Positions 1 to 45,187 of a DNA stretch of 45,187 nt are shown one piece after another; the stretch's first letter is position 1, and the number at the start of each line of letters is the position of its first letter. The stretch is taken from NCBI GenBank assembly GCA_011056835.1, contig DSDU01000096.1:1-45187 (forward strand), read 5' to 3'. A program made the position numbers and the translations under genes. A model generated the notes under the pieces. That model saw only the letters and a program-made list of their open reading frames with translations. It made no database searches and had not been told where the DNA came from. The stretch comes from Deltaproteobacteria bacterium (GTDB taxonomy: Bacteria; Desulfobacterota; Syntrophia; Syntrophales; UBA6807).

Positions 1-53
1 GTCCATCCACGTGCACGGTTTTTGGCCCCCGGTGTTCATTTTCCGGGCACCAA

Positions 54-82
54 TTGACCCGTAATATACACGTAACTAATTA
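54..82 (+). promoter_or_regulatory. Possible sigma70 promoter of the leader ORF/lipoprotein
   Basis: TTGACC at 54-59 is followed, after 17 bases, by TAATTA at 77-82. The -35 is good and the -10 only fair. It lies about 25 bases upstream of a strong ribosome binding site. This is sequence matching only; a TACTAT slightly further on is an alternative -10 with poor spacing. Confidence 0.4.
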
Positions 83-121
83 CTATATCAATGTGTTTTA
101 CTTTTTCAGGAGGCTCTAATT

Positions 122-175
122 ATGAAAAGCAGTACGACCAACTTATTTTTTTCTTCAATGACAAAGACATCCTGA
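122..175 (+). CDS. 17-residue leader ORF upstream of the lipoprotein gene
   Basis: An ATG at 122 has the best ribosome binding site in this area (AGGAGG at 108-113, 8 bases away) but opens only 17 codons before TGA at 173-175. The peptide (MKSSTTNLFF..., ending KTS) has no recognisable function. It is in the same frame as the lipoprotein gene that starts at 197, 21 bases after the stop. It may be a translated leader that couples or tunes expression of the lipoprotein, or an old N-terminus cut off by a nonsense mutation. Too short to judge by coding statistics. Confidence 0.35.
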   Translation: MKSSTTNLFFSSMTKTS

Positions 176-196
176 CGCACTACGGAGCAAGCTTCA

Positions 197-655
197 ATGC
201 AGATGAGGCATCATATGGATTTCCGTTTTAAGATCATCATCTTATTGGGAGGGATTTCGATATTTCTCTTCGTTGGATGCGTTTCATACCAGATGGTAAA
301 ATCCGTGGAAGGATCACCGGTGATTTCACCGGGCACTACTCTTGTCATCGGCAAGACAACCCTGTATGATGTATTATTCCGCTTCGGTGCCCCGAATCAG
401 GTGATCGAGATGGAGGGAAGAAATCTCATTCTCTATGAGAGGATATTGTATCGACAAAACGCTCTTACGATCGGCATCCCCGTCATGGGCGAAATCGGGG
501 GGCCGAACTTCGATTTCTCTGCGCGAGGCGGATTGACCCGATACGACACGCTGGCTCTTTTTTTTACGCCTGACCATATCCTCTGCGATATGGTATGTGA
601 ACGAGGGTCACACCGACCTTACCTGAAAAGTTTGTTTTCTGATAAAGAAAAGTAG
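197..655 (+). CDS. Small outer-membrane-type lipoprotein, BamE/SmpA-like fold suspected
   Basis: A 152-residue protein. The N-terminus has a charged start (MDFRFK) and a hydrophobic stretch (about residues 13-26) ending FVGC, a lipobox-like site that would make Cys28 the lipidated residue. The mature part contains a pattern (GKTTLYDVLFRFGAPNQV, residues 52-69) resembling the SmpA/OmlA/BamE repeat, where a G-T-x-x-D-V segment precedes a G-x-P turn. I infer an envelope lipoprotein; a role in BAM assembly is not shown. ATG 197 has GGAG at 184-187; ATG 215 would give a more standard signal peptide. It runs convergently toward cysS, with about 200 bases between them and no clear terminator. Confidence 0.6.
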   Translation: MQMRHHMDFRFKIIILLGGISIFLFVGCVSYQMVKSVEGSPVISPGTTLVIGKTTLYDVLFRFGAPNQVIEMEGRNLILYERILYRQNALTIGIPVMGEIGGPNFDFSARGGLTRYDTLALFFTPDHILCDMVCERGSHRPYLKSLFSDKEK

Positions 656-857
656 CGCCCCAGGTAATTGATTCGAGGGTCATAACGATTTTGTATGAGG
701 TCTTACATCTCGTATCACGAAATATCGATGTAAACGCTCCGAAGGTGAAGTTTGTCAATACGTGTCATAATCGAAAGTACGTTTTCTAACCGTAACGATC
801 GGTCGGCATTCATTTTTTTGAACAGATCGACATGCTAACAACGGTGATTAATCTGAA

Positions 858-2339
858 CTAGGCAACGCTCCAGGAAGTCCTGTCATGCATATCTTTGAGA
901 ATAATTTTTTTCGATATAAGAAGATCACGTATTTCGTCGGCTTTCCGCCAGTCCCTGGCAACCCGTGCTTCCCAGCGCTCCTTGATGAGGCTCTCAATTT
1001 CATCAATATCCAAGCCTAATTTTTCCGCCTCTCGCCTCCTGTCCTGTTCAAAATACTCATCCGGCTCTTCCATAAACAATCCCAGCACGTTACCAACCTC
1101 TCTCATGATTGTTTTTCCTTCGTTCAGGACAAAGAGCGATTCCTTCGTCGCCTTGAATGTCTTATCTGTGTAATAGCCGTTTATCACCCTAACCGCATCA
1201 AATATATATCCAAGCGCTCTGGCCGTATTGAAATCATCATCCATGGCTTCTATGAATCGTTCCGGGAGCGAACGAATCTTATTATACATCTCTTCATCGC
1301 CACTGGTCAGGTTTCTCGGCGATACGGCGGAAAAATCAACATCCATGGCGAGGTACCTTTCAATGTTCCGAAGTGTGTCATAAAACCGCTCCATTCCGAG
1401 GCGGGCATCCGCCAGAGACTCTTCAGAAAAATCAACAGGGCTCCTATAGTGACTGTGCAACATGAACATCCTCAAGACTTCGGGGTGGTATCGCTCCATC
1501 GCCTCCCGCATGTTAAAGATATTGCCGAGAGATTTGGACATCTTCTCCTGGTTCACCCTTATAAAACCATTATGAATCCAATATCTCGCAAATGTTTTTC
1601 CCGTTGCCCCCTCAGACTGGGCAATCTCGTTTTCGTGATGAGGGAAAATAAGATCCCGCCCGCCACCATGAATATCAAACGTTTCCCCCAAGAATCGTTG
1701 ACTCATAACGGAACACTCGATATGCCATCCCGGTCGTCCCCGTCCCCAGGGGCTCACCCACCATGGCTCACCTTCTTTTGCCGATTTCCAGAGAATAAAA
1801 TCGAGCGGGTTCTTTTTCTTCTCATCAACTTCTATTCGAGCCCCCGCCATCATTTCATCGATATTTCTTCCCGATAACTTTCCATATCCCTGAAATTTTT
1901 TCACCGAATAATAAACGTCACCATCGACGACATACGCTAATCCCTTTTCGATCAGATCTGAGACAAGCCTGATCATACCTTGAATATTTTCCGTCGCCTT
2001 TGGCGTTATTGTCGGTCGGGCTATGCCAAACTTGTCCATGTCTTTATTATGTTCTTTTATGTATCGCTCAGATATTTCAATGATATCAGTGCCTTCCGCG
2101 TTTGCCTTTGCAATGATCTTGTCATCGACATCAGTAAAATTCTTGACATATGTTACATCGAATCCCCGGTACTTGAAGTATTTAAAAATAACATCGAAAA
2201 CCACGGCCGAGCGGGCATGTCCGATATGACACATATCGTAGGCAGTAATACCGCAGACGTATATCCCCACTTTCCCCTTCTCAAGGGGAACAAAATCTTC
2301 CTTTTTGTTTGTTATCGTGTTGTAGAAGCGTAGGGCCAT
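858..2339 (-). CDS. cysS: Cysteinyl-tRNA synthetase
   Basis: Charges tRNA-Cys with cysteine in the cytoplasm; a monomeric zinc-dependent class Ia enzyme. The 493 residues match the family length. The HIGH signature is at residues 38-41, just after the zinc-ligand region with Cys29. KMSKS is present near residue 267, and an HHENE segment carries further metal-ligand candidates. The DALR-type helical tail follows. The ATG is preceded by a GGGAGG ribosome binding site. It is the last gene of the leftward rplM-rpsI-argC-cysS run, 57 bases after argC. No obvious intrinsic terminator follows before the convergent lipoprotein gene. Confidence 0.97.
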   Translation of the reverse strand: MALRFYNTITNKKEDFVPLEKGKVGIYVCGITAYDMCHIGHARSAVVFDVIFKYFKYRGFDVTYVKNFTDVDDKIIAKANAEGTDIIEISERYIKEHNKDMDKFGIARPTITPKATENIQGMIRLVSDLIEKGLAYVVDGDVYYSVKKFQGYGKLSGRNIDEMMAGARIEVDEKKKNPLDFILWKSAKEGEPWWVSPWGRGRPGWHIECSVMSQRFLGETFDIHGGGRDLIFPHHENEIAQSEGATGKTFARYWIHNGFIRVNQEKMSKSLGNIFNMREAMERYHPEVLRMFMLHSHYRSPVDFSEESLADARLGMERFYDTLRNIERYLAMDVDFSAVSPRNLTSGDEEMYNKIRSLPERFIEAMDDDFNTARALGYIFDAVRVINGYYTDKTFKATKESLFVLNEGKTIMREVGNVLGLFMEEPDEYFEQDRRREAEKLGLDIDEIESLIKERWEARVARDWRKADEIRDLLISKKIILKDMHDRTSWSVA

Positions 2340-2396
2340 GCCAACCTCCCTCTCCTTTCCTGTGGTCTTTATTTGCCGGTGGTTTGGTGTGTATGA

Positions 2397-3434
2397 TTAC
2401 GGAAAGAGGGGGACCATATTCAATCCCGTATCCTCAGGTAAACCGTACATGAGATTCATGTTCTGTACCGCCTGACCGGCGGCGCCCTTTATAAGATTAT
2501 CGATCGATGATACTATTATCACTCTTCTCGTTCTTTCGTCAAGGGCCAGTCCGATATCACAATAATTCGAACCCTTGACTGAGGAAATATTGGGAACCAT
2601 ACCGTCATCATAGATTCGTACAAATTGTTCACCCCTATAGAATGTCTTATACATATCAATAAGTTCCCCGATAGAGGTTTCATTCAGAATGGTCGCGTAA
2701 ATCGTACTTAAGATGCCGCGATTTGCCGGTATTAAATGGGGAATGAATGTCACGGCAACGTTACATCCGGCTAAGATACTTAATTCCTGGTCTATTTCGG
2801 GGGTATGACGATGGGTTCCTATTTTATACGCCTTAAATCCTTCATTGACTTCGCAGAACAGAGACCCGACTGAAGGTTCACGTCCGGCACCGCTTACACC
2901 TGACTTTGAATCAACAATAACCGACGACGGTTCAATAACACCGGCTTTAATGATCGGCGCCAGACCGAGAATAACGCTTGTCGGGTAACACCCGGGGTTT
3001 GCGACAAGATCTGTTTCCTTAATTTCATCTCTGTATAATTCGGGAAGTCCGTAGACAGCCCTGCGAACCAACTGAGGTGACGAGTGTCGCTTATACCATG
3101 ACTCGTAGACACTGACATCCCGCAGCCGATAATCTGCACTCAGATCAATAACCTTGGTGCCGTTATTCAAAAAAAGCGGCGCAGCTTCCATGGCCTCGCC
3201 ATGGGGAACGGCCAAAAACACCACATCGCAGAGATCTGCAACGTCTTTGGGTGACGCGTCGACATAGTCCGCCCTCGTCAATCCCTTGAAAAGGGGGTAT
3301 ACATCGGCTATCGGCACACCTTTATATTTGCGCGACGTCAGTGCAACAACCTGCGACTTTTCGTGCCGTATCAGAATCTTCAGCAGTTCCTGCCCCGTAT
3401 ATCCACTGGCCCCATAGATGCCGACCTTGACCAT
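2397..3434 (-). CDS. argC: N-acetyl-gamma-glutamyl-phosphate reductase
   Basis: Third step of arginine biosynthesis: NADPH-dependent reduction of N-acetylglutamyl phosphate to the semialdehyde. The N-terminus has the dinucleotide-binding pattern GIYGASGYTGQE, and the catalytic cysteine lies in NPGCYPTS near residue 148. The length of 345 residues is normal for the long type. I place the start at ATG 3434 because GGAGG lies 5 bases upstream; the in-frame ATG at 3446 has no ribosome binding site and overlaps the terminator tail of rpsI. No other arginine gene is in the window. Linkage to rplM-rpsI is a gene order I associate with Desulfobacterota. Confidence 0.95.
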   Translation of the reverse strand: MVKVGIYGASGYTGQELLKILIRHEKSQVVALTSRKYKGVPIADVYPLFKGLTRADYVDASPKDVADLCDVVFLAVPHGEAMEAAPLFLNNGTKVIDLSADYRLRDVSVYESWYKRHSSPQLVRRAVYGLPELYRDEIKETDLVANPGCYPTSVILGLAPIIKAGVIEPSSVIVDSKSGVSGAGREPSVGSLFCEVNEGFKAYKIGTHRHTPEIDQELSILAGCNVAVTFIPHLIPANRGILSTIYATILNETSIGELIDMYKTFYRGEQFVRIYDDGMVPNISSVKGSNYCDIGLALDERTRRVIIVSSIDNLIKGAAGQAVQNMNLMYGLPEDTGLNMVPLFP

Positions 3435-3451
3435 AACACCCTCCATAAACG

Positions 3452-3477
3452 AAAAAAGGAGGCCACAGCCCCCTTTT
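3452..3477 (-). terminator. Intrinsic terminator after rpsI
   Basis: On the minus strand a 10-base-pair stem (AAAAGGGGGC with GCCTCCTTTT, one G-U pair) closes a TGTG loop and runs into a T-rich tail. It begins 8 bases after the rpsI stop and ends just before argC, so it probably reduces read-through from the ribosomal genes into argC-cysS. Confidence 0.7.
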
Positions 3478-3485
3478 CGATCTGC

Positions 3486-3878
3486 TTATCTTTTTGAATA
3501 TTGGAATCTTTTTCGTGCTCCCGGCTGGCCGTATTTCTTTCGTTCCTTCACCCGGGCATCCCGTGTGAGAAAACCCGCTTTTTTTAATATTGGTCTGAAC
3601 TCTTCATCGTATTCAACCAAAACTTTTGATATCCCATGCTTCACAGCACCGGCCTGTCCGGCGATTCCCCCTCCCCTGACATTGATATAAAAATCAAAGG
3701 CATCATTTTTGCCGACCAGATTAAGAGGTTGCTCAATAATTCGTACAAGGCTGTCACCAGGGAAATAGGTCCTGACATCCCCCTTATTAATAACCCAGCG
3801 TCCGCTTCCTTCTTTCATCCATACCCTGGCTATAGCCGTTTTTCTTTTCCCCGTTGCGTAGTATCTTCTTTCTGCCAT
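3486..3878 (-). CDS. rpsI: 30S ribosomal protein S9 (uS9)
   Basis: Component of the small-subunit head, whose basic tail reaches the P-site tRNA. The 130-residue product starts MAERRYYATGKRK and ends in the typical S9 tail RFQYSKR. I chose ATG 3878 because GGAG lies 6 bases upstream; ATG 3893 lacks a ribosome binding site. It follows rplM by 33 bases, the near-universal L13-S9 pair, and is followed at once by a terminator. Confidence 0.97.
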   Translation of the reverse strand: MAERRYYATGKRKTAIARVWMKEGSGRWVINKGDVRTYFPGDSLVRIIEQPLNLVGKNDAFDFYINVRGGGIAGQAGAVKHGISKVLVEYDEEFRPILKKAGFLTRDARVKERKKYGQPGARKRFQYSKR

Positions 3879-3911
3879 ATTAGACTCCACCATGTAATCT
3901 TTTCTGATGCA

Positions 3912-4340
3912 TTATATTTCGAGGGATTGAGGCTGCTGCGCCCGGTGTGGGTGTTCCTCTCCCGTATATACTTTAAGCTTCTTAAGCATTCTTCTCCCCA
4001 AACTGTTCTTTGGAAGCATACCCCGTACGGCAAGATGCAAGAGTCTTTCCGGCTTCTCCTTCAGCATTTTACCCGCAGGAGTCGATGTCAGACCCCCCGG
4101 ATAACCTGAATGACGATAATATATTTTATCGGTCAGTTTTTTGCCGGTAAGCGAAATCTTGTCCGCATTGACGACAACCACGAAGTCCCCCGTATCAACA
4201 TGGGGCGTATAGACGGGTTTATGCTTTCCTCTCAATCGCCTCGCGACCTCACTGGCAACCCGTCCGAGGACCTTGCCCTGAGCATCTACGATAAACCACT
4301 CTCTTTTAACATCAGATTCCTTTGCACTATATGTTTTCAT
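3912..4340 (-). CDS. rplM: 50S ribosomal protein L13 (uL13)
   Basis: Early-assembly large-subunit protein. The 142-residue product carries family patterns such as [16 protein letters not shown] near the N-terminus and the central [13 protein letters not shown] segment. The length is that of bacterial L13. It is the first gene of the leftward rplM-rpsI-argC-cysS unit, behind a TTGACA promoter that gives a leader of about 30 bases. Confidence 0.98.
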
Positions 4341-4375
4341 ATATTGATCACAGCTCCCTTGAGACTTAAGCAGAC

Positions 4376-4404
4376 AAACTATGAAATTTATATAGCTTTG
4401 TCAA
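4376..4404 (-). promoter_or_regulatory. Sigma70-type promoter of rplM-rpsI
   Basis: On the minus strand, a perfect TTGACA (4404-4399) is followed after 17 bases by TAGTTT (4381-4376). The -10 matches weakly. The predicted start, near 4370, leaves a short leader to the rplM ATG at 4340. The upstream gene lptD ends at 4417, so the promoter fills the gap between the two units. Confidence 0.55.
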
Positions 4405-4416
4405 GAAAAAAACCCC

Positions 4417-6648
4417 CTATTCCCCACTAATATTTTCCATATCAGCTTCTGCACGGGCAATCTTCCCCAGACCGTACAGCGACAGTATGATCATGAATTT
4501 TTTATCATCGGGCGTGTCCGAATAGGCCATCTCGACGCTCCAACATTGACTTGAATAATTAACACCGTAAAGTGATTCAAGCGTTTTATTATCCAGTTCA
4601 TTCTTTCTGAGTTTATAGTTCATCTGCAGCGAATCGGTGATGTGCGCCTTCAACAACAGATTGATCTCTTCAACCGAGTTCTGGGTATATCGATACTCAA
4701 CAGTACAAGAATCTCCCCGCCAGTCGCTCACCCTCGCATGGTAATTCGTTTTCTTCCATTCACCGTCATTGACGTCATAACTTGTATCAGCATCAAACGA
4801 CAGATACCTGAACGGATCAATATTGAGCTCCATACGGACAATACCGAAGGGCCGTTTCTTATCAGTCGTGCCGGTCGTTTTCCCTCGTGCTTCTCTGATA
4901 TCGTATGTCTGGCTCAGCTTAAACCTGAAAAATTCATTATATCGCCTGTTTCCGTGGTCGTCAGCCAATCGGGCGATTAATGTGTTTGTCAACGAATAGG
5001 TGATGGTATTCTGTTCCGGGATCTCATCAACATAGTCGATTCTGTCTCCTTGGTAAACATAAGGGATGTATCTATATGTAATTTCGGGCCGTATTCCATG
5101 TCGTATCATCTGTATCGTTTGTCCGCCTACATTGAATATCCGGTGAACCTCCGTTGAAGCCGTCGCGGCTGCATCATATAATTCACGATTACCCCGTTTG
5201 CCCGGTGATGTGTCGTCGGAATGTGAACCGTCCCACATGGTTTCCCGAACCCCGATCTGGGGTGTAATTTGAAAATAGTTCTTGTATCGAAGGGGAAGTG
5301 AAATAATCGGATGCACATCAAAGTAATGGCCTCGATATCCTTCGTTTCGGTAATAGTAGTCGTACTGTGACTCCACTTCAAAGTTAAACGGCGTACCGAA
5401 CAGAGGCTGTGTAACTCCCGTAATGGTAATCTCGGGATATTTCTGCAACGTAGCATCATTCGAATATTCTTGTAGATTATCCGTATATTGACCAAGTACC
5501 GTTACATTGAATAAATTCCAGTTCTTCACGAGGCGTGCCGTTGAGTCGAGCGATGCGATTGATTTGTCGGCACGGAAAGAAATCTTTTCGAATCGTTTCT
5601 TGCCGCTTTTCTCGTAATGATCAAGATAATAATTACTATCGCCAAAATCCCTGAAAAACCAGTGATCGGAAACCTTCATGATATCCGCCCTGAAATAAAA
5701 ACCGGGGCTGAATGTTGTCTCATGATTCAGATAATAGGACCACCGTTTCTGATTCCCTTTCCAATCGCGCTGAAGAACATCGTTATCAGAAATTCCCTGC
5801 TCTTTCGAGTCATTGAGATAATCACCGTAAAATGTTCCAAATGTATCTTCGCTGATACAATAACGAAATTCGACTCCTTCCTGAAATCCCCGTTCACTCA
5901 TGTATCTTTGATAGAATGTCGCATCGGCGTTATCGGAGAACGCCCAGAAGAATGGTATTCCCACATCCCACCCGTGCTTATCACTGGAATAACTGAAGCG
6001 TGGATAGAGCAACCCTGTTTGTCTGGTTGTTTTTGCAGGGAAGATGACATAGGGGATGTAGATGACAGGCCGATTTTTTACCTGAAATGTTCCATGTTTC
6101 AGCGTTCCATACCCATCAATAGTAACATCTAACTCTCTTCCGGTAAACCGCCAGTCAGGACGATCTCCATCGCATGTCGTTGCCGTTGCATTTTTAAGAA
6201 AATATGATGTTTCTCCCGTCTTCTTTATTTCTGTCCCGCTCAGATAAAAATGATTTTTCTCGAAGAACAGACTGCCGTTCCAGACCTCTCCAGTTTTTGA
6301 CTGGATGTTAAAACGGGCTTTATCACCGTAGAGTCGATCTTTATCACTCATAATAAATACATTGCCCTCCGCAGCCGCCTCTCCCTTCGTCCTGTTATAG
6401 TCTACGGTATCCGCCTGAAGATAACCTCCTTCAAAAGTAATAACGACATTTCCTGTAGCGGTATACCTGTCGTTGTCACTGTCATATGTCATGTCATCAG
6501 CTTCGATATTTACCGGTCCCCGCGGCTCGCTCGTTTCGAAGGCGGCAATCGGCTGAATGGCACCGAGGGTTATTACACAAACAGCCAATTTCAGGATCAC
6601 ATCGCGAACTCTCACAAGCCAGTCTCCCCAGCTCATCACCGGTATCAC
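4417..6648 (-). CDS. lptD: LPS-assembly protein LptD (outer-membrane barrel)
   Basis: Inserts lipopolysaccharide into the outer leaflet of the outer membrane as the LptD-LptE complex. The sequence has a signal-peptide-like N-terminus (VILKLAVCVITLGA, cut near AAFET), then an LptA-like jellyroll (NIEADDMTYDSDNDRYTATG, residues ~45-65). The family pattern ATTCDGDRPDWRFTG follows, and then a long beta-barrel rich in alternating aromatic and polar residues. The 743 residues are within the family range. The reading frame opens at GTG 6648; ATG 6636 (MSWGDW) is an equally likely start, and neither has a clear ribosome binding site. It lies 32 bases after folC in the same direction. Confidence 0.93.
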   Translation of the reverse strand: MIPVMSWGDWLVRVRDVILKLAVCVITLGAIQPIAAFETSEPRGPVNIEADDMTYDSDNDRYTATGNVVITFEGGYLQADTVDYNRTKGEAAAEGNVFIMSDKDRLYGDKARFNIQSKTGEVWNGSLFFEKNHFYLSGTEIKKTGETSYFLKNATATTCDGDRPDWRFTGRELDVTIDGYGTLKHGTFQVKNRPVIYIPYVIFPAKTTRQTGLLYPRFSYSSDKHGWDVGIPFFWAFSDNADATFYQRYMSERGFQEGVEFRYCISEDTFGTFYGDYLNDSKEQGISDNDVLQRDWKGNQKRWSYYLNHETTFSPGFYFRADIMKVSDHWFFRDFGDSNYYLDHYEKSGKKRFEKISFRADKSIASLDSTARLVKNWNLFNVTVLGQYTDNLQEYSNDATLQKYPEITITGVTQPLFGTPFNFEVESQYDYYYRNEGYRGHYFDVHPIISLPLRYKNYFQITPQIGVRETMWDGSHSDDTSPGKRGNRELYDAAATASTEVHRIFNVGGQTIQMIRHGIRPEITYRYIPYVYQGDRIDYVDEIPEQNTITYSLTNTLIARLADDHGNRRYNEFFRFKLSQTYDIREARGKTTGTTDKKRPFGIVRMELNIDPFRYLSFDADTSYDVNDGEWKKTNYHARVSDWRGDSCTVEYRYTQNSVEEINLLLKAHITDSLQMNYKLRKNELDNKTLESLYGVNYSSQCWSVEMAYSDTPDDKKFMIILSLYGLGKIARAEADMENISGE

Positions 6649-6680
6649 ATTCTGTATCGTATCAAAGGACTAACTTAAGG

Positions 6681-7940
6681 TTATGCCTTCGTAAATATTT
6701 TTTTCACAGCCCCCACAAGATAGAATGAACCGGTAACGCAGATCATATCATTATCTTTCGCGAGTGAAAGGGCTTTGTCCAGAGCACCTCGAACATCTTC
6801 AATACACCATACCGCATCGGTATAGCGCCGGGCGGCTTCCGATAAAACCTGCGGATCAAGCGCACGTTCCGAATCTGGTTTCGTTACAATGATCATAGCG
6901 GCCGGTCGAGCGAGACTGCGCAGCATAGCACGGTAATCTTTATCCCTCAAGACACCGACAACAAGGATCATCTTATCATATGAAAAATCAGTAGCAAGGG
7001 ATTGAGATAAAGCTGCAGCGCCTGCAGGATTATGAGCTCCATCGATTACAAGAAGAGGTTTTCTGCTCAGCACCTCTAATCTCCCGTCACATCGTACATT
7101 TTTCAGTCCTCTTGAAATGGCATCCGGACTAATCGTGAATCCCTTCACGGTCAGGATATCAAGGACTCCCAAAGCGAGAAGCGCGTTATCTTTCTGGTGC
7201 TTTCCAGCAAGAGAAACTGACAGATTTTGATAGTCGTTGAAAATTCCATAATAGGAAAAGGTATCATGGCCCGACCTTCTCAAACGTATATCCCGTCCCG
7301 TGCAATATAGAGAAGCATTCAGCCCGCGACAGATCTTTTCGAGCACAGACCTGACAATCCGTTGTCTGGCGGCAGTCAAACAGATCCCGTTACGTTTGAT
7401 AATTCCCCCTTTTTCTCCGGCAATTGCCTGTAACGACTTACCCAGATAGGCCGTATGTTCCAATGAAACATTCGTGACGACCGAAACCTGGGGCACCACA
7501 ACATTCGTGGCATCCAACCTACCCCCCATGCCGACTTCGAGAACGGCAATATCGACTTTACGTCGCTCAAAATAACAAAACGCCAGGGCGGTGGCAAATT
7601 CAAAATACGTTATATCTTCCGTGATCTCTCTCCGCATCCGCTCTATGATATCGCAAAGCTCCTCATGGGAAATCATAAGAGTATCAACTCGTATGCGCTC
7701 CCTGAAATCAATGATATGAGGAGAGGTATACAGCCCCACGGTCAATCCGGCTTCGAGGAGCATTGATGAAGTCATCGCAGCAACCGATCCTTTCCCGTTC
7801 GATCCTCCGATATGAATGGTCGGATACTTTTTATGCGGGTTGCCGATGCGTCGAAGAAGTCTTGTTACAGGGCCGAGGTCAAGATTGATGCCTTTACTCT
7901 GAAGATTAAGAAAAAATGCGAGAGGATCAAGATTTGTCAT
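6681..7940 (-). CDS. folC: Folylpolyglutamate synthase / dihydrofolate synthase
   Basis: Adds glutamate to dihydropteroate and to reduced folates using ATP. The 419-residue protein belongs to the Mur-ligase-like superfamily. The P-loop GSNGKGS is at residues 46-52, the omega-loop region follows with TSPHIIDFRERIR, and the C-terminal domain has the DGAHNPAGA motif. It is probably co-transcribed with lptD downstream. accD, its common partner in proteobacteria, is not upstream; the neighbour is a metallo-hydrolase instead, 163 bases away with no clear promoter. Confidence 0.95.
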   Translation of the reverse strand: MTNLDPLAFFLNLQSKGINLDLGPVTRLLRRIGNPHKKYPTIHIGGSNGKGSVAAMTSSMLLEAGLTVGLYTSPHIIDFRERIRVDTLMISHEELCDIIERMRREITEDITYFEFATALAFCYFERRKVDIAVLEVGMGGRLDATNVVVPQVSVVTNVSLEHTAYLGKSLQAIAGEKGGIIKRNGICLTAARQRIVRSVLEKICRGLNASLYCTGRDIRLRRSGHDTFSYYGIFNDYQNLSVSLAGKHQKDNALLALGVLDILTVKGFTISPDAISRGLKNVRCDGRLEVLSRKPLLVIDGAHNPAGAAALSQSLATDFSYDKMILVVGVLRDKDYRAMLRSLARPAAMIIVTKPDSERALDPQVLSEAARRYTDAVWCIEDVRGALDKALSLAKDNDMICVTGSFYLVGAVKKIFTKA

Positions 7941-8103
7941 AAAATCAATTATTACGGAATTTCAATATTATGATTCGGAATATAGAACATTCAGGCTCGC
8001 TTAACCCCGTTTCCATATTTATTCTGACAATAGGATTTTCCCCATTCCTATCCGAGACTTTACCCGAGGGCGTCATGAATTATCGATAAAAGGTTCTGCC
8101 TTG

Positions 8104-8871
8104 TTAAATCTCAATAATCTCGCCTTCTTTAAGGATCTTGACGTTGTCCCTTGAAATTGAACTGATTTGATCTTCTATGAGTTCACGGTACTGTGGCTTA
8201 AGATGATATAAATATATATCGACAGTTTTAAGTAAAAAAAGTTTTTTCAGCTCATCATTAAAACTTGCCGGGGTAAAGTGGCCCGCCGCCTCGGCTATGC
8301 TCCTCATATCATTTGGGAATGATGTTTCAATAAAAATTGCTTTTAGGTCGGGAAGTATATTTGCAATCTCCCATATATCTTCTGTTGGTCCCGTGTCGCC
8401 GACAAAAATCACTGAACCTCCCTCAAACCGAACAACAAATGCCATTGTTTCAATTATGTGATTAACCAGTACCGCCTGTATTGTTAATGAATCAACTGAA
8501 TATGAACTTCTCGGATCTAACGCCCGGAATTTGATAACAGGGGCCTCCCTATTAGGGATTTCGGAAAAGTCGGGCCAAATAATATTGTTGAACAGATTCT
8601 CTCGAAGAATATTAATTATTCCTTGTGTTGTAATAATTTCGACGGGATGTTCCTTTCTTCCATGGAGGTTATCAGCTAAAAATGCAATGTCTTTAACATG
8701 GTCGAGATGAGCGTGGGTTATAAAAATATAATCTATCGCGATCTGTTCATCCAGGCTCAGAAGAGATGTTACTGTTCCCGCATCCACTAAAATATTCTTA
8801 TTAAGCAAAAAACTGGTCGTGTTATAGCCAGGAAGTTGTGCCCCATGACAACCCAATACTCTAATTTTCAT
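8104..8871 (-). CDS. Metallo-beta-lactamase-fold hydrolase, class II cAMP phosphodiesterase-like
   Basis: A 255-residue metal-dependent hydrolase. The motif HAHLDH is at residues 53-58, in the context FITHAHLDHVKDI, the form typical of class II cyclic-nucleotide phosphodiesterases (PDEase_II) rather than HxHxDH lactamases. Further ligand candidates are the His in LVNHIIETMAF, the Asp in FVGDTGPTED and late His residues (HFTPAS, YHLKPQ). I infer cleavage of cAMP or a related phosphodiester; the substrate is unproven. There is no signal peptide, so it is cytoplasmic. The ATG has GGAGAG upstream. It stands alone, between the terminator of the EF-Tu-like gene and folC. Confidence 0.8.
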   Translation of the reverse strand: MKIRVLGCHGAQLPGYNTTSFLLNKNILVDAGTVTSLLSLDEQIAIDYIFITHAHLDHVKDIAFLADNLHGRKEHPVEIITTQGIINILRENLFNNIIWPDFSEIPNREAPVIKFRALDPRSSYSVDSLTIQAVLVNHIIETMAFVVRFEGGSVIFVGDTGPTEDIWEIANILPDLKAIFIETSFPNDMRSIAEAAGHFTPASFNDELKKLFLLKTVDIYLYHLKPQYRELIEDQISSISRDNVKILKEGEIIEI

Positions 8872-9002
8872 TCATTCTCTCCGTTATGTTCTTATAAGAC
8901 GGATGAGCAACCACGGAAAAACAGCGTTACAGATGCCTTTACGTAATAGAATTATTCAATAAAGTAAAGAGGTATTTGGATTGTAAAGAAAAGGAACAGA
9001 TC

Positions 9003-9041
9003 AAAAAAAGCCATGGAAGAAATTAGTTAATCCCCCATGGC
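9003..9041 (-). terminator. Intrinsic terminator after the EF-Tu-domain gene
   Basis: On the minus strand, GCCATGG and CCATGGC form a 7-base-pair stem around an 18-base loop, followed at once by seven T residues. It lies about 60 bases after the stop of the 86-residue gene and separates it from the downstream metallo-hydrolase. Confidence 0.75.
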
Positions 9042-9098
9042 AACCTGAAATTCATCAAGGTATGACGATTTTTACTTAAAATCTATCCATATAATATT

Positions 9099-9359
9099 TT
9101 AATCCGGAGTTACCAGAAAAACCTCATCTCCAGGTCGAACCCGGTCAGAGGTTTTTATTCCGATGTAATCGCCTTCAACGGCTTTTTCAACTTTCTCGTT
9201 ATTAATCTCCATAGAATTAATAAGTTCCTCGAAATCGGTCGTGTGTCCTGAGAATTTTATCGTATCACCCACTTTCAGCTCACCCGATGTAATCTTAACT
9301 GCTGCAACACTCGGTTTGGCAAAAAATTTTACAACCTCACCAATCTTTTCTTCAGCCAT
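9099..9359 (-). CDS. Free-standing EF-Tu domain 2-like beta-barrel protein
   Basis: An 86-residue protein with the pattern of translation-factor domain II. GEVVKFFAKPSVAAVKI is followed by LKVGDTIKFSGHTTDFE, then VEKAVEGDYIGIKTSDRVRPGDEVFLV, close to domain 2 of EF-Tu/SelB-type GTPases. There is no GTPase domain. Such proteins are known only as 'translation elongation factor-like'; no function is established that I know of. The start is ATG 9359, which has GGAGG 7 bases upstream; the ATG at 9377 and the 9389 start lack this. It has its own promoter and terminator just past the alpha operon, so it is not simply the last gene of the ribosomal cluster. Confidence 0.75.
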   Translation of the reverse strand: MAEEKIGEVVKFFAKPSVAAVKITSGELKVGDTIKFSGHTTDFEELINSMEINNEKVEKAVEGDYIGIKTSDRVRPGDEVFLVTPD

Positions 9360-9471
9360 GACCTGTCCTCCTTCCATTATTAGTTCCATAAATTATGACA
9401 TGATTTCTTTTATTGCACGTCGGTTCTTTATTTGGCGCGGCGAAAGATTAAAAAATATAAAAAGTGTCAAC

Positions 9472-9499
9472 ATTATAGAATTTTAAATGAAAAAAGCAA
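9472..9499 (-). promoter_or_regulatory. Promoter of the EF-Tu-domain gene
   Basis: On the minus strand, TTGCTT (9499-9494) and a perfect TATAAT (9477-9472) are 16 bases apart. The -35 lies inside the rplQ terminator. A TTGACA follows at 9470-9465 but has no good -10 at the right distance. The predicted leader before ATG 9359 is about 105 bases long. Confidence 0.5.
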
Positions 9500-9520
9500 G
9501 GTATTTATAACCTTGCTTTT
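9490..9520 (-). terminator. Terminator at the end of the ribosomal supercluster (after rplQ)
   Basis: On the minus strand AAAAGCAAGG and CCTTGCTTTT form a perfect 10-base-pair stem around a short AT loop, followed by more T residues. It lies about 70 bases after the rplQ stop and is the only strong terminator at the end of the alpha operon. Confidence 0.85.
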
Positions 9521-9587
9521 GTGCTGGCTCCTAAATATTTACAGCGCAACTCGGTGGTGCCGTGTATTTAAAAACTTTTTTTGTGTG

Positions 9588-9938
9588 CTAGACAAGTTCT
9601 ATCTGTGAAAGGGGTGCATTATCGCCGACTCGACGACCAAGTTTGATAATTCTCGTATACCCGCCTGCCCTCTCAACGTACCGAGGAGATAATTCATCAA
9701 AAACTTTTTTCGTAACTTCACGATCCCTGATATAGGAAAGTGCCTGCCTTCTGGCATGGAGCGTACCCCTCTTGCCTAAAGTGATCATTTTATCGGCAAC
9801 TCTCCTTAATTCCTTTGCTTTTACATCCGTCGTGACAATTTTTTCATGTTGCAGCAAGGATGTTACCATATTTCTCAACAAAGCCTTCCTATGGCTCGAA
9901 GTTCTTCCCAGTCTCTTTACAGCCTTTCTATGACGCAT
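9588..9938 (-). CDS. rplQ: 50S ribosomal protein L17 (bL17)
   Basis: Large-subunit protein near the exit tunnel. The 116-residue product begins [20 protein letters not shown], the invariant L17 start, which fixes the initiation codon at ATG 9938; the upstream in-frame extension overlaps rpoA and is not conserved. AAAGGA lies about 9 bases ahead. It is the last gene of the alpha operon, 34 bases after rpoA and before the terminator at 9490-9520. Confidence 0.97.
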
Positions 9939-9972
9939 TGAACTAAATTCCTTTCCGAAGCATGAGGATGTT

Positions 9973-10989
9973 CTATTCTTCGCTACTCTCCATTGTATCT
10001 TCTCTCTGTTCACCTAAAAAAGGATGGAAATCCATCTTCATACCGAGAGCGAGTCCCATTTCCGAGAGAATCTCTTTGATTTCATTCAGTGATTTTCTTC
10101 CGAAGTTCTTTGTTTTGAGCATTTCCGCTTCACTGCGCTGAACGAGCTCCCCTATGAGATGAATACCCGCATTCTTCAAGCAGTTTGCTGATCTGACTGA
10201 AAGTTCCAGCTCATCAACACTCTTGAACAGGTTTTCGTTGACTTGCTCTCTCTCTTCTTTTTTTTCCTCTTCCTCAATTTCTTCGATTTCTTCGAAGTTG
10301 ATAAAGGGATCAAGTTGCTCCTTCAATATCTTTGCAGCATACGCGACGGCATCCTCGGGAAAAACACTCCCATCTGTCCAAACTTCAAGCACAAGACGGT
10401 CGTAGTCGGTAATTTGGCCGACGCGGGCATATGAAACAGTGTATGTCACTTTTTTTATTGGCGAAAAGATTGCATCAATATTTATCGTGCCTTCCGGCTG
10501 ATCAGGATCCTTCTCTTTTTTTGCCGGAACATAGCCCTTCCCAAAATCGACAACCATCTCGGCGTTAAAAGAATGACCGCTTGACAGCGTTGCTATGTAA
10601 TGTTCCGGATTCAGTACGTCGACAGTACCATCCGTCATGATATCTCCTGCCGTTACGACACCACCCGTTGTCACATTAATACTTACTGTTTTTGCTCCAT
10701 CATGATGAAGTTTGAATCGAACGCCTTTTAGGTTGAGTATAATATCGGTAACATCTTCCTTCACACCGGGAACTGTTGAAAACTCATGAAGAACTCCGTC
10801 AATCCTAACGGATATAATAGCCGCACCGTAAATTGATGACAGGAGCACTCTTCGCAAGGCATTGCCCAGGGTATTACCGAATCCCTTCTCTAGCGGCTGG
10901 CACTCAAATTCACCATAATACTTTGTATGGGTCTTTTCATCAATTTCTATGCGTTTTGGTTTTATTAAGCTTCGCCAGTTTCTCTGCAT
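9973..10989 (-). CDS. rpoA: RNA polymerase alpha subunit
   Basis: Dimeric assembly platform of RNA polymerase. The N-terminal domain includes [16 protein letters not shown]. An acidic linker ([14 protein letters not shown]) leads to the C-terminal DNA- and activator-binding domain ([13 protein letters not shown]..., [11 protein letters not shown]). I chose ATG 10989 ([11 protein letters not shown]) because GGAAGG stands just upstream; ATG 11019 directly follows the rpsD stop and has no ribosome binding site. The length is 338 residues. The linker is unusually rich in glutamate but otherwise ordinary. Confidence 0.97.
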
Positions 10990-11019
10990 AATTTTCCTTC
11001 CCTTTAACAATGGGTTCAT

Positions 11020-11646
11020 TTACTTGGAGTAAAGCTCAACCACCAGTTGCTCCTGCATCGGCATCGTCAATTCTTCACGTGTGGGTAATCGCTTGACAAT
11101 ACCGGTATAGCTATCCTTATCCAATTCCAACCATTGCGGGACACCCCTTCTGGCGACCGTTTCGACGGCTTCGCTGATCCGACCAACTGTTCTGCTTTTC
11201 TCTTTAACCTTTATTGTATCTCCGACCTTGACAAGATATGACGGTATATTAACTTTTTTGCCATTAACCAGGAAGTGATTATGCCGTATAAGCTGCCGCG
11301 CTTCATGGCGTGACGCGGACAACCCAAATCGATATACCATATTATCTAATCTCCGCTCGAGGAAAATAAGAAGATTCGTACCGGTCACACCCTTCTGCCT
11401 ATCTGCCTTTGTAAAATATCCTCTGAATTGTTTCTCAAGAAGACCATACATTCTTTTGACCTTCTGCTTTTCCCGAAGCTGAATACCATAATCCGTCCGC
11501 TTCCGCCTAGATTGTCCATGTTCTCCAGGAGCGTAGCCACGCCTTTCAAAAGCACATTTATCACTGTAACATCTGTCTCCCTTGAGAAACAGCTTTAAAC
11601 CTTCACTTCGGCATAATCTACATAATGAACCTCTATAACGTGCCAA
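11020..11646 (-). CDS. rpsD: 30S ribosomal protein S4 (uS4), zinc-binding form
   Basis: Primary 16S rRNA-binding protein of the small subunit body; in E. coli it also represses the alpha operon. The 208-residue product has an N-terminal Cys cluster (CRLC at residues 9-12, then further Cys at about 26 and 31), the zinc-binding C+ form, followed by the S4 domain ([22 protein letters not shown]). It starts at TTG 11646, supported by GGAGG 6 bases upstream and by the conserved start MARYRGS. Confidence 0.97.
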
Positions 11647-11685
11647 AGTATTCCTCCATTTCTTTTTTTAATGTATTTATAGTCG

Positions 11686-12078
11686 TTATACTCTTCGTTT
11701 TTTCGGGGGCCGGCAACCATTATGAGGAATGGGAGTAACGTCTTTAATCATCGTTATGTTTACGCCAGCCGACTGTATCGCTCTCAATGCCGATTCACGG
11801 CCTGAACCCGGACCTTTTACATATACCTGAACCGTTCTTAATCCGTGTTCTTTTGCCTTTTTGACTGCCTCCTCTCCGGCCTGCTGTGCCGCAAAGGGAG
11901 TTCCCTTTCTTGATCCCTTAAACCCCTGAACTCCGCTTGAAGACCAAGAGATGACATTACCGCTTACGTCCGTAATCGTAACAATAGTATTATTGAAGGT
12001 AGACTGAATGTGGGCAACACCTTCACTGATATTTTTCTTTTCTTTTTTCTTTCCGCTTTTTCTCGCGCGTCTAGCCAT
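11686..12078 (-). CDS. rpsK: 30S ribosomal protein S11 (uS11)
   Basis: Platform protein of the small subunit, next to the mRNA exit. The 130-residue product has the conserved core [16 protein letters not shown] and the C-terminal [16 protein letters not shown]. The ATG has GGAGG four bases upstream. It sits between rpsM (18 bases) and rpsD (39 bases) in the usual alpha-operon order. Confidence 0.98.
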
Positions 12079-12096
12079 TTTTCCTCCGGATCTTCC

Positions 12097-12465
12097 TTAT
12101 TTCCGTTTTCCGCCAATTGCTCGCCGTGGACCTTTTCTCGTCCGTGCATTTGTGCATGTTCGCTGTCCCCGCACCGGGAGACCTTTTCTATGCCTTAAAC
12201 CCCGGTAAGCCCCGATATCCATAAGTCGTTTCATCGACATAGCAATTTCTCGTCTCAGGTCACCCTCAACCTTGTGCTCCTTATCGATGATATCTCTTAT
12301 GGCGGTAACCTGCTCGTCTAAGAGGTCGTCGCTTTTAGTATCAAATTCTATGCCGGCTTCTTCAAGTATAACTCGCGCTTTTGACCTTCCGATTCCGTAA
12401 ATATAGGTCAGAGCAATTTCCATTCTTTTATTTTTCGGTAAATCAACACCCGCAATTCTTGCCAC
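12097..12465 (-). CDS. rpsM: 30S ribosomal protein S13 (uS13)
   Basis: Small-subunit head protein that contacts the P-site tRNA and the large subunit. The 122-residue product begins [14 protein letters not shown] and carries the helix-two-turns-helix and basic tail ([15 protein letters not shown]). It starts at GTG 12465, with AGGAGG 10 bases upstream. It follows rpmJ by 21 bases. Confidence 0.98.
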
Positions 12466-12486
12466 CGTCTGCTAACCTCCTGTATT

Positions 12487-12600
12487 TTAACCCTGTCGTT
12501 GTTTGTGCTTCGGGTCTTCACATATTACACGCAGTACGCCACGTCGCTTAATAATTTTACATTTACTGCACATCTTTTTTACTGAAGCTCGTACCTTCAT
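12487..12600 (-). CDS. rpmJ: 50S ribosomal protein L36 (bL36), zinc-ribbon form
   Basis: A 37-residue protein. It begins [15 protein letters not shown] and ends [10 protein letters not shown]. Cys11, Cys14, Cys27 and His32 form the zinc ribbon, so this is the C+ paralogue. It lies between infA and rpsM, the standard infA-rpmJ-rpsM order, and its length and sequence leave no doubt about identity. Confidence 0.97.
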
Positions 12601-12644
12601 GTTTTAACTCCCCTATTATTCCGACAAAACTCTCTGTAAGAACT

Positions 12645-12863
12645 CTATTTTGTCCTGTAAACTATCCGTCCCCGTGTTAGGTCGTATGGTGAAAGCTCAA
12701 CGGTTACTTTATCTCCCGGCAGAATCTTGATGAAGTGCATCCTCATTTTTCCTGAAATATGCGCAAGAACCCTGTGTCCATTTTCAAGCTCCACACGGAA
12801 CATGGCATTCGGAAGTGGTTCAATAACCTTACCCTCTACAACAATTGCCTCTTCTTTTGCCAT
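12645..12863 (-). CDS. infA: Translation initiation factor IF-1
   Basis: Binds the A site of the 30S subunit during initiation. The product is exactly 72 residues from ATG 12863 ([13 protein letters not shown]...), the family length; the upstream in-frame extension is not conserved. The OB-fold core includes [14 protein letters not shown]-like sequence (here [14 protein letters not shown]) and [11 protein letters not shown]. It is 51 bases after map and 44 before rpmJ. Confidence 0.98.
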
Positions 12864-12914
12864 ATGTTTCGTCTCCATATACTCTAACGAGCAACAATGA
12901 CAGATCATGTGCCG

Positions 12915-13664
12915 TTATGCATGTTTACTTAATATATCGGGACCATCTTCCGTAATAGCGACAGTATGTTCAAAATGTGCAGAGAGTTTGCCATCCAATG
13001 TTACGACTGTCCAACCGTCCTTCATCACCTTGACGTGATATGTACCCTCGTTCACCATCGGTTCGATCGCGAAAACCATCCCAGCCTTCAGGGCGATACC
13101 TCGTCCTTGAATCCCAAAATTCGGAATTTGAGGTTCCTCATGGAGTTTCCGGCCGATCCCGTGTCCAACAAAATCTCTCACGACGGAAAATCCTGCACGT
13201 TCAACATGATTCTGAACAGCGGCAGAAATATCGCCCAATCGATTTTTCGTCCGTGCTTCGGCAATTCCTTTATAAAGGGCTTCGTTTGTTACGTCGATCA
13301 GTCTCTTCGCATTCCCTGAAACGTTACCAACAGGAATGGTCATTGCTGAATCACCGTAGTATCCTTGATAATATGAGCCAAAGTCAAGGCTTACGATATC
13401 ACCATCTTTCAGCACTCGATCCGACGGTATGCCATGGACAACTTCAGAATTCACGGAAACACACAATGACGAAGGGTAGCCCATATATCCTTTAAAGGCC
13501 GGCTTAGCCCCTTTCTTCAGTGTCATTTCCTCAGCATATCGATCAAGATCCTGAGTCGTTATGCCTGGTTGTATTAATGTCTTCAAGCACTCCAAAACCT
13601 CGGCTACGATTTGATTGCTCACCCGCAACTGTTCTATTTCTTCACGAGATTTCAATATAACCAT
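12915..13664 (-). CDS. map: Methionine aminopeptidase, type I
   Basis: Removes the initiator methionine from nascent proteins. The 249-residue enzyme has the expected metal-ligand blocks: SLDFGSYYQGYYGDSAMT (two Asp), VGHGIGRKLHEEP (His) and FAIEPMVNEG plus HFEHTVAI (two Glu). It directly follows secY by 28 bases; adk, which usually lies between them, is missing here. The ribosome binding site is weak, so translation may be coupled to secY. Confidence 0.96.
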   Translation of the reverse strand: MVILKSREEIEQLRVSNQIVAEVLECLKTLIQPGITTQDLDRYAEEMTLKKGAKPAFKGYMGYPSSLCVSVNSEVVHGIPSDRVLKDGDIVSLDFGSYYQGYYGDSAMTIPVGNVSGNAKRLIDVTNEALYKGIAEARTKNRLGDISAAVQNHVERAGFSVVRDFVGHGIGRKLHEEPQIPNFGIQGRGIALKAGMVFAIEPMVNEGTYHVKVMKDGWTVVTLDGKLSAHFEHTVAITEDGPDILSKHA

Positions 13665-13692
13665 AACAAAACGATCTCGACTCGGTGAGTTG

Positions 13693-15000
13693 TCACCGTC
13701 TCCGTCCGATCCGCCCCTTTTTCATGAATCCCTCGTATTGCCGGGTCAACATATGTGCTTCTATTTGCCCCGCAGTATCAAGAGCAACACCGACAACGAT
13801 GAGAAGAGCCGTACCGCCGAAGTAAAAGGGAACATTAAACTTACTTATTAGAATACTCGGCAGGACACATACCGCTGATACGTACAGGGCACCGCTGAAT
13901 GTCAATCGTGTCAGGATCTTATCGATATATGCCGCCGTTCGTTTCCCCGGTCTGATTCCAGGAACGTAGCCACCGTGCTTCTTCATATTGTCAGCCACAT
14001 CGACGGGGTTAAAAGTTACCGCCGTGTAAAAATAGCAGAAAAATATTATAAATGCCACGTACAGGGATTCGTAGAGCAGTCTCCCCGGCATAAGATAGTC
14101 TGAGACTGCGTTCATCCACGGATGCGGCACGAAATTCGCTATTGTCGCCGGAAACATAATGATGGACGACGCAAATATAGGAGGAATGACACCGGCGGTA
14201 TTGACTTTCAAGGGCAAATGCGTTGTTTGCCCACCGTACATCTTCCTTCCGATGATCCTCTTAGCATATTGTACCGGTATCCTTCGCTGTCCACTCTCAA
14301 CAAACACGATGAGCCCAACAACGGCAAGCATCAGAACGAAAAGAATAACGATGAAAAAGATACCCATCTCACCCGTGGACAACAGACGAAACGTATTGAT
14401 AAGACCTTCCGGACCTCTTGCTATGATGCCCGCAAAAATGATGAGAGATATACCGTTTCCTATACCTTTTTCAGTAATGGTTTCACCAAGCCACATAATA
14501 AAGGACGTACCGGCAGTCAGAGTGATGACACTCATGAGTCGGAACCCCCAGCCCGGGTGAAGAACAATGGATACACCTGTGGGTCCCGCCATATTCTCCA
14601 ATCCAATAGCAATACCGAATCCCTGAATCACACTGAGGATAACCGTTCCGTATCGCGTATACTGGGTAATCTTTCTTCTCCCGGCTTCTCCCTCCTTAGA
14701 GAGTCGCTCAAGATGAGGAAACACCACCGTCAACAGTTGAAGAATGATTGAGGCACTGATGTATGGCATGATTCCCAGGGCAAACACGGAAAGCGTGCTC
14801 AGCGCTCCCCCTGCGAACATATCAAAGAGCCCTAAGAGTGAACCCTTGGCCTGATCGAAAAATGCAGCAAGCGCCTGCGTATCGATTCCCGGCGTAGGAA
14901 CGTGTACCCCGATTCTGTATATCGCGAGAAGAAGCAACGTATATAGTATTCTCTTCTGCAGTTCTGGAATCTTCGCAATGTTTCGAAAGCCACCTATCAC
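13693..15000 (-). CDS. secY: Protein translocase subunit SecY
   Basis: Channel-forming subunit of the SecYEG translocon in the inner membrane. The 435-residue protein has about ten membrane segments, an N-terminal plug region (PTPGIDTQALAAFF) and the conserved cytoplasmic loops (VESGQRRIPVQYAKR; FYTAVTFNPVDVADNMKKHGG). It starts at GTG 15000, one base after the rplO stop, with GAGG upstream, so the two genes are tightly coupled. secE lies far upstream in the same supercluster, and secG lies on the other strand at 42535. Confidence 0.98.
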   Translation of the reverse strand: MIGGFRNIAKIPELQKRILYTLLLLAIYRIGVHVPTPGIDTQALAAFFDQAKGSLLGLFDMFAGGALSTLSVFALGIMPYISASIILQLLTVVFPHLERLSKEGEAGRRKITQYTRYGTVILSVIQGFGIAIGLENMAGPTGVSIVLHPGWGFRLMSVITLTAGTSFIMWLGETITEKGIGNGISLIIFAGIIARGPEGLINTFRLLSTGEMGIFFIVILFVLMLAVVGLIVFVESGQRRIPVQYAKRIIGRKMYGGQTTHLPLKVNTAGVIPPIFASSIIMFPATIANFVPHPWMNAVSDYLMPGRLLYESLYVAFIIFFCYFYTAVTFNPVDVADNMKKHGGYVPGIRPGKRTAAYIDKILTRLTFSGALYVSAVCVLPSILISKFNVPFYFGGTALLIVVGVALDTAGQIEAHMLTRQYEGFMKKGRIGRRR

Positions 15001-15001
15001 T

Positions 15002-15442
15002 TTAGATAACCTCTACCGAACCACCTGACGCTTCAATTTTCTCACGTGCACTTCTGCTGACTCCACTTACTTTAACCGTCAGGGGATATGTGATCTCACC
15101 CTTACCGAGTAATTTAATTCCGTCACCTGCCTTTTTAATAATTCCTAACTCCAGAAGATGAGTGGCATCAACGACCGAACCTTCCTCGAACTTATTCAAC
15201 ACTTCAAGGTTGATGGTGATAATATTTTTCCGAAACTGATTGCTGAATCCCCGCTTTGGCAACCTTCGCGTCAAGGGCATCTGTCCTCCCTCGAATCCGG
15301 GCTTTACGCCTCCTCCGGAACGGGCGTTTTGCCCTTTCGAACCCTTACAGGATGTTCCTCCATGACCGGATCCATTGCCTCGACCGACACGCTTTCTCTT
15401 TTTTTTTGCACCGACAGGCGGTTTTAATTCACTTAATTTCAT
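15002..15442 (-). CDS. rplO: 50S ribosomal protein L15 (uL15)
   Basis: Large-subunit assembly protein. The 146-residue product has the typical glycine-rich basic N-terminal arm ([15 protein letters not shown]) and globular C-terminal domain ending SGGSVEVI. It follows rpmD by 5 bases and is followed by secY after one base, as in most bacterial spc operons. Confidence 0.98.
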
Positions 15443-15447
15443 GCCTT

Positions 15448-15636
15448 TTACACCTCACATTCTTCGACAGAAATCAGGTGAGAAACCTTCTGTATCATAC
15501 CTCTGATTTCGGCAGTATCCATCAACAAGACTGTTTTATTCATTTTTTTCAGCCCCAAACCGCTGAGAACTTTTTTCTGCTTATCCGGTCTTCCTATGGG
15601 ACTCCTCACCAGCGTTATTTTCAACTTATTTCCCAC
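15448..15636 (-). CDS. rpmD: 50S ribosomal protein L30 (uL30)
   Basis: Small large-subunit protein, 62 residues, with the L30 core [20 protein letters not shown] and [13 protein letters not shown]. It starts at GTG 15636, with GAGGTG 7 bases upstream. Position between rpsE and rplO is standard. Confidence 0.95.
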
Positions 15637-15663
15637 GATTATGCACCTCTATCCCAACAATCT

Positions 15664-16161
15664 CTATGCCTCAACAGCGGTACTTGTCCCGAGACGTGCC
15701 ACTATATCTTGTTCACTCTTGAGTTTTATCAAACCGTCCATCGTCGCTTTTACAAGATTATGCGGATTGTGAGAACCCAGACATTTCGTCAAAATGTTAT
15801 GAATCCCCGCACATTCAAGAATTGCCCTGACGGCGCCACCGGCAATAAGACCGGTTCCTTCCGAGGCCGGTTTCAACATGACCTTACCTGCACCATACCT
15901 CCCGATTATCTCGTGAGGTATCGTATGTTCCATGAGGGCAATCTTTTTCATGTTCTTTTTGGCCTTTTCCATACCCTTCCTGATTGCCACTGGCACTTCC
16001 TGCGCTTTTCCCAATCCAACGCCAACCGAACCGTTTCCATCACCGACAACGACAATAGCGCTGAACCTGAATCTTCGACCGCCCTTGACGACCTTAGCCG
16101 TCCTCATAATCGCGATTACCTTGTCAAGAAGTTCTAATTCTTCCATAAGTCCCTTTTCCAC
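15664..16161 (-). CDS. rpsE: 30S ribosomal protein S5 (uS5)
   Basis: Small-subunit protein at the mRNA entry channel, important for fidelity. The core [21 protein letters not shown] followed by [19 protein letters not shown] marks S5 clearly. The frame opens at GTG 16161 (165 residues); ATG 16146 (MEELELLDK) with AGGGA just upstream is a realistic alternative that would give 160 residues. Confidence 0.97.
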
Positions 16162-16197
16162 TTCATCTGCTTATAAAGTAATATTTCTTACCGATCA

Positions 16198-16566
16198 CTA
16201 GAATTTCAGGCCCGCTTCGCGCGCTCCTTCGGCTAACGCCTTCACTCTTCCGTGGTAGAGAAATGGCCCCCTGTCAAACACGGCCGTTGTTATATTTCGA
16301 GCAGTCAATTTTTGTGCGACCAAAGACCCAACTTTTCTTGCCGCTTCACTTTTTTTCAATCCAGAGAGATTTCCTCTGAGCTCTTTGCTCAGCGTGGAAG
16401 CGCTTGCTATCGTCTGTCCCACATCATCTGCCACAGCCTGCACATAGATATGCTTCGCACTCCGAAATACTGAAAGACGGGGTCTATCTTCGGTGCCGAA
16501 AAGTTTCCCTCTTACTCTTTGTTTCCGCTTTGCCCTAATTTGTTCTAATTTCTTTATTGAACCCAA
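16198..16566 (-). CDS. rplR: 50S ribosomal protein L18 (uL18)
   Basis: 5S rRNA-binding protein of the central protuberance. The 122-residue product contains [18 protein letters not shown] and ends [18 protein letters not shown], both typical. It starts at TTG 16566 with GAGGT 7 bases upstream, and no ATG or GTG offers a better start. Lies 23 bases after rplF. Confidence 0.97.
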
Positions 16567-16589
16567 CGTCGGACCTCTCTATCTAAAAA

Positions 16590-17132
16590 TTATTTTCCGG
16601 CAGACTTGCCAATTTTCCTTCTGATCTTCTCACCGGCATATCTGATCCCCTTTCCTTTATAGGGTTCGGGCTTTTTAATGCTTCGTATCTGGGCCGCTAC
16701 TCGTCCTACGAATTCCTTATCAAAACCGGACACAACCATGTTGACCTGTTTGTCAATCTTGATGGATATACCTTCAGGAATCGCATATTCCACAGGTTTT
16801 GAATAGCCGACAAATAATCTGAGAATCTTATCATCGACCAACTCTGCCCGATATCCGACACCACTGATTTCAAGGCCCTTTGTAAAGCCGGAACTTACAC
16901 CGGTTACCATATTGTCGATTAATGTCCTCACAAGACCGTGAAAGGATCTTCCTTTCTTATCATCTGCAACCCTCTGTATAATTATCATGTTGTCGTCTAT
17001 AACAACTTTCACTTCGCTCGGAATATTCTGCGACAACTTTCCCTTCGGACCGTCAACAACCACCATCGACTCTTCCACGGCAACCTTGACGTCACTTGGA
17101 ATTTCTATCGATTTTCTACCAATTCTAGACAT
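16590..17132 (-). CDS. rplF: 50S ribosomal protein L6 (uL6)
   Basis: Large-subunit protein near the factor-binding site. The 180-residue product begins MSRIGRKSIEIP and carries the C-terminal signature PEPYKGKGIRYAGEKIRRK. Two repeated alpha/beta domains match the family length. Standard place between rpsH and rplR. Confidence 0.98.
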   Translation of the reverse strand: MSRIGRKSIEIPSDVKVAVEESMVVVDGPKGKLSQNIPSEVKVVIDDNMIIIQRVADDKKGRSFHGLVRTLIDNMVTGVSSGFTKGLEISGVGYRAELVDDKILRLFVGYSKPVEYAIPEGISIKIDKQVNMVVSGFDKEFVGRVAAQIRSIKKPEPYKGKGIRYAGEKIRRKIGKSAGK

Positions 17133-17167
17133 GCGTGAATCTCCCAGTTACCCTTGCGTGTTGTTTT

Positions 17168-17572
17168 CTACCATACATTACAGAGAATCTCCCCCCCGAC
17201 ATTCATGTCACGCGCCTCTTTGTCGGTTATAATACCCCGTGATGTCGAAAGGACTGCTATGCCATACCCATTGAGAACTTCGGGGATTTCTTTACTTCCA
17301 ACATAGAATCTCCGCCCCGGTTTACTCACTCTTTGAATATCCGTAATAATTCTTTCATTCGAATCCGAATATCTCAGGTAGATTCTCAACAGCCCCATCC
17401 GTCGTTTGCCGTCCCGCTTAACTTCAAATCCACTTATATAACCGCTCTTCTTCAGGACTTTTGCAATATTCAAATTCATCTTCGAAAAAAGCACATCCGC
17501 ACTTTTAAACTTTCGATGATTTGCATTCCTTACCCTTGTCAGCATATCAGCAATAGGATCCGACATTCCCAT
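17168..17572 (-). CDS. rpsH: 30S ribosomal protein S8 (uS8)
   Basis: Central-domain 16S rRNA binder; in E. coli the repressor of the spc operon. The 134-residue product has SDPIADMLTRVRNAN near the start and the C-terminal block GIAVLSTSRGIITDKEAR. I keep ATG 17572 because GGAG lies 8 bases upstream; ATG 17566 is also possible. Follows the S14 gene by 12 bases. Confidence 0.97.
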   Translation of the reverse strand: MGMSDPIADMLTRVRNANHRKFKSADVLFSKMNLNIAKVLKKSGYISGFEVKRDGKRRMGLLRIYLRYSDSNERIITDIQRVSKPGRRFYVGSKEIPEVLNGYGIAVLSTSRGIITDKEARDMNVGGEILCNVW

Positions 17573-17584
17573 AAGGCTTCTCCT

Positions 17585-17770
17585 CTACCAACTCGACTTT
17601 ATCACACCGGGCAATGCCCCGTTTGATGCGAGTTTTCTCAAACATAACCTACACATATCAAATTTTCTGTAATACGCCCGCGGTCGTCCGCAGAGGGGAC
17701 ATCTATTATACTCCCTTACAGCAAATTTCTTCGTCCGTGTCGCTTTTGCAATTAAGGATTTTTTCGCCAC
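17585..17770 (-). CDS. rpsZ: 30S ribosomal protein S14 type Z (uS14), zinc form
   Basis: Short, zinc-binding S14 of the small-subunit head. The 61-residue product has two CxxC pairs (CPLCGRP and CRLC) and the conserved tail [10 protein letters not shown] place the start at GTG 17770, which gives the family length and has GGAGG 7 bases upstream; a second in-frame GTG at 17776 touches that ribosome binding site. The gene is often labelled rpsN. Between rplE and rpsH as usual. Confidence 0.96.
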
Positions 17771-17793
17771 GCTCACTCCTCCGGGTTTATCTG

Positions 17794-18333
17794 CTAATTT
17801 CTAAAAGGAACTCCCATCAACCGCAACAATTGTCGAGCCTCATCATCAGACTTTGCCGATGTAACAATCGTAATGTTCATTCCTCTCACTTTGTCGATTT
17901 TATCATATTCAATTTCAGGAAAAATGAACTGTTCCCTCACGCCGAGAGAAAAATTCCCCCGTCCATCAAAAGATCGAGGTGAAATTCCTCTAAAATCCCT
18001 TATGCGCGGAATTGCAACATTGACCAGTCTGTCAAAAAACTCATACATTCTTTCGCTTCGCAACGTAACCGAACAACCGATAGACATTCCCTTCCTGACT
18101 TTAAACGTTGCTATCGATTTTTTCGCTTTCGTGATCACCGGCTTCTGTCCAACAATCACGGAAAGTTCGTCAGCTGCATTATCGAGCACTTTGATATTCT
18201 GGGTGGCCTCACCAAGCCCCATATTTACAACAATTTTCTCGATCTTAGGAACTTGCATCGTATTTCTATAATTAAATTCCTTCATTAACGCAGGAATGAC
18301 TTCTTTTTTATAATATTCTTTCAAACGTGCCAT
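17794..18333 (-). CDS. rplE: 50S ribosomal protein L5 (uL5)
   Basis: 5S rRNA-binding protein that bridges to the small subunit. The 179-residue product has [15 protein letters not shown] near the N-terminus and the loop [19 protein letters not shown], both diagnostic. Located 14 bases after rplX. Confidence 0.98.
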
Positions 18334-18347
18334 GAATTTCCCTCGTC

Positions 18348-18668
18348 CTATTCATCCAATATCTCGTTACACTTTCTGCAGACACGAACCTTTTTCTTAT
18401 CTTCCAATACCTTAAAACCAACCCGAACACCTGTATTACACTTATTGCACAGCACCATCACATTCGAAATGTGAACGGACCCTTCTTTTTCAACCACTCC
18501 ACCTTTGCCCCTTGCATCGGGTCTTTGATGTCTTTTGACGACGTGCAGTTTCTCGATGACAACGCGATCTCTCTCTTTTACAACTGATAAAACCTTGCCG
18601 GTTTTCCCTTTTTCCTTACCGGCAGTTACCTGAACCATATCTCCTTTTTTTATATGCATTTCCCGCAT
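18348..18668 (-). CDS. rplX: 50S ribosomal protein L24 (uL24) with C-terminal zinc ribbon
   Basis: Assembly-initiator protein at the tunnel exit. The KOW motif ([20 protein letters not shown]) opens the 106-residue product. The C-terminal part contains two CxxC pairs (CNKC and CRKC) separated by about 20 residues, a probable zinc ribbon absent from E. coli L24 but present in some other bacteria. ATG 18668 has GAGG about 8 bases upstream. Confidence 0.96.
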
Positions 18669-18706
18669 TTTTATATCCTCAACTTACTATAAACCACGAT
18701 ATAATA

Positions 18707-19075
18707 TTAAATAACCTCAGGAGCCAGCGATACTATTTTCATAAAACGTCGTGCCCGCAACTCCCGCGCAACCGGCCCGAAGATTCTGGTTCCGATTGGC
18801 TCACCTGCATCATTTATGAGCACAGCGGCGTTATCATCAAATCTTAGACTTGAACCGTCATCCCGACCGATTTCTTTCCTAGTCCTCACAACGACGGCCT
18901 TCATTACATCCCCCTTTTTAACCTTCGAATTGGGAATAGCCTCTTTGACGGAAACAATGATAATGTCACCAATCGAAGCATATCTTCTTCTGCTCCCACC
19001 CAGCACTTTTATACAAGCTACTTTTTTAGCGCCTGAGTTATCTGCAACGCTCAACCTAGTCTGCATCTGTATCAT
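18707..19075 (-). CDS. rplN: 50S ribosomal protein L14 (uL14)
   Basis: Large-subunit interface protein. The 122-residue length and the start [18 protein letters not shown] are invariant family features; [11 protein letters not shown] is near the C-terminus. First gene of the classical spc order, 38 bases ahead of rplX and 49 after rpsQ. Confidence 0.98.
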
Positions 19076-19124
19076 AATTCACCCCAAAACATACCCATCA
19101 CACACAGCTATCAACGAATTTCTA

Positions 19125-19382
19125 TTATTTCACCCGCTCAAGAATTTCCCGAACCTGCCATCGCTTCTCTTTGCTCAGAGGACGTGATTCAACAATCAGC
19201 ACCGTATCACCAATATTGCACCCGTTGTTTTCATCATGGGCTTTGTATTTCTTATGTTGTCTTAAATATTTATGGAATTTGGGATGCTTAACCAATCTTT
19301 CCGTCAAAACAACAACTGTTTTATCCATTTTATTACTCACAACAACGCCCTGAATGGTTCTTTTGTTACCCCTCGTCTCCAT
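19125..19382 (-). CDS. rpsQ: 30S ribosomal protein S17 (uS17)
   Basis: OB-fold 16S rRNA binder of the small-subunit body. The 85-residue product has [14 protein letters not shown] and [18 protein letters not shown], the S17 signature. Its ATG is only 3 bases after the rpmC stop (TAG-GGT-ATG), so translation is probably coupled. Confidence 0.97.
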
Positions 19383-19385
19383 ACC

Positions 19386-19580
19386 CTACTTGCCATCCTC
19401 CTTTTCACTCAGAACGGTCTTTATGCGTGCAATATCTTTTCTAACTTGTTTCAATGCAGACGTGGAGTCCAGTTGCCCTGTCGCGTGTCTGAAACGGAGC
19501 TTGAAAAGTTCCTCAGTAAGATTTTTCTCTTTTTCTTTTAACTCCTCACTACCGAGGTCACGTATCTCTTTAATCTTCAT
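19386..19580 (-). CDS. rpmC: 50S ribosomal protein L29 (uL29)
   Basis: Small helical protein at the tunnel exit. The 64-residue product includes [29 protein letters not shown], here cited as [10 protein letters not shown] and [10 protein letters not shown] blocks. ATG 19580 has GGGAG about 8 bases upstream; the TTG just before it is less likely. It overlaps the end of rplP by 11 bases. Confidence 0.95.
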
Positions 19581-19992
19581 CAAAAATCTCCCTTGTCAGA
19601 AACTTTGTTTTTAGCGGAAGCTTATGAGCTGCCAATCGGCATGCTTCTCGCGCCATCTCCTTGGATACACCTTCGATTTCATAAAGGACACGGCCCGGTT
19701 TCACGACGGCAACCCACTCTTCAGGAGATCCTTTTCCCTTGCCCATTCTGGTTTCCGCAGGTTTCTTTGTTACTGATTTATGAGGAAATATCCTGATCCA
19801 TATCTTTCCGCCACGCCTTACATGGCGGGTCATGGCAATACGAGCGGATTCAATTTGTCTCGCTGTAATTCTACCGCACTCGAGAGCCTGAATACCGAAT
19901 TGCCCAAACTCAATTTTGTCACCGCCCTTTGATTTTCCACTCATGCGGCCTTTTTGTATTTTTCTATACTTTATTCTCTTTGGAGCTAACAT
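19570..19992 (-). CDS. rplP: 50S ribosomal protein L16 (uL16)
   Basis: Late-assembly large-subunit protein that positions the A-site tRNA. The 140-residue product begins [17 protein letters not shown] and has the conserved [20 protein letters not shown] region. Follows rpsC by 35 bases and overlaps rpmC by 11. Confidence 0.98.
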
Positions 19993-20027
19993 ATCGTTTA
20001 TCCCGCTTTAGAAACAATCAATTATTT

Positions 20028-20675
20028 TTAAACAGCCATCTCTTTTCTGTCCGGCAATATCTCACCGTGGAATATCAGCACTTTGATGCCGATTACACCG
20101 TAGGTTGTTCTTGCCTCGGCAAAACCATAATCAATATCAGCCCGTAAGGTATGGAGAGGAACACGTCCCTCCCGGTACCACTCTCGCCGCGCCATCTCCG
20201 CACCGCCAAGCCTCCCTGCGCAGGCCACCCTGATCCCCTGTGCACCAAATTTGAGAGCAGATGTAACGCTTCGTTTCATTGCCCGCCTGAACGCAACCCT
20301 TCTTTCAAGCTGGAGGGCAACATTTTCAGCAACGAGCTGCGCATCTACCTCTGGTTTCCGCACTTCCAATATATTGATAATGACTTCACCCGTCATTATC
20401 TGTTCGAGCTCTTTTTTCAGTTTCTCGATTTCAGCACCTTTTCGTCCGATAATGATTCCCGGACGGGCCACGCGCATGTTTATCTTGGCCTTATCTGCGG
20501 CGCGCTCAATTTCAATCTTTGAAATACCGGCGTGATAAAATTTATCTTTTAAATATCTTTTAATTTTAAGATCTTCGTGAAGGACCTGGCTATAGTTTTT
20601 CTCCGCAAACCATTGGGAGTCCCATGTTTTAACAATTCCTAACCTCAGCCCGATCGGGTTAACCTTTTGCCCCAA
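20028..20675 (-). CDS. rpsC: 30S ribosomal protein S3 (uS3)
   Basis: Small-subunit head protein at the mRNA entry with helicase function. The 215-residue product begins [13 protein letters not shown]. It has a KH-type region ([20 protein letters not shown]) and a C-terminal block ([25 protein letters not shown], cited in part). It starts at TTG 20675, fixed by the conserved N-terminus and a GGAGGTG ribosome binding site just upstream. Confidence 0.98.
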
Positions 20676-20693
20676 GCTTCACCTCCTGCTTCT

Positions 20694-21026
20694 CTATTGC
20701 TCACCAAGTATTATTGTAATATGACTCATTTTCTTTCGTATGGGCGCGACTCTCCCCTGCGCACGAGCCCGCCACCGTCTCATCGTAGGCCCTTGACCGA
20801 CATACGTTTCCTTTACATAGAGAATATTTTCGTCGATATTCGGATTCTGGGTTGCATTTGCGACCGCAGATTTCAATATTTTCTTTACAATACCAGCCGC
20901 CTTTTTCGGTGTAAACGTCAAGATACGATCCGCATCTTCGACTTTCTTTCCCCGAATCATATCAACAACCAACCTCACCTTTTGCGGTGAAATGCGAACA
21001 TATTTTGCAACAGCTCTTGTTTCCAT
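20694..21026 (-). CDS. rplV: 50S ribosomal protein L22 (uL22)
   Basis: Tunnel-lining protein of the large subunit. The 110-residue product starts METRAVAKYVRISPQKVRL, the conserved N-terminus, and ends in the RRWRARAQGRV...HITIILGE extension that forms the tunnel hairpin. I place the start at ATG 21026 on family grounds (GAGAG just upstream); ATG 21047 would add seven poorly conserved residues. Confidence 0.96.
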   Translation of the reverse strand: METRAVAKYVRISPQKVRLVVDMIRGKKVEDADRILTFTPKKAAGIVKKILKSAVANATQNPNIDENILYVKETYVGQGPTMRRWRARAQGRVAPIRKKMSHITIILGEQ

Positions 21027-21062
21027 ATCTCTCAAAACCCCGAGCATCAATTTTTCTACTGT

Positions 21063-21347
21063 TTATCGCCTCTTCATCCGCGATTTTCTGTCGCCTGCAT
21101 GACTGTAAAAGGTCCTTGTCGGGGCAAATTCGCCGAGTTTGTGCCCGACCATATTCTCGGTAACAAAGACGGGAATGAATTTCCTTCCGTTATGAACGGC
21201 AAATGTATGCCCCACAAATTCCGGCGTTATGGTCGAACGACGAGACCACGTTTTTATCACAGCCCTGCTACTCGTTTCTTCAGCCTTTTGAACCTTAGTG
21301 AGCAGATGGTCGTCTACAAACGGACCCTTTTTGATTGATCGTGCCAC
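21063..21347 (-). CDS. rpsS: 30S ribosomal protein S19 (uS19)
   Basis: Small-subunit head protein near the A site. The 94-residue product begins [16 protein letters not shown] and contains [18 protein letters not shown]. It starts at GTG 21347, three bases after the rplB stop, so it is probably translated by coupling to rplB. Confidence 0.97.
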
Positions 21348-21350
21348 CCT

Positions 21351-22172
21351 TTAACCTCTTCTCTTTACTATATATTTATCGGAATTTTTGTTTTTTCTCG
21401 TTTTATAACCCTTCGTCGGTACACCCCATGGCGTACAGGGATGACGTCCGCCCGAAGACTTTCCTTCGCCTCCACCCATGGGATGATCAATCGGATTCAT
21501 GGCAACTCCGCGCACCTTTGATCGCCTTCCGAGCCATCTCGTTCGTCCAGCCTTGCCGACGCTGATATTCTCATGCTCTATATTCCCGACCTGTCCGATG
21601 GTTGCCCGGCATTCAACATGCACCTTCCGGACTTCCCCCGATGGGAGACGAACCTGCGCATACGATCCTTCCTTCGCCATAAGCTGTGCATACGAACCGG
21701 CGCTTCGTATCAACTGTCCGCCCTTACCGATTTTCAGCTCAATATTATGAATCTGAGATCCCAGTGGTATATTTTTCAACGGCATTGCATTACCCGGCTT
21801 GATATCAGCGCGTTCGCCACTGATAACTGAAGCCCCCACTGTCAACCCCACGGGCCACAAGATATATCGCTTTTCACCATCAGGATAGTGAAGAAGAGCA
21901 ATTCTAGCAGATCGATTCGGATCATATTCGATGGAAGCCACCTTTGCCGGTATATCAGTTTTTTCTCGCTTGAAGTCTATGACTCTGTAACGTCGCTTGT
22001 GACCTCCGCCAATGTGCCTGCTCGTTATTCGCCCTCGATTATTCCGTCCGCCCGATTTCTTCAGTGGTCGCAAAAGACTCTTCTCAGGCTCCATAGACGT
22101 AATTTCATCATACGTCAGATAACTCTGATACCGACGACTTGGTGACGTTGGTTTAAAAAATTTAACAGCCAT
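21351..22172 (-). CDS. rplB: 50S ribosomal protein L2 (uL2)
   Basis: Largest core protein of the large subunit, needed for peptidyl transfer and subunit joining. The 273-residue product has the conserved C-terminal segment [20 protein letters not shown] with the essential histidine, and N-terminal [15 protein letters not shown]-like sequence. Between rplW (27 bases) and rpsS. Confidence 0.98.
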
Positions 22173-22199
22173 TCCTATCGTGCCCTTCTCTCGTTGCGT

Positions 22200-22487
22200 T
22201 TATACTTGACCAAATATTTCTATTGTATTTCCCGGTGCGAGCGTGATCACTGCCTTTTTCCAGTCTCTCCTCCTACCCATGATTCGCCCAAGACGTTTTT
22301 TCTTTCCTCTTATATTAATCGTCCGCACATCCACGACTTTTACCTTGAAAATCTTCTCAATGGAATTTCGTATGTCGACTTTCGTGGCTTTGCGATCAAC
22401 TTCGAAGAAATATTTATTCTCCTCATCCCTCGCAACAGTCGTCTTCTCAGTTACAATCGGCCGCTTAATGACGGAATACATTTCCAT
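22200..22487 (-). CDS. rplW: 50S ribosomal protein L23 (uL23)
   Basis: Tunnel-exit protein that docks trigger factor and SRP. The 95-residue product begins MEMYSVIKRPIVTEKTT and has the GKKKRLGRIMGRRRDWKKAVI segment, cited as GKKKRLG and DWKKAVI blocks. Its ATG overlaps the rplD stop by one base (TAATG), a direct sign of translational coupling. Confidence 0.97.
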   Translation of the reverse strand: MEMYSVIKRPIVTEKTTVARDEENKYFFEVDRKATKVDIRNSIEKIFKVKVVDVRTINIRGKKKRLGRIMGRRRDWKKAVITLAPGNTIEIFGQV

Positions 22488-23110
22488 TATGACAACAAAG
22501 CCCTTTCTATCATTTTTACCGATGGTTCCAGAAGAACAAGATTATCATATTTCAAGATGTCATAGACATTGATACCTTCCGAAAGCATCATTTTTACATC
22601 CTTTATATTGCGCGATGATTTTTGAAGCTCCGGGTTCGCCTTGTCAATAACGAACAGAACACTCTTCATGTCAAACCTGTCGAGCACTTCCTTGAATTTC
22701 TTCGTTTTTATCTCTTCCAATTGAAAATCATTAAGGACAAGCATCTTATCCTTCTGAACCTTGAGCGTTAAAGCGGATTTAATTGCCGCTTTTCTTACCT
22801 TTTTTGTTATTTTAAATGAATAATCCCGCGGTTGTGGTCCAAACACGATACCACCGCCCCTCCAGATTGGGGAGCGTATCGTACCAACTCTGGCTCTACC
22901 CGTCCCTTTCTGCCGCCAGGGCTTCTTTCCACCGCCGCTGACATCACTCCTGCCCTTCGTGGACGCTGTCCCCTGCCGTCTCGACGCCAACTGCATACGG
23001 ACAACATCATAAATTAAATGTTCCTTTACGGGCACAGCGAATACGGAATCATCCAGTTCCAGCTCGGACACCTTATTTTTCTCAATATCATAGACGTTTA
23101 CAATGGCCAT
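22487..23110 (-). CDS. rplD: 50S ribosomal protein L4 (uL4)
   Basis: Tunnel-lining protein; in E. coli it also represses the S10 operon by transcription attenuation and translation block. The 207-residue product contains the tunnel loop region GGGKKPWRQKGTGRARVGT. I chose ATG 23110 (MAIVNVYDIEKNKV) on family alignment; the GTG at 23119 would add three residues. It overlaps rplW by one base. The rpsJ-rplC terminator upstream is a candidate target for L4 feedback, which is an inference. Confidence 0.97.
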   Translation of the reverse strand: MAIVNVYDIEKNKVSELELDDSVFAVPVKEHLIYDVVRMQLASRRQGTASTKGRSDVSGGGKKPWRQKGTGRARVGTIRSPIWRGGGIVFGPQPRDYSFKITKKVRKAAIKSALTLKVQKDKMLVLNDFQLEEIKTKKFKEVLDRFDMKSVLFVIDKANPELQKSSRNIKDVKMMLSEGINVYDILKYDNLVLLEPSVKMIERALLS

Positions 23111-23128
23111 TTCTCTCACTCAAAACCT

Positions 23129-23761
23129 TTATCTGTATTTCACAGCATTTTTAATAACAACGAAGCCATTTTTCGCACCGGGGACCGCACCCCTGACCAA
23201 TATGATATTCTTATCAGGTTTGATACCGACCACAACGAGGTTCTGCACCGTGTGCCGTTTGCTGCCCATCTGTCCCGGTAATCTTGTTCCCTTAAACACA
23301 CGAGATGGATCAGCACTGGCTCCAATCGATCCGGGAGCCCTGTGAAACATTGACCCGTGAGTCGCTCTGCCGCCATGAAAGCCGTGTCTCTTGATAACCC
23401 CTGCATAGCCCCGACCTTTGGTTGTTCCAACCACATCAATATGATCACCGATTGCGAACATATCAGCCTTCAGTTCCTGTCCCACTTCATACCGATCGGG
23501 CGAATCTGTAAGGAATTCCTTCATATATCGGAAATATCCTTTCCCTGCCTTATCCTGGTGACCCTTGATCGGTTTTGTAACCTTCTTATCCTTTATTCGA
23601 CCGAAACCCATCTGGATGGCATCATATCCATCCCTTTCCTTCGTTTTCTTCTGAATGACAAAGCATGGGCCGGCCTCCAAAACGGTCACAGGAACGGCAT
23701 CACCATCATCCCAGAATATTTGGGTCATACCCAATTTTTTCCCTAATAATCCCTTTTCCAT
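23129..23761 (-). CDS. rplC: 50S ribosomal protein L3 (uL3)
   Basis: Early-assembly large-subunit protein reaching the peptidyl transferase centre. The 210-residue product has KGLLGKKLGMTQIF at the start and the conserved loop RATHGSMFHRAPGSIG with GRRLPGQMG-like sequence (here GTRLPGQMG). It begins 94 bases after rpsJ, a gap occupied by an intrinsic terminator. Confidence 0.98.
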   Translation of the reverse strand: MEKGLLGKKLGMTQIFWDDGDAVPVTVLEAGPCFVIQKKTKERDGYDAIQMGFGRIKDKKVTKPIKGHQDKAGKGYFRYMKEFLTDSPDRYEVGQELKADMFAIGDHIDVVGTTKGRGYAGVIKRHGFHGGRATHGSMFHRAPGSIGASADPSRVFKGTRLPGQMGSKRHTVQNLVVVGIKPDKNIILVRGAVPGAKNGFVVIKNAVKYR

Positions 23762-23801
23762 TGTCAGTACAGTCTCTTCTCAATCGGTTTTTATTTTGGA
23801 T

Positions 23802-23839
23802 AAAAAAGAGGAGATGGATCGCAGACAGAAGCCATCTCC
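23802..23839 (-). terminator. Intrinsic terminator/attenuator between rpsJ and rplC
   Basis: On the minus strand, GGAGATGG and CCATCTCC form a perfect 8-base-pair stem around a 14-base loop, followed by TC and six T residues. It starts 16 bases after the rpsJ stop and lies upstream of ten or more essential ribosomal genes, so it must be partial or regulated. No convincing new promoter is visible in the 40 bases before rplC. Confidence 0.75.
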
Positions 23840-23855
23840 CCGGCCCAAATCGTAA

Positions 23856-24164
23856 CTATAACTTGATCTCAACATCGACACCGGCTGAAAGATCGAGTTT
23901 CATTAATGTGTCAACAGTCGCCTGAGTCGGTTCTATTATATCTATAAGTCTCTTATGTGTTCTAATTTCAAACTGCTCTCTCGATTTCTTATCAACATGA
24001 GGTGACCTGTTGACACAAAACTTGTTGATTGTGGTGGGCAGAGGTATCGGCCCCGCAACGCGGGCACCTGTCCGCTTCGCTGTTTCAACAATGTCCTGCG
24101 CGGAACGATCCAACAGCTTGTGATCATATGCCTTCAATCTGATTCTAATCTTCTGATTTTCCAT
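23856..24164 (-). CDS. rpsJ: 30S ribosomal protein S10 (uS10, NusE)
   Basis: Small-subunit head protein that also binds NusB/NusG in antitermination. The 102-residue product begins [19 protein letters not shown] and contains [19 protein letters not shown]. Only 16 bases separate it from tuf, so it belongs transcriptionally to the str unit; the S10 operon proper is set off by the terminator that follows. Confidence 0.98.
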
Positions 24165-24180
24165 AGTTCCCGGTTATCCG

Positions 24181-25374
24181 CTACTCTATAATTTCACTTA
24201 CGACTCCGGCGCCCACCGTTCTGCCGCCTTCACGAATAGCGAACCGCAACTGTTCCTCCATGGCGATAGGAGTAATCAACTCGGCCCGTATCTCGACATT
24301 GTCACCAGGCATAACCATTTCAACGCCCTCCGGCAATGTTGCAACACCCGTAACGTCAGTTGTCCTGAAGTAAAACTGGGGACGATAACCTGAGAAGAAC
24401 GGCGTATGTCGCCCTCCCTCTTCTTTAGTCAACACATACACCTGAGCCTTGAACTTCGTGTGCGGCGTGATTGACCCTGGCTTCGCAACGACCTGCCCTC
24501 TCTCAACTTCATCACGCTTCGTGCCTCTCAGGAGGACGCCTATGTCGTCACCGGCTCTTCCTTCATCGAGAGTCTTACGGAACATTTCAACACCGGTACA
24601 TACCGTCTTGAATGTAGGCCTGATTCCTATTACCTCGACTTCCTCACCGGTTCTGATTATTCCACGATCAACCCGGCCCGTAACAACAGTACCACGGCCC
24701 GAAATACTGAACACATCACCCACTGGCATGAGGAACGGCTTATCGAGATCCCGCGGCGGCTCGGGTATATAATTATCGACTGCGGTCATGAGTTCCCAGA
24801 TGCTCTTAACATCTTCCGAATTTGCGTCATCGCTTTCAAGAGCTTTCAGGGCGGATCCTCGAATAATCGGTATGTCGTCTCCCGGAAAATTATACTCTGT
24901 CAAAAGTTCCCGAACTTCCAACTCGACCAGATCTAGCAATTCCGGATCATCTACCAAATCAACCTTATTCAGATACACCACGATATAGGGAACCTGAACC
25001 TGTCTTGCCAGGAGGATGTGTTCGCGCGTCTGGGGCATAGGACCATCGGACGCGGCCACGACAAGAATCGTACCGTCCATGTGGGCGGCTCCCGATATCA
25101 TATTCTTAATATAGTCGGCATGGCCGGGGCAATCAACATGGGCGTAGTGCCGTTTGTCGGTTTCGTACTCTACGTGGGCTATGTTAATCGTAACGCCTCT
25201 TTCCTTCTCTTCGGGCGCACTGTCAATTGCATCGAACGACATATACTGCGCCAACCCTTTGCTCGAGAGATGTTTCGTAATAGCAGAAGTGAGGGTCGTC
25301 TTACCGTGATCCACATGTCCGATCGTTCCGATATTAAGATGCGGCTTCGTCCTTTCAAATTTCTTCCTAGCCAT
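24181..25374 (-). CDS. tuf: Elongation factor Tu
   Basis: GTPase that delivers aminoacyl-tRNA to the ribosome. The P-loop GHVDHGKT is at residues 19-26, followed by DCPGHADY and NKVD. Domain 2 ([17 protein letters not shown]) and domain 3 ([13 protein letters not shown]) are complete, for 397 residues. ATG 25374 has a near-perfect ribosome binding site (AAAGGAGG). It follows rpsG after an unusual 392-base gap; fusA, normally in between, is absent. It is the only complete tuf in the window. Confidence 0.98.
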
Positions 25375-25766
25375 TTTCAATTACCTCCTTTAGTAAAAAA
25401 TGGTTGATTGGTTCGTTCAATTATGTCTTTTAATTTTTTGTTCCAAACGTTCTTCGCGGTTAACTCCCATACCAATGGGCCGTATACAGCATCAAGCTTT
25501 AAGTAATCAAAGTAAACTGCCTTCCTTCCCCTCACCCTGCACCACATTTTTTATATACACGAACATGTAAGCTACTGAAACAGCAAGTTGCACGTGCCTC
25601 CACCGCTTTTAAACCACTGAATCGATTCTGTAAGGAGGGCATGAATAAACCGTCTCCAACAACTCTTTATTTCAATAAGCACAACAGACACAACCCGTCT
25701 CACAAACGGTGCACAGTTCAGCTTTACTCTATCAGTCCATATCGCTGAACCCCATCATCAAGACAG
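25375..25766 (-). other. 392-base gap between rpsG and tuf, where fusA usually sits
   Basis: No long reading frame on either strand and no fusA-like sequence that I can recognise. On the minus strand, a TTGATT and a TATACG about 18 bases apart, roughly 120 bases before tuf, could be a weak promoter. One short ORF reaches into the tuf ribosome binding site (entered separately). I see no strong terminator after rpsG. Confidence 0.5.
25377..25547 (-). CDS. Possible 56-residue small ORF just upstream of tuf
   Basis: ATG 25547 opens 56 codons ending in TGA at 25379-25377, so that the tuf ribosome binding site is read as its last codons. The product ([10 protein letters not shown]..., ending QPFFTKGGN) is basic, has three tryptophans and matches no family I recognise. 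It has no clear ribosome binding site of its own. It may be chance, a remnant, or a small protein coupled to tuf. Low confidence. Confidence 0.2.
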
Positions 25767-26237
25767 CTAGAACCTGTAGTGAGCGAATGCCTTATTAGCC
25801 TCCGCCATTTTGTGTGTATCTTCGCGCTTCTTTACGGCAGATCCTCTGTTATTTGCCGCATCAAGAAACTCCGCCGCCAATTTTTCTCTCATCGTATGCT
25901 CTGAGCGGTTGTTCGCGCTGGCTATGAGCCACCTTATAGCAAGGGCATTTCGCCTTGTAGATGATACTTCCGTAGGTACCTGGTAGGTGGAACCTCCCAC
26001 TCGTCTTGATTTAACTTCCACCACAGGTTTCACATTGTCGAGTGCTCGTTCAAAAACTTGAAGCGGCGAATCCTTGGTTTTTGCTTCTATAATATCAAAG
26101 GCTCCATACATGATCGAATTTGCAACGCTCTTCTTGCCTTTTTTCATTAAATTGTTGATGAACTTCGCCACTTGCGGATTACTGTATTTCGGATCCGGCA
26201 ATACTTCCCTTTTTGCTATTTCCCTTCTTCTCGGCAT
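25767..26237 (-). CDS. rpsG: 30S ribosomal protein S7 (uS7)
   Basis: Nucleates assembly of the small-subunit head; in E. coli also the repressor of the str operon. The 156-residue product begins [18 protein letters not shown] and has the conserved [14 protein letters not shown] and AFAHYRF tail. Follows rpsL by 16 bases. Confidence 0.98.
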
Positions 26238-26253
26238 ATACGAACTTCCTTAC

Positions 26254-26625
26254 TTATGCTGGTTTTTTTGTTCCATATTTTGATCGACCGTGTTTTCTAC
26301 CCTGAACGCCCATCGCATCAAGCGTACCTCGAACGATGTGATACCGTACACCGGGGAGATCCTTGACTCTTCCCCCCCTTACAAGCACGACCGAGTGCTC
26401 CTGAAGATTATGACCGATGCCGGGAATATATGACGTAACCTCATAACCACTTGTGAGACGAACTCTTGCTACCTTTCTCAAGGCTGAATTCGGCTTCTTG
26501 GGTGTCGTCGTGTACACCCTGACACACACGCCTCTTCTTTGCGGACACGCCTTCAGAGCAGGTGTTGCCGTTTTCTTTTGTATTCTTTGTCTCCCTTTTC
26601 GAATCAACTGATTTATCGTGGGCAT
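26254..26625 (-). CDS. rpsL: 30S ribosomal protein S12 (uS12)
   Basis: Decoding-site protein that sets fidelity. The 123-residue product has the [12 protein letters not shown] loop with Lys43 and the [13 protein letters not shown] loop with the second lysine, both the wild-type residues whose change gives streptomycin resistance. It begins 53 bases after rpoC, which joins the rpoBC and str clusters into one run. Confidence 0.98.
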
Positions 26626-26678
26626 TATCCCTCCAAAATTATACGAAAACGAATATCAGAAAAAACTCAAGCTAATTA

Positions 26679-29600
26679 TCAATTCACACTTGGTATGTCA
26701 AGGCTTTTCTCACTTATTTCTGTATTTTCAAGCAAAGCGCCATCTTCTTTTGCAGGAATACGAATACCCAATTTCTTATACATGGGAAGACCGGTACCGG
26801 CCGGTATCAGCCTCCCCATGATAACGTTCTCTTTCAAACCTCTAAGGTAATCAATTTTTCCCGCCACCGCCGCTTCGGTAAGCACTCTTGTCGTTTCCTG
26901 GAACGACGCCGCCGAAATAAAACTCGGCGTGCTTAGGGATGCCTTCGTGATACCTAGAAGAACCGGTTCGGCAATTGCAGGTTCACCTCCATCGGCAACG
27001 ACTCTTTCGTTTTCTTCCTGAAACACCACTCTATCAATCTGCTCATCAGTCAGAAAAGTAGTATCACCAGGATCAACGATCTTTACTTTCTTCAACATCT
27101 GACGAACGATAATTTCGATATGCTTGTCGTTGATCTTGACTCCTTGGAGACGATATACTTCCTGAACCTCGTCAACAAGGTATCGGGCCAATTCTTTCTC
27201 CCCTTTGATCGTCAGGATATCATGAGGATTGCTTGCCCCGTCCATGAGAGCCTGTCCTGCAAGAACCCGGTCTCCCTCTTGTACCGTTACATGCTTTCCC
27301 TTGGGAATAAGATACTCCTTTGGTTCCCCAACCTCAGGCAATATGATCAATCGACGCTTTCCCTTGAGATCCTTCCCGTAGGCGATGGAACCATCGATTT
27401 CAGCAATAACGGCATATTCTTTCGGTTTTCTCGCTTCAAAAAGTTCGGCAACCCTGGGAAGACCACCTGTTATGTCCTTTGTCTTCGTGGTTTCTCTCGG
27501 GATCTTTGCGAGAATATCACCGGCCCGCACAGGATCACCTTCCATAACAACAAGATTGGCTCCAACCGACAATAAATGCCTCGCATCCTGATTTGTGCCC
27601 GGTACTTTCGCTGTTTTACCTGATACGTCTTTTATCGACACACGAGGACGCAAGTCAAGCTCCCGGTATTCAACAATTACTTTTCGGGACAAGCCGGTCA
27701 CTTCGTCGACCTGCTCCTGCATGGTTTTTCCCTCTACGATATCACCGAACTTCACCGTTCCGTCAATCTCGGCCAGAATCGGTATTGAGAAAGGATCCCA
27801 CTCGGCCAAGCGTTCACCCACTTTAACTTCTTTTCCTTCCTCAACCTTAAGGTGTGCGCCATAGGGGACTGGATATTTACCGCGGTTTCTCCCCTCTTCA
27901 TCAAAAACGTGGATCTCTCCCTTTCTGCTCATAACAACAAGATCATGTTCATGCCGTTTTGCCACATTGAGGTTGACGAATCTCACGATTCCCTCGTGTC
28001 GTGCTTCAAGGGTGGAATGTTCCTCAAACTTGGCGGTACCACCGATATGGAATGTTCTCATAGTGAGCTGCGTCCCCGGTTCACCGATGGACTGGGCCGC
28101 TATAATACCGACGGCTTCGCCGATATTCACCAGGTGACCGTGGGCAAGATCCCTACCGTAGCAGTTCGCACACACACCGTATTTGGACTTACAGGTAAGA
28201 GTAGATCGTATCAAGACCCTTTCCAAGCCCGCTTTGTCTATCTTCTCCGCGAGGGCCTCATCAACTTCCTGGCCTGCAGAGACCAGCACCTCACCGGTAA
28301 AGGGGTCCTGAATATCTTCAAGAGCAACCCGCCCCAGAATTCGCTCTCCCGCCGTTTCGATCATTTCACCACCTTCAACAAGGGCCGATACGTATATCCC
28401 ATCGAGGGTTCCACAATCTTCCTCAGTAATGATACAGTCCTGCGATACATCAACGAGTCGCCTGGTCAGATATCCCGAGTTCGCCGTTTTCAGAGCCGTA
28501 TCAGCGAGTCCTTTTCGGGCGCCATGAGTAGAAATGAAGTATTGAAGAACCGTCAACCCCTCTCTAAAGTTGGCCGTAATGGGCGTTTCGATAATTTCAC
28601 CGGATGGTTTTGCCATGAGGCCTCTCATACCGGCAAGCTGCCTTATCTGAGCCGCACTTCCTCGGGCACCCGAATCGGCCATCATGTAAATCGGATTAAA
28701 ACTCTCACCGACAACAGCGAGATCCTCGGACTTTTCCATTCCGATATCTCTCAGCATTTCAGCGGCAACTTTCTCTGTTGCCTGAGCCCAGATATCAATA
28801 ACCTTATTATACCGTTCACCATCGGTGATCAATCCATCCATGTACTGTTTCTGGATTTCTTTCACCTCAAGATTTGCCCGGTTTACAATTCCTTCCTTTC
28901 CGGCTGGAATGACCATGTCGTTGATAGAAATGGAGAGTCCCGATTTTGTTGCATACTGAAAACCGAGATCCTTCAGGCGGTCAGCCAGTATGACCGTCGT
29001 TTTCGCACCGCACGTCCGGTAAGTGTAATCTATAAGATTGGCCATCTCCTTCTTGGTGATGACTTTGTTCACTATGTCAAATGAAATTTCGTCGGGAATA
29101 ATTTCATACAGCAACACTCGCCCGACGGTTGTATCAGTCATGTCCCCGTTTAACCGAAGCTTAATCTTCGCATGGAGCGCAACTTCGCCGGCATCAAAGG
29201 CAGAACGAACTTCTTCGGGGTCTGCAAATTTCATCCCTTCTCCCTTTGCGCCATCCCGTGATCTCGTCATATAATAAATTCCGAGAACGATGTCCTGACT
29301 AGGCACAATGATGGGCTTTCCATTAGCGGGCGACAGAATGTTATTCGTCGACATCATCAGAACTCTTGCCTCAACCTGCGCCTCAAGAGAAAGGGGGACG
29401 TGCACAGCCATCTGATCACCATCAAAGTCTGCATTGAATGCCGCACAGACGAGGGGATGAAGCTGTATAGCCTTTCCCTCGATAAGAACGGGTTCAAAAG
29501 CCTGGATACCAAGTCGGTGCAGGGTGGGGGCTCGATTGAGCATGACGGGATATTCCCGGACGACCTCATCAAGGGCGTCCCATACTTCGGGCGACTCTTT

Positions 29601-30809
29601 CTCCACCATTTTTTTAGCGCTCTTGACCGTTGTCACATAACCTTTCTCCTCAAGCCGATTGTAGATAAAAGGCTTGAAGAGTTCCAAGGCCATTTTCTTC
29701 GGTAAGCCGCACTGATGCAATCTGAGATCGGGACCAACGGTGATGACGGATCGTCCCGAATAGTCTACACGCTTGCCAAGCAGATTCTGTCGGAATCTCC
29801 CTTGTTTCCCCTTAAGCATATCCGATAGAGATCGCAAAGGTCTCTTATTTGAGCCGGTAATCGCTTTCCCTCGTCGGCCGTTATCGAAGAGGACATCCAC
29901 CGCCTCTTGAAGCATTCTCTTTTCATTTCTTATGATTATTTCAGGGGCATTGAGTTCCTGGAGACGTTTCAGGCGGTTATTCCGATTTATGACTCGTCGG
30001 TAGAGGTCGTTGAGGTCCGACGTTGCAAAACGACCGCCGTCCAACGGCACCAACGGTCTCAGATCAGGCGGAATCACAGGCAACACCGTAAGAATCATCC
30101 ACTCGGGCCTGTTTCCGGATTTTTTCAATGACTCGACAACCTTCAGCCGCTTGGCCAATTTCTTTTTTTTCGTTTCAGAAGTCGCTTCCTTCAGTTCGCT
30201 GCGAAGAATTGTGTCGAGCTCGAGCAGATCGATCTCCTCAAGCAGTTTTCGGATTGCTCCGGCGCCGATGTCCGCTTCAAACTCATCCTCACCATACAGC
30301 TCCTTGGCTTCCCAATACTGCTCCTCTGACAGGAGATCCTGCTTTTTAAGCGGTGTGTTTTTCGGATCGACGACAATCCAGGATTCGAAATAGAGCACCC
30401 GTTCAAGCTCCTTCAGGGTCAGATCGAGAACATTCCCTATTCGACTCGGCAAGCTTTTCAGGAACCAGATGTGAGCAACCGGTGACGCCAACACAATGTG
30501 TCCCATCCGGTCTCTCCGCACTTTCGACTGAATGACTTCAACTCCGCATTTTTCGCACACGACACCCCGGTGTTTCATTCTCTTGTATCGCCCGCAAAGA
30601 CATTCATAATCTTTGACGGGACCGAAAATTTTAGCGCAGAAAAGCCCATCCCGTTCAGGCTTGAACGTACGATAATTAATCGTTTCGGGCTTCTTCACTT
30701 CACCCCGGGACCATGAAAGAATCCGTTCAGGTGAAGCAAGACTCACCTTGATTGCATTAAATCGTATAGGATCTTTTGGCTTTTCAAAAAAACTGAATAT
30801 ATCTTCCAC
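26679..30809 (-). CDS. rpoC: RNA polymerase beta' subunit
   Basis: Catalytic subunit of RNA polymerase. The 1376-residue protein has the N-terminal zinc site ([20 protein letters not shown]), the active-site NADFDGD around residues 457-463 whose aspartates bind the catalytic magnesium, and the second zinc site ([13 protein letters not shown]). Bridge helix and trigger loop sequences ([32 protein letters not shown]) are intact. It starts at GTG 30809 with GGGAG 8 bases upstream. It follows rpoB by 80 bases. Confidence 0.98.
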
Positions 30810-30889
30810 TGGATCAACTCCCTGTATGGTCTCTATCGTTTATTGTTTATGACTCGGCATCGCAAACAGATTCCATCGAGTATAAAATT

Positions 30890-33800
30890 CTACGGTTCGG
30901 TCTCTTCGATGAGTTCAACATCAATTGCAAGGCCTTGTAATTCTTTTACCAGCACGTTAAAGGATTCGGGCAAGCCCGGTTCCAACGTATGTTCCCCCTT
31001 TACAATTGCCTCGTATATTCTCGTTCTTCCGGCAACATCATCGGACTTGACTGTCAAAAATTCCTGTAACGAGTAAGCGGCGCCATACGCTTCGATAGCC
31101 CATACTTCCATTTCACCCAGTCTCTGGCCGCCGAACTGGGCCTTTCCGCCGAGCGGCTGCTGCGTAACAAGCGAATACGGGCCGATTGACCGGGCATGGA
31201 TCTTGTCATCGACAAGATGATGGAGCTTTAACATATAGATCATACCCACCGTTATCTCCTGATCGAATGGTTCGCCCGTTCTCCCGTCAAAAAGGGTCAC
31301 GCGACCGTTCGCAGGCAGATTGGCCTTATCGAGCATCACTTTAATCTCTGATTCCTTTGCTCCGTCAAAAACAGGGGAAGCCATGGGAATCCCTGCCGTC
31401 AATCGAGTAACAATATGCTGCAATTCTTCTTCAGTCACACCGTCGAGAGAATCGAGCAGCTGAGGAGACGTATAGATATCCTTGAGCTCCTGTTTCAGTC
31501 TTTCCGATTCTGCATGAGCATCCATAAGCCCCTGGAGCCTCTCCCCAAGTCCTTTTGCAGCCCAGCCGAGATGAGTCTCCAAGATTTGCCCCACATTCAT
31601 TCGCGAGGGAACTCCCAGGGGATTCAAAATTATATCGACGGGTGTCCCATCAGCAAAGAAGGGCATATCTTCCTCAGGTAAGATCCGGGATAGAACACCC
31701 TTGTTACCGTGTCGGCCCGCCATTTTATCACCGACGGAAAGCTTACGCTTGATCGCGATATAAACTTTAACCAGCTTTATAACACCAGGCGGCAACTCAT
31801 CTCCCACCCGCAACTTATCTATTTTTTCTGTAAAGAACTTTTTAATATACTCAATTTTTCTCGTTAGATTCGCAAAAATAGTCTGTACTTTTTCTTCAAC
31901 ATCTTCGTCGATCAGCGGAATTTCTTTCCAAGAGTCAATGGGGAGAACATTGAGTATATCTTCGGTTATAACATCTTCTTTTTTTAAGAGAATCTTCTTT
32001 TTCCGCGGATCAGATACCTTGCCAGCAACAGTCCTTCCGATGAGCAGATCGTAAACTTTTCCCTTCACATTCTCAGTAATAATTCTTATTTCGTCTTCCT
32101 GATCTTTGAGAAGCTTTTGTGCATCATCATCCTCTATCTGCTGGGATCGGATATCCTTTTCATTGCCGCGACGGTTAAAGATCTTGGCATCGATGACGAT
32201 TCCCTCAACCCCCGGAGGCACCCGCAACGATGTATCTCGTACATCGCCGGCCTTTTCACCAAAAATGGCCCGCAACAGTTTTTCTTCCGGGGATAGTTGT
32301 GTTTCCCCTTTCGGTGTAATTTTGCCAACCAGGATATCTCCGGATTTGACAAAAACTCCCATTCGAACGATACCGCTTTCATCGAGATTTCTGAGGGCTT
32401 CTTCTCCCACGTTCGGGATATCCCGTGTAATTTCTTCCTTACCAAGCTTCGTATCCCTCGCAACAGTTTCAAACTCTTCGATATGAATTGATGTATAGAC
32501 GTCTTCTTTGACGACCCGTTCACTGATCAGGATAGAGTCTTCGTAATTATAACCGCCCCATGACATAAAGGCGACCATAACGTTTCTGCCAAGCGCTAAT
32601 TCTCCGTTTTCGGTAGCAGGTCCGTCGGCAATAATGTCGCCTCGCTTAATGTAGTCACCCTTCGTAACAATGGGCTTGTGGTTGAAACATGTATCCTGAT
32701 TTGAACGCTGATATTTCGTCAGGTTGTAAATGTCTACACCGGTATCGAACTCATCACCGATATCCTCGTCGCATTTGATGACAATTCGGGACGCATCAAC
32801 GTCTTCGATAATGCCGGATCGCTTGGCAACGATGACGGCACCCGAATCACGGGCAACTACAGCTTCCATCCCGGTTCCGACAAAAGGAGCGGCAGGCTTC
32901 AATAATGGTACAGCCTGTCTCTGCATGTTTGATCCCATGAGCGCCCGGTTCGCATCATCATGCTCAAGGAAAGGAATCAAACCGGCGGCAACACTGACCA
33001 GTTGGCTCGGGGACACATCCATCAACGTCACCTCTTCTGTCGCCACGGTCACATAATCTCCGCCTTTTCGAGCGATGACCATATCGGTAGTAATTCGTCC
33101 GTCCCGACCAACCGGGGTGTTTGCCTGGGCAATAATATAATTCTCCTCCTCCGTTGCGGAAAGATATCGAATTTCGTCTACCAGCCTGCTGTTTTTAACG
33201 ACTCGATACGGTGTTTCAATAAACCCGAAATTATTTACCCGCGCATATGAGCTTAGTGACACGATTAGACCGATGTTTGGTCCTTCCGGCGTTTCTACGG
33301 GGCAAATGCGCCCGTAGTGAGTATTATGAACATCCCGAACCTCGAAACCCGCCCGCTCCCGGGTAAGGCCACCCGGTCCCAGCGCCGATAACCTCCGCTT
33401 ATGAGTAATCTCGGAGAGGGGATTCGTCTGATCCATAAACTGCGACAACTGACTGCTTCCGAAAAACTCATTTATGACAGCGGAAACAGGCTTGGCATTG
33501 ACAAGATCATGGGGCATCATTGTTTCCACATCAAGCAAGCTCATCTTCTCTTTGATGGCCCGCTCCATTCTGACCAAACCGATTCGGTACTGATTTTCAA
33601 TTAGTTCTCCGACCGACCGGATTCTCCTGTTTCCGAGGTGATCAATATCATCAAGAGAGTAATTGCTCTTACCGTTTTTAAGATTAATGAGATAATCAAC
33701 AGCATCAAGAATATCCTCTTTGCGGAGGACCGTCATTTCCGAAGGAACATCCAGCCGGAGCTTGTAATTGATCTTCACCCTTCCCACATCAGAAAGGTCA

Positions 33801-34984
33801 TATGTGTCGGAACCGAAAAAGAGACTATTGAAAAACTTGCGCGCTGTCTCAAGTGTAGGAGGGTTACTCGGCCTAAGTCGCCTGTAAATTTCGATTATCG
33901 CTTCATCTTCCGTTTCAAGCTTATCCAGCAGGAGTGTATTCCGTATGTAGGCATCTGTTCCGTCTTCCTCGATATGTACAAACTGGATCTTTTTTATCCC
34001 CTTCTTCATCATCAACTCAACACCATCCAGAGAGAGTTCATCGTTACATCTTAACAGAACTTCTTCAGTATCAGGATCGACGATGTTTTGGGCACACACC
34101 TTGCCGACGAGATCCTCTCGATTTATCTCGATACGATCAATCCCCCCGTCCACCATTTTTTTCACCGTGGCTCGGGAAAATTTCCTTCCCTTCTTTAAGA
34201 TGACCTCCCCCGTTTTCGGATCTGCAATATCATCGGACGCTCGTTCGCCCACAAGAGATTTATCAACTGACAGATAGAACTTTTCATTCTCTAGCATGAC
34301 CGTTTCGATGGAACCGAAGTGTTTGAGCAGATCCTCAGTCGTATATCCCATGGCCTTGAGAAGAATCGTCACGGGCATCTTTCGCCTTCTATCAATTCTG
34401 GCATAGAGAACATCCTTGGGATCGAACTCAATATCGAGCCATGATCCGCGAATCGGCATTATCCGCGCTGAATAAATCAGCTTTCCGCTCGCATGGGTTT
34501 TTCCTTTGTCATGATCGAAGAAGATACCCGGGGAACGGTGAAGCTGACTGACAATGACCCGTTCAGTTCCATTAATGATAAAGGTACCCTTATCGGTCAT
34601 CAAGGGTATTTCGCCAAAGTAAATTTCCTGTTCTTTGATATCGCGTATCGTTCTCTGACCGCTCGCGCGATCACTGTCAAAAACGACAAGCCGCACGACA
34701 ATCTTCAACGGAGCGGCATACGTCATGCCCTTCTGCAGACATTCCGGCTCATCATAACGACTCGCTCCGATGCTGTAACTAACGAATTCGAGTGAACATT
34801 TACCACCGAAATCTACAATCGGCATGACACTTTTGAATGCTCCTTGGAGTCCGAAATCACGTCGCGCCGAGTCGGCAACGCCACGTTGCAAGAACTTCTC
34901 ATAGGATTTTTTCTGAATATCGATGAGATTTGGTATCTCAACGATTTCTTTAATACGACCGAAATTTTTTCTATAGCTAACCAT
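30890..34984 (-). CDS. rpoB: RNA polymerase beta subunit
   Basis: Forms the other half of the RNA polymerase catalytic cleft. The 1364 residues include the rifampicin-pocket segment [18 protein letters not shown], beginning near residue 508, and then [13 protein letters not shown], with no known resistance change. One position that is Asn in E. coli is Thr here (DQTNP). The C-terminal [18 protein letters not shown] block is complete. It begins 59 bases after rplL; that gap holds a strong hairpin. Confidence 0.98.
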
Positions 34985-35004
34985 AAGGCCCCTTAAAAGT
35001 TATA

Positions 35005-35030
35005 CCCCCCACAATAAAGCTTGTGAGGGG
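35005..35030 (-). promoter_or_regulatory. Hairpin between rplL and rpoB (attenuator or RNase III-type site)
   Basis: On the minus strand, CCCCTCACAA pairs with TTGTGGGGGG in a 10-base-pair stem (one G-U pair) around a 6-base loop. There is no T run after it, so it is a weak terminator at best. In E. coli this same junction contains an attenuator and an RNase III cleavage site that set the ratio of L7/L12 to polymerase. I infer a similar role here. Confidence 0.6.
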
Positions 35031-35043
35031 CGTAACAATATTT

Positions 35044-35436
35044 TTACTTTACTTCAACGGTTGCTCCCACTTCTTCCAATTTTGCTTTTATGGTTGCAAC
35101 CTCGTCCTTTGAAACCGCTTCCTTTACAGCCTTGGGAACACCTTCAACAAGTTCTTTTGCCTCTTTCAAGCCGAGACCGGTCAAGGCTCTCACGACCTTG
35201 ATCACCTGAATTTTCTGCTCGCCAAATCCTGTGAGAACAACATCAAATTCCGTCTTCTCTTCAGCCGGTGCCGGCGCCGCACCACCCACTCCGCCGACGG
35301 CCGCCACAGCGACGGGGGCTGCTGCCGATACGCCCAGTCGCTCTTCAAGTTCCTTCACCAGTTCCGACAATTCAAGAACCGTCATTCCTTCGATAAATGC
35401 AATTACATCTTCTTTTGTGATTTTTGCATCTGCCAT
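35044..35436 (-). CDS. rplL: 50S ribosomal protein L7/L12 (bL12)
   Basis: Stalk protein present in multiple copies that recruits translation GTPases. The 130-residue product has an N-terminal dimerisation part, an Ala/Pro/Gly-rich hinge (residues ~37-58) and the conserved C-terminal domain ([20 protein letters not shown]). Follows rplJ by 24 bases. Confidence 0.98.
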
Positions 35437-35460
35437 GTTCGTTATTCCTTCCTGTTTAGT

Positions 35461-35982
35461 TTAATTATTTTCTTTCTTCGCTCGGTAAGCCTCAAGAACC
35501 TGCACGAATTGCCGCGGAACACCGCTTAACACGTTGACCAAAGACGTCTGTGCACCAACCATAACCGATAGGAGTTGTGCCAGGAGGGTCTCTCTGTTCG
35601 GCAGTTCGGAAAGAGCCATGATCTGATCTATCGTCAAGGCCTTGCCATCCATTACGCCGGCCTTGATTTCAAGTTGTGCGTTCTTTTTGGCAAAATCAAT
35701 GAGGGCTTTCGTCGGCGCCACAACATCGCCGAAGTTCATAACCACTGCCAGAGGTCCGGCGAGATGATTGTCGAGCACACTGAATCCCGTGTCTTGGGCG
35801 GCAATCCTGAACAGCGTGTTTTTTATCACACTTAGCTCTGCATCCGATTTTCTCAGCTCATTCCGTAACTCAGTAATCTTCGCAACGTTCAGCCCGCTGT
35901 AATCGGCAAGAATCGCCAGTTTGACGTTCTTTAGTCTTTCTTGAAGCTCGGCAACAACCTGTTCCTTTTTGCTTCGATTCAA
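35461..35982 (-). CDS. rplJ: 50S ribosomal protein L10 (uL10)
   Basis: Anchors the L7/L12 stalk to 23S rRNA and represses its own mRNA in many bacteria. The 173-residue product begins MNRSKKEQVVAELQERLK and has the typical central region LRNELRKSDAELSVIKNTL and helical tail. It starts at TTG 35982 with AGGAGG 8 bases upstream; no better start exists. The leader before it carries the L10-binding motif. Confidence 0.97.
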   Translation of the reverse strand: MNRSKKEQVVAELQERLKNVKLAILADYSGLNVAKITELRNELRKSDAELSVIKNTLFRIAAQDTGFSVLDNHLAGPLAVVMNFGDVVAPTKALIDFAKKNAQLEIKAGVMDGKALTIDQIMALSELPNRETLLAQLLSVMVGAQTSLVNVLSGVPRQFVQVLEAYRAKKENN

Positions 35983-36029
35983 ATTATTGGCCTCCTTTCA
36001 CTATAAATTCAAGAAGTTGAAAGTCAGAC

Positions 36030-36118
36030 CGCTATACAGGAAGATAAATAACCAACACCTTCGTCTCGGCAGGCCGATTATGATCGATTAAACTTCCTGT
36101 ACCTGCTGTCTTGAACTT
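36030..36118 (-). promoter_or_regulatory. L10 (rplJ) mRNA leader, ribosomal-protein autoregulatory element
   Basis: On the minus strand, CAAGACAGCAGG (from 36113) and CCTGCCGAGACG (36073-36062) are the two conserved halves of the L10-leader motif that mimics the L10 site on 23S rRNA. The stem GCAGG/CCTGC joins them. It lies 80-130 bases before the rplJ start. A 9-base segment TACAGGAAG (36101-36093) is also perfectly complementary to CTTCCTGTA (36043-36035), which offers an alternative fold. Binding by L10(L12)4 is inferred from the motif. Confidence 0.8.
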
Positions 36119-36137
36119 CCGATGTTCTCTTTACTTG

Positions 36138-36842
36138 CTATCGTAAAATATTCCTTACATCCAGAGGATCTACCTTGACCCCGGGTCCCATGGTCGACGA
36201 CAGAGAGATGGATCGTAAATACGTTCCCTTACTGGATGCAGGTTTCAGCTTGACAATGGTTTCTATCAATGCAAGAAAATTCTCCATCAACTTATCCGCT
36301 CCGAAAGAAACCTTTCCCACCGGACTATGGACGATGCCTGCCCGCTCTACCCGAAATTCAACTCGGCCGGCTTTCATTTCCTTGACGGCATCTGCCACAT
36401 TAAAGGTTACAGTACCAACCTTGGGATTCGGCATCAACCCACGGGGCCCCAAAATCTTACCAAGCTTTCCAACATTTCCCATCATGTCAGGCGTCGCAAT
36501 AGCCCTATCAAAATCCAGCCACCCGCCTTTTATTTTTTCAATCAGGTCATCCGACCCCGCATAATCGGCTCCGGCATCCAGAGCCTCCTTTTCTTTATCA
36601 CCTTTTGAAAAAACCAGTACTTTTACCGACTTACCTAATCCATTCGGCAAAACAACGCTTCCTCGGACCATCTGGTCTGCGTGACGAGGGTTCACCCCCA
36701 AGCGAATAGCGGCATCAACATTTTCATCAAACTTTGCCCGTGCCGCTGATACAACAAGGTCGATGGCATCCTTGATCGCATAGCGCGTCATTGAGTCGAC
36801 CTTTTTCTTTGCTTCGATAATTCCCTTTCCCCTCTTCGACAT
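36138..36842 (-). CDS. rplA: 50S ribosomal protein L1 (uL1)
   Basis: Forms the L1 stalk that guides the exit of deacylated tRNA; in E. coli it represses rplK-rplA. The 234-residue product has the signature [19 protein letters not shown] and ends [11 protein letters not shown]. Follows rplK by 22 bases. Confidence 0.98.
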
Positions 36843-36864
36843 TCTATCAATCTCCGGTATAAGT

Positions 36865-37290
36865 TTATTTGATGATTTCTATTCCCATCGATCGCGCGGT
36901 TCCCTCAACGGTCTTTATCGCTCCATCTATATCAATAGCGTTGAGGTCTTTGTATTTCAATTCGGCAATCTCTTTAACTTGCGCGGCAGATACCGTCCCA
37001 ACGACATCACGTTTCGGATCTTGCGCACCCTTAGCAACCTTGGCCGCCTGCTTGAGAAGGACAGATGTCGGCGGAGTTCTGGTAACAAAAGTAAATGACC
37101 GGTCAGCATAAACCGTAATTAAAACAGGTATTATCATACCTTCTTGGTTCTGGGTTTGTGCATTGTATGCCTTGCAAAATTCCATGATATTAACTCCGTG
37201 TTGACCCAATGCCGGACCAATCGGTGGCGATGGCGTTGCCTTGCCTGCCTGAATTTGAAGCTTTATGTTCGCTATAACTTTCTTCGCCAT
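36865..37290 (-). CDS. rplK: 50S ribosomal protein L11 (uL11)
   Basis: GTPase-centre protein needed for the stringent response through RelA. The 141-residue product begins [20 protein letters not shown] and has the proline-rich [20 protein letters not shown] region. I chose ATG 37290; a GTG at 37299 lies inside its own ribosome binding site. A 69-base gap separates it from nusG. Confidence 0.97.
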
Positions 37291-37359
37291 TCCAATCACC
37301 CTTATTTTTTATTATACAGAGACATTTCAGTCCGTTTCTCAGCTTTTCACCGCACCCAT

Positions 37360-37890
37360 TCAGCTCTGCACAACCTGAATGAAATCAAGCTCAACTGGGG
37401 TTGACCGGCCAAAGATACTTACAATGACTCTCAACTTACCCTTCTCGGGCTTCACCTCATCGATTACACCATCAAAATTCGTAAAGGGTCCATCGATTAT
37501 TTTCACATGATCGCCTTCTTCGAATTTATATTTCGGTTTTGGTTTCAAGGTTCCTTCATCTATGCGAGTCTTCAGCGACTGTACGTCTTCATCCGATATC
37601 GGCGACGGCTTATCTTTACTGCCGATAAAACCCGTCACTTTCGGCGTATTTTTCACGATGTGCCATGTATCGTCATTCAGTTCCATTCTGACAAGCACAT
37701 AACCTGGGAAAAACTTTCTTTTTGACGTTTTTTTCTCTCCCTTAATAAGCTCCACGACATCCTCTTCAGGTATGAGAATGTCATCAAAATACGCCTCCAT
37801 GCCGGCAGCGGCGATCGCATCCAACAAGGAAAGCTTCACTCTGTTTTCAAACCCCGAATAGGTATGAATGACATACCATCTAAAAGCCAT
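37360..37890 (-). CDS. nusG: Transcription elongation/termination factor NusG
   Basis: Binds the beta' clamp to suppress pausing and couples transcription to Rho or to S10. The 176-residue product has the NGN domain (RWYVIHTYSGFENRVK; FPGYVLVRMELNDDTW) and the C-terminal KOW domain (FEEGDHVKIIDGPFTNFDG). Separated from secE by only 6 bases. Confidence 0.98.
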   Translation of the reverse strand: MAFRWYVIHTYSGFENRVKLSLLDAIAAAGMEAYFDDILIPEEDVVELIKGEKKTSKRKFFPGYVLVRMELNDDTWHIVKNTPKVTGFIGSKDKPSPISDEDVQSLKTRIDEGTLKPKPKYKFEEGDHVKIIDGPFTNFDGVIDEVKPEKGKLRVIVSIFGRSTPVELDFIQVVQS

Positions 37891-37896
37891 CTTGCC

Positions 37897-38100
37897 CTAC
37901 CCCAGCACTAACCGCACAAGCTTCGTGAGACCAAAATCTACAACCCCGAGAAACATAGAAACAATAATGACGACGACGATGACCACCGATGTGGAAGCCA
38001 GCGCTTCCTTTGGTGTCGGCCATGTGACCTTTCGAAGTTCAGCGCGGGACTCTCTTAAAAATTGCATCGACCTAGCTACTATTGTCTTCACCTTTTCCAT
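37897..38100 (-). CDS. secE: Protein translocase subunit SecE
   Basis: Single-span SecE of the short type, 67 residues, clamping the SecY halves. The amphipathic segment ESRAELRKVTWPTPKEAL is diagnostic, followed by one transmembrane helix. ATG 38100 is the right start; a longer in-frame opening runs back into tRNA-Trp. The ribosome binding site (AGGG) is modest. Order rpmG-tRNA-Trp-secE-nusG. Confidence 0.97.
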   Translation of the reverse strand: MEKVKTIVARSMQFLRESRAELRKVTWPTPKEALASTSVVIVVVIIVSMFLGVVDFGLTKLVRLVLG

Positions 38101-38136
38101 ATACCCTATCCAATTACGTCGACGGGGGAAATAAAA

Positions 38137-38213
38137 TGGCAGGCCAGGAGGGACTCGAACCCCCAGCATCCGGATTTGGAGTCCGGCGCTCTATCCATTA
38201 GAGCTACTGGCCT
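38137..38213 (-). tRNA. tRNA-Trp (CCA)
   Basis: Cloverleaf on the minus strand with acceptor AGGCCAG/CTGGCCT, encoded 3' CCA, T-arm GGTTCGAGTCC and anticodon loop CTCCAAA giving anticodon CCA. Lies between rpmG and secE, 36 bases from the secE start. Processing must cut it out of the rpmG-secE transcript. Confidence 0.96.
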
Positions 38214-38243
38214 GTACTACCAAGTTTATGACCTTAATAAAGT

Positions 38244-38393
38244 CTATTTCGTCTCTTTATGAAGCGTGTGGGCCCGACAGAACCGGCAGTATTTTTTCAA
38301 CTCAAGTCGGCCCTGCATGGTCCTTTTATTTTTTGTCGTCGTGTAGTTTCTCTGCTTACACTCGCCACACTCTAAAGTTATTATGTTCCTCAT
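38244..38393 (-). CDS. rpmG: 50S ribosomal protein L33 (bL33), zinc form
   Basis: A 49-residue large-subunit protein. It begins [20 protein letters not shown] and ends HTLHKETK, with two CxxC pairs (CGEC and CRFC), the zinc-binding C+ form. It sits 25 bases after tRNA-Thr(GGT) and 30 before tRNA-Trp. In many related genomes a tuf gene lies between that tRNA and rpmG; none is here. Confidence 0.95.
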
Positions 38394-38418
38394 TATTATA
38401 AGCCCACTCTCGTTGAAA

Positions 38419-38494
38419 TGGAGCCCACGACCAGGATTGAACTGGTGACCTCATCCTTACCAAGGATGTGCTCTACCGACTGAGCTACGTGGGC
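38419..38494 (-). tRNA. tRNA-Thr (GGT)
   Basis: Cloverleaf on the minus strand with acceptor GCCCACG/CGTGGGC, encoded CCA and anticodon loop TTGGTAA (anticodon GGT). Fourth tRNA in the Thr-Tyr-Gly-Thr cluster. Confidence 0.96.
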
Positions 38495-38571
38495 GTATCT
38501 TTACCTGAAAAACCATTCATTACACTCGCACAGATCCGGCATCCGCATCCGCACTGGCGTTCTAAAAATAA

Positions 38572-38647
38572 TGGAGCGGGAAACGGGATTCGAACCCGCG
38601 ACCCTCGGCTTGGAAGGCCGATGCTCTAGCCACTGAGCTACTCCCGC
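38572..38647 (-). tRNA. tRNA-Gly (TCC)
   Basis: Minus-strand cloverleaf with acceptor GCGGGAG, encoded CCA, T-arm GGTTCGAATCC and anticodon loop CTTCCAA (anticodon TCC). Third tRNA of the cluster. Confidence 0.96.
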
Positions 38648-38665
38648 CTTTTATCTGAAACAAAA

Positions 38666-38750
38666 TGGTGGAGGGGGGAGGATTCGAACCTCCGTAGGCT
38701 CCGCCGGCAGATTTACAGTCTGCTCCCTTTGGCCGCTCGGGAACCCCTCC
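38666..38750 (-). tRNA. tRNA-Tyr (GTA)
   Basis: Minus-strand 85-base tRNA with acceptor GGAGGGG, a long variable arm and encoded CCA. The anticodon stem-loop ACTGTAAAT gives anticodon GTA. Second tRNA of the cluster. Confidence 0.96.
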
Positions 38751-38769
38751 ACAAGCTTTTATCGCTACA

Positions 38770-38845
38770 TGGAGCTGGCGATGGGACTCGAACCCGCAAC
38801 CTGCTGATTACAAATCAGCTGCTCTACCTGTTGAGCTACGCCAGC
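38770..38845 (-). tRNA. tRNA-Thr (TGT)
   Basis: Minus-strand cloverleaf with acceptor GCTGGCG, encoded CCA and anticodon loop TTTGTAA (anticodon TGT). First tRNA of the cluster and first gene behind the promoter at 38906-38934. Confidence 0.96.
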
Positions 38846-38905
38846 GTTTGTAATGGCACCTTCCAGTTGTTAAAAAACAGCTATCCCTCAAAAGCTAATT
38901 TGACA

Positions 38906-38934
38906 CCTTAATCGTAAAATTAACTTTTTGTCAA
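38906..38934 (-). promoter_or_regulatory. Promoter of the tRNA-rpmG-secE-nusG unit
   Basis: On the minus strand, a perfect TTGACA (38934-38929) is followed by TTAAGG after 17 bases, or TAAGGT after 18. The -35 context is AT-rich. It lies about 60 bases before the first tRNA and is the main visible promoter for the start of the supercluster. Confidence 0.55.
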
Positions 38935-38966
38935 GAATATTTTTACCGTCTCTCCCACAAAAACAA

Positions 38967-40472
38967 CTATTGATGTTCTGCGAATATATCGGCTGAGAAA
39001 ACATAAATCTCTGTTTCTCCATCCTTCCATGCATTGGCCGGCAGACCAGCCTTGTGACATGTTTCTTCCAGGAACGTGACCTTATCCCAGTTATATTGGG
39101 TTGCCACCTGGGGAAGCAGAACACCCCGGTACATCCCCCTCATAACATAAATACCGTGCTTGCCTACCTCGATCTCATCGATGCTTTTAATCTTGCGCAA
39201 TGGCGACAAGACCGATATCTCAATTTTCATCTCCTTCAACTCATTCGCCGACACCGGTGGAAAACGCGGGTCATGAAAAGCCGCTGACCGCGCCATTTCC
39301 TCAACGGTTTTGTAAAGCGATCCCCTTGCTTCAAATGATCCGATGCATCCTCGCAATTCTTCGTTCTTTTTCAACGTCACGAAAGCGCCCCGATTTTCAT
39401 GAAGACTTCTCAAATCTCTTGAAAATTCGGGCAATGCCTGATCCCTCAGCTGTAACTCGATACTTTTACGTGCGATAGCAAGAAGTTGTCTTTTTTCGTC
39501 ATCACTTAATCCTGATACCACACCCGCGTCCCCCCCCGCAGGCGATCGACCTGCGGCATGCTTCTTATAAAAGACGGCGGCGGCGTAACCGACAACCCCT
39601 TGCCGATCTCCCGTCACATCACCTGAGTTTGCATATTTCAAAATTTTTGCACTGTCAGCCCCCCGCTTTTGAGCAATCATAATCGCGGCAGCCACAGGTC
39701 CGCCGCCACAGGCTTCACACGAACCACTGTCGAGGTCCGCCAACAATCCCTGCCAATCCATCTTTTCAATATGCTTCAAAGCAATGGCATCCATGGCAGT
39801 CGCACGGTCATACCCATGGAAATGAGAGAGATCGGAACTTGCCACGATCAATACATTCTTATTTTTTGTTACGGCGGCTACTGCCGCGGACAGCGCCTCG
39901 CAGGTCCTTCGGTCCTGCGAGCCCATAACAACGGGAACAAAGGGAAAGTCTCCCAGCACGACCTGCAAAAAGGGGAGCTGAATTTCAACAGAATGCTCCT
40001 GGACATGAGCGGCCGGATTTATAGAAACAACATCACTCTGGGCGATGATTGCATCAGCCAATAACTTATCCACCTTCACGATTCCCAGCGGAGTTTCATA
40101 TCCCCCATCATTATATATAGATGCCCCCTGAAAGTATGCCCGATGACTCGGGCCGATGATGATCACCGAATCAAAGACTTTCCCGGCAATCTGCTTGTAT
40201 GAATGAGCGGCCACCTGACCGGAATAGGCATAGCCTGCGTGGGGAGAGACAAGAGCAACAATGATTCCGTCAACGGCGTCCGCCGGTGTGTTTGCCAGAT
40301 ACTCTTCCACCTGGTTCTTCAAAACGGTCGGATTTCCCGGGTACCATGACCCCGCAATGACCGATTTTCGAATACCACTTTTCACTTCGCTACCCCCTCC
40401 CTCATGAGAAAACAAAAAAACAAGGAAGATAACTGCGATTGCTCCCAGGATCTGTCGCATGGAATCATTCAT
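38967..40472 (-). CDS. MEMO1-AMMECR1 fusion (AmmeMemoRadiSam system proteins B + A), membrane-anchored or exported
   Basis: A 501-residue two-domain protein. Residues ~7-22 are a hydrophobic signal or anchor (ILGAIAVIFLVFLF). Residues ~33-305 are MEMO1-like, with the expected histidine and metal-site blocks SPHAGYAYSG, GPSHR, EHSVEIQLPFL and SSDLSHF, and Cys in SCEACGGGP. Residues ~322-498 are AMMECR1-like, with LRGCIGSF and FHDPRFPPV. Both families are associated with a radical SAM partner in the 'AmmeMemoRadiSam' set; the biochemical function is unknown. No radical SAM gene lies in the window. ATG 40472 lacks a clear ribosome binding site. It has its own promoter and reads toward the tRNA cluster. 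Confidence 0.9.
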   Translation of the reverse strand: MNDSMRQILGAIAVIFLVFLFSHEGGGSEVKSGIRKSVIAGSWYPGNPTVLKNQVEEYLANTPADAVDGIIVALVSPHAGYAYSGQVAAHSYKQIAGKVFDSVIIIGPSHRAYFQGASIYNDGGYETPLGIVKVDKLLADAIIAQSDVVSINPAAHVQEHSVEIQLPFLQVVLGDFPFVPVVMGSQDRRTCEALSAAVAAVTKNKNVLIVASSDLSHFHGYDRATAMDAIALKHIEKMDWQGLLADLDSGSCEACGGGPVAAAIMIAQKRGADSAKILKYANSGDVTGDRQGVVGYAAAVFYKKHAAGRSPAGGDAGVVSGLSDDEKRQLLAIARKSIELQLRDQALPEFSRDLRSLHENRGAFVTLKKNEELRGCIGSFEARGSLYKTVEEMARSAAFHDPRFPPVSANELKEMKIEISVLSPLRKIKSIDEIEVGKHGIYVMRGMYRGVLLPQVATQYNWDKVTFLEETCHKAGLPANAWKDGETEIYVFSADIFAEHQ

Positions 40473-40508
40473 TTTGACTGCACTTTACAGGTGAGATATA
40501 ACCTATAA

Positions 40509-40537
40509 TTAATATAAACTCATTAATTCCTTGTCAA
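40509..40537 (-). promoter_or_regulatory. Promoter of the MEMO1-AMMECR1 gene
   Basis: On the minus strand, a perfect TTGACA (40537-40532) is followed after 17 bases by TATTAA (40514-40509). The predicted start is about 30 bases before ATG 40472. It stands back to back with the gapA promoter. Confidence 0.65.
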
Positions 40538-40611
40538 GAAGTGATTTCATATTTTTTATACATACTGGGAGATTACTATAACTCATCTACGAAAAAACAT
40601 CAAAAAACATA

Positions 40612-40640
40612 TTGACTTGCTGCATTCTGGCCGTTAATAT
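40612..40640 (+). promoter_or_regulatory. Promoter of gapA-tpiA-secG
   Basis: TTGACT at 40612-40617 and TAATAT at 40635-40640 are separated by exactly 17 bases. This gives a leader of about 100 bases before ATG 40748. Two perfect TATAAT hexamers at 40709 and 40720 lie in that leader but have no matching -35. Confidence 0.7.
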
Positions 40641-40747
40641 CCATGCGTCCCGGCATGAAGTTAGATCTTGAATATCGTCATCTCTCTGTCCGGGCAACCA
40701 TAATTCGTTATAATCATGTTATAATAAAACGATACTGGAGGTCTGCC

Positions 40748-41761
40748 ATGAGCATAAAAGTCGCGATCAATGGTTTTGGAAGAGTAGGCAGGTACTTGGT
40801 CAGGGCGAGTCTCGGACGAGACGACATCGAGATCGTCGCCGTTAACACGCGGGCAAAGGCGACAACGCTCTGTCACCTTCTCAAATATGATTCGGTCCAC
40901 GGGATATTTAATGCGGAAATCACTGGTGAAGAAGGCAAAATCATTGTCAACGGCAAACCAATTACCGTAACGAACGAAACAGCAAATCTCGCACAGCTTC
41001 CCTGGAAGGACCTCGGAGTGGACATTGTCTTGGAATCGACGGGTAAATTCAGAAAAAAGGATCAGTGCCGTCCCCATCTCGATGCCGGTGCTAAGAAAGT
41101 CATTATTGCCGCCCCCGGTAAGGGCGTCGACGGAACGTTTGTCATGGGAGTCAATGAAGAAATGTATGACCCCGCCAGACATCACATCGTTTCGAATGCA
41201 TCCTGCACGACAAACTGCCTGGCCCCGGTTGTAAAAGTCATTCACGATAATTTCACCGTTGTCCGAGGACTTATGACAACAATTCACGCTTACACTATGG
41301 ATCAACGCCTTCTCGACGGATCGCACAGCGACCTGCGAAGGGGTCGTGCGGCTGCGCTTTCCATAGTACCGACATCAACAGGTGCGGCCAAGGCAGTCGC
41401 CGAAGTCATACCAGCTCTCGAAGGCAAGCTTGACGGAATTGCCATGAGAGTCCCCACACCAAATGTATCCGTTGTCGATCTGGCCGTGGAGGTTGGAAAA
41501 AGAGTCACTATCGACGACATCAACGGGGCACTTAAAGAAGCAGCAGAAGGCAGGCTCAAGGGAATCATGGCATTCTGCGACGAAGAACTTGTATCGGTGG
41601 ACTTTACAAGCGATTCCCATTCTTCGATCGTGGACGGTCCGATCACCACGGTCATTGACGGTAATTTTGTTAAAGTATTCTCATGGTATGACAATGAAAG
41701 CGGCTTTGCGTGCAGAATGGTCGATCTCGCCACATTCATGGGCAAAAAGATGACGGGATGA
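40748..41761 (+). CDS. gap: Glyceraldehyde-3-phosphate dehydrogenase
   Basis: Interconverts glyceraldehyde 3-phosphate and 1,3-bisphosphoglycerate. The N-terminal NGFGRVGR opens the 337-residue enzyme; the catalytic block is SNASCTTNC with Cys153, and the catalytic His lies in TTIHAYTMDQ. ATG 40748 has GGAG 8 bases upstream. The cofactor loop reads VAVNTRAKATT: Thr34-Arg35 replace the Asp-Leu of NAD-specific enzymes, which suggests NADP or mixed use. tpiA follows after 4 bases; pgk is not between them. Confidence 0.96.
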   Translation: MSIKVAINGFGRVGRYLVRASLGRDDIEIVAVNTRAKATTLCHLLKYDSVHGIFNAEITGEEGKIIVNGKPITVTNETANLAQLPWKDLGVDIVLESTGKFRKKDQCRPHLDAGAKKVIIAAPGKGVDGTFVMGVNEEMYDPARHHIVSNASCTTNCLAPVVKVIHDNFTVVRGLMTTIHAYTMDQRLLDGSHSDLRRGRAAALSIVPTSTGAAKAVAEVIPALEGKLDGIAMRVPTPNVSVVDLAVEVGKRVTIDDINGALKEAAEGRLKGIMAFCDEELVSVDFTSDSHSSIVDGPITTVIDGNFVKVFSWYDNESGFACRMVDLATFMGKKMTG

Positions 41762-41765
41762 CACT

Positions 41766-42512
41766 ATGATCAAACCACTTATTGCGGCAAACTGGAAAAT
41801 GAACAAAACAATCGCCGAAGCTGAGGATTTTGCAATGCAGGCAAAGAAAAAGTTTGCCGCTATCGGTCGCGACATTATCTTTGCGCCACCATACACGGCC
41901 CTCTATGCCGTAGGAAAAATCCTGAAAGGATCACCGGTACACTTGGCGGCTCAAAATATGCATTGGGCCGAAAAAGGCGCTTTTACCGGAGAAGTGTCGG
42001 CGGCGATGCTTGTCGATGCCGGATGCGACTACGTCATCATCGGCCATTCGGAGCGGCGTACCATCTTCAGTGAAGATAACCGCCTGATCAACCAGAAAGT
42101 TGTAGTCGCATTGAAATCAAATCTGAAACCGATCTTCTGCATCGGAGAAACTCTGGAAGAAAGAGAGTCGGAAAAGACTTTCGACATCCTTCGGCAACAA
42201 TTACAACAGGGATTGAATAATATTTCATCTGATGATATAAGGCATTGCATCATTGCGTACGAACCTGTCTGGGCAATCGGTACCGGCAGAACGGCAACAC
42301 CCGAACAGGTCGAAAAAGCTCACTCTTTTACAAGAAAAGTAATCGGCAATTTACACGGCGCGGCGATCAGCGACAACATACCGATACTGTATGGCGGCAG
42401 CGTCAATCCCGAAAACGTTTCCGGCCTCATGTCGCAGCGCAATATCAACGGCGCCCTCGTTGGCGGAGCGAGCCTCGACATTGAATCGTTCGCAAAAATT
42501 GTCGGATTTTAA
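41766..42512 (+). CDS. tpiA: Triosephosphate isomerase
   Basis: Interconverts dihydroxyacetone phosphate and glyceraldehyde 3-phosphate. The 248-residue barrel has Lys11 (ANWKMNKT), the catalytic His in VIIGHSERR, the catalytic Glu in YEPVWAIGTG and the phosphate-binding LYGGSVNPEN. It starts 4 bases after gapA and is followed by secG after 22 bases. Confidence 0.97.
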   Translation: MIKPLIAANWKMNKTIAEAEDFAMQAKKKFAAIGRDIIFAPPYTALYAVGKILKGSPVHLAAQNMHWAEKGAFTGEVSAAMLVDAGCDYVIIGHSERRTIFSEDNRLINQKVVVALKSNLKPIFCIGETLEERESEKTFDILRQQLQQGLNNISSDDIRHCIIAYEPVWAIGTGRTATPEQVEKAHSFTRKVIGNLHGAAISDNIPILYGGSVNPENVSGLMSQRNINGALVGGASLDIESFAKIVGF

Positions 42513-42534
42513 CAACACAAGGAGATAAAAAACA

Positions 42535-42894
42535 TTGCACGCATTTATTAGTATCCTTCACATCGTGATCTGCCTGCTTCTCATATTCATCGTTCTCGTT
42601 CAGTCAGGCAAGGGAGCGGACATGGGAGCCGCCTTCGGCGGATCGAGTCAGACCCTTTTCGGAAGCGCGGGACCGGCAACCTTTCTCGGAAAAATGACCT
42701 CAGTCATCGCAACGGTTTTCATGATCACATCTCTCTGGCTTGCCTATTTTGCCGTCCATAAGCCCAGTTCAGTAATTGATAATTTTTCCCCGCCGGCAGT
42801 AGAACAAACCATCCCGATAAATGAAGCCGGAGGAAGCGCACCCGCTGAGCCTGGAACAGTGTCGACGCCTGCGGACAGGGACGATCAAAAATAA
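42535..42894 (+). CDS. secG: Protein translocase subunit SecG
   Basis: Accessory subunit of SecYEG. The 119-residue product has two membrane helices around the conserved loop VLVQSGKGADMGAAFGG-type sequence, followed by GSAGPATFLGKMT, and a polar Pro/Ala-rich tail. It starts at TTG 42535, with AAGGAG 10 bases upstream; no ATG is in position. The tpiA-secG-tRNA-Leu(GAG) order is also seen in other proteobacteria. Confidence 0.95.
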   Translation: MHAFISILHIVICLLLIFIVLVQSGKGADMGAAFGGSSQTLFGSAGPATFLGKMTSVIATVFMITSLWLAYFAVHKPSSVIDNFSPPAVEQTIPINEAGGSAPAEPGTVSTPADRDDQK

Positions 42895-42946
42895 AAGCCA
42901 TTGATTGACGCACATAAAAAATTGTAAAGTGCGCTTGTTTTTTGTA

Positions 42947-42975
42947 TTGACAAAGAGAAAAAAAACACATAGCCT
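42947..42975 (+). promoter_or_regulatory. Promoter of tRNA-Leu
   Basis: A perfect TTGACA at 42947-42952 is followed after 17 bases by TAGCCT at 42970-42975. The start would be about 5 bases before the mature tRNA, a usual arrangement. A weak 5-base-pair hairpin with a T run (about 42908-42945) just upstream may end the secG transcript. Confidence 0.5.
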
Positions 42976-42986
42976 TTGACCTCAAA

Positions 42987-43073
42987 GCCGAAGTGGTGGA
43001 ATTTGGTAGACACGCTATCTTGAGGGGGTAGTGGGCACAACCCGTCCGGGTTCAAGTCCCGGCTTCGGCACCA
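42987..43073 (+). tRNA. tRNA-Leu (GAG)
   Basis: An 87-base class II tRNA with acceptor GCCGAAG/CTTCGGC, a long variable arm, encoded CCA and anticodon loop TTGAGGG (anticodon GAG). Followed after 14 bases by a strong terminator. Confidence 0.96.
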
Positions 43074-43087
43074 TATACAAAAGCAGG

Positions 43088-43119
43088 GGGTTATCCTGAA
43101 AAAGGATAACCCTTTTTTT
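43088..43119 (+). terminator. Intrinsic terminator after tRNA-Leu
   Basis: GGGTTATCC and GGATAACCC form a perfect 9-base-pair stem around TGAAAAA, followed by seven T residues. Canonical rho-independent terminator closing the gap-tpiA-secG-tRNA-Leu unit. Confidence 0.92.
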
Positions 43120-43219
43120 AACATCAAATGTTTTTGATCAACGCATCAGTCAACATTTAGATTTGATGGCTTCGTAGAAAGTCGGACCCGTATAACTATT
43201 CCGAGAAAACATTCTACAT

Positions 43220-43240
43220 TCCTCGCCCCTCACGCGAGGA
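43220..43240. repeat. Inverted repeat downstream of the MgtC/DUF4010 gene
   Basis: TCCTCGC and GCGAGGA form a 7-base-pair GC-rich stem around a 7-base loop. It lies about 55 bases past the stop of the minus-strand membrane-protein gene. On the minus strand a short T run follows only after some ten bases, so termination is possible but not certain. Confidence 0.5.
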
Positions 43241-43292
43241 TGAACCGGACGATGTATCAGATGCAGCGCCGCCTGACTCTGGAATCCGATTA

Positions 43293-44552
43293 TCAGAGCA
43301 TCAGAGCGGCCGCGGCGCCTGTCACGAGCATGAGACAAAAACCAGGCAGGATCGCCCGGCGGAGAGATGGGGCCCCCATAAACAGGACAAGGCAACCCTT
43401 GAAAAAGGTGTTTGAAACGGCGGCAAACATGACTGCCCGTCCGGCGGTCTGAAGGGAACTTCCCGTCTCCCCGCGGCTGAGATCGGCTACCGACAGGGCG
43501 ATGGCATCCACGTCAGCCAACCCGGCAACAATACTTGAAAGATAGATGCCCGTGTCCCCCAGGTACACATGGGCTGCCTTGGAAAGAAACAGAATGATTA
43601 CGAAAATGATACCAAAGGTTACCGCCGGCACCAGTTCAAAAGGATTGTGAAACGCTACATCGGCTTCCTGATCGGTTTTATGCCTCAGATACAGGTAAAT
43701 ACAATAGGCCAGCCCTGCGACAATGGGAACCATGATGGGCAGGAAAATCTGTCGTGCCAAGGGGAAGTTGACCACCGCCACTTCGACGATAACCCGGGAG
43801 AACATGACCGTCCACGCCACGATTATTGCGAGAGCAAAGGGTTTTGAAAACTCCTCATCGGTTTTGCTCTTAGAGGTAAAGCTGAGGGTAACGGCCGTGC
43901 TGGATGCAAGACCTCCCAGAAGACCGGTCAGTCCGATTCCTTTCCGAGCTCCGGCGATCTTGATCAGAATGTATCCCACGAAACTTATTCCCGAAATCAG
44001 AACAACGAGAAGCCAGATTTTGTAAGGATTGAATATATCGAACGGTGCGGGACCAAAAACCCGGTTGGGGAGTACAGGCAGTACGATCGCCGTGATGACG
44101 GCGAACTTCATGGTGGCAAAGATATCTTCTCGGGTCAGGCGCTCGACGAACCGGTGCATCTCCGGTTTGATGGAAAGAAGGACCGCCGTCGCCACACCGA
44201 TAGCTACGGCAAGGGCAAGCTGATCCCAGTAGGCCAGGGCGCCGGCCAAAAGGGTTAGAATCCCCGACGTTTCAGTGGTGAGACCAGTATCCCCATTCCA
44301 TGCATCGATAAAATAGTTGACGGCGAAAAATATGCCAACGATGATAATAATCGCCGTCAGTGGCCACGGAGACCGCATGAGATCAGACAGAAAGGCCCCC
44401 GCACAGCCGAGAAGTCCCATGACGGCAAGGGTTCTGACGCCGGTGGCCAGTTCCTTGCCCGGTGTATCGAACGCATATTCCCGCTGCATACCCACAAGAA
44501 CTCCGATTATGAGTGCGACACCGAATCGGATAAAAAGACCGGATTCTTCCAT
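43293..44552 (-). CDS. MgtC/SapB-type membrane protein with DUF4010 domain
   Basis: A 419-residue inner-membrane protein with about a dozen hydrophobic segments. Residues ~5-130 resemble the MgtC/SapB N-terminal module (GVLVGMQREYA; LATGVRTLAVMGLLGCAGA). The remainder matches the DUF4010 pattern (GISFVGYILIKIAGARKGIGLTGLLGG; GLADVDAIALSVADL, cited in part). The function of this family is unresolved; MgtC proteins are linked to magnesium limitation and ATP synthase control, and transport is often guessed. ATG 44552 has AGGT 8 bases upstream. It stands alone, with its own promoter and a long leader. Confidence 0.85.
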   Translation of the reverse strand: MEESGLFIRFGVALIIGVLVGMQREYAFDTPGKELATGVRTLAVMGLLGCAGAFLSDLMRSPWPLTAIIIIVGIFFAVNYFIDAWNGDTGLTTETSGILTLLAGALAYWDQLALAVAIGVATAVLLSIKPEMHRFVERLTREDIFATMKFAVITAIVLPVLPNRVFGPAPFDIFNPYKIWLLVVLISGISFVGYILIKIAGARKGIGLTGLLGGLASSTAVTLSFTSKSKTDEEFSKPFALAIIVAWTVMFSRVIVEVAVVNFPLARQIFLPIMVPIVAGLAYCIYLYLRHKTDQEADVAFHNPFELVPAVTFGIIFVIILFLSKAAHVYLGDTGIYLSSIVAGLADVDAIALSVADLSRGETGSSLQTAGRAVMFAAVSNTFFKGCLVLFMGAPSLRRAILPGFCLMLVTGAAAALML

Positions 44553-44596
44553 GATTTGAACCTGTTTCAGCTTTTCCGATCGTTGGTTATTTCCTG

Positions 44597-44680
44597 TGAG
44601 CGGGACCCTTCCGGAGAATCGCCCGCCTTGATATGACTACCCGTACATAAGTCGTCTGGTTGCCCACTGTATCGACAGTG
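44597..44680 (-). promoter_or_regulatory. Structured leader of the MgtC/DUF4010 gene
   Basis: Between the promoter at 44706-44735 and ATG 44552 lie about 147 untranslated bases. They hold a perfect 6-base-pair hairpin (CACTGT/ACAGTG, 44665-44680) and a second stem GCGGG/CCCGC (about 44597-44629). I do not recognise a known riboswitch. Function is inferred only from length and pairing. Confidence 0.35.
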
Positions 44681-44705
44681 CAGGAAACGTTTTTATTTAT
44701 GCAAA

Positions 44706-44735
44706 AGTATATGGGGCGAGGCTCATAAGTGTCAA
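44706..44735 (-). promoter_or_regulatory. Promoter of the MgtC/DUF4010 gene
   Basis: On the minus strand, a perfect TTGACA (44735-44730) is followed after 18 bases by TATACT (44711-44706), one mismatch from consensus. It is among the best promoters by sequence in the window. Confidence 0.7.
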
Positions 44736-45187
44736 GGGGGGATTTGGCCTGGACACATGGAGTATTGCTGTATGTATGGCAAAATCCGATCTCGAAAAAT
44801 GAATTTTTGACGGAGTACCGGAAATCCGATCGCTGATAACCGAACATCTTCATCTCCGCATGCCTGATTGCCGCATCCTTGAACTCCGGAATCCAGGCAT
44901 GGCAGCATCTCCATCCGAGGGAAAATTTCCTTGTCAAAGAAATTGTTACCTGTTATCTAACAACATGAATGGCAATGCCCGCGAAGCGGGACACAGGGGA
45001 AGTTACAGCGTTGTCGCCTACGCCTCAACTGACCGGGTAATTTTTTCTTCCCTTTCTAAGAAAGGCTAGAGTTTAGAGTTTCCTTAGCGCCTGTTGTTCT
45101 TTAAAAAAAGCATACCTCACCGTCGGTGCCTTTTTAAGCGGCAAATAACGCATTGATTGTACAGATGTAACGCTGTTATTCAGGCAA
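44736..45187. other. Right-end stretch without a convincing gene
   Basis: Short reading frames are present on both strands, but none has a ribosome binding site, a recognisable family or sensible composition. It contains a CCCGC-GAA-GCGGG hairpin near 44980, a CCTTTCT/AGAAAGG palindrome near 45060 and the terminator at 45103-45135. The sequence reads as intergenic. Confidence 0.5.
45103..45135 (-). terminator. Terminator of a leftward gene beyond the right edge
   Basis: On the minus strand, AAAAAGGCA pairs with TGCTTTTTT (one G-U pair) around CCG-rich inner sequence that can itself pair (CACCG/CGGTG), and is followed by T residues. On the plus strand the same stem has a mismatch, so the minus orientation is favoured. 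This implies a minus-strand gene just outside the window. Confidence 0.55.

Follow-up and report, generated by a model that had tools for sequence, protein, structure and literature searches.

The window, a 45,187-nucleotide stretch of a Syntrophales draft genome (contig DSDU01000096.1, positions 1 to 45,187), carries on its reverse strand, where the parts of this gene located below also lie, an open reading frame (38967..40472) that encodes a Memo-AMMECR1 fusion of 501 aa when read from its first ATG (ATG1). Pfam placed a Memo domain at residues 39-300 (39573..40358; E = 2e-67) and an AMMECR1 domain at residues 332-497 (38982..39479; E = 3e-59). In NCBIfam, the protein passed the cut-offs of both AmmeMemoRadiSam protein B (TIGR04336/PF01875; 297 bits against a cut-off of 26, covering profile positions 1-270 of 270) and protein A (TIGR04335/PF01871; 197 bits against 99), confirming that the two families are fused in one chain, as a preliminary description of this locus had proposed. 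The residues expected of metal-site domains were intact as well. In an alignment of 94 fusions, in which some genes occur in several copies, H78 and H110 were present in 93 sequences and C255 in 92, and the L, R, G, C and final G of the LRGCIG core of the AMMECR1 domain were invariant (94/94). AlphaFold2 modelled both folds confidently (mean pLDDT 90), preceded by a leader helix at residues 2-21 and a low-confidence stretch at residues 23-30, and joined by a low-confidence linker (residues 307-319; 39516..39554). Since the pTM was 0.59, the mutual placement of the two domains is not fixed by the model. Foldseek matches of the predicted structure included MEMO1 and archaeal AMMECR1 structures.

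The gene is flanked on one side by tRNAs, nusG and other translation genes, and on the other by the genes of GAPDH and triose-phosphate isomerase. It is the only AMMECR1 gene in its genome. Matches to the fusion protein were found in 142 of 149 genomes of a class sample, in many of them over the full length, and in 290 of 297 genomes of a phylum sample, often as one chain across both domains. Full-length fusions are therefore common throughout the phylum and the fusion is not a novelty; it supports the proposed link between proteins A and B, but because it is common it is not new evidence for that link. We distinguish type 1 fusions, which are orthologs of the window gene and are in some genomes split into two adjacent genes, from type 2 fusions, which are about 38-40% identical to the window protein and typically lie beside a radical SAM gene of TIGR04337.

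No radical SAM gene adjoins the fusion gene in the neighbourhood covered by the open reading frame lists. The preliminary description was right on this point locally, but a search of the genome showed that two genes on other contigs, C43 and C48, score above the TIGR04337 cut-off. The C43 enzyme is plain, without a Tat signal, and had no sequence match among solved structures at E = 1e-5. The C48 enzyme carries a twin-arginine motif and a hydrophobic region (MTRREFIQTGIGASLALTPVGALAVP), by which it is a predicted Tat substrate, and TatC is encoded in the genome (E = 7e-76). A TGA codon within both radical SAM matches proved to be the natural C-terminal stop, and selenocysteine was rejected. 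The C48 locus (L008, 6707-11394) also encodes a spermidine-synthase-like membrane protein and a second, divergent Memo protein of 410 aa, whose extra N-terminal domain (about 110 aa) had no Pfam match.

The N-terminus of the long form, MNDSMRQILGAIAVIFLVFLFSHEGGGSEV, is hydrophobic, as described earlier, and forms the modelled helix (residues 2-21; 40410..40469). It has an h-region and a weakly charged n-region, with only weak signal-peptidase-like sites such as that between GGG and SEV; there is no lipobox, as no cysteine occurs among residues 1-46. Lipobox-like or standard signal peptides do occur among homologues, several of which have the lipobox cysteine. Compared with its closest relative, the window gene has a leader of the same length with 72% nucleotide identity; a second sister pair likewise showed equal length and 72% identity, and across the two pairs identity just upstream of ATG1 dropped to 45% or 37%. 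The pN/pS of the leader was about 0.5 in the sister-pair comparison. Leader length and hydrophobicity are kept across several families, and when neutral change was simulated, an open and equally hydrophobic leader survived in 0.7-5.5% of runs. Because the leader frame itself was picked by hydrophobicity, only the values of the other frames count as a control, and these were never as hydrophobic as the leader frame; chance hydrophobicity of T-rich upstream DNA was accordingly rejected. Together, these comparisons suggest that the leader is probably coding in the window gene. Several orthologs have no usable leader. In one genome (G059; locus L011, upstream of position 1552), a leader-like frame, MNRSFQITAWGILIFCLILSFSEKGG, does not share the reading frame of the Memo domain, the shift falling at eight consecutive G residues. 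This run may be an assembly error, a mutation or a slippage site; as this genome alone is out of frame, one of the first two is the simpler explanation, and a programmed frameshift was rejected. Upstream of ATG1, a candidate promoter (TTGACA-17-TATTAA; 40509..40537) was found by eye, though not reported by a promoter scan; its position would place the leader within the mRNA.

ATG1 (40470..40472) has no Shine-Dalgarno sequence (duplex energy -0.6 kcal/mol), so little or none of the long form may be made. By contrast, a GTG at residue 30 (40383..40385) is preceded by a strong internal Shine-Dalgarno sequence, GGGAGGGGG (40393..40401), with a duplex energy of -12.5 kcal/mol, nearly the strongest among 43 open reading frames of the window. 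From this GTG, a cytoplasmic form of 472 aa is predicted, which would skip the leader and begin where a Memo protein normally starts. All 23 type 1 orthologs tested had a strong Shine-Dalgarno sequence ahead of an ATG or GTG located 9-11 codons before an AGxWY motif. Among 79 fused genes, the best start near this position averaged -9.1 kcal/mol, with 76% at or below -7, against a mean of -3.1 kcal/mol and 8% for internal ATG/GTG control codons of the same genes. Codon choice favours the internal Shine-Dalgarno sequence beyond what the encoded amino acids demand (combined p = 0.002). When applied to the neighbouring GAPDH gene, the test recovered the expected start at codon 36 of its open reading frame. 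A first start poor in Shine-Dalgarno sequence is also seen elsewhere in the window, for instance in the open reading frame at 6681-7940. An internal start that omits the hydrophobic segment, which would speak against the earlier proposal that the leader places both domains outside the cytoplasm, is thus strongly predicted and conserved.

The other part of that proposal, a form that is exported or held in the membrane, is likely, because the hydrophobic segment is conserved and co-occurs with a radical SAM partner that has a Tat signal. The C48 enzyme has orthologs in 14 of the 149 class genomes; where the type 1 fusion gene of these genomes was complete, it nearly always had a leader. Among type 1 fusions with data, counting a Tat-radical SAM gene only if it was not tied to another exported fusion, 26 genomes with a leader had such a gene and 2 did not, compared with 3 and 14 of the genomes without a leader (Fisher's exact test, which ignores shared ancestry: p = 4e-7). 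In the class sample alone, C48-enzyme orthologs were present in 11 and absent from 2 genomes with a leader, and present in 1 and absent from 9 without (p = 6e-4). The exceptions include a leader without Tat-radical SAM in G101 and G021, and the reverse in G126 and G304. Some of the Tat motifs among these radical SAM proteins are KR variants.

The occurrence of the internal start was related to AMMECR1 copy number. Where a leader-bearing fusion is the only AMMECR1 gene, an internal start was present in 45 of 52 genomes, and where a second AMMECR1 gene exists, in 3 of 24 (p = 6e-10); for type 2 fusions alone, the figures were 19 of 25 and 2 of 21 (p = 6e-6). These Fisher tests too take no account of shared ancestry, the genomes are drafts in which gene copies may be missed, and the cut-offs for leader, near-start and gene type (hydrophobicity, energy) were chosen during the analysis with the data in view. 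Trees indicated repeated changes in the traits compared, and independent tree pairs averaged 3.4 to 0 and 3.9 to 0.1 in the predicted direction, numbers too few for significance. An internal start that accompanies a single AMMECR1 gene, and rarely two, is expected if one gene serves two compartments, a need that falls away when a second copy takes on one of them.

A survey of other exported fusions, as suggested in the preliminary description, uncovered exported homologues at type 2 loci beside Tat-radical SAM genes. Tat-radical SAM comes first at these loci, then Memo-AMMECR1 behind a signal-peptide or lipobox-like leader, and then a membrane protein of about 720 aa that resembles spermidine synthase; the products of this operon all look exported or membrane-bound. 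This conserved unit was seen, for example, at loci L104, L106, L108, L113 and L114, and at L106 an extra small lipoprotein-like protein with a CXXCH motif lies between Memo-AMMECR1 and the ~720-aa protein. Among the 78 distinct Tat-like radical SAM proteins encoded at the loci, 19 also had a CXXCH motif, located after the Tat signal and ahead of the first cysteine cluster. These TIGR04337 proteins (L050-L052, L056, L060, L061, L063, L065, L071, L076, L117, L120, L211-L213, L215, L216, L219 and L222) carry it directly in front of that cluster, and in most of them a second stretch with a His comes after the motif; a radical SAM enzyme with covalently bound heme is possible. At five loci (L178, L180, L182, L185 and L191), another Tat-signalled protein, distinct from the first one and radical SAM-like with its CxxxCxxC cluster, is encoded nearby on the same or opposite strand. 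On a Bacteroidales contig (L045), a clear signal peptide precedes a Memo-AMMECR1 fusion, and the product of a nearby radical SAM gene has an SKREFL Tat-like motif, suggesting that the exported set is not confined to one phylum. In the literature searched, the scope of which did not extend to the main bioinformatic paper, in which Burroughs et al. (2019; doi 10.1074/jbc.RA119.007595) reportedly describe Memo-AMMECR1-radical SAM contexts, nothing relevant on exported or Tat-signalled radical SAM or AmmeMemoRadiSam proteins and no description of the relatives' operon were found.

From the fusion and its metal-site residues, the internal Shine-Dalgarno sequence and start, the conserved leader, the two radical SAM genes, TatC and the co-occurrence, all of them read from sequence, we infer that both starts are used, that the leader inserts into the membrane and that each form is paired with its own enzyme. 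We somewhat favour a reading in which one Memo-AMMECR1 gene has two starts and serves two compartments. The strong internal GTG would give a leaderless cytoplasmic protein of 472 aa, the partner of the AmmeMemoRadiSam radical SAM enzyme in the cytoplasm (C43). The weak ATG1 start would add the hydrophobic leader, leading to inner-membrane anchoring or export with both metal-site domains outside, and this form would work there with the Tat-signalled enzyme (C48). A single AMMECR1 gene could thereby supply two compartments. More tentatively, and with some doubt, the leader form may belong to a periplasmic AmmeMemoRadiSam system composed of a Tat-exported radical SAM enzyme (with a c-type heme motif in some relatives), exported Memo-AMMECR1 and the spermidine-synthase-like membrane protein, while the same gene would feed the cytoplasmic system through its internal start.

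The nearest competitor, which we consider rather unlikely, is that the protein is cytoplasmic only, starting at the internal GTG, with the hydrophobic stretch being either part of the 5' untranslated region or a relic in decay. The very strong internal Shine-Dalgarno sequence next to an ATG1 that has none, the GAPDH gene, whose expected start the same test finds inside its open reading frame, and the orthologs that lack a usable leader are consistent with it. Against it speak a leader that keeps its length and hydrophobicity in several families, conservation that falls off just ahead of ATG1 and the co-occurrence of leader and Tat-radical SAM, and a poor first start is no peculiarity of this gene in the window. 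Export only, from ATG1 and with both domains outside the cytoplasm, was the view of the preliminary description and now appears improbable. It agrees with the hydrophobic N-terminus, with the Tat-radical SAM and TatC of the genome, and with the clear exported homologues that have a Shine-Dalgarno sequence at the leader start and lie beside Tat-radical SAM genes. Fusions elsewhere that are exported only, however, mostly lack an internal start and mostly coexist with a second AMMECR1 gene, whereas the window gene has a strong and conserved internal start and its genome has no second copy. Least probable, in our judgement, is a cytoplasm-facing membrane tether or a regulatory leader unconnected to Tat-radical SAM: radical SAM chemistry as a rule depends on SAM and reductant from the cytoplasm, and the window protein has neither a lipobox nor a good cleavage site, but the signal peptides of its homologues and the co-occurrence with Tat-radical SAM argue against it.

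MEMO1 and AMMECR1 proteins are conserved to humans, and clues to their function are of interest. An exported form that has an exported radical SAM partner would narrow the substrate to what is accessible beyond the cytoplasm, and Tat export of a radical SAM enzyme would pose the problem of how SAM and electrons reach it. Through its link to copy number, the second start would also give a simple and testable example of how one bacterial gene can supply two compartments.

Among known systems, the closest is AmmeMemoRadiSam itself (TIGR04336, TIGR04335 and TIGR04337), with which the window gene shares both domains and a radical SAM enzyme in the genome. It differs in that the domains are in one chain with a leader and an internal start, the radical SAM genes are not adjacent, and one of them encodes a Tat signal. 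Human MEMO1 (PDB 7kq8, 7l5c) shares the fold, at a TM-score of 0.80 on the target, and its normal domain start corresponds to the internal start of the window gene; its Fe/Cu ligands H49, H81 and C244 (PMC11081632) align with H78, H110 and C255, although identity is about 24% and MEMO1 has no AMMECR1 domain joined to it. LigB-type extradiol dioxygenases (DesB, aminophenol dioxygenase) also share the fold and two histidines, but Cys255 occupies the position of the ligand glutamate in the window protein, which therefore lacks the 2-His-1-Glu iron site; dioxygenase activity was not found for MEMO1 (PMC11081632). Finally, HBP35 of Porphyromonas gingivalis is made from one gene in signal-peptide-bearing and leaderless forms by internal initiation, and PilB of Neisseria is cited there as another dual-form bacterial protein (PMC2907840). 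Although these cases were demonstrated by experiment and are unrelated in function, whereas ours is a comparative one, they resemble the arrangement proposed for the window gene, with one gene yielding a form with a leader and a form without.
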